From Acidimicrobiia bacterium (GTDB lineage: Bacteria; Actinomycetota; Acidimicrobiia; Acidimicrobiales; CATQHL01), in NCBI GenBank assembly GCA_009835395.1, contig VXXM01000038.1:1-64000 (forward strand): DNA of 64,000 nucleotides, read 5' to 3'. Of the stretch, positions 1 to 64,000 are shown piece by piece. A program made the position numbers and the translations under genes. Each line of letters starts with the position of its first letter. Positions within the stretch are counted from its first letter, which is position 1. The notes under the pieces are model-generated. The model saw only the letters and a program-made list of their open reading frames with translations. It was not told the origin of the DNA and searched no databases.

Positions 1-198
1 TTGCTGGACGACGCCGGTCGCCGGGGTCACCGGCGGCGGGGGAGCGAGCGTGACGACGGTGTTGCTGCCGGCGCCACCGGTGTCGGTGGTGGGACCCTCG
101 GTGTCGTCACCGGTATCGAAGCAGGCGGTGAGCGTGATGACCAGCACGGCCGAAAGGCCGGCCAGGGTTATGCGCCCGAGATGAGTGGCGCGTGCCAT
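1..198 (-). CDS. Putative lipoprotein, N-terminal part (runs off window start)
   Basis: Reverse-strand reading MARATHLGRITLAGLSAVLVITLTACFDTGDD...: signal peptide with LTAC lipobox, open to the window edge. Confidence 0.6.
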   Translation of the reverse strand, partial: MARATHLGRITLAGLSAVLVITLTACFDTGDDTEGPTTDTGGAGSNTVVTLAPPPPVTPATGVVQQ

Positions 199-302
199 GT
201 TCACGAACCTAGCCGATCTGGATCCATTTGAAGAAACCGACCCCGTCGGCTGCAACGGCAGAACCCGTCAGTCCCCGCGATCTGTCCTGTCGCGGCGGCG
301 GG

Positions 303-758
303 TCAGCCGGCCGGTGGGATGGTCAGCGTGTCGCCCTCGAAGATGACGTCAGGATTGCTGATGTTGTTGGCCTCGATGACGTCGTCGAGGCTGACGCCGA
401 ACCGCTGGGCGATGCTGAACAGGGTGTCGCCGGCCTGCACCGTATAGAGGAGGATTCCGTTTTCGTCCACCACCGGCTGGGTTGTTGGCGGCGTCGGCTC
501 CACAGCGATCACCTCCGCCGTTGTCGGCGGCGTCGGCTCCACAGCGATCACCTCCGCCGTTGTCGGCGGCGTCGGCTCCACAGCGATCACCTCCGCCGCC
601 GTCGTCGGCGGCTCTGTCGGAGGTGGTGGGGCCGCCGGCTGCTGGGTCGTCGTTGTCGTGTCGGGCTCGTCGTCGCCGAAACACGAAGTGACCACCAGCG
701 CCAGGACAACGGTGAGTGCGATCAGAGCGATTCGCCTGCGAGGACGCGCATGAGACAT
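303..758 (-). CDS. LysM-domain lipoprotein with Pro/Thr-rich repeat linker
   Basis: MSHARPRRRIALIALTVVLALVVTSC lipobox; C-terminal YTVQAGDTLFSIAQRFGVSLDDVIEANNISNPDVIFEGDTLTIP is a LysM domain; start chosen inside ORF 303..1277. Confidence 0.85.
   Translation of the reverse strand: MSHARPRRRIALIALTVVLALVVTSCFGDDEPDTTTTTQQPAAPPPPTEPPTTAAEVIAVEPTPPTTAEVIAVEPTPPTTAEVIAVEPTPPTTQPVVDENGILLYTVQAGDTLFSIAQRFGVSLDDVIEANNISNPDVIFEGDTLTIPPAG
481..597 (-). repeat. Three tandem 39-bp repeats encoding AEVIAVEPTPPTT
   Basis: Unit gttgtcggcggcgtcggctccacagcgatcacctccgcc at 481-519, 520-558, 559-597 (first copy has one mismatch). Confidence 0.95.
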
Positions 759-855
759 GGCATCAAGCCTACACCCGCCACCGGGGCAACTCAGGGATGC
801 AATGAGGGGTGTACAAATCCCCCGGTCGGGCGCGTCGTGACAGTACGTTTGTTGC

Positions 856-1299
856 ATGGACGGAATCCACCCCGGAGGTGGAGCGGCCGCGATCGCGACC
901 GGGAATGCCGTAGCGCCACCCCACAACGGGGCCCAGGAAGCGGCCGGCTGTGCCCACATGCTGTGCCCCGAATCCGCAACCGCGCTGCTGCTCTTCGACG
1001 CCCGCGTGACCGCGGCCTGGCTCATGGACTTCGAGGGCAGGGCTTGGCGCGGCCTGCCCATGTGCTCGGCGCACGCCAACCGGTTCCGGCCGCCCGTCGG
1101 CTGGGTGCTGTCGGACCAGCGAAGCCCGAGCCGCCCGCGGCGGTCCGCCGGCGAGGGTTCGCCGGCCTCGGAACCGGCGGCGTCCGGCGCCGAATCCGCC
1201 GACGACTCGGGGTCCGGCGACGACGCGCCGGCGCGCGAGCCGGCACCGACGCCGCTCCTCACGCGGGCGTTCCGCACGACTGCTCACTCCGCGATCTGA
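856..1299 (+). CDS. DUF3499-like protein
   Basis: Pattern CAHMLCPESATALLLFDARVTAAWLM...LPMCSAHANRFRPPVGWVLSDQR resembles the actinobacterial DUF3499 Cys/His layout. Confidence 0.55.
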   Translation: MDGIHPGGGAAAIATGNAVAPPHNGAQEAAGCAHMLCPESATALLLFDARVTAAWLMDFEGRAWRGLPMCSAHANRFRPPVGWVLSDQRSPSRPRRSAGEGSPASEPAASGAESADDSGSGDDAPAREPAPTPLLTRAFRTTAHSAI

Positions 1300-1333
1300 C
1301 GCCGCCGCCTAGGTGCGGCACACTCCTGACTCG

Positions 1334-2974
1334 GTGAACACCTCTTCGCGCGCCCGCGCCGTCCCGGTGCGCGTCACGTTGCTCGGGCTCGCCGCGTTGG
1401 CGGCCCTGGTGCTGCCGGTCCTGCTCGCCGGCACTCCCGAGCGCGCCGGCGAGGTGTCCGCCGGCTCGACGCACGACCCGCCGCCGGCACTTGATCCGGC
1501 ACCGCCGCCGGCGACGCCCCCGCAGCCGCCGGACACCTCGCCGGCTGTTCCTCCGCCGTCGTCGCCCGAGGAATTGCCGGAGGCCGCTACCGAGGAGCCG
1601 GAGACCTGGGTGGACGGCGCATCGTTCGGTCAGCCCCCCGCCAACGCGACACCGGGTGTCCTCACCTTCCGGGGCTCGCCGACTCGCAGCTGGTACGGAA
1701 CGGGCCCGGTGCCGCGGAACCCGATCCTGCTCTGGCGATTCCCGCAGAACGAGAACATGTGCTCCTTCTCCAGCTACCACGGTGAGCAGATCGAGTGGTG
1801 CGGAACCGGCTGGACCGGCCAAGTGGCGGTGTTCGAGCGCGACGGCCGCACGTGGGTGGTCTTCGGGGCTTTCGACAACAACGTGCACTTTCTCGATGCA
1901 GCCACGGGCGAGCGCCTGCTGGCGGACTTCGAGACCGGAGACCTCATCAAGACGTCGGTCGTGATCGATCCCGACGAGCACCCGCTCGCCTACTTCGGCT
2001 CGCGCGACAACTTCTTCCGGATCGTGGCGTTCGACCGCCCCGAACCCACCGAACTGTGGAGTCTGGGGGCGTACGACTACGGACCGGGGCTGTGGAACGA
2101 CGACTGGGACTCGACCCCGCTCGTGTTGAACGACTACCTCTTCCTCGGCGGGGAGAACAGCAGGTTCTTCGTGATCCGCCTGAACCGGGGCTACGGCGCG
2201 GACGGGCTGGTCACGGTGGATCCGGAGGTCGTCTTCCACTGGGCGGGTTGGGACGACCAACTCCTCGCCGATCTCGAGGAATCCGACCAGGGCCACTACA
2301 ACGTCGCCATCGAGTCCTCCCCGGCGATCTGGGAGAACACCCTCTACTACGCCAACTCCGGCGGGCTCGTGACGGGCTGGGACATTTCGGGGCTCGCCGA
2401 GGGGCTCATGCCCGAACAGGTCTTCCGGTTCTGGGCGGGCGACGACATCGACGCCACGCCTGTCGTCGACGAGGAGGGGTACCTGTACGTGGGTGTGGAG
2501 TACGAGGCCCGGGAGACCGCACGCGCCCGCGAGGTGGGCCAACTCGTCAAACTCGACCCGTCTCGCCCCACCGATCCCATCGTGTGGTCGGTGCATGACC
2601 GTTCCGAGGCCGCGCAGCGGGGCGTCTGGAGCACGCCCGTGGTGTGGCGCGACATGGTGTACGCGACGACCCACACGGGCAGGTTCTGGGGCGTCGACCG
2701 GGAGACGGGCAGGATCCGCTGGGAGAAGCGATTCGCCGAACTGCTGTGGAGCAGCCCGATCGTGATCGACGAGACGTTGATTCTGGCGGACGGGGCGGGG
2801 CGGATCACCGCCTACGACGTGAGCGACACGTCGATCGAGCCGCCGATCGTATGGCAACTGCAGGTCGGCAACGAATGGCGCTTCGAGTCCTCCCCGGTCA
2901 TCTGGGACGGCGTGATCTACGTGGGGGGGCGCAGCGGTGCGATGTACGCGGTCGGCGATGCCGGCCGCCGGTAG
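1334..2974 (+). CDS. PQQ-like beta-propeller (BamB-like) membrane-anchored/secreted protein
   Basis: N-terminal TM, Pro-rich linker, repeated propeller blades (VVFGAFDNNVHFLDAATGE, VYATTHTGRFWGVDRETGRIRWEKRF, IYVGGRSGAMYAVG); GTG start assumed. Confidence 0.75.
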   Translation: MNTSSRARAVPVRVTLLGLAALAALVLPVLLAGTPERAGEVSAGSTHDPPPALDPAPPPATPPQPPDTSPAVPPPSSPEELPEAATEEPETWVDGASFGQPPANATPGVLTFRGSPTRSWYGTGPVPRNPILLWRFPQNENMCSFSSYHGEQIEWCGTGWTGQVAVFERDGRTWVVFGAFDNNVHFLDAATGERLLADFETGDLIKTSVVIDPDEHPLAYFGSRDNFFRIVAFDRPEPTELWSLGAYDYGPGLWNDDWDSTPLVLNDYLFLGGENSRFFVIRLNRGYGADGLVTVDPEVVFHWAGWDDQLLADLEESDQGHYNVAIESSPAIWENTLYYANSGGLVTGWDISGLAEGLMPEQVFRFWAGDDIDATPVVDEEGYLYVGVEYEARETARAREVGQLVKLDPSRPTDPIVWSVHDRSEAAQRGVWSTPVVWRDMVYATTHTGRFWGVDRETGRIRWEKRFAELLWSSPIVIDETLILADGAGRITAYDVSDTSIEPPIVWQLQVGNEWRFESSPVIWDGVIYVGGRSGAMYAVGDAGRR

Positions 2975-2986
2975 CGTGTGGTGCCT

Positions 2987-4513
<1,527 letters not shown>

Positions 4514-4532
4514 GAGAACCCAGGGTCGGCCG

Positions 4533-5762
4533 ATGAAGCGTCTCACCGCCGAGGGCGGCTGGTTGGGATCGCCGGCCGGTCCTCGCTTCGACGTGGACGA
4601 CGGCAGCGGCAACCCTTTCGTGCGGTATCGGCGCCTGCTCTGGGCCTACCGCCGGTTCGCCGAGTCGGGCCGCTCCGACGGCGACTTCGTGGCGGCGGTG
4701 GAGCGGCTCGACCGCCGGGTCGCCGAGATCGGCGGGAGGGGATTCCGGGTGACGCCCAGCGCGCCCGCGCCCGAGTTGAGCAAGCGTCTCGGTGTGGACC
4801 TCTGGGTGAAGGACGAGACGGGCAACGTCACCGGCACGCACAAGGCGCGCCATCTCATGGGCCTGGCGCTGCACCTCGAGGCGGATGCCGAGGCCCCTCA
4901 GCGCCGGTTGGCCATTGCCTCCTGCGGGAATGCGGCCCTGGCGGCGGCCACCGTGGCCCGGGCCGCTGACCGTCCCCTCGACGTGTTCATCCCGCCGTGG
5001 GCCGACGCCTACATCGTGGCTGCCCTCGAGGCTCTGGGCGCCGATATCGAGGTCTGCCCGCGGCGGCCCGGCGAGCTGGGCGATCCCTGCTTCAGCCGCT
5101 TCCGCGAGGCCACGGCGGCCGGCTCGCTGCCGTTCTGTTCCGTCGCCGTCGAGAATCTCTGGACCATCGACGGCGGCCGCACGCTGGCGTTCGAGATGAT
5201 CGAGTCGCTCGCCGGAGCACGGGATCTGGACGCGCTGTTCGTGCAGGTGGGGGGTGGAGCCCTGGCGTCCAGCGTGGTGCAGGGTTTCGTCGAGGCCGCC
5301 GACGCGGGTGTCGTCGGCCGCCTCCCTGCCTTGTACGCGGTCCAGGCCGAGGGATGCGCGCCGCTGCAGCACGCCTGGAACCGGCTGGCGTCGCTGGGTG
5401 CGGAGTCGGGAATGGAGACCGCCTTGGATGCGGCTGCCGCCGATCCCTACCGCTTCATGCAGCCCTGGGCACCTCCGGAGGGCGACAGCCCCCAGAGCAT
5501 CGCCACCGGGATCCTCGACGACATCACCTACGACTGGCTGCCGATCGTCTGGGGTGTGGCGGCGACCGGTGGCGACGTGGTGGTGGCGCCGGAAGACCTG
5601 GTGGCCGAGGCCCATGCGCTGGCTCGGCGCTGGACCGATGTGCCGGTGGATCCGACCGGAACGGCGGGCCTGGCCGGCCTGCTGGCGGCGCGCCGTGCGG
5701 GGCTGGTGGCCGAGGGCGCACGGGTGGGCGTGCTGTTCACCGGAGTCGATCGCGGCACCTGA
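4533..5762 (+). CDS. PLP-dependent threonine synthase-like enzyme
   Basis: LWVKDETGNVTGTHKARHLMGLALHLE (PLP Lys), IASCGNAALAAATVARAA, VQVGGGALASSVVQGF. Confidence 0.75.
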   Translation: MKRLTAEGGWLGSPAGPRFDVDDGSGNPFVRYRRLLWAYRRFAESGRSDGDFVAAVERLDRRVAEIGGRGFRVTPSAPAPELSKRLGVDLWVKDETGNVTGTHKARHLMGLALHLEADAEAPQRRLAIASCGNAALAAATVARAADRPLDVFIPPWADAYIVAALEALGADIEVCPRRPGELGDPCFSRFREATAAGSLPFCSVAVENLWTIDGGRTLAFEMIESLAGARDLDALFVQVGGGALASSVVQGFVEAADAGVVGRLPALYAVQAEGCAPLQHAWNRLASLGAESGMETALDAAAADPYRFMQPWAPPEGDSPQSIATGILDDITYDWLPIVWGVAATGGDVVVAPEDLVAEAHALARRWTDVPVDPTGTAGLAGLLAARRAGLVAEGARVGVLFTGVDRGT

Positions 5763-5970
5763 TTCCTGCCTGGGAGCCGATGAAGAGTCGCCGAATCGAT
5801 AGAGAGCGGCTAATTCATCGAGCGAATCTTTCGTTTCTTCGCGCCGGTGGATCGGCGCCGTGGTCTGCTTGACTGGATCCCAGCAACAACCGACGAGAGC
5901 GCCAACATCTCGTGACGCTCCTTGGGGGGGCCGCCCGGCGGGGCGGAACCCGCAGCAGGGAGGTGAAGGC

Positions 5971-6930
5971 ATGGAACCATCACCCGCCACATCGAGTTCT
6001 CTGATCAGGCGCCTGTGGGGCTGGGCCCGGCGGCACTGGATCATCACCTCGATCGGCGTCGCCGCGGCCATCGGCTTGGGCATCTGGCTGATCTTTTTCT
6101 TCTTCGCCGTGCAGACGCTGTTCATCGACGAGGAGGTGGACGAGGCGCTGCCGTTCGGTGAGTCTGCGGTTCCCGCGGAGGCCCCGGCACCAGCGCCCGC
6201 TACCGAGCCGGCTCCTCCCGCGCCGGCATCCGCCGGGGAGGCGCCCGCCTCTGCCACCGACCCGGCGGCTCCCACAGCGCCCGCGCCGGCCCCGGCGGAA
6301 GGCGCTGCGCCCGCCCCCGCACCTCCGGCCGCTGAGGACCCCGCTCCCGCACCTGCGGGGGAGGCCGTCCCCGAGACGCCGGTTCCGGCCCCGGATCCCC
6401 CCGCCGAGACCGACGCGGCGCCCGCGCCGGCCCCGGCTGGAGGGGAGCTGGTGGCCGGACCGGGTGCCTCGGGAATGCCCGGCGATGAGATCACCCCGGA
6501 GATGGCCGACGAGACGAACGAGGCCATCGCCTCGGGGGCGATGCCGCGTGAGGTCATCATGAGCGAGGAACGGCCCATGCCGGTGGCGCCGCAGATCGTC
6601 ACGCTCGTCTCCGGCGAGTTCATGAGCCGCAGCCATCCCACGTCGGGCCGGGTGCTCGTGCTGAACGACGGCTCCGAGCAGCGCTTCCTGCGCTTCGAGG
6701 ACTTCCGCACCGACAACGGTCCCGACCTCAACGTGTGGTTGTCCTCGGCACCGCCCGACGCGCCGGTCAGGGATTTCCTGAACGACTGGATCGATCTCGG
6801 CGACCTGAAGGGCAACGTGGGCGCCCAGAACTACGAGATCCCGCCGAGCGTCGACCTGGATCGCTACTCCACGGTGCTGGTCTGGTGCGTGCGCTTCAGC
6901 GTGGCCTTCGGATCGGCTCCCCTGGCCTGA
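5971..6930 (+). CDS. Membrane-anchored DM13-domain protein with Pro/Ala-rich linker
   Basis: N-terminal TM (WIITSIGVAAAIGLGIWLIFFFFAV), about 130-aa Pro/Ala/Glu linker, C-terminal SGEFMSRSHPTSGRVLVLNDGSEQRFLRFEDFRTDNGPDLNVWLS...LVWCVRFSVAFGSAPL (DM13). Confidence 0.8.
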   Translation: MEPSPATSSSLIRRLWGWARRHWIITSIGVAAAIGLGIWLIFFFFAVQTLFIDEEVDEALPFGESAVPAEAPAPAPATEPAPPAPASAGEAPASATDPAAPTAPAPAPAEGAAPAPAPPAAEDPAPAPAGEAVPETPVPAPDPPAETDAAPAPAPAGGELVAGPGASGMPGDEITPEMADETNEAIASGAMPREVIMSEERPMPVAPQIVTLVSGEFMSRSHPTSGRVLVLNDGSEQRFLRFEDFRTDNGPDLNVWLSSAPPDAPVRDFLNDWIDLGDLKGNVGAQNYEIPPSVDLDRYSTVLVWCVRFSVAFGSAPLA

Positions 6931-6951
6931 ACCAGGGCCTGCCGGCGGCGT

Positions 6952-8412
6952 TCAGCCGGAAGGCACCCTCGGCCAGGTGTGCGGCACCTCGATGCCGGCG
7001 CGGCGCAGCAGGTCCCGCTGCGCCGTCGCCGCGGTGAGGCGGAGTTCGTCGACGTCGAGGGTCGTGCAGCGCCCGTCACGCACCACGGGTCGCCCCCCGA
7101 CGAACACGTCGCGCACGTCTCGCCCGTCGCTTCCCCACACCAGTTGCAACGCCACGTCGCCACGGGGCGTCAAGGCTGACGCCTCGCAGTCGAAGACCAC
7201 CACGTCGGCCAGCTTGCCCACCTCCAGCGAACCGATCTCGGCGCCCTTGCCGATGGCCTCGGCTCCCCGGATGGTCGCCAACTCGAACGCGTCGTGCGCC
7301 CCGAACCCCTCGGGATCCACCGGCATGTCCCGGGCCAGTCCGGCCGCCAGCGCGGCCGCCCGGAGCACGTCGGGCAGGTCGCCGGCGTTGCCGGCATCGC
7401 ATCCCAGCGCCAGGCGGCCGCCCCGGCGCGCCAACTCGAGGTGTCGCCCGGCCGCCGTGACACCCTGCCCCAACCGCAGATAGGCCCATGGGCAGTAGGC
7501 GATAGCGGTCTCGCTGCCCAGCACCAGTTCCACCTCGGTGTCGTCCAGCCACACGCCGTGGGCCAGCAGGAGATGGCGACCCAGGATTCCCAGCCGGTCG
7601 AAGTGCACCAGCGGCCGGACGCCGCGCCGGCGCAGGTAGCTCTCGGGGTCCGAGGACGTCGGCGAGATGTGCATCGTCATGCCGCAGCCGGCGCCGCGTG
7701 CCAGGTCAGCGGCCCCCACCAGCAACTCGTCGGAGGCCAGGTCATGGCCTACCAGCGTCACCCAGCCTTCCACCAGCCCGCCCGGCGGGTGCGCCGCCAG
7801 GACCTGCCGCTGGCGGTCCAGCACCTCGTCCGGCGGCGCCGCGAACGGGGCGTCGTCGATGTCCCACCCCCAGGTGCCGACGGTGCCGCGCACCCCGACG
7901 GCCGCCATTCCCGCCGCCACTCGGCCGGGGTTCGCCACGGTGCCCGCCTCCACGAGCGTGGTGACGCCGCAGAGCGCGCTCTGCGCGGCCGTGAGTGTGG
8001 CCGACAGTTCGTCGTCGTCGGGCGTGTGCTCAGCATGCAGCGGCACCGACCACGAGAAGATGGACTCACCGGACGTCAGCAGGTCGGGGATGCAGCTGCG
8101 CACCAGAGGGTCGCCGGTGAGGTGCTGGTGCGCGTTGATCAGCCCTGGCGTCACGATGCATCCGGATGCGTCCAACTCGGCTGCATCCGGGTAGGCCGAC
8201 CGGAGTGCCGGCGTCGAGCCGACCGCCAAGATGCGGTCGCCCGCGATCACGACGGTGCCGCCCACCAGCACTTCCCGGCGGGCGTTCATCGTCACCACGT
8301 CACCGCCGGTGATCAGCAGCGCGGCCGGGAGGGCCTCCCCGCCCCGGCCGTCACCGGGAGCGTTCTTGCGGTCGGTCCGCGCCGAGGAGTCGGGTTGTGG
8401 TGCACCCGCCAT
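6952..8412 (-). CDS. Amidohydrolase-family protein (cytosine deaminase/8-oxoguanine deaminase/atrazine hydrolase-like)
   Basis: VTPGLINAHQHLTGD metal-binding motif, MTMHISPTS, LALGCDAGNAGDLPDVL, GKLADVVVFD. Confidence 0.8.
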   Translation of the reverse strand: MAGAPQPDSSARTDRKNAPGDGRGGEALPAALLITGGDVVTMNARREVLVGGTVVIAGDRILAVGSTPALRSAYPDAAELDASGCIVTPGLINAHQHLTGDPLVRSCIPDLLTSGESIFSWSVPLHAEHTPDDDELSATLTAAQSALCGVTTLVEAGTVANPGRVAAGMAAVGVRGTVGTWGWDIDDAPFAAPPDEVLDRQRQVLAAHPPGGLVEGWVTLVGHDLASDELLVGAADLARGAGCGMTMHISPTSSDPESYLRRRGVRPLVHFDRLGILGRHLLLAHGVWLDDTEVELVLGSETAIAYCPWAYLRLGQGVTAAGRHLELARRGGRLALGCDAGNAGDLPDVLRAAALAAGLARDMPVDPEGFGAHDAFELATIRGAEAIGKGAEIGSLEVGKLADVVVFDCEASALTPRGDVALQLVWGSDGRDVRDVFVGGRPVVRDGRCTTLDVDELRLTAATAQRDLLRRAGIEVPHTWPRVPSG

Positions 8413-8495
8413 TCAACGGCAGGGTAGTTGAGTCCGCAGCGAGCCCCGGGGCCGCGGGTATCTGCTCGCCCAGGCGGCGTCGCTACCCTCTCGGC

Positions 8496-9242
8496 ATGGA
8501 TCTGGGGCTCGCGGGTCGGCGGGCGGCCGTGGCGGCTTCCTCAGCCGGTTTGGGTCTTGCGGTGGCTGAGGCCCTGGCCGGTGAGGGTTGCACGGTCGTG
8601 ATCTCCGGGCGAGACCCCGAGCGCCTCAGCCGAGCAGCCGAGGGGATTCCCGGCACCATTCCGGTCGTCGCCGACGTGTCCGACGCAGCCGGCGCCGAGG
8701 CGTTCGTGCGCGACGCCCGCGACGCCCTCGGCGGCATCGACATCCTGGTCATCAACGCCGGCGGCCCGCCCGATGGCGGCTTCGGGTCCTTTGAGCCGGC
8801 GGACTACCTTGAGGCGGTTCATCTGAACCTGATGTCGGTGGTGGCCATGTGCTACGCCGTCACTCCTGAGATGCGGGATCGGCGCTGGGGCCGGATCCTT
8901 GCCATCACCTCGGTGACGGTGCGTCACCCGCTACCCGGCCTGATCCTCTCCAACACGGCGCGCGCCGGTGCCACAGGATTCCTGAAGACGCTGGCGACCG
9001 AACTCGCCGCCGACGGCGTCACCGTCAACTCCATCCAACCCGGCCTGCACGACACCGCCAGGCTGCACTCGGTGTGGGGTGAGGATCTCCCGGCGGTGGT
9101 CGCCCGGAGGGTGCCGGCCGGCCGGCTCGGCGACGCCGGCGATTTCGGGCGCGTCGCCGCCCTGCTGTGCTCGGAATGGGCCGGCTACGTCACCGGCGCG
9201 GCCGTCCCCGTCGACGGCGGCCTCGCCCAGGGACTCCAGTAG
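8496..9242 (+). CDS. SDR-family oxidoreductase
   Basis: [27 protein letters not shown]-terminal [18 protein letters not shown]. Confidence 0.85.
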
Positions 9243-9328
9243 CGCCCCCGATCGAAGCCCGCCGCCCGCTGCGGGCCAAGGGGCGGCATACTGCCCCGAC
9301 GTCCGCGGAGCATGCAAAGGAGCAGGCG

Positions 9329-10567
9329 ATGCCGTGGCCCGCCATTCACGATGACCCGCTGTTCGGCCACATCACCGCCGAGGTCGAGCGCCAGAACACC
9401 ACCCTGCAGCTGATCGCCTCGGAGAACTTCGCCTCCCCGGCCGTGCTGGCGGCCACCGGCTCGGTGCTCACCAACAAGTACGCCGAGGGCTATCCGGGCC
9501 GGCGCTACTACGGCGGCAACCAGGTCATCGACGAGGTGGAGGAACTGGCACGTATCCGTTGCCGGGAGCTGTTCGGCGCCGAGCACGCCAACGTCCAGCC
9601 CCATTCGGGGGCCAACGCCAACATGGCCGTCTACCAGGCCCTGCTGAAGCCCGGCGACGTCGTGCTGGGCATGGCCCTGGACCAGGGCGGTCACCTCACC
9701 CACGGGTCGCCGGTCAACGCCAGCGGGATCCTGTACCGGTTCGTGGCCTACGGCACCGATGCGGGGGAGCGCATCGACTTCGATGAGGTCCGCGAGGTTG
9801 CGCTGGAGCACCGGCCCCGGCTCATCGTGGCCGGCGCAACGGCCTATCCCCGTCTGATCCCCCCCGAGCCGCTGCGTGCCATCGCCGACGAGGTGGACGC
9901 GTTGCTGCTGTTCGACGCGGCACACATCGCCGGGCTCATCGCCGGCGGGGTGCATCCCGATCCGGTACCACATGCCGACGTCGTCACCTTCACCACCCAC
10001 AAGACCCTGCGCGGCCCCCGTGGCGGCTGCATCGTCTGCAAGGAGCCCTATGCCCGTGCCATCGATCGGGCCGTCTTCCCGGGCAGCCAGGGCGGCCCTC
10101 TCGAGCACGTGATCGCCGCCAAGGCCGTGGCCTTCGCCGAGGCCGCCAGCCCGGCCTTCGCCGACTACGCGGCCGGTATTGTCGCCAACGCCAGGGCGCT
10201 GGCCGCGGCGCTGGCGCAGGAGGGGTTTCGCCTGGTCTCCGGCGGGACCGACAACCACCTGATGCTGGTGGACCTGCGGAGCTTCGATGCGGAACTCACC
10301 GGCGCCGAGGCGCAAACGACCCTGGACAGGGCCGGGATCACCCTCAACAAGAACACCATCCCCGGCGACGAGCGCTCCCCGTTCGTCACCAGCGGCTTGC
10401 GCATCGGCACCGCCGCCACCACGACCCAGGGGATGGGTCCCGAAGAGATGGCGCAGATCGCCTCACTGATCGGCCGAACCCTGCGCCGCCGCGCCGACGA
10501 ATCCACAATCACGGAGGTGCGCCGCGAGGTGCACTCGCTCTGCGGCCGCTTCACGCCCTATCTCTGA
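9329..10567 (+). CDS. glyA: Serine hydroxymethyltransferase
   Basis: [53 protein letters not shown] (PLP Lys). Confidence 0.96.
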
Positions 10568-10671
10568 GGTCCACTCGCTGGTTCACAGGCTGCACGCGGG
10601 TTGTGAGCCGAACCGTGCGCCGATAGCTTGCGCGTGGTTTCACAAGCTGCCGCGCAGGCCGCGCGCGGCAG

Positions 10672-10965
10672 ATGGGCGAAGAGGCGAGCATGGACCAGGG
10701 CGATCCGCGGAAGCACGGCGCGCACGTGAGGCCGCACGGCGCCGGTGACGCGCTGTCCAGTGCCTTCGAGATGATCGCCACACCCGCACTGTTCGCCTTC
10801 TTCGGTCTGCTGCTCGACAGGGGCGTCGGCACGACGCCGCTCTTCACGCTGCTGTTCATGTCGATCGTGCTGGCCTATGTCACCTGGAAGGTGTTCAGGC
10901 GCTACGAGCAGCGGATGCAGACCTTTGAGAGCAGGCTGCCGGGACGGCGAGGCGCCGATGCCTGA
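10672..10965 (+). CDS. AtpZ/AtpI-like small membrane protein
   Basis: Two TM segments, immediately upstream of the ATP synthase genes; start could be 10690. Confidence 0.65.
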   Translation: MGEEASMDQGDPRKHGAHVRPHGAGDALSSAFEMIATPALFAFFGLLLDRGVGTTPLFTLLFMSIVLAYVTWKVFRRYEQRMQTFESRLPGRRGADA

Positions 10966-11493
10966 GCAGACCCCCGCACCCGCAGCCGGTCAGGCGTCCG
11001 AGGCTCCCGAGCGGAGGGTCGCCGGGGACATTGCCCGCAGGGGCCTGCTGGCAGGCCCGCCGCTGGTGCTGTTCTGCGCACTCGGCTGGGGGCTCGACGG
11101 CCTCTGGTCGACTCTGCTGGCACTGGGCCTCGTTCTCTTCAACTTCATCGCCGGGGCAGCCATCATCGGGCTGTGTGCCCGCATCTCCCCGGCGGTGCTG
11201 ATGGCCGGCGTGCTCGTCGGCTATTTCCTGCGCCTCGGGATCATCACCGCAGTCGTCGTGCCGATCCGCAATGAGGCGTGGTTCGACGCGGTGCCGTTCG
11301 CCATCGTGCTGCTGGTGCTGCACATCGGCCTGCTGATCTGGGAACTGCGCCACGTGGCGGCCTCGCTGGCCCACCCCGGCCTGCACCCCGGCACAGGCCT
11401 GTTCCGGACCGGCGCACGCAAGCGTCCCCGCCGGGGGCGTCGCGCGGGTCCGGACGCCCAGACCGCTCCGAGGTGTGACGCGAGCGTGACGGT

Positions 11494-11497
<4 letters not shown>
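10958..11497 (+). CDS. ATP synthase protein I-like membrane protein
   Basis: Four hydrophobic segments, overlaps the preceding gene and atpB (ATGA-type overlaps). Confidence 0.65.
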
Positions 11498-12602
<1,105 letters not shown>

Positions 12603-12618
12603 CCGGCGAGGACGCGCC

Positions 12619-13413
12619 ATGACAGCACGCATCCAAGACGGCGGGCGGGCGAGGCGCCCGTCGCGGCTGCGACGGCGAGCATTCGCCGGCGCGCTGATAC
12701 TCCTCGCAGCTTTGTGGTTCGGCGCCTCTCCGGTCGCTGCCGCCGGCGAGACGCCCGGTGCCTGCGTCGCCGAAAAGGTCGAAGCGCTGAACTTCGGCGG
12801 TCGCCACGGCGGAGAGGCCTTGGCGATCCTCAAGGAGACCGCTGCCACCGGTGTGGACGTCGGTGCGGAGGACAAGCTCAAGTCCTTCGAGAAGAAGCTC
12901 GAGGGATGCCTCGAGGCTCCGAACCCGATCATCCCGGAGGTGACCGAGATCATCTGGGGCGGCATCGCCTTCGTCGTACTGTTCGCCTTGATGCAGTGGA
13001 AGCTGTTCCCCGCCGTGAAACGCGGCATGGACCGGCGCGCCGAGAAGATCCGCGACGACCTCGATGCTGCCGAGACGGCGCGTACCGAGGCGTTGGAGGT
13101 GAAGGCGGGATACGAGGCCGAACTGGCCGACGCCCGCGCCGAGGCCGGCCGCATCGTCGACGCGGCCCGTGCCGACGCCGAGCAGGTTCGTGCCGAGTTG
13201 ATCGCCCGCGCCGAGACCGAGGCGGACGAACTGCGGCAGCGCTCGGACCTCGATGTCGAGGCGGCGAAACGGCAGGCTCTCGCCGACTTGCAGAGCGAGG
13301 TCGAAGCGATTGTCATCGGCGCGGCCGAGACGGTCATCGGACGGAACCTCGACCACGACACGCAGGTGCAGCTCATCGAGAGCTACATCGACGACGTCGG
13401 GTCGCAGAACTAG
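12619..13413 (+). CDS. atpF: ATP synthase Fo subunit b with N-terminal extracytoplasmic extension
   Basis: IIWGGIAFVVLFALMQWKLFPAVKRGMDRRAEKIRDDLDAAETAR with long charged helix; preceded by about 110 residues including a signal-like segment. Confidence 0.9.
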   Translation: MTARIQDGGRARRPSRLRRRAFAGALILLAALWFGASPVAAAGETPGACVAEKVEALNFGGRHGGEALAILKETAATGVDVGAEDKLKSFEKKLEGCLEAPNPIIPEVTEIIWGGIAFVVLFALMQWKLFPAVKRGMDRRAEKIRDDLDAAETARTEALEVKAGYEAELADARAEAGRIVDAARADAEQVRAELIARAETEADELRQRSDLDVEAAKRQALADLQSEVEAIVIGAAETVIGRNLDHDTQVQLIESYIDDVGSQN

Positions 13414-13450
13414 CCCGCCGCAGCGTCAGTCAGCCAGGAAGGTCGTCGAG

Positions 13451-13978
13451 ATGTCTGCCGAGGTGGTCAGCAGCTACGCCGAGGCGCTGGTCGCCGTGGT
13501 GCAGGCCGAGGGCGACCTGGCCGCCACCGAGGACGAGTTGTTCGCGGTGGCACAGGCGCTGGCCGGCTCGGACGAGTTGCGGGAGGTGCTCGCCGACCGG
13601 CGCATCCCCGCCGCCCGCCGGCAGCAGATCGTCGAGGATCTGCTCGAGGGTCAGGCTGCCGAAGCCACCGTGGCGCTCGTGTCGATGGTGGTGGGTGCGG
13701 GTCGCGGCGGCGATCTCGTGCGGATCATCGAAGCGGCCGTCGAGCGCAGCGCCGGCCTGCGCAACAAGGCGGTGGCGGAGGTCCGTTCGGCCATCGCGCT
13801 CAGCGATGACCAGCAGCGACGCCTCGCCGAGGCGCTGCAGCAGGCCACTGGCAAGGACGTCACGGTCAAGGTGATCGTGGATCCCACCGTGATGGGCGGC
13901 CTCGTCACCCGCATCGGCGACGAGGTCATCGACGGCAGCGTCCGAACCCGCATCAACCAACTGCGTGAAGCGTTCTAG
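13451..13978 (+). CDS. atpH: ATP synthase F1 subunit delta
   Basis: [14 protein letters not shown]..., [39 protein letters not shown]. Confidence 0.95.
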
Positions 13979-13985
13979 GAGACAC

Positions 13986-15620
13986 ATGGCAACCTTCACA
14001 CTCGACACCGGCGACATCACCGCTGCGATCCGTCGAAACCTCGAAGGCTTCTCCCCCGAGATCAGCCAGACCCAGGTCGGGCGCATCGTCGAGGTGGGTG
14101 ATGGCATCGCCCGCATCAGCGGCCTGCCCGGCGCGGCGGTCAACGAGATGCTCGAGTTCGAGGACGGGACCGTCGGGCTTGCGCTGAACCTGGACGAGGA
14201 CACCGTGGGTGCGGTGGTGCTCGGCGAGGTCGACGACATCGAGGAGGGCCAGGCCGTGCGGGCCACCGGCGACATCCTGTCCATCCCAGTCGGTGACGCC
14301 CTGCTGGGCAGGGTGGTGAACGCCCTCGGAGAGCCCATCGACGGGAAGGGCCCCCTCGGGGCGTCCCAGACCCGCCGCATGGAGGTTCAGGCCCCCGGCA
14401 TCACCGGGCGCAAGCCGGTACACGAGCCGATGCAGACGGGCATCAAGGCCATCGACTCGCTCATTCCCATCGGCCGCGGCCAGCGTGAGCTCATCATCGG
14501 CGACCGCAAGACGGGCAAGACGACCATCGCCGTGGACACCATCCTGAACCAGCGCGGCCAGGATGTGCACTGCATCTACGTGGCCATCGGCCAGAAGGCC
14601 TCCACAGTCGCCCAGACCGTGGCGACGTTCGCCGAACACGGGGCGATGGACTACACGGTCGTCGTGGTGGCCCCCGCCTCGGACCCCGCGCCGTTCAAGT
14701 ACCTGGCGCCCTATGCGGGTTGCGCCCTGGGCCAGCACTGGATGGACAACGGCGGCCACGCCCTCGTGGTCTACGACGACCTCTCCAAGCAGGCCGAGGC
14801 CTACCGCCAGATGGCGCTGCTGCTGCGCCGCCCGCCGGGCCGCGAGGCCTACCCCGGCGATGTCTTCTACCTGCACAGCCGGCTCTTGGAGCGCGCCGCC
14901 AAGCTGAGCGACGACCGGGGGGCCGGATCGCTCACGGCGCTGCCGATCATCGAGACCAAGGCCGGCGACGTGTCGGCCTACATCCCGACCAACGTCATCT
15001 CCATCACCGACGGCCAGATCTACCTGCAGGACGACCTCTTCAAGTCGGGTATCCGCCCGGCGGTGGACGTCGGCATCTCGGTCTCCCGGGTGGGTTCGGC
15101 GGCGCAGATCAAGGCCATGAAGACCGCCGTGGGCACGCTGAAGGCCGACCTGCAGCAGTTCCGGGAGCTGGAGGCCTTCGCCGCCTTCGGCTCCGACCTC
15201 GACGCCGTGTCGCAGGCCCAGCTGGAGCGCGGCTACCGCCTGACCGAGCTGCTGAAGCAGGGCATCAACAGCCCCATGCCCGTGGAGGAGCAGGTGGTCT
15301 CCATCTTCGCCGGGACCAGCGGCCGTCTCGACGCCGTCCCCACCGACGACGTGCCTCGCTTCGAGGCCGGACTCCTGGAGTTCGCCCGCAGCCGCCATGG
15401 CGATCTGCTGCGCACCATCGCCGAGACGGGCGCGGTCGACGCGGCGGCCATCGAGGCCGTGGTGACGGCCTTCGCCGATCAGTTCCAGGCGAGCGTCGCC
15501 GAGGGCGGTACCGAACCGGAGGCCGCTGAGCAGGCCGACGCCTCGAGCAGCATGGTCGACTCGGACCGCACGCTGCCCGAGGAGGAGATCGACCGCCCCG
15601 AACTCGAAGAACCCTCCTAG
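13986..15620 (+). CDS. atpA: ATP synthase F1 subunit alpha
   Basis: [21 protein letters not shown] (Walker A), [18 protein letters not shown]. Confidence 0.98.
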
Positions 15621-15632
15621 GCGGGACGGGTC

Positions 15633-16532
15633 ATGCCGGGCGGCGAGGAACGGATCCTCCGGCGACGGATCTCTTCGGTCCAGTCCACGAAGAAGATCAC
15701 GCGGGCGATGGAGTTGATCGCCGCCACGCGGGTCGTCAAGGCCCAGCAACGCGCCCACGCCGCCCGCCCCTACGCCAACCGCATCACGAGCGTCATCGAG
15801 GACCTCGCCGCCGCCGGCGCGGCCACCGAGCACGCCCTACTCCGCCAGAGCGAGGAGATCCGCCGGGTCGGCTACGTCGTGATCACCTCCGACCGCGGTC
15901 TGGCCGGGCCGTACAACTCCTCGGTGATCCGGGCGGCCGAGCGGGAGATCATGGCCGGCACCCGCGAGGGCCGCGACTACTCGCTGATCCTCGTCGGGCG
16001 GAAGGGTCGGGACTACTTCAGGTTCCGCAACTACCGCATCGACGCCTCCTTCGAGGGCATGAGCGACACCCCGCGCTACGCCGACGCCCGGAGACTGTCC
16101 GAGGAGGTGTCCGGCCGCTTCATCTCCGGAGAAGTCGACCAGGTGATCCTCGTGTACATGGAGTTCATCTCGCTCGGCTCGCAGAAGGTGGCGGTGCGCC
16201 GCTTCCTGCCGCTCGCCACGATCGAGGAGATCGCCGCGTTGGGCGGCGGCAGCGCCGAGGCGCGCGCCGCGTTCGAGTTCGAGCCGTCGCCGTCGGGGGT
16301 GCTGGAGGTGCTGCTGCCGCGCTACGTGGAGAGCCGGCTCTTCTCGGCGCTGCTGGACGCCGCCGCCTCCGAGCACGCCAACCGGCAGCGGGCGATGAAG
16401 GCGGCGACCGACAACGCCGAGGAACTGATCGTGAAGCTGACCCGGATGATGAACCGGGCCCGACAGGACGCCATCACAACCGAGATCATGGAGATCGTGG
16501 GTGGGGCCGAGGCCCTGCGCAGCGCCGGCTAG
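15633..16532 (+). CDS. atpG: ATP synthase F1 subunit gamma
   Basis: RRRISSVQSTKKITRAMELIAATRVVKAQ, TSDRGLAGPYNSSVIR, ELIVKLTRMMNRARQDAITTEIMEIVGGAEAL. Confidence 0.97.
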   Translation: MPGGEERILRRRISSVQSTKKITRAMELIAATRVVKAQQRAHAARPYANRITSVIEDLAAAGAATEHALLRQSEEIRRVGYVVITSDRGLAGPYNSSVIRAAEREIMAGTREGRDYSLILVGRKGRDYFRFRNYRIDASFEGMSDTPRYADARRLSEEVSGRFISGEVDQVILVYMEFISLGSQKVAVRRFLPLATIEEIAALGGGSAEARAAFEFEPSPSGVLEVLLPRYVESRLFSALLDAAASEHANRQRAMKAATDNAEELIVKLTRMMNRARQDAITTEIMEIVGGAEALRSAG

Positions 16533-18020
<1,488 letters not shown>

Positions 18021-18021
18021 C

Positions 18022-18420
18022 GTGTCCTTGCAGGTCGAGTTGGTGTCGCCCGAGGAGGTCGTCCTCACGACGACCGCCTCGATGGTGCTGGTACGCACCA
18101 CCGACGGCGACATCGCCTTCCAGCCGGGTCACGTGCCGTTCGTTGGCGTGCTGCTGCCCGAGCGGGTGCGGATCTACGGCGACGACGGCGACACACAGCT
18201 CATCGCGGTGCACAGCGGCTTCGTGGAGGTCTCCGGCGACAAGGTGGCGATCCTGTCCGACGTGGCCGAACTGGCGGGCGACATCGACACCGATCGCGCC
18301 ACCGCTGCCGCCGAGCGGGCGAGGGCCGCGCTTGTTGAGGATCCCGACGACACCGAGGCGGCCGCGGCTCTCAAGCGCGCCGAGGTGCGCTTGACCGTTG
18401 CCGCGGGGACGGCGATCTAG
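18022..18420 (+). CDS. atpC: ATP synthase F1 subunit epsilon
   Basis: LQVELVSPEEVVLTTTASMVLVRTTDGDIAFQPGHVPFVG, GFVEVSGDKVAILSDVAEL; GTG start. Confidence 0.93.
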   Translation: MSLQVELVSPEEVVLTTTASMVLVRTTDGDIAFQPGHVPFVGVLLPERVRIYGDDGDTQLIAVHSGFVEVSGDKVAILSDVAELAGDIDTDRATAAAERARAALVEDPDDTEAAAALKRAEVRLTVAAGTAI

Positions 18421-18545
18421 CCGGACTCGACCGGGCGGCTTGTGCTTGGAACGGCCGGCTGCGGCATCGTGATCGCGACCGCGTAGCCTGCTGAAGATTC
18501 CCTGACGGCCGAGGGGGCCGGCGTCCCCGCCGAGGAGATCACCGG

Positions 18546-19340
18546 ATGAAGCGAATCACGTGGGACCGGGCGCTGGTGACGGGGGCCTCGGCAGGTATCG
18601 GCAAGGCCATGGTCCAGGAGTTGGCCCGCCAAGGGACCGCGCTGGTCCTGGTGGCGCGCAACGCCGACCGTCTCGAGAGGATCGCCGGTTCGCTGGACGT
18701 GGCTGCCGAGGTGCTGCCTGCCGATCTCACCGACCCTGCGCAAGTCGAGATTGTGGCTCGCCGTTGCGCCGCCACCTCCGAACCGATCGACCTGCTCGTC
18801 AACAACGCCGGAATCTGGAGCTTCGGTGCCCTCACCGGTCCCGCTGGCGACGTCGCCGAGGAGATGGTGGCGCTCAACGTGGCGGCCGTGGTGTCGCTGA
18901 GCCGGGCCGCCGCCGGCCAGATGGTCTCCAAGGGTCGCGGATCCATCCTCAACGTCTCCTCCATCGCCGGGTCGCAGCCGCTGCCCTATGAGGTCGTCTA
19001 CGCCGCCTCGAAGGTGTTCGTCACCTACTTCGGGCAGGGACTCCACGAAGAACTCCGAGATACCGGCGTCACGGTCACCACCGTGGCGCCGGGCCTGACC
19101 CGCAGCGAACTGCACGCCCGAGCCGGCCAGCATCGTCAGATCAGCAAGGCCCCCGGCTGGCTATGGATGGAGGCCGAGCAGGTCGCCCACCTGGCGCTCC
19201 GCGCCGCCTCGCGCCAGCGGATCGTCTACACGCCGGGCCTCGGCTACAAGATCGCCTCCAGCCTCGCCGAGGTCATGCCCCGCACTTTCAACCGCAGGAT
19301 CGCCGCGGCGATCAACAGGGGTCGAGCCCGCCTCACCTGA
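18546..19340 (+). CDS. SDR-family oxidoreductase
   Basis: ALVTGASAGIGKAMVQELARQG, LLVNNAGIWSFG, YAASKVFV. Confidence 0.88.
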   Translation: MKRITWDRALVTGASAGIGKAMVQELARQGTALVLVARNADRLERIAGSLDVAAEVLPADLTDPAQVEIVARRCAATSEPIDLLVNNAGIWSFGALTGPAGDVAEEMVALNVAAVVSLSRAAAGQMVSKGRGSILNVSSIAGSQPLPYEVVYAASKVFVTYFGQGLHEELRDTGVTVTTVAPGLTRSELHARAGQHRQISKAPGWLWMEAEQVAHLALRAASRQRIVYTPGLGYKIASSLAEVMPRTFNRRIAAAINRGRARLT

Positions 19341-19430
19341 GAGCCCGGGCCGTCCCCCGTCCGTGGGTCGATTCGCTATATCGTGAGTTGACCCGCCGGC
19401 ATCTCGAAATCAGCGAGTGTCAAGTGTCGC

Positions 19431-19733
19431 ATGAGTCTCCAGATGCCGATGGTGAGGAGAAAGGGGCTCCCTGTGCACGATCCCGGCATCTACGGGCAGG
19501 TGTTCGACAACCGCGAGGTCTATGAGGCAAAGTACCGCCACGAGTTGGAGCGGACCGATCTCGGTCGCGTGGCCCTCATGCATGATGGGGAGGTCGTCGA
19601 CATTTTCGATGACGATTACACAGCCTCGAGAGCGGGATTCGACAGATTCTCTCCGGGTGAATTCTCCACACACCCCATCGGGCATCCGCCGTTGCAGGTA
19701 GGTAGCCTCGGCATGTTCCTTCTGCCCGCGTAG
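19431..19733 (+). CDS. Small protein of unknown function upstream of aspartic protease (possibly DUF5678-like)
   Basis: KYRHELERTDLGRVALMHDGEVVDIFDDDYTA...GHPPLQVGSLGMFLLPA; 6-bp gap to the next ORF. Confidence 0.55.
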   Translation: MSLQMPMVRRKGLPVHDPGIYGQVFDNREVYEAKYRHELERTDLGRVALMHDGEVVDIFDDDYTASRAGFDRFSPGEFSTHPIGHPPLQVGSLGMFLLPA

Positions 19734-19739
19734 TCAGCG

Positions 19740-20129
19740 GTGGCCAACGGCTCAGTTGGCGTTGGGAGCGAGGAGAACCGGCCGCTCATCGTCGCCACGG
19801 CGGCTCTCACCTTCATTCCCAACGGCGAGAAGCTCAGATTCGACGCACTGGTGGACACGGGCGCACAGCGCACAGCCGTAACCACTGCCGTTGTTTCCCG
19901 CCTCAAGACCGTGGTTTCCGGCTCTGGAACGCTTGTAGCAGGCGTTGACGGGACCAGGGTGCCCATCGGCACGCTCTGGCTGCGGATCGGAGTTCCCCCG
20001 CTTCCGTCGAAGGAACTCCGCGTTGCTGTGCTTCCGTGGCAACCCGAGAACCATGACATCGTGCTGGGAATGGACTATCTGGCGGACCACGACTTCGCGA
20101 TACGACGAGGTGTGTTCGAGATCATCTGA
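19740..20129 (+). CDS. Retropepsin-like aspartic protease
   Basis: RFDALVDTGAQRTAVTTAVV (DTG catalytic motif), HDIVLGMDYLADHDFAI (second conserved block). Confidence 0.75.
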   Translation: MANGSVGVGSEENRPLIVATAALTFIPNGEKLRFDALVDTGAQRTAVTTAVVSRLKTVVSGSGTLVAGVDGTRVPIGTLWLRIGVPPLPSKELRVAVLPWQPENHDIVLGMDYLADHDFAIRRGVFEII

Positions 20130-20351
20130 GCTGCGCAGTTGATCAACCTCCGCGCCGTGCCCGTGGGCGTTCCCTGGGAGGCGTCCCGCGGAGCGGTGGC
20201 TTTCGGGGTTGAGCCTCCCGTTCCAAACCGGCGACTCGCGGCAGCGGTGAGGCGCCCGCGTGCCCGTAGCGCTTAGCAGCGCCCCCTCGTCGCTGCGAGG
20301 GCGCGGATTACTATCCTTTCGACCGGTTGCCGGACGTCCTGGGTTGGCCGC

Positions 20352-21296
20352 ATGCTCACGCCCCGCCAGTTGTACGAGACCGTGCTTCGCATGCGTCTTC
20401 TCGAGGAGGGTGTCGGAGTAGCGGTCCAAACCGGCGAGATCCATGGTGAAATGCATCTCGGCATCGGCCAGGAGATGGTCTCGGCCGTGATGGGTCAGTA
20501 CCTGCAGCCCCGCGACGCGCTCGTGTCCACCCACCGTCCCCATCTCCATGCGCTCGTCAAAGGTGTCGATCCGGTTCAGATGCTTGCCGAGTTGCTGGAG
20601 CGGGACGGCCTGAATCACGGCAAGGGTGGCCACATGCACCTCTTCGATCCCGTGGCGAGCTTCATGTGCACCGGCATCGTCGGCTCCGGAGCGCCGATCG
20701 CCGCGGGCTACGCCCTGCATCGGAAACTCGTCGCCCAAGGTGGGCTGACCGTTGCCGTCGTCGGTGAGGGAGCGATGAATCAGGGCGCTGTCTTCGAGAC
20801 CATGAACCTGGCGGCTGTCCTGTCCCTGCCGATGGTCTTCTTGTGCGAGAACAACGACTACGGCATCAGCGTCCCGCGCCGGCTCTCCACAGCCGGACAA
20901 CTCGTCGAACGAGGCGCGGGCTTCGGTATCAACGGATGGGAGTGCGACGGCGTCGACCAGCGGGCCTTGGACGAGGCGTTCTCGGCGGCTTTCGCCGATA
21001 CGCGCAAGCACTCACGCCCGACACTGATCGTGGCACACGTCTACCGGTTCAGGGGACACTACGAGGGTGACACTGACCACTACCGGCCTGCTGAGGAGAA
21101 GGAGACCGCGTTCCGCGACCGCGACCCGCTCCTGGTGGCGCGGCGCGACCTGGTCGGCGCCGGTTGGTCGGATGAACGGATCGTCGCACTCGACGGCGAG
21201 ATCGGGCGCGAGGTGTCCGACTGGTTCGAGGCGGCGCGCTCATTGCCGTTCCCGGATCCGTCCGAGGCGCGCCGGGGGACTTTCGTCGATGTGTGA
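20352..21296 (+). CDS. Thiamine-diphosphate-dependent dehydrogenase E1 component, alpha subunit
   Basis: GIGQEMVSAVMGQYL, GKGGHMHLFDPVASFMCTGIVGSGAPIAAGYAL, VVGEGAMNQGAVFETMNLAAVLSLPMVFLCENNDYGIS. Confidence 0.9.
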   Translation: MLTPRQLYETVLRMRLLEEGVGVAVQTGEIHGEMHLGIGQEMVSAVMGQYLQPRDALVSTHRPHLHALVKGVDPVQMLAELLERDGLNHGKGGHMHLFDPVASFMCTGIVGSGAPIAAGYALHRKLVAQGGLTVAVVGEGAMNQGAVFETMNLAAVLSLPMVFLCENNDYGISVPRRLSTAGQLVERGAGFGINGWECDGVDQRALDEAFSAAFADTRKHSRPTLIVAHVYRFRGHYEGDTDHYRPAEEKETAFRDRDPLLVARRDLVGAGWSDERIVALDGEIGREVSDWFEAARSLPFPDPSEARRGTFVDV

Positions 21297-22302
21297 ATCT
21301 GCGGGCGCGTCCGATCGACGCACCGGCGCGCATCTGGTGGCCGCCGTGCTGATGGAAGAGATGCGGCGCGATGAGGGGATCGTCGTCTTCGGCGAGGATG
21401 TCGGTGCTCTCGGAGGTGTGTTCGGTGCCACGCGGCGATTGCAGCGTGAGTTCGGCGACACCCGCGTGTTCGACACACCCATTTCGGAGACGGCGTTCGT
21501 CGGCATGGCGATCGGGGCGGCGCAGGCGGGGCTGCGGCCGATCGTCGAGATCATGTTCGTCGACTTCATCGGCGTGTGCTTCGATCAGGTGCTCAACCAG
21601 ATGGCGAAGAACCACTACATGTCCGGTGGCCGGGTCAGGGTGCCGCTGGTCATGCGTACCGCGGTCGGCAGCATCGGTTCGGCGGCCCAGCACTCCCAGG
21701 TCCTGTCCGCCACCTTCGCCCACATCCCCGGGATCAAGGTGCTCTTCCCCGCGACGCCAGGGGATCTCCGGGGTCTCCTCGTCGCCGCGATCCGGTCGGA
21801 CGATCCCGTCGTCTTCCTCGAGCACAAGTGGTTGCTGAAGTCACGGCTGGTCGAACTCCCGTTCAACGACGCCGACTCGCCGGACTCGCCGGTCGAGCCT
21901 GCGGCGGTCGGCAAGGTGCGCAGGATCCGCGACGGGTCGGATGTGACGATCATCGCCAGCGGTTGGATGGTGCAGCAGGCCGTGGTTGCAGCCCGGGAGC
22001 TCGAAACGGCGGACATCTCGGCAGGGATCGTGGATATCAGGTCGCTCGTCCCCCTCGATCGAGAGGGGCTGGCGAGCGAGGCTCTGAGGGCGCCTTGTGC
22101 GCTGATCGTGGATGAGGATTTCGCCGGCTTCGGCACCACCGGCGAGGTGATGGCATCCATCGCAGAGCGAATCCCCGGCGAGGTGCGCATGGCGCGGCAC
22201 GCTCTGGACGTGTCCCAGCCGGCGGCGCTGGTGCTGGAGGAGCAGGTCGTCCCGTCGGCTCGATCCATCGCCCTGCAGGCCAAGCGACTGCTGCGGGCCT
22301 GA
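21289..22302 (+). CDS. Dehydrogenase E1 component, beta subunit
   Basis: FGEDVGALGGVFGATRRLQREFGDTRVFDTPISETAFVGMAIGAAQAGLRPIVEIMFVDF; ATG overlaps the E1-alpha stop region. Confidence 0.9.
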   Translation: MCESAGASDRRTGAHLVAAVLMEEMRRDEGIVVFGEDVGALGGVFGATRRLQREFGDTRVFDTPISETAFVGMAIGAAQAGLRPIVEIMFVDFIGVCFDQVLNQMAKNHYMSGGRVRVPLVMRTAVGSIGSAAQHSQVLSATFAHIPGIKVLFPATPGDLRGLLVAAIRSDDPVVFLEHKWLLKSRLVELPFNDADSPDSPVEPAAVGKVRRIRDGSDVTIIASGWMVQQAVVAARELETADISAGIVDIRSLVPLDREGLASEALRAPCALIVDEDFAGFGTTGEVMASIAERIPGEVRMARHALDVSQPAALVLEEQVVPSARSIALQAKRLLRA

Positions 22303-22305
22303 CAC

Positions 22306-22779
22306 ATGTCACAGGTCGTCGCGTTCAATCACTTCAACGTCACCGTGAGCGACATGGATCGCTCGCTCGCCTTCTGGCGGGACCTGCTGGGTCTCGACCT
22401 GCTCGGCAGGGGGATCGTCGAGTACCCCCATCTGGATGAGATCGTGGGGCTTCCGAACACCCGCATCGAGTGGGCCGAACTGGCGCTCCCGGGCGGGGGG
22501 ATGATCGAGGTGTTCCGGTATCAGCGTCCCGCCGGCAGCGCGGTGCGCCCCCAGATCCCCGATCCGGGCTGCACGCACGTCTGCCTGGAGGTCGAGGGGT
22601 TGGACCGGCTGGTCGAGCGACTCCGGGAGGCCGGTGTCAACACCCGGTCGCGGCGGGCGGTGCGGATCCCGTTCGGCGACTGGAAGGACGTGAAGTCGAT
22701 CTACGTCCAGGATCCCGACGGTGTCACGGTGGAACTGATCGAGAAGCCGCTCGGGCCGCCGGAGCGCTCGGGGGGATGA
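22306..22779 (+). CDS. VOC-family (glyoxalase-like) protein
   Basis: FNHFNVTVSDMDRSLAFWRDLLGLDL, CTHVCLEVEGLDRLVERL, YVQDPDGVTVELIEKP. Confidence 0.85.
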   Translation: MSQVVAFNHFNVTVSDMDRSLAFWRDLLGLDLLGRGIVEYPHLDEIVGLPNTRIEWAELALPGGGMIEVFRYQRPAGSAVRPQIPDPGCTHVCLEVEGLDRLVERLREAGVNTRSRRAVRIPFGDWKDVKSIYVQDPDGVTVELIEKPLGPPERSGG

Positions 22780-23501
22780 TGTCGACGGGTCTCGACGGGC
22801 ACCACGCCGTCGTCAGTGGCGCTGCGGGAACTCTCGGGCGGTCGATCTGCGACGAGTTCGAACGCCGCGGCGCCGTGGTCACGCCTCTGGACATCGAGGG
22901 GACGGCGCGGGAACACCTCTGCGACGTCACCGACGAATCCTCCGTGGCGCGGACCCTCGAGGTTGCGTCGGCACGGGCGCCCGTCACCGACGTCGTCCAC
23001 GCAGCAGGTGCTCTGTCCGTCGGCCCCGTCCTCGAACTGGACGCGGCAGAGATCCGACGCATCCTCGATGTCAACCTCCTCGGCGCCTTCCTCGTGGCCA
23101 AGCAGTCCGCGACCTTCCTGGCCGACGGGGGGACGATCACCCTGGTCTCCTCACAGGCCGGCGTGCGGTCGGGCGCGTACTGGTCCCTCTACTCGGCATC
23201 GAAGGCGGGCGTGCTGAGGCTCGTGGAGTCACTGGCCGTGGAACTCGGCCCGCGAGGCATACGCGTCAACGCGGTGTGCCCCGGATCGGTCGACACGCCG
23301 ATGATGCGGGAGTCCGTCACAGAGCTCTCTCGGCACACCGGCACCCCTAAGGCGTCGATCAGCGAGAACTACCGGGCCGGGATTCCCCTAGGACGGCTCG
23401 CGCAGCCGGCGGAAATCGCCACCGTCTGCGCATTCTTGGCCTCGGAGGACGCCTCCTTCGTCAACGGAACCGCCATCGAGGTGGACGGCGGGGAGCTGTG
23501 A
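22776..23501 (+). CDS. SDR-family oxidoreductase
   Basis: AVVSGAAGTLGRSICDEFERRG, YSASKAGVLRLVESLAVELGPRGIRVNAVCPGSVDTPM. Confidence 0.88.
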   Translation: MMSTGLDGHHAVVSGAAGTLGRSICDEFERRGAVVTPLDIEGTAREHLCDVTDESSVARTLEVASARAPVTDVVHAAGALSVGPVLELDAAEIRRILDVNLLGAFLVAKQSATFLADGGTITLVSSQAGVRSGAYWSLYSASKAGVLRLVESLAVELGPRGIRVNAVCPGSVDTPMMRESVTELSRHTGTPKASISENYRAGIPLGRLAQPAEIATVCAFLASEDASFVNGTAIEVDGGEL

Positions 23502-24820
23502 CGACCGTCGCCGAACTGCCATCGTCCGCGAGGACCGTCGCGGTGGCTGTGCCGAACTACGCCGGCCGCCTGATCGGCAAGCGCCTACCCGTGGCGCGGT
23601 GGCCCTCTGTGGTTGAGTCGGGCATGGCCATGCCCGACTTCCACCTCGTCTCCGCGGTGGACAACTTCCCCGTGCCAAACATGGAGGTGACCGGACTCCA
23701 CACCGGGTTCCGCAACGGCGTACTCCGTCCCGACGTGGCGACCCTTACACCGCTCCCGTGGGAGCCAGGCACCGCAGTCGTCCTGTGTGACACATTCGAC
23801 AGCGCGGGCGAGCCGGTTGACGAGGCGCCTCGCAGCATCCTGCGCCGGCAGGTTGAGTGCCTTGCGGAGAGAGGGCTTGAGGCAACGGTGGTCTCGGAGC
23901 TGGAGTTCTACCTGTTCCGCACGAGCTATGAGAAGGCGCACAGGTCCGCCTACAGCCGCGTCGAGCCGAGTTACCACCGCCATCCCGACAACGACATCCT
24001 GATTGCAGGCTACGACGAGCCGTTCCTCGAAGCGCTGCGCGAGAACCTCGCCGGCATGGGAATCCCGGTCTGGGCCTCCCAGGGCGAGGGCGGGCAGGGC
24101 CAGCACGAGTTGAATCTGCGCCATTCCAACCCGCTGGGGGCCGCCGACGCCCACGTGCTGTACAAGCTGGCGGTCAAGGCCACTGCTCAGAGCCTGAACC
24201 GCTCGGTGACGTTCATGGCCAAGCCCTCGAGCGACGTGGGTTCGGGCTGCCACATCCACCTGTCGGTTCTCGGCGACGGGTGCAACGTTCTCGGTGCACC
24301 GGACGGATCCCTCAGCCACACCGGCGAGCGATTCCTCGCGGGTCTGGTGGGATTCGCCGGCGACTTCACGGCGCTTCACGCTCCCTACGCCAACTCCTAC
24401 CGGCGCCTCCGTCCCGGCTCGTGGGCGCCGGTGAACGCGACCTGGGGTCTTGACAACCGAACCTGCCTGGTCCGGGTGGTCGGGCGAGGCCGGGACCTCC
24501 GCTTCGAGTTCCGTCTTCCCGGCGCCGATGTCAATCCGTACCTGGCGTCCGCGGCGTTGCTCGCCTCTGGCCTTGCCGGGCTCGACGGGGAACTCGGGCC
24601 ACCGCCACCTGTGGCGGGAAACGCCTACGAATCCGATGCTCCAGGGCTTCCCGCCGATCTCACGGAGGCTGTTCAACGATTCGGAGACTCCGAGGCGGCG
24701 AGGACGGCGTTCGGCCCGCGCGTGCACGCTCACTTGCTCGGCATGCTCCGCAACGAGCGCGACGAGGCGCGGGCGGCGGTGACCGACTGGGATCTCCAGC
24801 GCGGCTTCGAGAACGCCTGA
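23498..24820 (+). CDS. Glutamine synthetase family protein (gamma-glutamyl-amine ligase-like)
   Basis: SELEFYLF, GQGQHELNLRHSNPL, FMAKPSSDVGSGCHIHLSV, NSYRRLRPGSWAPVNATWGLDNRTCLVRV, RFEFRLPGADVNPYLASAALL. Confidence 0.9.
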   Translation: MTTVAELPSSARTVAVAVPNYAGRLIGKRLPVARWPSVVESGMAMPDFHLVSAVDNFPVPNMEVTGLHTGFRNGVLRPDVATLTPLPWEPGTAVVLCDTFDSAGEPVDEAPRSILRRQVECLAERGLEATVVSELEFYLFRTSYEKAHRSAYSRVEPSYHRHPDNDILIAGYDEPFLEALRENLAGMGIPVWASQGEGGQGQHELNLRHSNPLGAADAHVLYKLAVKATAQSLNRSVTFMAKPSSDVGSGCHIHLSVLGDGCNVLGAPDGSLSHTGERFLAGLVGFAGDFTALHAPYANSYRRLRPGSWAPVNATWGLDNRTCLVRVVGRGRDLRFEFRLPGADVNPYLASAALLASGLAGLDGELGPPPPVAGNAYESDAPGLPADLTEAVQRFGDSEAARTAFGPRVHAHLLGMLRNERDEARAAVTDWDLQRGFENA

Positions 24821-24835
24821 GCACCTGCGGCAGCG

Positions 24836-25879
24836 CTACTGCTGGAGGGGCAGCACGCGCGCCGGGTTCTCGGTCATCATCTGGAGGACCACCGACTCCG
24901 GGACTCCTTCGAGCACGAATCTGGGCAGGATGTTCTGGAGGAGATGCGCGTACCCGTATCCCCCCCAAGTGCGGAGTTGGATCTTGAAGCAGCAGTCGTG
25001 GGAGAGCAGGATCTGCGACTCGTAGCCCTCGGCGACCAGGCGGCTCACGGCTTTCGTCTTGGCATAGTCCCCCGGGCAGATGAAGTCGTTCTCGCTCTCG
25101 AAGAGTTCGTGGCCGAACAGGTCGAACTCCACGTAGCACCCCAGGTCCAGCACCCGGCGGTGGTAGTCGGGGCGGTGCAGCGTGGTGTCCATGTGGCCCA
25201 TGATCACTCGCGATAGGTCCGCTCCTTCCTCACCGAGGATGTCGGCTGCCCGGAGCGCGGAATCCATCTCGACTGCGTGCGCTGCCGTGTGCACGGATAT
25301 GGCGGCACCGGTCTCCAATGAGGCACGAGCCGCGGCCCTGAGGGAGCGCTCCTCGACAGGCGTCAGCGGGTGGGACATGCCGATCTCCCCGATCACGCCG
25401 GCGCGGATACCCGTGCCGCCGACGCCCTCGGTGAGGTCCCGGATGATGTGCTCGGCGAGTTGCTCGACACTTGCCGCGCGGATGTCGTCGCTGAGGCTGG
25501 CGTCGACGTAGAAGCCCGAGCCGAGCACGAGATTCAGACCGGTGCGGCGCGAGACGACCGCCAACTGCTCCGGCTGCCCGCCGAGACCGACACAGCTCAG
25601 GTCGACGACCGTCCGACCACCCAGCCTTGCGTAGGCGTCGAGTTCACGGACCGCGATGTCGACGTCGTCCAGATAGAGGAGGAACCGGTTGGAGTTCGGG
25701 TGCTGGCGCATCCACCACAGGTTCTCAAGTGTCGGCTCGGCGTCGGCGAGCAGCGCCCCTTCGGGGTCGGTCGGTTCGGAGAACCATGCGGAACTGTCGC
25801 ACAGCACGTGCTCGTGCGGCAGCGTGATACCCATTTCAGCCGGATCCACGTCTCCCAGAACGGTGCGTAACATCGGCAT
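24836..25879 (-). CDS. Phosphotriesterase-family (PTE-like) amidohydrolase
   Basis: MGITLPHEHVLCDSS (HxH), VIGEIGMSHPLTPVEERSLRAAARASLETGAAISVHT, MGHMDTT, ILLSHDCCFKIQL. Confidence 0.85.
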   Translation of the reverse strand: MPMLRTVLGDVDPAEMGITLPHEHVLCDSSAWFSEPTDPEGALLADAEPTLENLWWMRQHPNSNRFLLYLDDVDIAVRELDAYARLGGRTVVDLSCVGLGGQPEQLAVVSRRTGLNLVLGSGFYVDASLSDDIRAASVEQLAEHIIRDLTEGVGGTGIRAGVIGEIGMSHPLTPVEERSLRAAARASLETGAAISVHTAAHAVEMDSALRAADILGEEGADLSRVIMGHMDTTLHRPDYHRRVLDLGCYVEFDLFGHELFESENDFICPGDYAKTKAVSRLVAEGYESQILLSHDCCFKIQLRTWGGYGYAHLLQNILPRFVLEGVPESVVLQMMTENPARVLPLQQ

Positions 25880-25914
25880 CTCTCCTTCTCCGATCGTCTT
25901 CGCCCTCTCGACCC

Positions 25915-27704
25915 TTATGCGAACGGGAGCCCCTTCTCGACTTCCTCCTCGCCGAGGGCTCTGTCCATTCCCGCATCGGGCCTCCGCTGGGTCCGACGCG
26001 TCAGCGTCATGTACACCACCGCCGCGATGAGTGGCACGACCATCAGGATGGAGGCCACCGCGTTCACTGTCGGCGGGATCCCGCGACGGTTCATGATGCT
26101 CCAGATGACCGGCGGAAGCGTCGGGTCCGTCCCGACGATGAAGTTGGTCACCACGAACTCGTCCATCGAGATGGCGAAGACGATGAGTGCCGTGCCGGCG
26201 ATGATGGGAAGCAGGATCCGCAGGGTCACCCGTCTCAGCGCTCCCCAGTAGGTACATCCCAGATCCCTCGCCGCCTCCTCGACGTTGCGGTTGAAGTTCT
26301 GCAGCGCCGCCATCACGATGAGGACCACGAATGGGAGGACGAGGGTCACCTGGCCGAGCACGATGGATCGCATCGACGGGATCCACTCCAGGAATCGGAA
26401 CATCGCCAGAATCGAGAACCCCACGACGACACCCGGCAGGGCGATCGGGAGAACGACCGCTCCCATGAGGGCGGGCTTGGTGACGAACCTTCGACGGGTC
26501 ACCGCGAACGCGGTCGGGAGTCCGATCGCCAATCCGATGGCGACGACCAGGCCGGCCACCTTGAGGCTCGTCCCGAACCCACCGCGGATCGTCTGGTCGG
26601 TGAAGATCTCCCTGTACCAGTCGAGGGTCCAGCCGGTGATCGGCAGGGAGGCGATCGGCAGCTGGTTGAACGACAGGATCAGCACCAGGATCAACGGCAC
26701 CCACAGGAACAACAGGAGCAGGAGCAGGTACGTGTGCCCCCACGGCAGCCGCCTGACCCATGCCGGCCACACCACGCGCAGCCGGCGGGAGCGGGTGGTC
26801 GTGACGGCTGCGCCGAAGCGACGCGCGCCTCCGGTGAGCACCCGGACGCATAGCAGGACGCCGACGATGAACGCAGCCGCCGCGACGATCAGGGAGAAGG
26901 ACAGGGCTGATGCCAGGGCGTAGTTGCCGGTGATCCCGAACTGGTCGAAGATCACACGGCCGATCATCAGGCTTCCCTTGCCCCCGACGAGCTGAGGCGT
27001 CACGTAGTCGCCGACCGCCAGCACGAAGGTCAGGACGAACGCCGTCAGGACGCCTCTGGCGGTGAGTGGGAGTGTGACTCTCAGGAACGTCTCGACCGGC
27101 CCGGCGCCCAGATCCCGGCTGGCACGGATCAGGTCGGGATTGACCGACTCCATGGCACCGGCGATCGGGAGCATCGCGATGGGGACGAGGATGTGGGTCA
27201 AGGCGATGGTCACGCCCGGCCGGCCGAGCAACGTGAGGGGCTCGCTGATCAGGCCGAGCGAGTCGAGGGCGGAGTTCAGGATCCCGGCGGGGGTCAGGAT
27301 CGCCTTCCAGGCGTAGATCCGTACGAGGTATGACGCCAGAGCCGAAGCCACGATGAGGAAGAGGATGATCCGGCGACCTCGCGAGATGATGAATCGCAAG
27401 ACGTAGGCACCGAGATAGGCCACCGGGAGAACCACTGCGGAGACCGTCAGCCCCAGCAACAGTGTCCGCAGGATGAGGCCGTAGTAGAGATCGTCGGTGA
27501 CGACCTCGCGATACTGGTCCAGGGACCAGGTTCGGATGAGGGTGAAGACTCCCGTCTCCCAGAAACTGAACAGGAAGAACACGCTGACGGGGATGAGCAG
27601 GCCGGCGAGCAGCCAGCCGATGCTCGGATAGGTTGCGACGGGCGGCAGGTAGCTCCGGCGCTGGGACCGGTTGAGGAGACTGAGGGCCCGCAGGTTCGGC
27701 GGCA

Positions 27705-27705
<1 letters not shown>
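25915..27705 (-). CDS. Fused ABC transporter permease (PotB-like + PotC-like in one polypeptide)
   Basis: Two BPD-permease domains, each with an EAA-type loop (ASRDLGAGPVETFLRVTLPLTARGV and AARDLGCTYWGALRRVTLRILLPII); ATG overlaps the upstream gene stop (ATGA). Confidence 0.88.
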
Positions 27706-28823
<1,118 letters not shown>

Positions 28824-28885
28824 ACTGTACGAGGACGTGCCCGGGGGCGGCGCTGCGATGCCGACCCCGGGCGGTCACGACGTCT

Positions 28886-30085
28886 CTACGCGCCGGCCTT
28901 GAAATCCTGCCAGCGCTTCAGCCACGTGTCGTAGGTCGCGTACTGGTCGGACTCGACCGGCGGCCACTCCACCGGCGGCGCCGCCTCGAACACGGCCGCG
29001 CGGTCCTCGTAGACGGCCCACTCGAACCCCATCGGGACGAGCCGTGCCATTGCCGCCGGATGGGTGACTGCCCAGCCGAGCATCTCTCCCTGTGCGAACT
29101 GCGTCGACTCGCTGATGGCGTCGTTCAACGCCTCGTACATGGCGTCGGTGGGTTCCACGTCGGAGGCGATGAACAGCGCATCGATCCAGGACCAGCCCAC
29201 CCCGGGCGGGAAGTGAACCTCCACGGGGATGTCGGCCTCGCGGGCCCTCAGAGCTGTCGGCGCGTTGTCCGGCCAGGCGGCGATGATCTCGCCTCGCGTG
29301 TAGGCGCCGGCGTATTCGGCATAGGGGTTCGCCAGGATGCCGAAGGAGGCGTCCCTGAACTCCTCCAGCTTCTCGAAGACCTGGTCGAGTTCATCCTCGG
29401 TCAGCAACCCCGGCGTGTCCCCGCCGAGCCCGAGCAGTCGGGCGACCATGATGATCACCGTGTTGCCGTCGTCGCCGATGGCGAACTTGCCTTCGTACTT
29501 CGGTTCGAGCAGTGACTCGAGGGACTCAGGTGGTCCGGTGCCGTCGTCGACGTAGGTCAAGCCCATGCTCGCCCAGGCGATCGGAACACCGATCACCCCG
29601 TCGTCCGTGTTGATGAGCGGCTCGTCGCGGAGTTCGGCGGGCAACTGCTCCCAGTTCGGGATCCGGCTGACGTCCAGCGGCTGCATCACCCCCGCGGCCT
29701 GAAGGGTCGGGAAGATGTTCTCGATGCCGACGCTGATGTCGTAGGTGCCCTTCTTGTTGATCGGGTCCTCGTTCGCCACCATGTAAGTCGCTTCGATCTC
29801 ATAGGTGGCGGGTTCGGGATCGCGCACCTCGTAGCCCTCCCACACCAGGAAGCGCACCGTTTCCTTCTCGGCCGCGGCCGGCGGCGCCGGCTCCGGTGGA
29901 GGAGGCGGCTCCGGGGCGGGTGCTGCCGGAGCAGGCGCCGGTGCCTCGCTGGTGTCCTCGTCGTCGCCGCAGGATGCTGCGATCAGCGTGAGGACCAAGA
30001 GCGATATTCCGAGTCGGAGAAGACCTCGCCTCCTGCCGACCGGACGCCGACGCTCGTGTCTGGATGTGATGGATCGCGCGTGCAT
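28886..30085 (-). CDS. Extracellular solute-binding lipoprotein, PotD-like
   Basis: LLVLTLIAASCGDDED lipobox; Pro/Ala linker; VRFLVWEGYE, GVPIAWASMGLTY; directly upstream of the ATPase/permease genes. Confidence 0.88.
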   Translation of the reverse strand: MHARSITSRHERRRPVGRRRGLLRLGISLLVLTLIAASCGDDEDTSEAPAPAPAAPAPEPPPPPEPAPPAAAEKETVRFLVWEGYEVRDPEPATYEIEATYMVANEDPINKKGTYDISVGIENIFPTLQAAGVMQPLDVSRIPNWEQLPAELRDEPLINTDDGVIGVPIAWASMGLTYVDDGTGPPESLESLLEPKYEGKFAIGDDGNTVIIMVARLLGLGGDTPGLLTEDELDQVFEKLEEFRDASFGILANPYAEYAGAYTRGEIIAAWPDNAPTALRAREADIPVEVHFPPGVGWSWIDALFIASDVEPTDAMYEALNDAISESTQFAQGEMLGWAVTHPAAMARLVPMGFEWAVYEDRAAVFEAAPPVEWPPVESDQYATYDTWLKRWQDFKAGA

Positions 30086-30242
30086 GATCTCCCTCCTTGA
30101 TCTCCGGCCCCCCGGGAGTCCCCGTGCCCTGGCGGACGCTCCGGCCCGGGCTGCGCACCTCGGACTGTAGTTCACACGGGGGTCCGGAGCGGCGGGCCGC
30201 AACGTGGCGCTCGACTGGCGGTCTCGCCCTCGAGCGCGCAGA

Positions 30243-30280
30243 GGGGCCGCCGGCGAAGCTCGGCTCCGGCCGGCGGCCCC
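30243..30280 (-). terminator. Long GC-rich stem-loop downstream of the solute-binding protein gene
   Basis: Perfect 12-bp inverted repeat GGGGCCGCCGGC / GCCGGCGGCCCC with 14-nt loop, 11 bp past the stop at 30291; no U-tract. Confidence 0.6.
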
Positions 30281-30290
30281 GGAGTCACGC

Positions 30291-31922
30291 TCAGTTCATC
30301 GAGGCCCAGATGAGTTCGTTGCCCTCGTACAGCTTCGGGACGAGGGTGGCGTCGAGCATCGCCAACCAGTCGGGCTTGGTCTCGTAGACGCCCAGGTCGA
30401 CCAGGTTCTCGATCTCCTCGCCCAGCCGTGCCACGTTCATCTGGCCGATCACCAGACCGTCGGGGGTCACGTCTTCGATGATCTTCTGGTCGGTCGTCCA
30501 GCGATACAGCTCGTGCTCGCGGGCCAGGAACATCTGGTTGCCGGCCGCCTCGATCCGCTCGAAGGCCAGGTTGATGGCCTCCTCCGGGTTGTCCGCGGCG
30601 AAGTAGTAGCCGCGCAGGCCGGCCCGCACGAAGTCCTCCACGACCGTCGGGTGCTCCTCGTAGAACGATCGTGTCGTCATGTAGATGGCGAAGCTTGCCG
30701 GCACCCCGTAGTCCAGCGGGTCGAAGGTGACGTAGTCGATGCCCGCCAGGTCCAGCCAGCGCGGCTCGTTCGAGCGGTACACCGGCAGGGCCTCGATGCC
30801 CAGCGCGAAGTGCTCGACGGGGTTGAAGCCCTCCAGGAGCAGCTCTTCGAAGGTCCCGCGCTGGAGGCCGGCTTCGGCGATCATGGCCTGGATGGCGATG
30901 GGGATGTCACCCTTGATTCCCATCGTCATGCCCTCCAGGTCGGTCAGGTCCGTGACGCCCGAAGCCGGGTCGATGAGCAACTGGGAGATCGCGGTATGCC
31001 CCAACTGGGCGAAGCCCATCAGGTCGGCGTCGCCCCGGATGTTCGTCGTGACCAACTCGCCGAAGGTGGCGGTGACGCCCAGCTGCACGGTGCCGGCGGC
31101 CAGCGCCGCGCTGTTGCCCGGCGCGAAGCCGGGCTGGATCGTCACGTCGAGGCACATGTCGTCGAAGTAGCCCTTGTCCGCGGCCACGACCACCTCGATG
31201 ATGCCGGCGGCGGCCGCCAGGTCGAAGCCGGTCATGAAGGTCAGCGGCCCGGCGGCGCGGTTGGCCTCGCAGCGTTCCGGCGTCCCGAAGCGGGGCAACC
31301 CGTCGGGACCGATCGCCGCTTGCGCGGCCACCTCTGCCGCCACGGCCTCCGCCGCCTCGGCGGCAGCGGCTGCCGCCTCCTCGGCCTGCGAAATCAACTC
31401 CTCCGCCTCGGCCTGTGCAGCGGCGGCCTCGGCCTGTGCGGCCGCGGCCTCGTCCTGAGCACTGGAGGCTTCGGCCTGCGCGGCGGCTGCCGCTTCCTGT
31501 GCCGCCGCGAGCGCGGCTTCTGCGGCCTCCAGATCGGCCTGGTTGCCTTCGGCCGCTGCCCTGGCGACGTCGGCGGCAGCGATCGCTTCGGCGGCCTGCG
31601 CGGCCGCGGCGGCGGCATCGGCCGCGGCGGCTTCGGCCGCGGCGGTCGCCGCTGAGGCGGCGGCATCGGCCGCCGAGGCTTCGGCGCGCGCTGCCTGAGC
31701 TTCGCTCATTGCGGCACCTGCGTCGCTTTGAGCCGCGGCCGCGTCACTCTGGGCGGCGGCTGCGCCGCTCTGCGCGGCCGCTGCCGCGCCGGCGGCCGCG
31801 TCGACGGCAGCCATCGTGTCGCTGTCGTCGTCCTCGGCACATGAGGCGGCGACAAGAGCGAGGACAGAGACCAATGCAACAGATGTCCACCGGACACCAT
31901 GTCGTATAGAGCGATTCAACAT
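30291..31922 (-). CDS. NMT1/THI5-like ABC transporter substrate-binding lipoprotein with Ala-rich coiled-coil stalk
   Basis: SVLALVAASCAEDDD lipobox; about 170 residues of AAAAQ/AEA-type sequence; then GPLTFMTGFDLAAAAGIIEVVVAADKGYFDDMCLDVTIQPGFAPGNSAALAAGTVQLGV. Confidence 0.85.
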   Translation of the reverse strand: MLNRSIRHGVRWTSVALVSVLALVAASCAEDDDSDTMAAVDAAAGAAAAAQSGAAAAQSDAAAAQSDAGAAMSEAQAARAEASAADAAASAATAAAEAAAADAAAAAAQAAEAIAAADVARAAAEGNQADLEAAEAALAAAQEAAAAAQAEASSAQDEAAAAQAEAAAAQAEAEELISQAEEAAAAAAEAAEAVAAEVAAQAAIGPDGLPRFGTPERCEANRAAGPLTFMTGFDLAAAAGIIEVVVAADKGYFDDMCLDVTIQPGFAPGNSAALAAGTVQLGVTATFGELVTTNIRGDADLMGFAQLGHTAISQLLIDPASGVTDLTDLEGMTMGIKGDIPIAIQAMIAEAGLQRGTFEELLLEGFNPVEHFALGIEALPVYRSNEPRWLDLAGIDYVTFDPLDYGVPASFAIYMTTRSFYEEHPTVVEDFVRAGLRGYYFAADNPEEAINLAFERIEAAGNQMFLAREHELYRWTTDQKIIEDVTPDGLVIGQMNVARLGEEIENLVDLGVYETKPDWLAMLDATLVPKLYEGNELIWASMN

Positions 31923-31997
31923 TGTTCGGCATCCCCCTTGTGTTGTCACCGATCGAACTGCCACCGAAGCCTGCCACAATTCCGGAGCGTTCGCCGC

Positions 31998-32858
31998 TCA
32001 GAGGGCCGCCGCCGACCCCCCTGGCAGATCCTGGGAGCTGTGCCAGCGCAGGACCCGAGTCTCGACGGCCGCGAGCAGCAGGTTGCCGATCACGCCGATG
32101 AACGCGAGCACGAAGATCGACCCCCACAGCTGGTCGATCAGCAGCCGCACCTGGCCCACGCGTGCGGTGTTGCCGAGACCCTCGGTGGAACCCCCGAACA
32201 TCTCGCCGATTACCGCTCCCACGAGGGCCAGGCCGACGCAGAGGCGCCCGGCGGAGAACAGGTACGGAAGCGATTGGGGGAATCGCAGCTTCCAGAAGAT
32301 CTCCGTCCTGCTGGCCGACACCGAGCGCAGAAGCTCGTAGGCGTTCGGGTCGACCGACCGCAACCCGGTGAACTCGTTGATCGTGAACGGGATGTAGCAG
32401 AACACCGCCGCGACCAGAACCTTGGGCCAGTAGCCGAACCCGAACCAGATCAGGAAGACCGGCGCCAGAACCGCCACCGGCGTGCTCTGCAGCAGGACGA
32501 TGACGGGCATCGAAGAGCGTTCCACGAAGCGAGAGTGCGCCATGAACGTGGCCACGATGAGCGACGCGCCCAGAGCGAGTCCGTATCCCCAGGCCGCTTC
32601 GAGCAGCGTCACCTGGGCGTGGCGCCAGTAGAAGCCCGGCTCTTCACGGAGATGCACGAGGATGCTCCAGGGCGTCGGGAGAGTCAGGGGCGAGACGTTG
32701 AACACCCGCACGTAGAGCTCCCAGATCGCGAACACGACGACGAGGCCCACGATCGGCGCCACGGTCATCGCCGAGCGACGCACGTGCTGCGGGCGCTGCG
32801 GGGGCGGCTGCTTGGTGCCGGTGCCCGGTGCGCTCTGCTGGGTGGCTTCCGTGGTCAT
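31998..32858 (-). CDS. ABC transporter permease, SsuC/TauC (NitT/TauT) type
   Basis: LPTPWSILVHLREEPGFYWRHAQVTLLEAAWGYGLAL, LLRSVSASRTEIFWKLRFPQSLPYLFSAGRL. Confidence 0.9.
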   Translation of the reverse strand: MTTEATQQSAPGTGTKQPPPQRPQHVRRSAMTVAPIVGLVVVFAIWELYVRVFNVSPLTLPTPWSILVHLREEPGFYWRHAQVTLLEAAWGYGLALGASLIVATFMAHSRFVERSSMPVIVLLQSTPVAVLAPVFLIWFGFGYWPKVLVAAVFCYIPFTINEFTGLRSVDPNAYELLRSVSASRTEIFWKLRFPQSLPYLFSAGRLCVGLALVGAVIGEMFGGSTEGLGNTARVGQVRLLIDQLWGSIFVLAFIGVIGNLLLAAVETRVLRWHSSQDLPGGSAAAL

Positions 32859-33706
32859 CGGGCCGAGACCTCGCCGAGGGAGCGGCGCACGTTGCGCATG
32901 TGCACCAGGTAGCGCTCGTCGTCCTCCATCTGCACCGAGCGGGGACGGGGCAGCGTGATCGTCTCGGCGTGCACGACGCGGCCCGGCTTGGTGGCCATCA
33001 CCAGGACCCGGTCGGAGAGGATCACCGCCTCGGGAATGCTGTGGGTCACGAAGACGACCGTGTGCCCGGTGCGCTCCCAGAGGTCCAGCAGGAGGTAGCG
33101 CATCTCGTTGCGGGTGATCTCGTCGAGGGCCGAGAAGGGCTCGTCCATCAGCAGCACGGGCGCGCCCAGCGCGAAGCAGCGCACCAGCGAGACCCGCTGC
33201 TGCATGCCGCCGGACAGCTCCTTCGGGAGCCGGTCCAGGAAGTCCCCCAGACCGACGGTCTCCAGCAGTTCCAGGATCTCGGACTCGCTGAGAGGCGGGT
33301 GGATGGCTCCCCGCCGGTTCACCTCGGCGAGCAGGGTGACGTTACGGCGCACGGTCCGCCAACCCAGCAGCGACGGCGTCTGCGGGGCGAAGCCGATCTG
33401 CTTGGTGTCCCGCGCCTGCGCCGGGCTGTTGCCGTCGACGGTGACGGTGCCGAGCTCGTAGGGCAGCAGGCCGCCCACGACGCGCAACAGGGTCGACTTG
33501 CCGCAGCCGCTCGGGCCGATCAGGCTGACGAACTCGCCCGGCTCGATCTCGATGTCGATCTCATCGAGTGCGTGCAGGAAACTGCGACCGGTCGGGAACC
33601 ACTTCGAGACTCCGCTGATGGAGACCGGGGCGCCGATGCTGCGTGCGGAGGATCCGGCAGCGCTCGGCGCCGCCGTGCGGCTCCCGCCGGAGGTCGGGCT
33701 TGGCAC
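32855..33706 (-). CDS. ABC transporter ATP-binding protein, SsuB/TauB (NitT/TauT) type
   Basis: LIGPSGCGKSTLLRVVGGLL, ELSGGMQQRVSLVRCFALGAPVLLMDEPFSALDEITRNEM; GTG start inferred. Confidence 0.93.
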   Translation of the reverse strand: MPSPTSGGSRTAAPSAAGSSARSIGAPVSISGVSKWFPTGRSFLHALDEIDIEIEPGEFVSLIGPSGCGKSTLLRVVGGLLPYELGTVTVDGNSPAQARDTKQIGFAPQTPSLLGWRTVRRNVTLLAEVNRRGAIHPPLSESEILELLETVGLGDFLDRLPKELSGGMQQRVSLVRCFALGAPVLLMDEPFSALDEITRNEMRYLLLDLWERTGHTVVFVTHSIPEAVILSDRVLVMATKPGRVVHAETITLPRPRSVQMEDDERYLVHMRNVRRSLGEVSAR

Positions 33707-33897
33707 GGCGCCATCGTAAGCGGCGCGACACGGGCCCGTCATGGCCGGCTGCAGCCCCTGGATTCGCCCGCGCATGGCTGGGCTACGGTTGCCGCCACCG
33801 CTCGGGCACGCGACCGCACACCGGCAACCGAGCGCCGTGCCGGCGTCCGGCGGGCGATCCGGATGGCCCGCCCCCGGCGGCGGAGGAAGGAGGCCTC

Positions 33898-34890
33898 GTG
33901 TCCGCCGGATTGATCGACGTTCATTCGCACCACTATCCCGGCAGCTACCTCGACGCCTGCCGCCGCAGCGACAGCGGCCTGGAGCACTACGTCCGTGAGG
34001 ACGGCCGCCTCGTCGTGCTGCAGGACGGGGCCGTGGCCGCCGCCATCCCGCAACCGCTGCCGTCGATGGACCACCGCGTCGCGATGATGGACGAGGTGGA
34101 CGTGGACGTCCAGGTGATGTCCGTGTCGGCGCCGAACGTATTCCGGCTGCCGCGCGACCTGCGCGTGCCGCTCACGCGCGACCTCAACGACGAGTTCGGC
34201 GACCTGGTGTCCGGTGGCGGCGGGCGCCTGCGGTTCTTCGCCAGCCTCCCGCTTCCCGACGTCGACGCCTCGCTGGCAGAGTTGGATCGTGTCCTGGACG
34301 CCCCGGGCGTGGTGGGCGTCATGCTCTGCACCACCGTGGACCGGCGCACCCTCGACGACGATGACTTCGCGCCGTTGTGGGAGGAACTCTCCCGGCGTCG
34401 GGCCGTGGCGTTCGTCCACCCCACTACCGCCTGTAGCACCGAGGGCCTGCGCGAGTTCGCGCTGTCGCTGGCACTCGACTTCCTGGCTGAGACGACGAAC
34501 GCCATCGGCAGGTTGACCTACTCGGGCACCTTCGAGCGGTACCCGGACATCCGCTGGATCTTCAGCCACCTCGGCGGGACCGTGCCCTTCGTCCACCACC
34601 GCTTCGACAACTACGCGGGGCAGTTCCCCGAGTGCCGCCGTCACACCACCCGCCGCCCGTCGGAGCAACTGAGGGATCTCTACTTCGACACCGTCAGCAC
34701 GCATCCCGCCGCCATGCGCTGCGCCTTCGAGACGTTCGACATCTCGCAGTTCCTCTTCGGAACCGACTACCCGCACGTGCCGGGCGGGCTGCGCGCTTTC
34801 GTGGAGACCCTCGAGGCCGCCGGACTGCCCGCGGAGGATCTCGCCAGGGTGCGCCGCCACAACGCCGCAGCGTTACTCGGAATCGAATGA
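33898..34890 (+). CDS. ACMSD-type amidohydrolase (amidohydrolase 2 family)
   Basis: LIDVHSHHYPGSY, WIFSHLGGTVPFVHHRFD, FGTDYPHVPGGLRAF; GTG start. Confidence 0.88.
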   Translation: MSAGLIDVHSHHYPGSYLDACRRSDSGLEHYVREDGRLVVLQDGAVAAAIPQPLPSMDHRVAMMDEVDVDVQVMSVSAPNVFRLPRDLRVPLTRDLNDEFGDLVSGGGGRLRFFASLPLPDVDASLAELDRVLDAPGVVGVMLCTTVDRRTLDDDDFAPLWEELSRRRAVAFVHPTTACSTEGLREFALSLALDFLAETTNAIGRLTYSGTFERYPDIRWIFSHLGGTVPFVHHRFDNYAGQFPECRRHTTRRPSEQLRDLYFDTVSTHPAAMRCAFETFDISQFLFGTDYPHVPGGLRAFVETLEAAGLPAEDLARVRRHNAAALLGIE

Positions 34891-34971
34891 CACTCCGATG
34901 GCCGGTCTCGGAGTCGTGATGGTAATTTTTCCGGTCGTGCGGAGAACCACGTAACGGCGCCGGGGGGACTC

Positions 34972-35673
34972 ATGCCGCAACCCACCGAGGTATCCGACTT
35001 CGTCAAGGAGCGATTGGCGCGGATTCGCGGCGGCTTGCGGCTCTACAAGGATCTTCAGCCCGGCGACACCGCCTTCGTGGTCATCGACATGCAGAACGCC
35101 TTCGTCGCCGAGGGGGGCGTCATCGAGGTTCCCGCCAGCCGCGAGATCATCCCCGTGATCAACCGCATGGCCGCCGCATGCCGGGAGATCGGCGTCCCGG
35201 TGATCTGGATCCGCTCCCATCACCCCAAGGGCGGCTCCGACTGGCGCCACTTCTTCGATCACTTCGTGCGCCCCGAGCGGCGCGAAGCCGCCGCGGCCGC
35301 CCTCTCCGACGATGCGCCGACTTCGCGTTTCCATCCCGACATGGACATACGCGACGAGGACTACATCGTCTTCAAGAACCGCTACTCGTGCATGATCCCC
35401 GGTTCATCGTCCCTGGAGCGGCTCGTGCGCAGCCTCGGCCGCGACACCCTCCTGCTGGCGGGCACCAAGACCAACATCTGCGTCGAGTCGACGGCGCGGG
35501 ACGCCATGATGCTGGACTTCAGGGTGGTGGTCCTCAGCGACGCCACCGCCGCGCTCACCGACGAGGAGCACCAGGCCTCCCTCAACGTCCTGATCCAGGA
35601 GTTCGCCGACATCCTCGTCACCGACGAGGTGGTCGAGGAGTTGCGTGCCAACGCCGGAGGTGCCGACCGATGA
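34972..35673 (+). CDS. Isochorismatase-like cysteine hydrolase
   Basis: AFVVIDMQNAFV (catalytic Asp), VFKNRYSCMIPGSSLERLVRSLGRDTLLLAGTKTNICVESTARDAMMLDF (catalytic Cys). Confidence 0.9.
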   Translation: MPQPTEVSDFVKERLARIRGGLRLYKDLQPGDTAFVVIDMQNAFVAEGGVIEVPASREIIPVINRMAAACREIGVPVIWIRSHHPKGGSDWRHFFDHFVRPERREAAAAALSDDAPTSRFHPDMDIRDEDYIVFKNRYSCMIPGSSSLERLVRSLGRDTLLLAGTKTNICVESTARDAMMLDFRVVVLSDATAALTDEEHQASLNVLIQEFADILVTDEVVEELRANAGGADR

Positions 35674-37586
35674 CCGACACTCTCGCCCCCGAAGACCTCA
35701 TCGGCGGCGGCAACGGCAGCCTCGACCCGGTCACCTTCGAGATCCTCCGGTCGCGCCTGTCGGCCATCAACGACGAGGCGGCCATGACGATGCGCCTCGT
35801 GTCGGGCTCGCCGGTGGCCAACGAGGCCTACGACATGAACGTGGGCCTCATGGACGCCGACGGCGACTGCTTCGCCATCGGCATGTACATCACCATCCAC
35901 GCGCTCGCTCTGAGCTCCACGGTCAAGGACATCAGGCAGCGCTTCGCCGCCGACGACGTCGGTCCCGGCGACGTGTTCATGTCCAACGACCCCTACGTCG
36001 GGGCCTGTCACCAGATGGACGTGGCGGTCGTGGCCCCGATCTTCGCCGGCGGCCGGCTGGTGGCGTGGACCGGCTCCACGGTGCACCAGATCGACCTCGG
36101 CGGCCCGGTCGAGGGTCAGGTGCAGCTCGGCGCCACGTCCATCTGGAGTGAGCAGCCGCTGTTCCCGCCCATCAAGATCGTCGACGCCGGGGAGCTTCGC
36201 CCCGACGTGGAGCGGGGCTACCTCCGCCGCACCCGCCTGCCCCATCTCGTGGACCTGGACCTGAAGGCCATGATCGCCGGCTGCAACGTCGGGGTGGCAC
36301 GGGTCCAGGATCTGACCGAGCGCTACGGAATCGACGTCGTCCTGGCCGCCATCGAGGGGATCAACGTGGCCACCGCCGCCCGGTTCCGGGCCCGGCTGGC
36401 GGAGCTGCCCGACGGCACCTGGTCGCACCGGGGCTACATCGAGTACGACGAGGTGTACCCGGTCGTTGTGGAGATGACCAAGAGCGGCGACTCGCTCACG
36501 TTCGACTACACGAAGAGCGCCGATCAGGCCGGCGCCGTCATCAACTGCACCCGCCCGGCCTGCGTGGGCGCCGTCGTTGCCGCCGTCCTCCCGTACCTCT
36601 GCTACGACATGGCGTGGTCGCCCGCCGGGCTGCAGCGGGCCATCGACGTGCGCACCCGCGAGGGCACCGTCGTCCACGCGGCCTGGCCGGCCGGCACCTC
36701 CAAAGCAACCACCACCGGCAGCTTCATGGCGACGATCTCCGCGGGTGTCTGCCTGTCGAAGTTGCTGGCGGCGAGCGAGGGGCATCTCCGCCAGTTCATG
36801 TCCACCTGGATGGGCGGGCTCTACGTGGAGGACATGTTCGGGGTGGATCAGCGGGGCGAGTTCTTCGGCGCGGCGATCCTCGACGCCATGGCGGGGGGAT
36901 CGGGGGCCCGAGCCTTCGCCGACGGGCTGGACGCCGGCGGCTTCCTGGACTCGCCATCGGCGATCATCGCCAACATCGAGGACATCGAGTACAGCTACCC
37001 GGTTCTCTACCTGTCGCGGCGGATCCAGGCCGACACCGGGGGCGCCGGCAAGTATCGCGGCGGCAACACGCTCGCCATGACATACATCACCCACGACGTC
37101 GAGCGGTTGCCGACGAAGATCCTTCACGCCATCGGCACCTTCCAGCCGGGCTCCATCGGCGTGGCCGGCGGGTACCCGTCGAACACCAACCAGTTCGTCA
37201 TCAAGCGCGACACCAACGTCCGTGACCTGCTCGCCGGCGGTGCGGTGCCCGACGACATCGGCGCCCTCGACGGCGAACTCGAGATCTTCGCCGACCCCAT
37301 CGTCAAGACCTCCCAGGGGCCCGACGACGTCCACCGTTACGTCGCCATGGGCGGGGGCGGATACCTCGACCCCCTGGACCGCGAGCCCGAACTGGTTCTG
37401 GCCGACTACGTCGTCGGTGCCGTGACGGTGGCGCACGCTCGCGACGCCTACGGCGTGGTGATCGACGTCGACGGGATGTGCGTGGACGAGGCCGCCACCG
37501 ACCGGCGACGCCGCCAGATCCGCGACGAGCGCCGCGGCTCGGCAGCGGTTCCAGGCGCAGCGACGCGGCAGCGGGGATCGACCTGA
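35670..37586 (+). CDS. Hydantoinase B/oxoprolinase (HyuB) family protein
   Basis: DPVTFEILRSRLSAINDEAAMTMRLVSGSPVANEAYDMNVGLMDADGDCF, FMSNDPYVGACHQMDVAVVAP. Confidence 0.92.
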   Translation: MTDTLAPEDLIGGGNGSLDPVTFEILRSRLSAINDEAAMTMRLVSGSPVANEAYDMNVGLMDADGDCFAIGMYITIHALALSSTVKDIRQRFAADDVGPGDVFMSNDPYVGACHQMDVAVVAPIFAGGRLVAWTGSTVHQIDLGGPVEGQVQLGATSIWSEQPLFPPIKIVDAGELRPDVERGYLRRTRLPHLVDLDLKAMIAGCNVGVARVQDLTERYGIDVVLAAIEGINVATAARFRARLAELPDGTWSHRGYIEYDEVYPVVVEMTKSGDSLTFDYTKSADQAGAVINCTRPACVGAVVAAVLPYLCYDMAWSPAGLQRAIDVRTREGTVVHAAWPAGTSKATTTGSFMATISAGVCLSKLLAASEGHLRQFMSTWMGGLYVEDMFGVDQRGEFFGAAILDAMAGGSGARAFADGLDAGGFLDSPSAIIANIEDIEYSYPVLYLSRRIQADTGGAGKYRGGNTLAMTYITHDVERLPTKILHAIGTFQPGSIGVAGGYPSNTNQFVIKRDTNVRDLLAGGAVPDDIGALDGELEIFADPIVKTSQGPDDVHRYVAMGGGGYLDPLDREPELVLADYVVGAVTVAHARDAYGVVIDVDGMCVDEAATDRRRRQIRDERRGSAAVPGAATRQRGST

Positions 37587-37591
37587 TCAGC

Positions 37592-39694
37592 GTGGACCGC
37601 CTCGTCGCCGTCGACAGCGGCGGCACGTTCACCGACTGCGTCACGCTCGACGCCGCGGGCCGCATCGGATCTGCCAAGGCGCCGTCGACGCCGTCGGACT
37701 TCTCCGAGGGGGTCGTGCAGTCGGTGGCGCGCGCCGCCGCCAGTGAGGACCTCGGTCTCGACGATCTCCTGGCGCGCACCGGCTTGTTCTGCCACGGGAC
37801 CACGGTCGCCACCAACGCCCTGCTGACGCGGTCGGGCTCGGCGGTCGGCCTCGTCACGACCAGGGGACACGAGGACGCCATCATCGTCGGACGGACGATC
37901 CAGAAGGCCGCCGGCGTCGCCGAGTCGGAACTCTCGAACCTGGCACACCTCGAGAAGGCGATCCCCATCGTGCCGCGGCCCCTCATCAAGGGAGTGACCG
38001 AGCGAATCGACTACCGGGGCTCCGTCGTCGTGCCGATCGATCTCGACGAAGCCGCGGGGGCCGTCGACGAACTCGTCACCGCCGGCGTCGAAGCGATCGC
38101 CGTGTGCTTCCTGTGGAGTTTCCTGAACCCCGAACACGAGCGAGTGGTCGCCGATCTCATCAGGTCTGACCATCCCGAGCTCTTCGTGACGGTCAGCCAC
38201 GAGGTGGCGCCGGTCATCAAGGAGTACGAGCGCTGCGCCACGACCGTGCTCAACGGCTACCTCAGCAGGACCACGCACACGTACATATCGAGGCTGCAGC
38301 AACGACTGGCCGACGGCGGCCTGGCCAACGATCCGGTCATCATGCAGTCCATCGGCGGTCTGACCCGGGCCGAGGTCGGCAAGGGACGTGCCGTGACCCT
38401 CCTGGGATCCGGGCCGACCGGCGGCGTGTTCGGGGCGGCCTCGCTCGGCCGGCTGATCGGCGCGGAGAACATCGTGACGACGGACGTGGGCGGCACCAGC
38501 TTCGATGTCGGCCTCGTCGTCGACGGCGAGCCCCTCGTCGTCGGCACGCCGGTGTTCGACAAGTACCACACCGTCCTCCCGGTGATCGACGTGGTCTCGA
38601 TCGGCGCCGGCGAGGGGAGTCTCGCCTGGATCGAGCCCGGCACCGGACTGGTGAAGGTGGGGCCGCAGAGTGCGGGCGCGGTGCCGGGCCCGGCGTGCTA
38701 CGGCGCCGGCGGGACGCGCCCGACGGTCACCGACGCCAACCTGGTGCTGGGACGGCTCGACCCCGACTACTTCCTCGGCGGCGAGCGCCGGCTGCACGTC
38801 GAGGGGGCGAGCGAGGCGATCGAGACACACGTCGCGGCGCCGACCGGGCTCTCCGTCACCGAGGCGGCGATGGCGATCGTGGACATCCTGGACGCCCGCA
38901 TGGCCGACCTGGTCCGCATGAGCACCATCGGTCGGGGCTACGACCCCCGCGAGTTCGCGCTGTTCGCGTTCGGCGGCGCCGGGCCTCTCCACGTCGGGGC
39001 GTACGCGGCGGACGTCGGCACCAGGCTCACCGTCGTGCCGACGAACTCGGCGGTGTTCTCGGCCTTCGGGATAGCCGCCTCCGATCCCGTCTCGGTCATC
39101 CAGGCCAGTGACCCGATGGTCGCACCCTTCGACCCCGAACGGCTGAGCGCGCTCTACGCCGCGCTCGCCGAGCGGGCGGTGGCGGAACTCACGGCGAACG
39201 GCGTGGCCCGGGAGAACATCACGACCGGCCGCGAGGTCGAGATGCGCTACCGCGGCCAGGTGCACGAGGTGCGCGTGCCCGTTCCCGAGGGCCCGCTCGG
39301 CCCGGAGAGCCTGGCCGTGGTGATGGAGGAGTTCCGGCGCCGCTACAACCGCCGCTACGGCTCGGGCGCAGCCGCCGACGCCGCCATCGAGGCGCGAACC
39401 TTCGTGGTGCGTGGCGTGGGACGGCAGGCGAAGCCCGAGTTGCATCCTGAGGCCCTCGGGTCCGAGGACCCCGCCGGCGCGCTCGTCTCGGAGCGCCAGG
39501 TCTATTTCCGGCCCCTCGAGGGATTCGTCCCCACGCCCATCTACCGGCGCGAGCTGCTCCGGCCCGGAAACTCCGTGCCGGGCCACGCCGTGATCGAGGC
39601 GGTCGACACGACGATGGTGGTCCACCCCGGCCAGCGCGCCGACGTGGACGCCTGGGGCAACATATTGCTCGACACGACGGGGGGTAGACGATGA
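37592..39694 (+). CDS. Hydantoinase/oxoprolinase A (HyuA) family protein
   Basis: VAVDSGGTFTDCVTLD, GTTVATNALLTR, GSGPTGGVFGAASLG, TTDVGGTSFDVGLV, YGAGGTRPTVTDANLVLGRLDPDYFLGG; start chosen inside a longer ORF. Confidence 0.92.
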   Translation: MDRLVAVDSGGTFTDCVTLDAAGRIGSAKAPSTPSDFSEGVVQSVARAAASEDLGLDDLLARTGLFCHGTTVATNALLTRSGSAVGLVTTRGHEDAIIVGRTIQKAAGVAESELSNLAHLEKAIPIVPRPLIKGVTERIDYRGSVVVPIDLDEAAGAVDELVTAGVEAIAVCFLWSFLNPEHERVVADLIRSDHPELFVTVSHEVAPVIKEYERCATTVLNGYLSRTTHTYISRLQQRLADGGLANDPVIMQSIGGLTRAEVGKGRAVTLLGSGPTGGVFGAASLGRLIGAENIVTTDVGGTSFDVGLVVDGEPLVVGTPVFDKYHTVLPVIDVVSIGAGEGSLAWIEPGTGLVKVGPQSAGAVPGPACYGAGGTRPTVTDANLVLGRLDPDYFLGGERRLHVEGASEAIETHVAAPTGLSVTEAAMAIVDILDARMADLVRMSTIGRGYDPREFALFAFGGAGPLHVGAYAADVGTRLTVVPTNSAVFSAFGIAASDPVSVIQASDPMVAPFDPERLSALYAALAERAVAELTANGVARENITTGREVEMRYRGQVHEVRVPVPEGPLGPESLAVVMEEFRRRYNRRYGSGAAADAAIEARTFVVRGVGRQAKPELHPEALGSEDPAGALVSERQVYFRPLEGFVPTPIYRRELLRPGNSVPGHAVIEAVDTTMVVHPGQRADVDAWGNILLDTTGGRR

Positions 39695-41001
39695 CCGCGG
39701 CGCCCAGCAGGCCCACGCCCGAGCACTACGAGGCGGCGCTGGCCGCCATCGACACCGAGGAGCTCGTCGACCTGTCGCTGGAGCTGGCGCAGATCGACAG
39801 CCCGCCCGGCCAGGAGCAGCCCGTGTCGGACCGCGTCCTGGAGTGGCTGGACGACAACGGGTTCGAGGCTTCGCAGGTGGGAATGTTCGCCGATCGCACG
39901 AACGTCGTGGGCCGCCTGCGGGGCTCCGGCGGGGGCAACACGGTGATCTTCAACGCCCACATGGACGTGGCCTGGGGTCCCGAGGAGCGGCGCTGGATGC
40001 ACGATCCCGACAACCCCATCTACTACTCCGCCTGGCGGGAGGGCGACACGCTCGTGGGCAACGGCCTCATCAACGACAAGGGCCCGCTGGCGTGCACGCT
40101 GATCGCGGCCAAGGCGGTGAAGGCCTCGGGCGCTCCGCTCGCCGGCGACCTTATCGTCACCGGGGTCGCCGGCGAGATCGGCCAGGAGCCCGTCGACGAG
40201 TTCACCGCACCGGGCTACCTCTCCAAGGAGGTCGGCGCCCGCTACCTCATCACCCACGGCATCATCGGCGACTACGCCGTGGTGGCTGAGGCCACGAGCT
40301 TCGGCGTCACCTGGGTGGAGGCCGGCAAGGCGTTCTTCAAGGTGACCGTCCTCGGCGGCAGCTCCCGCTACACGCCCTACGTCACCCATCCCGAGCGCCT
40401 CGCCGACCACGGCAACGCCCTGGTGCGCGTCGCGCCGGTGATCGAGGCCCTGACCGACTGGGGGCGGCGCTACGAGGTGGAGCACGAGTACCGCTTCGAC
40501 GGCGGTCGCTGCGTGCCGAAGGTGAACATCGGCGCCATTCGAGGGGGGCAGCCGTTCCTCACGATCGTCAGCGCCGAGCATTGCTATCTCTATCTCGACG
40601 TGCGCCTCACCCCGGCGCAGACGGCCATGGACGTCCAGGCCGAACTGACCGAGGTGCTGGGCGCCCTCGACGTGCCCACCAAACTCGAGTGCACGCTCTA
40701 CCGCCGCGGCTACGAGGCCGTCGGCGTCGACGAGCTGCTGGACGCCACCGCCATCGCCCACCGGGCCGAGTTCGGCACCGAGCCGGGCGAGGCGGAGCCG
40801 CAGATGTCGAGCATGTGGCGCGACACGAACCCGTTCATCGAGATGGGCATCCCGGCGATCACGTACGGGCCCACGGGCAGTGTCGGCGGAGGTCGCTACT
40901 CGGCCGAGATCGCCGACTTCGTCGCCGTCACGAGGATCTACGCCCGGCTGGCGCTGGACCTCTGCAACCGCCCGCGCACCAGGCGCGGCATACCGGCATG
41001 A
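39691..41001 (+). CDS. M20-family metallopeptidase/deacylase
   Basis: VIFNAHMDVAWGPEERR, LINDKGPLACTLIAAKAVKASGAPLAGDLIVTGVAGEIGQ, AITYGPTGSVGGGRYSAEIADFVAVTRIYARLALD. Confidence 0.87.
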   Translation: MTAAPSRPTPEHYEAALAAIDTEELVDLSLELAQIDSPPGQEQPVSDRVLEWLDDNGFEASQVGMFADRTNVVGRLRGSGGGNTVIFNAHMDVAWGPEERRWMHDPDNPIYYSAWREGDTLVGNGLINDKGPLACTLIAAKAVKASGAPLAGDLIVTGVAGEIGQEPVDEFTAPGYLSKEVGARYLITHGIIGDYAVVAEATSFGVTWVEAGKAFFKVTVLGGSSRYTPYVTHPERLADHGNALVRVAPVIEALTDWGRRYEVEHEYRFDGGRCVPKVNIGAIRGGQPFLTIVSAEHCYLYLDVRLTPAQTAMDVQAELTEVLGALDVPTKLECTLYRRGYEAVGVDELLDATAIAHRAEFGTEPGEAEPQMSSMWRDTNPFIEMGIPAITYGPTGSVGGGRYSAEIADFVAVTRIYARLALDLCNRPRTRRGIPA

Positions 41002-41915
41002 GGATCACCCATCTGCGCGGCGTCGAGTTGACCGACCCGGCGCCGGAGGACGTCGCCGGGTTCTACGAGCAGATCTGGGGGCTGCAGCGCGTTGCGACGG
41101 GAGGGGAGTCGGTCTACCTGCGTGGTACCGGGCCGGAGCATCACATCCTGTCGATCCACCCGGGCACCCAGACCACGGTGCGCGGCTACCGCCTGGGCCT
41201 GGCCGACCGCGCCGGGGTGGGCGAGGCGGCGGAGGAACTGGGAGCCCGGGCGGACACCCGCATCGTCGCCGGCCCGGGGCCCCTCGAGAGTCCCGGGGGT
41301 GGCTACGGGTTGCGGATCACCGATCCCGACGGGCGGGAGATCGAACTGTCGGCTGGAGCGGCGCCGGCCGGTGATCCCGACGCTGCACCGGGTGGGCCGC
41401 CGATCCGGCCCACGAAGGTGAGCCACGTGGTGCTGAACTCGCCCAACGCCGACGCCTACCTGCAACTCCTCATCGAGGTGCTCGGCTTCCGGGTGGCGGA
41501 CGAGACCGAGCACATGGTCTTCCTGAAGTGCAACCTGGACCATCACAGCGTGGCGATCGCCCGGGCCCCGCACGCCTCCCTCAACCACGTGGCCTTCGAG
41601 GTCCTGACCGTCGAGGACGTATTGGCCGGTGTCGAGCACATGCGCGCCCACGGCTTCGAAACCATCTGGGGTCCCGGCCGCCACCCCCAGGGGATGAACG
41701 CCTTCGGCTACTTCCTGGCTCCCAACGGCCAGGTCGTGGAGTACACCGCCGAGGTGGAGCAGATTCCCGACGACGAACTGGCCCCGCGGTTCTGGGTGCC
41801 CGAGGACTACGAGGTGTACGACGACTGGGCCGACGTCTCCTCGCTGCGTCCCACGCCCGCGACCCGGACTCTGATGCGTGGCGTGCCGGAAGCAGCCCGG
41901 CATGGAGCGTCGTGA
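40998..41915 (+). CDS. Two-domain VOC protein, extradiol ring-cleavage dioxygenase-like
   Basis: Second domain keeps candidate metal ligands: SHVVLNSPN, LNHVAFEV, NGQVVEYTAEV. Confidence 0.75.
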   Translation: MRITHLRGVELTDPAPEDVAGFYEQIWGLQRVATGGESVYLRGTGPEHHILSIHPGTQTTVRGYRLGLADRAGVGEAAEELGARADTRIVAGPGPLESPGGGYGLRITDPDGREIELSAGAAPAGDPDAAPGGPPIRPTKVSHVVLNSPNADAYLQLLIEVLGFRVADETEHMVFLKCNLDHHSVAIARAPHASLNHVAFEVLTVEDVLAGVEHMRAHGFETIWGPGRHPQGMNAFGYFLAPNGQVVEYTAEVEQIPDDELAPRFWVPEDYEVYDDWADVSSLRPTPATRTLMRGVPEAARHGAS

Positions 41916-41917
41916 CG

Positions 41918-42211
41918 ATGCCACGCCTGAACGAGCAGATCGAGATCGTGGGGCGCGGCCCGAATGCGGTCGCCGTGTGCCGTTGCGGCTACGAGATCGG
42001 CCCCGCCGCCGACAACTACAAGCTGCATCTTCTGATGCGCGAGGGTCCGGTGCAGAACGCCGGCCCATGGGTCGACCCCAACGGCATCGGCGGTGAACGC
42101 TTCGTGTGCCGGGAGTTCTTCTGCCCCGGGTGCGTCACCCTGCTGGACGTCGAGATCGCCCAGAGCCACGAGCCGATCCTCTGGGACGTGCGTCTGGCTG
42201 TTCCCGAGTGA
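41918..42211 (+). CDS. Acetone carboxylase gamma-subunit-like zinc-binding protein
   Basis: VAVCRCGYEIGPAADNYK...FVCREFFCPGCVTLLDVEIAQSHEPILWDVRL; alternative GTG start at 41912. Confidence 0.7.
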   Translation: MPRLNEQIEIVGRGPNAVAVCRCGYEIGPAADNYKLHLLMREGPVQNAGPWVDPNGIGGERFVCREFFCPGCVTLLDVEIAQSHEPILWDVRLAVPE

Positions 42212-42261
42212 TGCCGATGCCGTCTGAACCGCCATTCGTCCGTCATTGCGGCGCCTCACTT

Positions 42262-42290
42262 CGTCATTCCGGCGAAGGCCGGAATCCATT
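42262..42290. repeat. REP-like short palindromic repeat (the 'MDSGLRRNDE' type)
   Basis: cgtcATTCCGGCgaagGCCGGAATccatt: perfect 8-bp stem, 4-nt loop at 42266-42285; preceded by a partial copy cgtcattgcggcg at 42241. Confidence 0.7.
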
Positions 42291-42332
42291 GGCCGCCGAT
42301 CCGGTCGACGCCACAGCGGAGTCGCTCTCCAG

Positions 42333-43343
42333 ATGCTGACGGTCGCCGACATCAGCGGCGTCTACGTTCTGCCGCCGACGCCTTGCCTGCCCGACGCCGG
42401 AGGCTGGGAGGCCGTCGACTCGGTGGACCTCGACGAGACGGCGCGCATGACCGACTGGCTCATCAAGCCGGGGGTCACCGGGCTCGGATTGTTCGGCACG
42501 ACCGGCGAGGGTCACTCACTGCTGTGGACCGAGAAGCTGCGCTGCGCCGAGACCGTCGTGGAGGCCGCCGCGGGCCGGGTCCAGATCTTCGGCGGCGTCA
42601 CCGCCCTAGGCACCCGTGAGGTGATCCACCAGATGCGGGGCCTGCGCGACGTCGGTGTCGAGGGTGCCCTGGTCGGGCTCCCGCTCTGGCAGACGCCGAC
42701 CATCGAGAACGCCGTCGGGTTCTTCGCCGACCTTTCGGCGGCGGTGCCGGACATGGCCGTGATGGTTTATTCCAACTCCTGGTACTTCAAGTTCGACTTC
42801 CCGCTGGAGTTCTGGTCCGGTCTCGTGGACAGTGCGCCGACGGTCGTCGCCGCCAAGGTCACGCACGGGTTCCGGAACTACCGGGAGGAGGTCGAGGCCA
42901 CCGCCGGGTGGATCAACATGATCCCCGGCGACCCGGGGATCTTCATCGCCTGGGGTCTCATCGGCAGTGCCATCGATGCAGTCTGGTCCACGCAGGCCGC
43001 TCTGGGGCCCGAACCGGTCGTTGCCCTGCTGGCGGCCATCCGGTCCGGCGACGCTGAACTGGTAGAGGAGATCATCGCCGACTTCCGGGCGGTGCCGTCT
43101 TACTTCCCGCCAGGTGCCATGGCCAACCGCGATCACACCGACGACTTCGCCCGCTACAACACGCAGGTGGCCAAGTGGCGGCTGAACGCCTCGGGCCTCA
43201 TCGCCGCCGGCCCCGTGCGGCCGCCGTACACCGACCTGCCCGAGTCCTGGAAGCGCCAGGTGGAGTTGGAGGTGGAGGGCTTCGCCGCGCTGCGGGCCAA
43301 GTACGCAGCCGACGCCGTCGAGCCGGTCGGGCTGCGAGACTAG
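42333..43343 (+). CDS. Dihydrodipicolinate synthase/N-acetylneuraminate lyase family protein
   Basis: GVTGLGLFGTTGEGHSLLWTEKL, DMAVMVYSNSWYFKFDF, VAAKVTHGFRNY (candidate Schiff-base Lys). Confidence 0.82.
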   Translation: MLTVADISGVYVLPPTPCLPDAGGWEAVDSVDLDETARMTDWLIKPGVTGLGLFGTTGEGHSLLWTEKLRCAETVVEAAAGRVQIFGGVTALGTREVIHQMRGLRDVGVEGALVGLPLWQTPTIENAVGFFADLSAAVPDMAVMVYSNSWYFKFDFPLEFWSGLVDSAPTVVAAKVTHGFRNYREEVEATAGWINMIPGDPGIFIAWGLIGSAIDAVWSTQAALGPEPVVALLAAIRSGDAELVEEIIADFRAVPSYFPPGAMANRDHTDDFARYNTQVAKWRLNASGLIAAGPVRPPYTDLPESWKRQVELEVEGFAALRAKYAADAVEPVGLRD

Positions 43344-43361
43344 GAAGGGAGCAGGGGGCAC

Positions 43362-44792
43362 ATGGGGATCCGTACCGGCGAGGAGTACCTGAAAGGCGTC
43401 CGCGATGGCCGGAGCGTCTGGCTGGACGGTGAGTTGGTGGACGACGTGACGGCGCATCCCGCTCTGGCCGGCTGCGCGCAGACGCTGGCCGACGTCTACG
43501 ACCTGCAGCACGATCCCACCTTCGGAGACCTGCTGACCATGCAGTCGCCGTCCAGCGGCGACCAGGTCAGCCTCAGCTACATCCTCCCGCAGTCACTGGA
43601 GGACCTGCGCCGCCGCCGCACCATGATCGAGTTCCTGGCGCGCCGCTCGGGCGGGACCCTGGGGCGCCTGCCGGAGTACATGGCGTCGATCATCGTGGGC
43701 CTCTACGACGTGCGGGCCACGCTCGCCGAGGTCGAGCCCGCCTACGCCGACAACATCGCCGCCTACATGGAGTTCTGCCGCGAGAACGACGTGGCGCTGA
43801 CGCACAGCTTCGCCGACGCACCCAAGGACATGCGGATCCCGCGGGAGCGCTTCGAGAACCTGCGCCTCACCGAGCATCGCAGCGACGGCATCGTGGTGCA
43901 CGGCGTGAAGTCCGTGGCCACGCTGGCGCCGTTCGCGGACGAGTACGTGGCGCTGGCGCCCAACCGCCCCGGGCTGGCAGACGACGAGATCGTCTACTTC
44001 GCGGTGCCGATGGACACGCCCGGCCTGCGGGTCTTCTGCCGCCCATCACTGGTGCCGCCGGCCGTCCCGGATCGCCGGCTGGCCGCCGCCTTCGACGAGA
44101 TGGACTGCTGGGTCGTCTTCGACAACGTCTTCGTGCCCGCCGAGCGGGTCTTCTACCGCCAGGCCACCCACGTGCACCTGGGCCTGCTGGGCCAGATCCT
44201 GCCGTGGGCCTTCTACCACATCCTCATCAGGATGACCTGCAAGGCCGAGGTGCTGGCCGGCATCTGCGCCCAGGTCACCGAGTACCTCGGCAAGGACAAC
44301 CAGCAGCACCTGCAACTCCAGTTGTGTGAGATGTACGGCTACGTCGAGACGCTGCGGGCGTTCCTCACCGCCGCCGAGGAGCAGCACCTGCGGACCCCCG
44401 ACGGCAACCTGATCCCCAATCCCACCCAGGTCACCCTCGGGCGGATCCACGCCGTCGAGCACCATCCCCGCATCCTGCAGATCGTGCGCGAGATGTGCGG
44501 GTCGGGCATCCTCATGGCTCCCGGCACCGCCGACCTGGCCAACGCCTCTGTGGAGGATGACGTCATGCGCTACCTCGTGGGGCCCGACGAGAACGCCCTG
44601 GACCGCTTCCGGCTGCTGAAGCTGGCCTGGGAGTACGGCTGCGACTCGTTCGGGTCGCGCCAGTTGCTGTTCGAGATGCACAACGCGGGCTCGCACCTGA
44701 CGACCCGCCAGCGCCTCGGCATGTCCTACGACGCCGACCCCTTGAAGGCGCTCGCCAGGCAACTGGCCGGCATCGACGACACGAACGGTTGA
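43362..44792 (+). CDS. 4-hydroxyphenylacetate 3-hydroxylase (HpaB) family oxygenase
   Basis: EEYLKGVRDGRSVWLDGELVDDVTAHPAL, DPTFGDLLTMQSP, CWVVFDNVFVPAERVF, YDADPLKALARQLAG. Confidence 0.87.
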   Translation: MGIRTGEEYLKGVRDGRSVWLDGELVDDVTAHPALAGCAQTLADVYDLQHDPTFGDLLTMQSPSSGDQVSLSYILPQSLEDLRRRRTMIEFLARRSGGTLGRLPEYMASIIVGLYDVRATLAEVEPAYADNIAAYMEFCRENDVALTHSFADAPKDMRIPRERFENLRLTEHRSDGIVVHGVKSVATLAPFADEYVALAPNRPGLADDEIVYFAVPMDTPGLRVFCRPSLVPPAVPDRRLAAAFDEMDCWVVFDNVFVPAERVFYRQATHVHLGLLGQILPWAFYHILIRMTCKAEVLAGICAQVTEYLGKDNQQHLQLQLCEMYGYVETLRAFLTAAEEQHLRTPDGNLIPNPTQVTLGRIHAVEHHPRILQIVREMCGSGILMAPGTADLANASVEDDVMRYLVGPDENALDRFRLLKLAWEYGCDSFGSRQLLFEMHNAGSHLTTRQRLGMSYDADPLKALARQLAGIDDTNG

Positions 44793-44809
44793 GAGAAGGG
44801 AGCGTGCCC

Positions 44810-45817
44810 ATGAAGACAATCACCGAGATCGGCGGCCCGACGTCCTGGATGGGCCCCGACCTGCAGGACCGCGACGAGTGGATCCTGGACTTGACCGGGT
44901 CGCACCGGCAGGAGTTGCTCGACGCCTTGAAGGGCGTCGAGGACGCCGGCCTGGACTTCCTGGAGATCACCCGGGAGAACTTCCCCCTGCCCACCGTCGG
45001 CCCGCTGCTGCTGTCGATGCTGGACGACCTGCTGGAGGGGCGCGGCTTCGTGCTGCTGCGCGGCGTGCCGATCGAGGGGCTCAGCGAGCGCCAGATCGAG
45101 CTCATGTACTGGGGGATGGGCCTCTACGTCGGCATCTGCCTCCCGCAGGGCGCCGAGGGCACCGATCTGTTCGCCCACGTCCGTGACGAGGGCGTGGACC
45201 GCCACGCCAACTACGGGGGCGGACTGCTGAACCGGCACTCCGGGGCGTTGCCGTTCCACACCGACACCAGCGACATCGTGGGCCTCCTGTGCATCCGCCC
45301 GGCCATGCGCGGCGGCACCAGCACCATCGTCAGCGCCGTGGCCGTGCACGACGAGATCGTGCGCCGGCGCCCTGATCTGGCGGCGGTGATGTACGAGCCG
45401 TGGTGGTTCGACCGCAAGCGCGGCGACGGTCCCGACAGCTTCGCCCAGTGCCCCATGTACGCCGTCAACGATTCGGGGAAGCTGTTCGCCTTCTACGGCC
45501 CGGACCTCTACAAGACGGCCCAGCGCGGCGAGCACGTCCCCAACCTGCGCGACGAGCAGTGGGAGGCCATGGCGCTGATCGACGAGATCAACGGCAGCCG
45601 GGAGTACCAACTCCACATGGACTTCCAGCCCGGCGAGATCCAGTTCATCAACAACTACCTGGTGATGCACTCCCGGACCGCCTACGAGGACTATCCGAAC
45701 CCCGACCAGCGGCGCGACCTCATCCGGCTGTGGCTCACCCTGGACCAGGACCTCGACATCCCCGAGGAGTTCAACGAGCGCGGCCTCAAGACCCGCTCCA
45801 GCGCCTTCGCCACTTAG
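44810..45817 (+). CDS. TauD/TfdA-family 2-oxoglutarate-dependent dioxygenase
   Basis: [32 protein letters not shown] (HxD), [31 protein letters not shown] (distal His/Arg). Confidence 0.87.
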
Positions 45818-45875
45818 CCGCCCCGACCAGGGCGAGTGCCACCGCGAGCGGGGGGCGCTGTGCAATGCTGCGGTC

Positions 45876-46664
45876 ATGGCACAGAGTCACGAAATCGAGT
45901 ACCGAGTCGGCGGCGACGACCTGCAGTTCGTGGAGGTCTGGCTGGACCCCCAGGAGACGGTGATCGGCGAGGCCGGCGCCATGATGTACATGAACCCCGG
46001 CATCACCTTCGAGGCCAAGATGGGCGACGGGGCCGACCCCGACGAGGGCACGTGGAGCAAGCTCAAGTCCGCCGGCAAGCGGGCGCTCGCCCAGGAGTCC
46101 ATCTTCCTCACGCACTTCACGAACCAGGGGGGCGGCAAGTCCAGCGTGGCGTTCGCCGCCGAGTTCCCCGGCAAGATCGTCCCGGTGGACCTCACCCAGC
46201 ACGGCGGACGCATCATCTGCCAGAAGGACGCCTTCCTGTGCGCGGCCCTGGGCACGAGGATCGACATCGCCTTCCAGCGCAAGATCGGCACCGGGCTGTT
46301 CGGCGGCGAGGGCTTCATCCTGCAGACCCTCAGCGGCGACGGCCTGGCGTTCCTGTCGGCGGGTGGCACCGTCATCCGGCGCCAGCTCAAGGGAGAGCAA
46401 CTGCGCGTCGACACCGGCTGCATCGTGGGGTTCGAGCAGGGGATCGACTACGGCATCGAGCGCGCCGGCAACCTCAAGTCCAGCATCTTCGGCGGCGAGG
46501 GCCTGTTCCTGGCCACCCTTTCGGGCCACGGCGCGGTCTGGCTGCAGTCGCTGCCGTTCTCCCGCCTCGCCGACCGCATCCTCGCGGCCGCCGCCCCCGT
46601 CCCCGGTGCCTCCAAGGGCGAGGGCTCGGTGATCGGAGACTTCGCAAGGGCCTTCGAACGCTGA
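45876..46664 (+). CDS. TIGR00266/AIM24-family protein
   Basis: [72 protein letters not shown]. Confidence 0.9.
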
Positions 46665-46718
46665 CCGCCCGCTGCCGGGCTCAGCGCCAGGCAGCAGGCA
46701 CTTCAACCCGCGGGTGGC

Positions 46719-46955
46719 TTACGGTGCTGCAGCCTCTCGTTGCTCGCCGGCACCCCGGATGCCGATTCCGAGGTAACCCTCAATGCGGGCCACGCTCACC
46801 TTGAGATCGGTAACGTCCTCGCTCAGGCCGTCGAACTTCTCGTCCACCTTCGCGTCCAAGCGTCGCAACTCGCGGTGCAGGAACCCGAAGGCGGCTAGGA
46901 CGGTGCCGATGATCGACACCAAAGTGATGATGAGGTCCAGGTTGCCGGTTTCCAT
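46719..46955 (-). CDS. Small membrane/coiled-coil protein, dispersed family copy A
   Basis: METGNLDLIITLVSIIGTVLAAFGFLHRELRRLDAKVDEKFDGLSEDVTDLKVSVARIEGYLGIGIRG; paralogous to copies B and C. Confidence 0.75.
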   Translation of the reverse strand: METGNLDLIITLVSIIGTVLAAFGFLHRELRRLDAKVDEKFDGLSEDVTDLKVSVARIEGYLGIGIRGAGEQREAAAP

Positions 46956-47028
46956 TGCGTTGCTTGCCTCCCTGGGCAGGATCTGCCGGATAGTTCATTC
47001 GGGAGGAAGCTTCGGCATAGCGTACCAC
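46956..47028 (-). promoter_or_regulatory. Conserved 5' leader, copy A (-10-like TACGCT, hairpin, RBS)
   Basis: Minus-strand ggtggTACGCTatgccgaagcttcctcccgaatgaactatccGGCAGatcCTGCCcagggaggcaagcaacgca before the ATG; shared with B and C. Confidence 0.7.
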
Positions 47029-47064
47029 CGCCCATCGTCTACGCCCCAGCGCCGCCTGGCCCGG

Positions 47065-47523
47065 TTAGTCCGGGTTGATGGCGACCGTCTCGATCACCAG
47101 TTGCCAGCCCTCCGCCTCTCCCCAGACCCGCCGAGACTCGAGTGGCCGGGTCAGGGACTGCACCGCGAGCATCACGTCCCGCGCCGCGAACACCTCCCCG
47201 TTTACCTCGGTGTCGTCGATCCCGACCCATGCGGCGATGATGTCGTCAGCCTCGGGGCACCGCTCCGAGTACGGGCCATTGCACTCGTGGCCTGCGGCCC
47301 GGGCGACCGCGCGTGCCGCGGGGCCGAGCAGCCCGATCATCGCTTCTGTCGGAACCGACGCGTACGCCAGTCCGTCCGGCGGCCACGTCGGCACCCACGC
47401 GTTGGGGCCGTCGAGCGTGCCGATCGTGGCTTCGGCCCCGGGGCGCTCGAGGCGCACCAGCACCGTCAACCTGATGTGATCGTCGGTAGTGCCGAGATAC
47501 CGAAGCAGTTCATCGTCTGTCAT
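47065..47523 (-). CDS. Hypothetical protein
   Basis: ORF MTDDELLRYLGTTDDHIRLTVLVRLERPG... with plausible composition, lying between family copies A and B. Confidence 0.5.
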   Translation of the reverse strand: MTDDELLRYLGTTDDHIRLTVLVRLERPGAEATIGTLDGPNAWVPTWPPDGLAYASVPTEAMIGLLGPAARAVARAAGHECNGPYSERCPEADDIIAAWVGIDDTEVNGEVFAARDVMLAVQSLTRPLESRRVWGEAEGWQLVIETVAINPD

Positions 47524-47667
47524 CGCAAACCTTTCACGTAGAGCCTTCGAACGAGTAAGCGTGCGGGCGCAGAGCGGCGCCGACGCGGTCACGGATGTCG
47601 CAGTGGCGACGACGGATTCAGCGGCGTCGGGTTGCCGGCCAGCCCCGCGGGGTTGCCGCGCGGCCGG

Positions 47668-47931
47668 TCAGGCGGCGCAGTCGGGACGTTCGCTTGGTTG
47701 CCGCTGCTCGTCGTCGGTGGGGAAACCGATTCCCAGGTGGCCCTCGATGCGAGCGACGCTCACTTTCAAGTCACCGACGTCGGCTCTGAGTTCCTTGATC
47801 TCGGCGTCTTGGCGCTTGAAGCCCTCTCGCATCCCGCGGTGCAGGAACCCGAAGGCGGCGAAGATGGCACCGAGGGTGGTGCCGAGGATCGACACCCAGG
47901 CGATGATGAACTCGAGTTGACTGATCTCCAT
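47668..47931 (-). CDS. Small membrane/coiled-coil protein, dispersed family copy B
   Basis: MEISQLEFIIAWVSILGTTLGAIFAAFGFLHRGMREGFKRQDAEIKELRADVGDLKVSVARIEGHLGIGFP. Confidence 0.78.
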   Translation of the reverse strand: MEISQLEFIIAWVSILGTTLGAIFAAFGFLHRGMREGFKRQDAEIKELRADVGDLKVSVARIEGHLGIGFPTDDEQRQPSERPDCAA

Positions 47932-48003
47932 TGAACTACTTGCCTCCCTGGCACGACCTGCCGAATGGTTCATTCAGGGGGAAGTTCCACTGGAGCGTAG
48001 CAC
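47932..48003 (-). promoter_or_regulatory. Conserved 5' leader, copy B
   Basis: Minus-strand gtgcTACGCTccagtggaacttccccctgaatgaaccattcGGCAggtcgTGCCagggaggcaagtagttca before the ATG. Confidence 0.7.
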
Positions 48004-48154
48004 CGACGGGGGGAATTCACCGGTCCGTGCCGAGTGGCCGGCGCGAGCGTCCCGCTTCTCGGGGTCTGGGTAGGCTCGCCTGCATGGATGCCGCCGAGGC
48101 GAAGGACATCGTTCGTGTCGAGATCGAACGAACAGCACAGGAGCGTGCAGCGCC

Positions 48155-48790
48155 ATGCCACTGACCCAATACCGGATTGACCGCGACGGTGCCGACCGTC
48201 TGCTCTTCCTCATGCACGGTTACACCGCCGAGCAGCACCACCTCGCGTCGTATGTGCCGTTGGTCGACCCGGACGAACGCTTCACTGCGATCGCGCCGCG
48301 GGGACCGATCGACATGCCCGACGGCGACGGCGCGGGCTGGTGGACCATCGATCTCGACACCTTCGAATCCGACCTCTCACAGTTCATGCCGTCGCTCGAG
48401 ATGCTCGAGTCGTTCATCGCGGACGAGGCGGACAAGGCAGGTGTGCCACTCGAGCGTTGCGTCGTGGGCGGGTTCAGCCAAGGCGGCTACCTGTCGCTGG
48501 CGCTCGCCGGCAGACCCGATGCGCCCCGCTACGCCGGCGTGTGGGCCATCTGCTGCGGCCTTCCGGGCGATCCAAGGCTGGACCTCGATCTGACGCACGG
48601 CAACGGTCGACCGGCGCTCTTCCAGTGGGGAACCCGCGACATCGTCATCGGCCCGGACAAGCCCAAGGAGTTGATCGCAGCCCTCGCCGATGGTGGGTGG
48701 GATCTGCGGCATCACGCCTACGACATGGCTCACAGCCAGACCATCGAAATGATGATCGACGCCCGCGAGTGGCTCGCCGGGGTCCTCTGA
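48155..48790 (+). CDS. Carboxylesterase/phospholipase-family alpha/beta hydrolase
   Basis: LLFLMHGYTAEQHHLASYVPL, VVGGFSQGGYLSLALAGRP (GxSxG), YDMAHSQTIEMM. Confidence 0.85.
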   Translation: MPLTQYRIDRDGADRLLFLMHGYTAEQHHLASYVPLVDPDERFTAIAPRGPIDMPDGDGAGWWTIDLDTFESDLSQFMPSLEMLESFIADEADKAGVPLERCVVGGFSQGGYLSLALAGRPDAPRYAGVWAICCGLPGDPRLDLDLTHGNGRPALFQWGTRDIVIGPDKPKELIAALADGGWDLRHHAYDMAHSQTIEMMIDAREWLAGVL

Positions 48791-48885
48791 CCCCAGCCGG
48801 CCGGCCAGGCGGCTACATCCCCAACAGGCACCGGGATTCCGCCAACGAGGCCGTGCGCGGCAGCGGCGCGGCCCAGGCCGTGGGT

Positions 48886-48918
48886 CTGAGTCACCAGGCC
48901 ACGTGGCCTGTCACTCAG
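48886..48918. terminator. Large palindrome between convergent genes (bidirectional terminator candidate)
   Basis: CTGAGT-cac-CAGGCCAC|GTGGCCTG-tc-ACTCAG; overlaps the stop codon of the WD40 gene. Confidence 0.6.
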
Positions 48919-49937
48919 AGAGCGAGTCTGACGAGGCTTCCGTCGGCCCGCCCGACCAGGAGGCTGTCCTCGTTGACCCACCGGAGTCGACTGGTCGGGG
49001 CATCGGACTCGATCGCAGTCACCGGCGACAGTTCCTCGCCGGCACGGGTCGGGGTCGCCCACACGATGGTGCGGCCATCTCCTCCTCCCGTGGCGACGGA
49101 CCTGCCGGATGGGTCCCAGGCGACCTCCTCGATGTGGTTGTCGTGACCGGTGGCAACCGCCGGCTCGGTGCCGGCGGGTCCCCTTCCGCCGAAGTCCCAG
49201 ACGGTGAGCTCATCGAGGCATGCAACCGCGAGCCATCGGCTGTCGTGGCGGAACCCGAGTCGCTCGATCTTGGACGGATAGCCGGACATCGAGAGGTCCC
49301 GACCGCTCCAGAGCCGCCACAGATGTACGGACGCGTCTTGGGCGCCGGCGCAGGCCCATGAGCCATTGGGAGACATCACCAGCGCAAGCAGCGACCCTTT
49401 CCAATCGAAGCGACGTCGACGGCCGGTCCGTGGTCCAATGACATCGTGCCAACCAATGCCGCCGTATGCGGTTGCACCGACGCGGGTGCCGTCGGTTGAC
49501 CAGGCGACCGACGTCACCGTTGAGGGTTGATCGTCGAAATCGTGGAGAACCGCACCGTCCTGGTCGGTGATGAGAAGGTGCCGGCCGGCCCCGATCGCAA
49601 GCACGGGTGCGGCCGGCGACCAGGCCTGTGCCGTCACCCAGGCCGATGTGGTAACGACTCCCTTAGCGGCTCCGGTGCGGTCATAGATCCGCACGGACCC
49701 GTCCTGACCTCCCACCGCGACGCGGCCGCCGTCGGATGACCAGGCAGCGCTCAATACTCCCATCTCGTGCCGTTCCAGCGCGATGGTCGAGCCGTCGTCG
49801 ATATCGATGAGGGCAGCGTCGCCACCCAGGGACCCGACCACGGCCTGGCCATGGTCGCGATGGACCTCGAGGACCTGCAGGTAGTCGTCGACGTCCACCC
49901 GCCATTGTGGGACGGGTGCTGTCCCGGGGCCGGTCAT
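48915..49937 (-). CDS. WD40-repeat beta-propeller protein
   Basis: Repeated blades [76 protein letters not shown] overlap with the upstream GTPase gene. Confidence 0.85.
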
Positions 49938-50917
49938 ACCAGGCAGGACCTGAAGCCGGCCTCCAGCGATGCTCGATCGAGATTGCGTCCGATGAACACG
50001 AGACGGTTGCGTCGTTCCTCGCCGTCTCCCCACGCCCCTTGGGGCCGGCCGTCGAGCAGCATGTGGACGCCCTGGAACACATAGCGCTCATCCCAGCCGG
50101 CGATCGACAGGATGCCCTTCGAGCGGAAGATGTCGGTCCCCTTCGTGCGCAGGAGATCGCCCAGCCATTCATTCAGCCGGTCGAGATCTAGGTCGCCATC
50201 GATTTCGATCCCAACCGACGTCACGCTGAGGTCATGCTGATGTTCGGCGTCGGGGTCGAGGAACTCGGGATCATCGGCCAGCACACGCTCGAGCGAGAAC
50301 GCACCGACCTCGAGGATGGTGTCAAGGTCGACCTTTCCGTGCTGGGTCTGGATGATGGGCGCGAGTGGGTTGATCTGCCGGATGCGGGACTCCACATCGT
50401 CTAGCTCGCTGGTGTCGGCGAGGTCGATCTTGTTGAGCACGATCCGATCGGCGAACGCCAGTTGCTCGACAGCCTCGTTCTCGACCCCTTCGGGCTTCTC
50501 TTCGTCCAGATGTGGAACCAGGTGCTTGGCGTCAACCACCGTGACGATGGCGTCGAGCCGCAACTGGGCTGCCATCTCATCGTCGACGAAGAACGTCTGG
50601 GCCACCGGTGCAGGGTCAGCCAGCCCTGTCGTCTCGATGAGGATCTGGTCGAAACGGTCCTTGCGCCGCATCAGATTGCCGAGAATGCGGATCAGATCGC
50701 CTCGAACGGTGCAGCAGATGCACCCATTGTTCATCTCGAAGATCTCTTCCTCGGCATCGAGGACGATGGCATCGTCTATGCCGATCTCGCCGAACTCGTA
50801 TTCGATCACCGCAATCCGCTTGCCGTGCTGCTCGGTGAGGATGTGATTCAACAACGTCGTCTTGCCCGCACCGAGAAAGCCGGTGAGCACCGTCACAGGA
50901 ACCCGCTCATCAACCAT
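49934..50917 (-). CDS. COG0523/CobW-family metal-binding GTPase
   Basis: [20 protein letters not shown] (Walker A), [14 protein letters not shown] (CxCC), [19 protein letters not shown]. Confidence 0.92.
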
Positions 50918-50929
50918 GGCATGAATGGT

Positions 50930-50950
50930 ACTGATTCTTATTCCTATTGC
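50930..50950. promoter_or_regulatory. Second, degenerate operator half upstream of the COG0523 gene
   Basis: Reverse strand ATAGGAATAAGAATCAGT matches ATAGGAATGAGAATGATT of the perfect palindrome at 50986-51010. Confidence 0.6.
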
Positions 50951-50985
50951 CACCGAGGTACTGGTTGGTAAAGCGTCGCTGAACT

Positions 50986-51010
50986 GATAGGAATCATTCT
51001 CATTCCTATC
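50986..51010. promoter_or_regulatory. Fur/Zur-type palindromic operator
   Basis: GATAGGAAT-cattctc-ATTCCTATC, perfect 9-bp arms, between divergent COG0523 and transporter genes; a Fur-family regulator is encoded at the end of the locus. Confidence 0.75.
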
Positions 51011-51020
51011 GAGGTCGGTC

Positions 51021-52076
51021 ATGTCGCTTCCTGAGGCTCGGGATCAACAGCAGTGGAGTCGCCGCTCCACCCTCATTGGCCTCGCGTTGGTGAGCGTCGT
51101 GTCGATGATCGTCGCCATTGGGCTCGGCCCGGTTTGGGTGACGCCTCCAACGGTCTTGCGGATCATCGGTCATCACACGATCGGGGTGCCCGAGATCGTG
51201 AGTTGGGCGAGAACCGACGACGCAATCATCTGGGAGGTGCGCCTGCCGCGGGTGCTGCTCGGCGCGATCGTGGGCACCGCCCTCGGCGTCGCTGGCGTGA
51301 CCCTCCAGGCTCTGGTTCGCAACCCGCTGGCCGAGCCGTACATCCTCGGCGTGAGTTCGGGGGGTTCCACCGGCGCGGCCGCGGCGATCCTGTTCGGGGT
51401 TGGCTCCGGGTTGGGGCCGGAGTCGGTGTCTCTCATGGCATTCCTGGGTGCCCTCGGCGCCCTTGCTCTTGTGCTGGCGCTGGCCAGGTCCACCGGTCGG
51501 ATCACGCCCTCGCGGATGATCGTGGCGGGGGTTGCCGTCGGCTACCTGCTGAGCGCCACAACCAGCTTGCTGATCCTCTTCGCCGACAGCGCCGAAGGGG
51601 CCCGAGCAGTCATGTTCTGGCTCCTCGGGTCGCTCGCGAACGCGGACTGGTCGACGCTGCCGATCGGCTACCTCGGCATGGGTGCAGGCATGGTCCTCGT
51701 GTACTGGTGGCGCCGCCGGCTCGACCTGCTCGCGCTCGGCGACGAGACCGCGATGGCGAGCGGCGTCGATCCCGGCCGCACCCGAATGGTGCTCGTGGTC
51801 GTGGTGGCACTGTGCGTCGGCTTCGCCGTATCGCTGTCGGGAGGCATCGGATTCGTCGGTCTCGCAGCCCCCCACATCGCACGCCGAATCGTCGGTCCGA
51901 TCCACCGCCACCTGGTCCCGGCGTCCGCCGCTCTCGGCGCCATCATCCTCGTCTGGGCCGATGTCGCGGCCCGCATGGTCCTGCAGCCCCGCGAGCTCCC
52001 GATCGGCGTCGTCACCGGGGTGCTCGGTGCGCCGGTCCTCGTCGCGCTCGTCCGCAAGCTCCCGCACAACAACTGA
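51021..52076 (+). CDS. FecCD-family (BtuC-like) metal/siderophore ABC permease
   Basis: [83 protein letters not shown]. Confidence 0.93.
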
Positions 52077-52137
52077 GAGCGACCGCGCCCGCGAAACGAA
52101 CCACACGAACCACTCCCCAAGCCCCCCAACCACAAAT

Positions 52138-52153
52138 GAGCGCGACCGCGCTC
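52138..52153. repeat. Intergenic hairpin with a degenerate second copy upstream
   Basis: GAGCGC-gacc-GCGCTC between permease and binding-protein genes; related gagcgaccgcgcccgcgaaa at about 52076-52096. Confidence 0.5.
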
Positions 52154-52167
52154 GCGAAAGGAAAACC

Positions 52168-53232
52168 ATGAAACCGTCACTGTTCAGGCTGCATGCAGTC
52201 GTATTGCTTGTTGTCGTTGGTCTTGTGGCCTCGTCGTGCGGAGGCAGCGACGACTCCTCCGCCTCTGCCACCTCCGCTTCCGAGGAAGCAGACGGCGAGG
52301 CGACGGCAGTAAGTGAGCCTGCCGAAGGCGACCAGGCAGCCACCGACGACGGATTCCCCCTGACCTTCACCAATTGCGACGACGAGTTCACCCTCGACTC
52401 GGCTCCTGAGCGGGTGTTGTTGATGGAGGCCGCCGCGCCATCACTGCTGTTCGCTGCCGGTGCCATGGACCGTGTGGTCGCTCGCATCGAGGACTTCCCC
52501 GAGGAGTACTACACCGCCGACGAGATGGCCGTCCTCCGCGCCATCCCGGCATTGCTGGCCGAGGCCACCGCGACCGGCGGTGTCGAAGTCTCGATCGAGG
52601 AGATCATCGCCCACGAACCCGACATCGTCATCGGCTACGACACCGCAACGCTCACCCACGACACGCTCGGCGACGTCGGAATCCAGCTCTATGTGATGCC
52701 CCCGTTCTGCGACAACCCACCGACACCGTCGTTCGAGAGCATCCTGGAAGAGGTCCGCCTTTACGGGGAGATCTTCGGCACGACGGAGATCGCCAGTGCC
52801 AGCGCCGCCGCGATGGAGGCCGCGGTGGCCACCGCAGCCGATGCGCCCGTCGCCGCGGGCAAGACCGCTGCTGCTCTCTATGTCAGCTCCGACGGCAGCG
52901 CCATCTACGCCTATTCCTCGCTCGGCATGGTGCATCCGCTGATGGAGGCCCTCGGCATGACCAACGTCTTCGCCGAACTCAGCGAGCGGGTGCCCGAGGT
53001 CTCGATCGAAGAGGTCATCGGTCGCAACCCCCAGATCCTGGTCCTGCTCTATGACGACACTGGTCTCACTCCCGAGGAGATAAGCGCGATGGTCACCGGA
53101 CGCCAGGGCGCCGGCAGCATCACCGCGGTAGCCGAAGGCGCTGTCTACCCGCTCCTGTTCAACTACGCCGAGCCGCCAACACCACTCGTGGTGGAGGGAC
53201 TGTCAGTGCTCAGCACCCAGATCGCCCGGTGA
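52168..53232 (+). CDS. FecB/BtuF-type metal-chelate/siderophore-binding lipoprotein
   Basis: VVLLVVVGLVASSCGGSDD lipobox; SAPERVLLMEAAAPSLLFAAGAMDRVVAR, SIEEIIAHEPDIVIGY. Confidence 0.88.
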   Translation: MKPSLFRLHAVVLLVVVGLVASSCGGSDDSSASATSASEEADGEATAVSEPAEGDQAATDDGFPLTFTNCDDEFTLDSAPERVLLMEAAAPSLLFAAGAMDRVVARIEDFPEEYYTADEMAVLRAIPALLAEATATGGVEVSIEEIIAHEPDIVIGYDTATLTHDTLGDVGIQLYVMPPFCDNPPTPSFESILEEVRLYGEIFGTTEIASASAAAMEAAVATAADAPVAAGKTAAALYVSSDGSAIYAYSSLGMVHPLMEALGMTNVFAELSERVPEVSIEEVIGRNPQILVLLYDDTGLTPEEISAMVTGRQGAGSITAVAEGAVYPLLFNYAEPPTPLVVEGLSVLSTQIAR

Positions 53233-53239
53233 CGATCCG

Positions 53240-54004
53240 ATGATCGCGGCCACTGGCATCGACCTGCGGCTCGGCGCGAGCGATGTCCTGTCCGGGGCGC
53301 GGCTCTGCACACGCCCCGGACAGGTCGTCGGTCTCATCGGGCCCAATGGCAGCGGCAAGTCATCGTTGCTGCGCTGCCTGTATGGGATGCTCCGCCCGAA
53401 CCGAGGCGCCGTTCTCATCGACGACAAGGCGATCGAGTCGATGTCGCAACGCTCGATTGCACGTGCGATCGCGGTCGTGGCCCAGGACGCCTCTGCCGAC
53501 GGGATCGACATCACGGTCGGCGAGTTCGTGCTGCTGGGTCGCCACGTTCATCGTGGCGACCATGAGGGTTTCACCGACGACGACTGCAAGGTCGCTCTCG
53601 ACGGACTGGAAATGGTGGACCTGTCGGGCTTCGCCGAGCGGCACCTCCACGAGATGTCAGGCGGAGAACGCCAGCGGGTGATGATCGCCCGGTGCATCGC
53701 TCAACAGAGCCCGGTCATCCTGCTCGACGAGCCCACCAATCATCTCGATGTCCGCTACCAGCATGAGGTGCTCACGCTGGTTCGGCAGCTCAAGAACGAC
53801 ACCATCGTGGTGCTCCACGACCTCAACCTCGCCGGCCGCTACTGCGACCATCTCGCCCTCCTCGACCGAGGCAGCGTCGTGTATCAGGGTCAGCCCGACG
53901 ATGTTCTGCGAAGCGATGTGCTGGAACCCGTCTACGGCATCGAGGTGCGACGACTTGCCGATGGGCAGCACCCCTACCTCGCGTTCGGCCCTCTCGCGCG
54001 GTGA
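53240..54004 (+). CDS. FecE-type ABC transporter ATP-binding protein
   Basis: LIGPNGSGKSSLLRCLYGML, EMSGGERQRVMIARCIAQQSPVILLDEPTNHLDVRYQHEVL. Confidence 0.93.
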   Translation: MIAATGIDLRLGASDVLSGARLCTRPGQVVGLIGPNGSGKSSLLRCLYGMLRPNRGAVLIDDKAIESMSQRSIARAIAVVAQDASADGIDITVGEFVLLGRHVHRGDHEGFTDDDCKVALDGLEMVDLSGFAERHLHEMSGGERQRVMIARCIAQQSPVILLDEPTNHLDVRYQHEVLTLVRQLKNDTIVVLHDLNLAGRYCDHLALLDRGSVVYQGQPDDVLRSDVLEPVYGIEVRRLADGQHPYLAFGPLAR

Positions 54005-54017
54005 TCGGCGGCGAGCT

Positions 54018-54386
54018 ATGACCGAGGCGCAATGCGCCCTTGACTCCGGGACCGGCATACGGGTCCTGATCTGTCGCGGCTGTTGCTGCGGCACCGAGCG
54101 AAAGCACCCCGAGGTCGACCACGACGGGCAGATCGTCGCGATCTCGGCGCGGGCGCGGGCTCGTGTCGTCGATTGCGTCGGCGAGTGCGCCCACTCCAAT
54201 GTCGTGATCGTCCGCTCGGGCGACGGGTCATCGGTGTGGCTCGGAGGCATCAACAACCCCGCGATCACCGCTGCCCTGTGCGAGTGGCTCGGCGCCGGCG
54301 CTCCGCAACCGCCGCCCCAGGTTCTTCAGTCGAGGGTCTTCGTTCGGCGATCAGAGACAGTCGGGGCAGGTGCCGAACACGTCTAA
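54018..54386 (+). CDS. Small (2Fe-2S) ferredoxin-like protein
   Basis: VLICRGCCCGTERKHPEVDH...VVDCVGECAHSNVVIVRS...VWLGGINNPAITAALCEWL. Confidence 0.7.
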   Translation: MTEAQCALDSGTGIRVLICRGCCCGTERKHPEVDHDGQIVAISARARARVVDCVGECAHSNVVIVRSGDGSSVWLGGINNPAITAALCEWLGAGAPQPPPQVLQSRVFVRRSETVGAGAEHV

Positions 54387-54794
54387 CCGGTGGGCGCTCG
54401 GTTGGAACCCGCTCGTGGCGAGCGCCTTGTCCAGCGATGTCTCGAGAGTGCGTTCGGCCGCAGCAGTCATGAAGAAATCATCGACCACCCCACACACGGC
54501 GCAGATGGTGTGGTGGTGATGGCCGATGATGTCCACCGAGAACTCGTAGCGAGTCGGGTCACTCGCCCCGACGACTCGCCGCACGACGCCCACGCTCTCG
54601 AGGTCGGCCATGTTGCGGTAGAGCGAGCTTTGCGTCAGGCCGGGACGCATCTCGAGCACCTCAGGGATGCTCGCTGGGCGAGCGGCGCGAACAAGGAGTT
54701 CCACGAGTTCCCGCCGGCCCTTGGTGTAGATCTGGCCGGCTTCACGCAGGCGGGCCGATACCAAGTCATGCGTTTCGACGGGTCGCAGGCCCAT
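54351..54794 (-). CDS. Fur-family transcriptional regulator (Zur-like)
   Basis: SIPEVLEMRPGLTQSSLYRNMADLESVGVVRRVV winged helix; IIGHHHHTICAVCGVVDDF and HRLDVFGTCPDC metal sites. Confidence 0.9.
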   Translation of the reverse strand: MGLRPVETHDLVSARLREAGQIYTKGRRELVELLVRAARPASIPEVLEMRPGLTQSSLYRNMADLESVGVVRRVVGASDPTRYEFSVDIIGHHHHTICAVCGVVDDFFMTAAAERTLETSLDKALATSGFQPSAHRLDVFGTCPDCL

Positions 54795-54876
54795 GACCAG
54801 ATCCTACTGAACGGCCTGGGGATCGTCGGCCTGACTCGGCCGCAGCCCTCATTGGCGCCGGGGGAGTTGTTCCCGG

Positions 54877-55137
54877 TTAGGCAGCGCGCCCGGGGGGTTC
54901 GTCACCCGCCCGCTGATCTCCGGTCGCCGGGAAGCCGATCCCCAGATGTCCCTCGATACGGGCCACGGCGATCCGCAGATCCGTGATCTGCTCGAGCTTC
55001 TCATCTTGGCGATCCATCCGGGCTTCGTGGCGGTCGAAGCCCCGGCGCATCTCGCGGAGCAGGAACCCGAAAGCAGCGAGAACTACGCCGAGGATCGATA
55101 CCCAGGCGATGATGAACTCGAGTTGACCGACTTCCAC
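54877..55137 (-). CDS. Small membrane/coiled-coil protein, dispersed family copy C
   Basis: (GTG start) MEVGQLEFIIAWVSILGVVLAAFGFLLREMRRGFDRHEARMDRQDEKLEQITDLRIAVARIEGHLGIGFPATGDQR. Confidence 0.78.
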   Translation of the reverse strand: MEVGQLEFIIAWVSILGVVLAAFGFLLREMRRGFDRHEARMDRQDEKLEQITDLRIAVARIEGHLGIGFPATGDQRAGDEPPGRAA

Positions 55138-55210
55138 TGCGCTGCTCCCTCCCCCGGGCGGGATTGCCCGGATGGTTCATTCAGGGGGAAGCTTCGACGG
55201 AGCGTACCAC
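55138..55210 (-). promoter_or_regulatory. Conserved 5' leader, copy C
   Basis: Minus-strand ggtggTACGCTccgtcgaagcttccccctgaatgaaccatcCGGGCaatcccGCCCGggggagggagcagcgca before the GTG. Confidence 0.7.
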
Positions 55211-55323
55211 CAGCCGCCGTCTGCGCTGCCCACGGAGAGACACACCCACACCAATCCGAACTCCCTCGACATCTGCACTCAGAAGTGGGTTCCTCTCAGC
55301 GGCATGTCCGTGTCAGTTCGGGA

Positions 55324-56691
55324 TCAGCGCGTACTGCGGCGGGAGATCGGCAACAGCCCTCTGATGAGCAAACCTCGCACGAGTTGTCGCCTGAACCGAG
55401 CCGACCCGCGAATGTCGTCGATGGGACGGCACTCCGCCTGGACTGTGCGTCCGGCCTCGCGCAGGAGTTCGGCGCTGAGCGGCGCCGATGTCAACACCGC
55501 CTCGGTCTCTGCCGCCCTGATGATGGTCGGCGCGACCGCGCCCAAGGCGATGCGAACGTCGTTCAGGCGACCGTTCTCGAGCCACCCGTCGCACGTCACT
55601 GAGGCGACGGCGATCGTCTGCATCCGGCGCGGCCCGTGCTTCTCGAAGAAGCAGACGCGCTTGGCGCCGGATCGGACTCGCTTGGGCACGACGATCTCGG
55701 TGATCAGCTCGTCGCCCGCCAATGTGGTCTCGCCGGGGCCGGTTGCAACCTCTTCGACCGGGATCACTCGCTCCCCTGCGACCGACCGGATGAGCACCGA
55801 TGCCCCCAAGGCCACAAGGGCCGGAGTGCCGTCGGCCGCCGGTGAGGCGTTTGCAATGTTGCCGCCCAGCGTTCCCAGGTTCTGGATCTGCTCCGCACCG
55901 ACCTCTCGTGACGCCATCACGAGCACTTGGCACCACTCGTTGACGGCGGGCGAGGCAATCACGTCGCTGTAGGGGGTGGCGGCACCGATCACGACGCTGT
56001 CGTCGTCCTCCCGCACGAAGTTCATGGCATCGACTGCGGTGAGGTCGATGAACCGGTGCTCCTTGAGTCGATGCTCGAACTGGACTCCTATGTCGGTGCT
56101 GCCGCAGACCAACGTCGATGCCTCGGGCTCGGCCAGCAGGCTCAGGACCTCTTCAACCGTGGTGGGCCTCCTGAAGACATCGCCGGCCAGGGAGCGGTCA
56201 CTCGTCGGTCCGGCCGGACACGCGCGGGCGGCGCCGGCGCACTCCGCGGCTGCGACGATGGCGTCGATGATCTTGGTGTATCCGGTGCAGCGGCAGAGGT
56301 TGCCGGCAACGGCCCGGCGCGCCGCGCCACGGTCCGGTGCCGGATCACAGTCGAGAAGGTGACGAGCGGTCAGCACGAACCCCGGGGTGCAGAAGCCGCA
56401 TTGCACGGCGCCCGTCTCGGCAAAGGCCTCGACGAGGGCCCGCCCGACGGCATCACTCTCGATTCCTTCGATCGTCGTGACCCGCTGCCCGTTGACCTGG
56501 CCCGCCATGGTGAGGCACGAGGTCACCGGGCGACCCTCCACCAAAACGGTGCAGGAACCGCACTCACCCTCGCCGCACCCGTACTTGGTGCCGCGCAGTC
56601 CGAGGTCGTCGCGGAGCACCGACAGCAGCGTGTCCCGGGGGTCGACGTCCACCGACGTCGGCGCGCTATTGACCTCGAACCGGAGGCGCAT
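55324..56691 (-). CDS. Xanthine-dehydrogenase-family protein, fused 2Fe-2S + FAD-binding subunits
   Basis: KYGCGEGECGSCTVLVEG, QCGFCTPGFVLTARHLL, AVAGNLCRCTGYTKIIDAI, then FAD-binding NLGTLGGNIANASPAADGTPALVALGA. Confidence 0.92.
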   Translation of the reverse strand: MRLRFEVNSAPTSVDVDPRDTLLSVLRDDLGLRGTKYGCGEGECGSCTVLVEGRPVTSCLTMAGQVNGQRVTTIEGIESDAVGRALVEAFAETGAVQCGFCTPGFVLTARHLLDCDPAPDRGAARRAVAGNLCRCTGYTKIIDAIVAAAECAGAARACPAGPTSDRSLAGDVFRRPTTVEEVLSLLAEPEASTLVCGSTDIGVQFEHRLKEHRFIDLTAVDAMNFVREDDDSVVIGAATPYSDVIASPAVNEWCQVLVMASREVGAEQIQNLGTLGGNIANASPAADGTPALVALGASVLIRSVAGERVIPVEEVATGPGETTLAGDELITEIVVPKRVRSGAKRVCFFEKHGPRRMQTIAVASVTCDGWLENGRLNDVRIALGAVAPTIIRAAETEAVLTSAPLSAELLREAGRTVQAECRPIDDIRGSARFRRQLVRGLLIRGLLPISRRSTR

Positions 56692-58942
56692 CGGCCAACC
56701 TCGCCAGCACCCGTTCCGCCGTCAGGGGCAACTCGGTGAAACGCACCCCGGTGGCGTTGCGGACCGCGTTCAGGATGGCGGGAGGCGTCGGGATCATGAC
56801 CACCTCCGCGATCCCCTTGGCACCGTAGGGCGTCTGGGGGTCCCCGCATTCGACCGCAACGGTGTCGATGAGGTCGGGCACATCGGAGGGGTACGGCACG
56901 ATGTAGGTCGACAATCCGTTGTTGAGGATGTGCCCGTCGACGGAGATGCAGTCCTCGCTCAGCGTGTAGCCGATGCTCTGCGTGATGCCTCCCTCCGACT
57001 GGCCCTCGAATCCCTGCAGATTGACCACCTTGCCGGCATCGACCGCGCTGAAGACCTGCAGCACGTCGACTCGCCCGGTCAGCAGGTCGACCTCGACGAG
57101 CACGGCCTGCGCGGCGTAGGTGAACACCCACTTGTCGTAGTCGTCGGTGTTGTCGCCTTCGTCCTCCTGGTAGATCCGGATCGCACCGCGCCCGACGCGC
57201 GGCCCCAGAGCCCCGAGCGGGACGGCGTTGCCCGACTGCTGCTCCACCGCGGCGTCGCCGGAGATTGCGACGTCCTCGAGGGCGGAGTCGAGCTTCTCGG
57301 CCACGGCCGCCCGGATCTGGCCCGAGAGGTCCTTCACGGCCTTGACGAGCGACGCGGCCATCACGTACATCGTGCGAACCGAATCGCAGGAGCCCGAGTC
57401 GGGTCCGGCCGAGTCGCCGACGACGACATCGACCATGTCGACAGGGCAATTCAACTCCTTCGCCGCGATCTGGGCGAAGGCGGTGGCGTTGCCCTGGCCC
57501 ATGTCGACCCCACCCATCCGGACCAGATAGGTGCCGCCATCGGTCAGTTCGACGACCGCCTCGCTCGAATCGGCCACTCCGTGGCCGTAGCCGACGCCCA
57601 TCCAACCGGCGGCCATGCCGACACCTCGCGCCTTCCACAGCGCATCGTCGGTGGTGAGCCGTGTCAACTCCGTCCGGTTCCGCCAGAGCTCGCAGTTCTC
57701 GACCTCGGTCAGGACCTGCTGGAGACTGCTCTCATCGGAGTTGAAGTCGATGCCGCTCGGTCCGATCCGGCCGGGCTCGAGAGCGTTGATCCGGCGGATC
57801 CGGATGGGATCGATGCCGAGTTCCAGCGCCATTTCGTCCATCAGGCACTCGATGCCGACCGCACCCTGGAGGCCGCCGAAACCTCGGAAGGCGCCCGAGA
57901 CGCAGTTGTTCGTGTACACGCAGTAGGCGTCCAGCTGCACGTTCGGGATGAAGTAGGGCCCGAGGCACGTCTCGGTGGAGACGTACAGCACCAACTCGCC
58001 CCAACTGGCGTGCGCGCCGGTGTCGGCCACCATCTCCAGCGTTGCGGCCGAAAGCCTCCCGTCGCCGTCGCACGCGATCCGGTAGGAGTTGAAGTACGGG
58101 TGCCGCTTGGGCGTGGCGGCGATGCTCTCGCTGCGGTCCAGCATGATGAAGCACGGCCGCTTGGTGAGGTGGGCCGCAAGGGCGAGCTGGCATTGAACCG
58201 TGAAGTCGTCCTTGCCCCCGAAGGAACCGCCGACCATCGGTGTGAGCACCCTGACTTGGCGCTCTTCGACGCCGAGCACCGCAGCGATCTGCTGCGCGTC
58301 GCGGTGCGGGTACTGGCCCCCATGGCGCACCGTCAGGACACCGTCCTCGTAGAAGGCCACACCGGCTTCGGTCTCCATCGGGATGTGCTCCTGGCGGCCG
58401 GTGCGGAACTCACCCTCGACGACGTGTTCCGCGCCGGCGAACGCGGCCTCGACGTTGCCCGCCGAGTGGTGGATCTCCGATAGGACGTTGCCTCCCTCGT
58501 GCACGCGTGGAGAGCCGGATGACATCGCCTCGCGCGGGTCGGTGACGACCGGCAGGGGCTCGTACGACACGTCGATCAGGGCGTACGCAGCGCGGGCCTG
58601 CTCGTCACTCTCGGCGACCACGATTGCCAGGACGTCGCCGGTGCATCTCACGAGACCGTCCACGAGCACGGGGCCGTCGCGACGTACCACGCCCACCGCG
58701 TTCGTGCCGGGAATGTCCTCGGCGGTGAAGACGCCGGCAACGCCTTCGGCGGCCCTGGCCGCCGAGGTGTCGATGCCATCGATGCGGGCGTGCGCGTACT
58801 CGGATCGCAGGAGGCGGACCCGGAGCATTCCCTCGACGTGATAGTCCGACGGGTAGACCTGCGTGCCCCGGGCCTTGTCGATGCCGTCGATCCGAGGAAC
58901 GGGATCACCGATGTGTGGCGCGATCGTCTCGGTCATGGGCAT
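56666..58942 (-). CDS. Xanthine-dehydrogenase-family molybdenum-binding subunit
   Basis: GSFGGKDDFTVQCQLALAAHLTKRP, GAFRGFGGLQGAVGIECLMDEMALELGIDPIRIRRINAL, MGGVDMGQGNATAFAQIAA; start by context (58936 also possible). Confidence 0.92.
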   Translation of the reverse strand: MPMTETIAPHIGDPVPRIDGIDKARGTQVYPSDYHVEGMLRVRLLRSEYAHARIDGIDTSAARAAEGVAGVFTAEDIPGTNAVGVVRRDGPVLVDGLVRCTGDVLAIVVAESDEQARAAYALIDVSYEPLPVVTDPREAMSSGSPRVHEGGNVLSEIHHSAGNVEAAFAGAEHVVEGEFRTGRQEHIPMETEAGVAFYEDGVLTVRHGGQYPHRDAQQIAAVLGVEERQVRVLTPMVGGSFGGKDDFTVQCQLALAAHLTKRPCFIMLDRSESIAATPKRHPYFNSYRIACDGDGRLSAATLEMVADTGAHASWGELVLYVSTETCLGPYFIPNVQLDAYCVYTNNCVSGAFRGFGGLQGAVGIECLMDEMALELGIDPIRIRRINALEPGRIGPSGIDFNSDESSLQQVLTEVENCELWRNRTELTRLTTDDALWKARGVGMAAGWMGVGYGHGVADSSEAVVELTDGGTYLVRMGGVDMGQGNATAFAQIAAKELNCPVDMVDVVVGDSAGPDSGSCDSVRTMYVMAASLVKAVKDLSGQIRAAVAEKLDSALEDVAISGDAAVEQQSGNAVPLGALGPRVGRGAIRIYQEDEGDNTDDYDKWVFTYAAQAVLVEVDLLTGRVDVLQVFSAVDAGKVVNLQGFEGQSEGGITQSIGYTLSEDCISVDGHILNNGLSTYIVPYPSDVPDLIDTVAVECGDPQTPYGAKGIAEVVMIPTPPAILNAVRNATGVRFTELPLTAERVLARLADAPPVRGQ

Positions 58943-59256
58943 CTGCTCCCGGCCGGAGGCCGTCCACCGCTGAGCGTGGCCGCGATCCCGGGTCTCTCCG
59001 ATTGTCCCTTGCAGTCTGACATATGTCAAGGACGAGCATCACAGCTATTGCATATGGATTACTTATGACCGATGGCTGTGTTCTCCACCGGGCACGGAGA
59101 GGAGGCAGGGGCGACGCGGCAGGTAGAGGCGGCCTCACCCCTGAGGGCCGCAGATCCGGTCCCAGCGCGGTACCATCGCCGCGGCCGGGTTCATGGGCGG
59201 CAACCATCAGCGAGGCGCCACCCCCCAACACGATGGGACGTCCCCACCAAGGGAGA

Positions 59257-60159
59257 ATGCGGATGGATTGGTTCCGTACCAGGAAGCTCTCGGACGGCGT
59301 CTGGCTGGTCGCTGAGCCGGCCCTGGTGAACCTGTGGCTCATCACGGGTACCGAGCGCGCCGTTCTTCTCGACACGGGGTGCGGCATCTCGCCGCTCCGG
59401 CCCGTCATCTCGGCGCTGACCGACCTGCCGGTCACGGTTGTGAACACGCACTATCACTCCGACCACATCGGCGGGAACTGCGAGTTCGACGAGATCGTCA
59501 CCCACGAGGTCGGCGCGGAACTGATATCCAAGCCCCTCGCCGAGGAGTGGCGCACAGGCTTCGCCAGCTACGTGCGGGATCTGCTGGCGTGCGCCGAGGC
59601 GTACCGGGCGATCGATCGGAAGCACTTCCACCTGCTGGAGTCGTTCAACGACATCGGGCCCCTGCCGGCGGGTTTCGACCTCGACTCGTGGGACATCGTG
59701 ACCGGACCGCCGACTTCCACCGTGGTCGACGGCGACCGGATCGATCTCGGCGACCGCTCCCTGATCGTGATGCACACCCCCGGTCACACCCCCGACTCGA
59801 TCTGCCTGTTCGACGAGCGGGACAGCCTGCTGTTCACGGGCGACACGGTGCTGACCGGTGCCAACCTGGCCCAGTTCAACGAAGCGCACATCGACACCTA
59901 TGCGGCGTCGACCCGGCGGCTCGCGGACATGGCCGGCGACGTGAGCCTGGTCGTCCCCCACCACTACGGCAGGACGACGATCGACCCGGGGTTCCTGGTC
60001 GAGGTGGCCAACGGCATGGAAGAGGTGGCGGCCGGTGAGGCCACGCTCGTGCCGGCCATCGACCTGTTCGACAATCAGGTCCTTGCGGCTATGTACGACC
60101 GCTTCAGCATCCTCGTCGCCGACCCCGACCTCGCGCCGCTGCTGGAGTTCACCGAGTAG
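59257..60159 (+). CDS. MBL-fold metallohydrolase
   Basis: VVNTHYHSDHIGGNCEF (HxHxDH), VMHTPGHTPDSICLFDERDSLLFTGDTVL. Confidence 0.9.
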   Translation: MRMDWFRTRKLSDGVWLVAEPALVNLWLITGTERAVLLDTGCGISPLRPVISALTDLPVTVVNTHYHSDHIGGNCEFDEIVTHEVGAELISKPLAEEWRTGFASYVRDLLACAEAYRAIDRKHFHLLESFNDIGPLPAGFDLDSWDIVTGPPTSTVVDGDRIDLGDRSLIVMHTPGHTPDSICLFDERDSLLFTGDTVLTGANLAQFNEAHIDTYAASTRRLADMAGDVSLVVPHHYGRTTIDPGFLVEVANGMEEVAAGEATLVPAIDLFDNQVLAAMYDRFSILVADPDLAPLLEFTE

Positions 60160-60169
60160 ACGGCGTCGC

Positions 60170-60190
60170 CGCCGCGATGTGGCCGCGGCG
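60170..60190. terminator. Hairpin between convergent genes
   Basis: CGCCGCG-atgtggc-CGCGGCG in the 41-bp gap between the MBL and 2OG oxygenase genes. Confidence 0.4.
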
Positions 60191-60200
60191 CCTCGACGGG

Positions 60201-61169
60201 TCAGGTCGTGGCGGCGATCTTGTTGGCGATCCACTCGCCGGCGGGGATCGGCTCGGCGGGTTGCTCGCCGGGTGCGAGGCATGTGGGAACACACTGCACG
60301 AGGGCGTCGAGGCTCGGGTTGAAGAACAGCGGAATCGACAGCCGGTCGGTGCTCGTGTCGGCCGGGCAGACAACCCGGTGCATGCTCGACCGCCAGCGGC
60401 CGTTGCTCCAGAACGTCATCAGGTCGCCGAGGTTCACGACGTAGGTGTCCGGCACGACGGGGACGGGCACCCACGCGCCGTCGGGGGACTGCACCTGCAG
60501 CCCCGACTCGCCGTCGGTGTAGAGCACGGTCACAGCCCCGTAGTCGGTGTGCTGGCCCCGGCGGAACCGACCTGGTTCGGGTTCGGCGAGCGTGGCCGGG
60601 TAGTAGTTGATGAACAGCGAGGAGGCCGGAAACTCGAACTTGTCGGCGAACCAGTCGGCCGGAAGATCGAGCGCCACCGCCAGGATGCGCATCAGCCGGT
60701 GGCCGAGCGCGCTCGTCTCGGCGTAGAAGTTGTCGGCGGCGTCCCGCAGGCCCTCGGTGTCGGGCCAGACGTTGGTGGCGAAGAAGCCGTCGACGTGCTT
60801 CACGTCCCGGCGGGCGTAGTCGGCTCGCTGCTCGGAGGAGAGTTCGGGCCCGAAGCCCAGATACTCCATGAAGTCGGGCGGGGTCTCGATGTCAAGGCTC
60901 GCCGCGGTGGCCATGGTGCCGACTCCCCACCATCCCCGCAGGATGTCGCCGTTGGCCGGGGTGAAGCGCGACTTCTCCTCCGGGGACTGCCCGAAGAAGG
61001 CGCGGCAGGCCCGGTCCATGTCCTCGTTCACCTCCTTGGGGATGCCGTGGCCGGCCACGACGAGGAATCCGTGCTCCTCGCAGGCGTCGTTCACGGCGGC
61101 GATCATGGCGGCCGCGGCCGGGCCACCATTCTCGAACGGCGAGATGTCGATGACGGGAATTGTGATCAT
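60201..61169 (-). CDS. Isopenicillin-N-synthase-like 2OG-Fe(II) oxygenase
   Basis: IPVIDISPFENGG, FLVVAGHGIPKEV, RRGQHTDYGAVTVLYTD (HxD), MHRVVCP, RLSIPLFFNPS (RxS). Confidence 0.9.
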   Translation of the reverse strand: MITIPVIDISPFENGGPAAAAMIAAVNDACEEHGFLVVAGHGIPKEVNEDMDRACRAFFGQSPEEKSRFTPANGDILRGWWGVGTMATAASLDIETPPDFMEYLGFGPELSSEQRADYARRDVKHVDGFFATNVWPDTEGLRDAADNFYAETSALGHRLMRILAVALDLPADWFADKFEFPASSLFINYYPATLAEPEPGRFRRGQHTDYGAVTVLYTDGESGLQVQSPDGAWVPVPVVPDTYVVNLGDLMTFWSNGRWRSSMHRVVCPADTSTDRLSIPLFFNPSLDALVQCVPTCLAPGEQPAEPIPAGEWIANKIAATT

Positions 61170-61235
61170 GCTGACCCCCTTGGCCCAGCGGGCGGTTGGC
61201 CGGGACGGCGAAGACGCCGGATCGAGGCCACGCCG

Positions 61236-63635
61236 TCAACTCCGGGCAGCCACGATGTCCTGCGGCCGCACCGGCACGCGGGGCAGCTCCAGTCCGGTGG
61301 CGGCCCTGATGGCGGCCACGACCGCCGGCGTCGACGGCAGGTTGGATGTCTCGCCGACACCCTTGGCCCCGAACGGCGCCCCCTCCTCGGGGATCTCGAT
61401 GAGAGCGACCTCCATCGGCGGCATGTCGGCGGACGTGGGGATGAGATAGTCGGTGAACGACGGGTTCCGGATCGAGCCGTTCGCCATGACGACCTCCTCC
61501 ATGACCGCCAGACCGATGCCCTGGGAAGTGCTCCCCTCGATCTGGCCGATCACCGAGACCGGGTTGAGCGCCTTGCCGACGTCCTGACCGACCGTGACTT
61601 GCACGACCCGCACGAGGCCCAGGTCGAGATCCACGTCCACGACGGCACGGTGGGCTGCGAAGATCCAGGAGACATCGGCGTCGCCCTGGCCGGTCTCGGG
61701 ATCCAGTGGGGCGGTCGGGCGGTGCTCGTGGCGGACCTCCACCTCGACCGGTCCGTCCGCCGCCTCGGCGACGGATAGATCGATCCAGCCGTCACTGCTC
61801 GTGATCCGACCGTCCTCGACGGCGAGAAGGTCGGCGCTGATGCCGTAGCGGTTGGCCACGGTCTGGCGCACGAGGTGGGCGATCGCCCGGCAGGCCTTCT
61901 CGATTGCGCCACCCGACATGACGGTCTGGCGGCTCGCCGCCGAGGAGCCGGCCGGCCCGATCGTGGCGGTGGAGGGTGTTGCGAGCACGACATCCTCTAC
62001 GCCCAGCGTCGAGCGGGCGATCTGGCCGGCGACCGTGACGAACCCCTGGCCGATCTCCGCCGCGGCGCAGGTGATGGTGACGGCGCCGTCCTCGAGCCGG
62101 CAGCGGGCGCGGGTGTCGTCGTTGTAGCCCTCGGAGTAGGCCATGTTCTTGTAACCGGCGGCGTACCCCACGCCCCGGCGGATGCGCCGGCGGTCGGCGG
62201 TGCGGCCGGCTCCGCCCGGCAGGGCGTAGTCGTTGGCCACCGTCGGGGCCGGGAGCTCGAATGCCTCGGCGGCCTCCAGGCACTCCCGTACCGGCGCGGG
62301 AACGTCGAGGAGCTGGCCGGTCACGAGTTCGTCCCCGGTTCGTAGGGCGTTGCGAAGCCGGATCTCCAGGGGGCTGAGACCGCAGGCCGCCGCCAGCTTG
62401 TCCATCTGGCTCTCGTGGGCGAAGCAGACCTGCACGACGCCGAAGCCGCGCATCGCTCCCGACGGCGGGTTGTTGGTCCGCACCCCGGTGGCCTCGACGG
62501 CGACGTTGGGCACCCGGTAGGGACCGCAGGCGAACCGCGCCGAGCAGGCGACCGTGTACGCGGAGGTGGAGGCGTAGGCGCCCCCGTCGAGCAGGATCCG
62601 TCCCTCGACGGCCACGAGTTCTCCCTCTGCGGTGGCGTGGTGGCGATACCACATCGTTGCGGGGTGCCGGTGGACGTGGCCGACGAAGGATTCATCGCGC
62701 TGGTAGATCATCTTGACGGGGCGGCCGGTGCGCATGGCCAGCATGCAGGCGTGCACGTGCATGGAGAGGTCCTCCCGGGCTCCGAACGCCCCGCCGGTTC
62801 CCGCCAGGTGCAGCCGCACTTCGTCGGGGGTCAGGCCCAGGCACGGTGCCACCTGCACCAGGTCTTGATGCAGTCCCTGCGTGGCCACGTAGAGATCGAC
62901 GCCGCCGGCGCCGTCGGGTACGGCCAGACCCGACTCGGGACCGAGGAACGCCTGGTCCTGGATGCCGACCTCGTAGCGGCCCTCAACCACCACCTCGGCG
63001 GCGCCGTCGATGGCGCCGCGGCGGATGGGCACCGTGTGAATCACGTTGCCGTCGGGGTGGATCGCCGCGGCGGTGGCGGCCAGCTCGGGGTCGGTCACCG
63101 CCGGGAGCGGTTCGTATTCCACGGCGATCGCATCGAGCGCCATCTGGGCGGTCTCGGGATGATCGGCGGCCACCACGGCGACGGGCTCGCCCTCGTACCG
63201 CACGACGTCGTGTGCCAGGACCGGCTGGTCGGGCAGGGTCAACCCGTAGGCGTTGCGCCCGGGAACGTCCTCGGCGGTGAGGACCGCGGCCACCCCGGCA
63301 ATCGTCAGAGCGGCGGAGATGTCGACGGACACGAGGCGGGCGTGTGGGTGGGGCGAGCGCAGGGTGCGTCCCCAGAGCATGGCGTCGGCATGCAGGTCCG
63401 ACGAGAAGGCGAACGCGCCGGTGACCTTCGGGACACCATCCGGTCGCGGCGCCGACTCGCCCACCCGCGAGGCGGGCCGCGGCGGCGCCAGGGTTGCCGA
63501 AGTGTGGTGCGCCCCGGCGGTGGGGCGCACCGTCGTTACCTCTGCCTGAACCCTTCGACGGGTGTCAAGCGCGGTCCTCGGCTCGGCGACGTCAGTGGCC
63601 GTCGTTCCTCCCGGCGGCTGATCAGAGATCCACAC
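61236..63635 (-). CDS. Second xanthine-dehydrogenase-family molybdenum-binding subunit
   Basis: GGAFGAREDLSMHVHACMLAMRTGRPVKMIYQRDESFVGHVHRHPA, GAMRGFGVVQVCFAHESQMDKLA, GQGFVTVAGQIARSTLG; true start may be up to about 120 bp further in. Confidence 0.9.
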   Translation of the reverse strand: MWISDQPPGGTTATDVAEPRTALDTRRRVQAEVTTVRPTAGAHHTSATLAPPRPASRVGESAPRPDGVPKVTGAFAFSSDLHADAMLWGRTLRSPHPHARLVSVDISAALTIAGVAAVLTAEDVPGRNAYGLTLPDQPVLAHDVVRYEGEPVAVVAADHPETAQMALDAIAVEYEPLPAVTDPELAATAAAIHPDGNVIHTVPIRRGAIDGAAEVVVEGRYEVGIQDQAFLGPESGLAVPDGAGGVDLYVATQGLHQDLVQVAPCLGLTPDEVRLHLAGTGGAFGAREDLSMHVHACMLAMRTGRPVKMIYQRDESFVGHVHRHPATMWYRHHATAEGELVAVEGRILLDGGAYASTSAYTVACSARFACGPYRVPNVAVEATGVRTNNPPSGAMRGFGVVQVCFAHESQMDKLAAACGLSPLEIRLRNALRTGDELVTGQLLDVPAPVRECLEAAEAFELPAPTVANDYALPGGAGRTADRRRIRRGVGYAAGYKNMAYSEGYNDDTRARCRLEDGAVTITCAAAEIGQGFVTVAGQIARSTLGVEDVVLATPSTATIGPAGSSAASRQTVMSGGAIEKACRAIAHLVRQTVANRYGISADLLAVEDGRITSSDGWIDLSVAEAADGPVEVEVRHEHRPTAPLDPETGQGDADVSWIFAAHRAVVDVDLDLGLVRVVQVTVGQDVGKALNPVSVIGQIEGSTSQGIGLAVMEEVVMANGSIRNPSFTDYLIPTSADMPPMEVALIEIPEEGAPFGAKGVGETSNLPSTPAVVAAIRAATGLELPRVPVRPQDIVAARS

Positions 63636-64000
63636 CCGCGACGTTGGGCATGACCCAGGCCATGGAACTCAGATCCGCGACACTCATTATTTCGCCATCG
63701 GCCAGGATCTGGTTGCCGTGGATGTCCGAAAGTGGGCCGGTGTACACCTGGCGGGCGCCGCTGGTGAGCGCCTCGATCTCGGCTTCCACGATGGCCTTGT
63801 CCTCGTCCGACAGTCCGTCCCACAGCGGACCCCACTCGGTCAGCGTGATGGCGCCGTCGTCCATGCCGACGTAGGAGAACGACGTGTCGAAGTCGTTGTC
63901 GAAGATGGACTGCACGTACGCTTCGATCTGCGGTGCCCAGGTGTATTCGGCAGTCACGAGGTGATACTGCGGGGCGTAGGGGCCCGAGTCGATCTGGACG
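63622..64000 (-). CDS. BMP/PnrA-family ABC substrate-binding lipoprotein, C-terminal part (runs off window end)
   Basis: YTWAPQIEAYVQSIFDNDFDTSFSYVGMDDGAITLTEWGPLWDGLSDEDKAIVEAEIEALTSGARQVYTGPLSDIHGNQIL resembles the BMP-family C-terminus; open to the window edge. Confidence 0.72.
   Translation of the reverse strand, partial: VQIDSGPYAPQYHLVTAEYTWAPQIEAYVQSIFDNDFDTSFSYVGMDDGAITLTEWGPLWDGLSDEDKAIVEAEIEALTSGARQVYTGPLSDIHGNQILADGEIMSVADLSSMAWVMPNVAGVDL

Follow-up and report, generated by a model that had tools for sequence, protein, structure and literature searches.

An alanine-rich helical stalk, probably a hairpin, shared by receptor lipoproteins of one Acidimicrobiia genus

The locus and its transporter

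The window, meaning the whole 64,000-nucleotide stretch of Acidimicrobiia DNA analysed here, encodes a substrate-binding lipoprotein with a long alanine-rich stalk between its lipid anchor and its receptor domain (Table 1). Direct reading of the open reading frame (ORF) gives the signal peptide, the lipobox LVAASC and the cysteine (Cys28) of a bacterial lipoprotein, while the receptor domain scores 97.4 bits against PF09084, whose curated cut-off is 20.5. The mature segment running from the cysteine to the sequence IGPDGLP is 176 residues long and contains 100 Ala (57%), 20 Glu, 13 Gln and 12 Asp, together with two Arg and no Lys. The initial annotation had described the same combination of lipoprotein, NMT1-type receptor and unusual alanine-rich coiled-coil segment. 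Alanine codons are mixed (52 GCC, 30 GCG, 14 GCA and 8 GCT), and the stalk goes beyond what GC-rich DNA alone would produce.

Table 1. Features of the stalked lipoprotein and its transporter, in window coordinates
Feature	Position	Strand	Basis
Stalked substrate-binding lipoprotein, 543 aa	30291..31922	-	ATG at 31922; open frame and translation; PF09084
Signal peptide and lipobox LVAASC	31839..31922	-	Cys28 codon 31839-31841; direct sequence reading
Stalk arm 1	31548..31829	-	AF2 helix, mature residues 5-98; Ala at heptad a/d
Turn Gly99-Asn100	31542..31547	-	Helix C-cap then N-cap; break in both AF2 models
Stalk arm 2, AAAAQAE heptads	31317..31541	-	AF2 helix, mature residues 101-175
NMT1/THI5-like substrate-binding domain	30576..31199	-	PF09084 residues 242-449, E=1.4e-27
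ABC permease, same transporter	31998..32858	-	PF00528, E=4.8e-26
ABC ATPase, same transporter	32855..33775	-	PF00005, E=6.8e-31

The start of the predicted arm 1 helix overlaps a short acidic linker, AEDDDSDTM. Directly upstream of the ORF, on the same strand, are genes for the permease and the ATPase, the former near SsuC/TauC and the latter near nitrate/taurine types, both scoring below the equivalog cut-offs. The transporter is thus an ordinary NitT/TauT-type importer, the stalk excepted. Beside it, at 33643-37586 on the plus strand, lie divergent ORFs that read as amidohydrolase, isochorismatase-like and hydantoinase-B-like, which suggests a substrate of the ureide or hydantoin type. The adjoining PotD-like substrate-binding lipoprotein (28886-30088, minus strand) has a Pro/Ala-rich linker (APAPAPAAPAPEPPPPPEPAPPAAAEKE) and no hairpin, and linkers of this kind are the commoner sort in the genome.

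Distribution of the module

The initial annotation had advised a search for other binding proteins with the same insert, and such proteins proved to be numerous. When the window stalk alone was searched against its own genome, 15 further places were found. A profile was then built from 15 of the stalks, with presence set at E<=1e-6 and every candidate scored for the per-genome counts. This recovered 121 stalked ORFs across the genus, including 24 lipoproteins in the window genome and 25, 19 and 15 ORFs in genomes G002, G004 and G007, respectively. All eight genus members carry the stalk, with copy numbers from 5 to 25 that are low where the genome is incomplete, and a lipobox-like site was seen by pattern in 104 of the 121 ORFs. 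With the same profile and threshold, no stalk was found in the rest of the order, covered by 189 genomes, or in 296 genomes of the phylum (window genome aside). The sister genus supplied one genome with two copies, both on receptors apparently orthologous to two in the genus. The window stalk represents a single instance of an N-terminal lipoprotein module specific to the genus.

What the module carries is diverse. The domains found on stalks are PF00496, PF01547, PF13407, PF13458, PF04069, PF02608, PF09084 and an M16 peptidase, with one further protein giving a weak PF00532 match and two giving no good Pfam match. The carriers therefore span at least seven substrate-binding families plus the one peptidase, and nearly all are nutrient receptors. 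In the window genome, which has some 60 substrate-binding loci, only about 18 of these are stalked; in most of the others, the linker is either Pro-rich (PAPEPPPPPEP) or short. The peptidase, of the M16 insulinase type (L101:4939-8151), has an atypical lipobox, VGSAC. As for the stalk itself, that of the window ORF has no Pfam match and no sequence match to a solved structure at E<=1, and no description of the module was found in the literature searched.

Sequence anatomy of the stalk

The stalks share a near-invariant motif, LAQATAEGN-xx-AVAAAEAALA, at whose centre lies a glycine. This glycine is present in 117 of 117 aligned stalks, a count that is partly by construction since a turn pattern was used to place them, and the residue that follows is Asn in 99, Ser in 18 and never anything else. 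The profile search that found the stalks does not depend on an exact turn, and Gly-Asn also stands at this point in the four ORFs missed by the turn pattern. Both Asn and Ser in that position are good helix N-caps. Around the turn of the 117 stalks, the LAQATAE before it and the xxAVAAAEAALA after it change little, while the alanine codons are free to vary. Two receptors of the window genome, L207 (C80:83297) and L253 (C41:16903), have Ala/Glu-rich stalks in which the exact turn motif is missing; the centre of the L253 stalk reads SGDAES, again Gly and then an N-cap residue.

On either side of the turn, the arms are built of heptads. Alanine occupies 95% of the a positions and 93% of the d positions of arm 1 (104-105 stalks); in arm 2, it occupies 75% of the a positions, with Leu, Val, Ile or Met in a further 23%, and 88% of the d positions. 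Position e of arm 2 is mostly Gln, Glu or Arg, and b, c and f are each about 60% Ala. A sister-genus copy, elsewhere poorer in alanine, has Ala at all 14 of the arm 1 a/d positions counted. Distances from the cysteine to the central glycine fall on heptad steps (61, 75, 82, 89-90, 96-97 and 103 residues), a quantisation with a mod-7 chi-square p of 1e-24, uncorrected for relatedness, and the stalk DNA has a 21-base tandem periodicity. The median net charge of a stalk is -25, with Arg at 1.8%, Lys at 0.1% and Thr at 2.4%.

Conservation and selection

The initial annotation had allowed that the stalk might be an artefact, missing from close orthologs. In fact, it is kept, in open frames, in four orthologs of the same genus with receptor domains 74-98% identical to that of the window, and because these come from separate MAGs, an assembly or frameshift artefact is ruled out. 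Between aligned orthologs, arm 1 differs by an indel of 7 residues and arm 2 by indels of 14 and 3. Where inspected, homologs from the order's other families, at 35-47% identity, lack the stalk and have linkers that are short, acidic or Pro-rich.

Among the orthologs of the window ORF, dN/dS is 0.08-0.18 in the stalk versus 0.05-0.09 in the domain, and the stalk is under purifying selection. Its dS is about 1.5 to 3.5 times that of the domain, which suggests re-registration of the repeats or exchange with paralogous stalks. In principle, low-complexity sequence in GC-rich DNA could have expanded neutrally and been spread by gene conversion, giving a stalk devoid of any selected function, and the raised dS, the 21-base periodicity and the exchange of stalks between genes (see below) would all fit such an origin. 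The dN/dS values speak against it, as do motif residues that stay fixed over 24 paralogs while their codons vary, and alanine kept at about 90% of a/d positions even in the diverged sister-genus copy. Selection and heptad data together have already largely refuted neutral expansion, which we regard as very improbable, and low-complexity junk is ruled out by the same dN/dS range and by fixed residues despite varied codons.

Hairpin or continuous helix

An AlphaFold2 (AF2) model was made from the window stalk and three orthologs, that is, from four low-complexity sequences. It shows the two helices of Table 1 with a break at G99-N100, and its pLDDT averages 89 and reaches 98 from about residue 60 to 140 (pTM 0.67). 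A full-length model from four sequences breaks at the same place; its receptor half mostly has pLDDT below 50, and only the stalk part was used. The predicted stalk is thus helical rather than disordered, as the initial annotation had supposed, while its further reading of the segment as one helix gives way to two, split by the conserved Gly-Asn. Foldseek matches to the stalk model are solved antiparallel hairpins, all at E above 0.1, whose aligned columns exceed either helix; examples include Vipp1 (rmsd 3.0 over 129 columns) and the receptor domain of a colicin (3.0 over 114).

Further evidence comes from comparison of the arms. Long first arms go with long second arms, both between the 22 receptor groups (r=0.85) and inside them (r=0.67), with an arm ratio of 1.04. 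In the window's own ortholog group, the two lengths are not coupled (85/94, 91/77 and 98/77). Covariation across the turn falls on the antiparallel diagonal in 12 of 30 cases against 5.5 expected (p=0.004, about 29 effective sequences). The length correlation must be read alongside the exchange of entire stalks between genes, which is enough on its own to alter the two arm lengths in step and which is seen where receptors 98% identical carry arms of 61/53 and 89/87.

Orthologous receptors that are 94-98% identical have stalks of different length class at L145, L114, L099 and L159. At L145 and L099, the nearest stalk belongs to another receptor, a pattern that suggests stalk swapping.

The initial annotation had favoured a single rigid rod. 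In this case, one continuous helix or a parallel coiled coil would lift the receptor 15-25 nm through the wall. The a/d register does run unbroken through the Gly-Asn, which fits a continuous helix too, and other receptors of the genome bear long Pro-rich linkers at the equivalent place, so that reach may matter. However, the 3-4 spacing of heptads is mirror-symmetric, making the register indecisive between hairpin and rod, whereas the invariant glycine followed by Asn or Ser, the matched and co-varying arms and the two helices predicted by AF2, with a break where pLDDT is 98, all argue against a rod. Moreover, the receptor's own permease is encoded next door, and a rigid rod would keep the two far apart. 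A rod is accordingly an unlikely structure, and most likely the two predicted helices pack against each other as an antiparallel hairpin about 8-14 nm long.

Resemblance to known systems

The class that the modelled stalk appears to join is the Alacoil, or alanine zipper, as found in Rop- and ferritin-type helix pairs. The likeness lies in the core, where 75-95% of heptad a/d residues are Ala, and in the short Gly-Asn-type connection between helices, a kind of link that is standard for tight helix-helix joins. Known Alacoils are short parts of globular proteins, whereas the stalk has arms of 50-95 residues and is used repeatedly as a lipoprotein module.

Several other systems were compared with the stalk. 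Braun's lipoprotein, Lpp, consists of a short, unbroken helix that trimerises and is joined to peptidoglycan through a C-terminal Lys. Like the stalk, it is a lipid-anchored heptad helix in which length changes of heptad size preserve register, but the stalk has a turn in the middle, no Lys, a core of Ala rather than Leu, Val or Ile, and a receptor at its C-terminus, and it was rejected as an Lpp for want of the single helix and terminal Lys. Were the stalk to trimerise, as the initial annotation had proposed, its chemistry would be unlike that of Lpp. An ER/K single alpha-helix rod was also rejected, as the Glu-Arg/Lys alternation is absent (Arg and Lys content and charge as given above). The actinobacterial cell-wall hydrolases RipA (6ewy) and Cg1735 (8aud) likewise have a long antiparallel hairpin N-terminal to an envelope domain, with a Foldseek TM of 0.63 by query for 8aud. 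Neither hairpin is an alanine zipper or a lipoprotein receptor stalk, and neither has a significant sequence match to the stalk.

In modular use, the closest parallel is with the DUF1735/BACON spacers of Bacteroidota, a lipid-anchored N-terminal module that precedes many C-terminal domains and has 46 copies in B. thetaiotaomicron (PMC11216935). Here too, one lineage-restricted N-terminal module occurs in dozens of copies per genome. These spacers are Ig-like beta-sandwiches on polysaccharide-binding proteins and glycosidases, while the stalk is predicted by AF2 to be all-helical and sits almost entirely on ABC receptors, so the similarity is one of modular use alone. Finally, among solved structures of like composition, Maxi, a type I antifreeze protein, comes nearest in shape: its Ala-rich helix folds into a hairpin, and two such hairpins make up a four-helix bundle (PMC5304152). 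It is also the top Foldseek match (PDB 4ke2; E=0.22, with 39% identity arising from composition), and no homology is claimed. Maxi is built of TX10 repeats, each of 11 residues, and its core is filled with water, whereas the stalk has heptads and little Thr, and a type I antifreeze assignment was therefore rejected.

Possible roles

The proposed module would run from the lipid anchor through a short acidic linker into the long hairpin with its Gly-Asn turn, and then through a second linker to the receptor or enzyme. An alpha-helix rises 1.5 A per residue, and the double helix would project 8-14 nm outward from the membrane. As an Alacoil-type antiparallel zipper, it would return the receptor to the vicinity of the lipid anchor, the membrane and the permease that it has to meet. 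The structure of the stalk is well supported, and its function we infer. On balance, we favour a modular alanine-zipper hairpin, which would set the receptor down at the membrane again and may well also oligomerise or cluster receptors.

One means by which such a hairpin could act is through its alanine-rich outer faces, which may pack hairpin on hairpin into dimeric four-helix bundles or larger assemblies, bringing receptors together in pairs or clusters next to their transporters. Since Ala faces beyond a/d would lie exposed in a lone hairpin, we tentatively rank dimerisation or bundling first among the possible purposes. The stalk on an M16 peptidase would also fit a role in location or clustering better than one tied to transport.

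Another means is wall pinning, where an acidic hairpin directed outward threads or fills the wall layer like a pin or brush, retaining or positioning its lipoprotein with no specific contacts between stalks. The strongly negative and almost Lys-free composition would suit this, and reuse of the stalk on the peptidase as well as on receptors points to a function in location rather than transport. Against it, the broad Ala faces of a lone hairpin would be left exposed, and the stalk has no known wall-binding motif. Pinning ranks next after clustering as a purpose for the stalk, and we consider it rather unlikely.

Substrate-binding lipoproteins are normally viewed as a receptor on a passive tether. 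In this one genus, the same structured module, its core under selection, lies beneath about 24 receptors of unrelated families, with its length varied by heptads and its copies exchanged between genes. The module thereby opens to experiment the question of whether a shared coiled-coil code can organise the uptake receptors of a bacterium, and the stalks of the genus offer a natural, graded-length series of predicted alanine-zipper hairpins. Taken furthest, the hairpins would be an assembly code in which receptors and peptidase with stalks of matching length bundle through their Ala faces and the number of heptads selects the partners. Such a code is a doubtful proposition, but if true, it would give this presumed sponge symbiont a membrane array of mixed receptors.

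That the genus lives in sponges is likely from the names of its relatives' MAGs, APA_bin_18, COS4_bin_33 and IRC4_bin_37, because their prefixes match Aplysina, Coscinoderma and Ircinia, the sponges sampled in PMC8163846.
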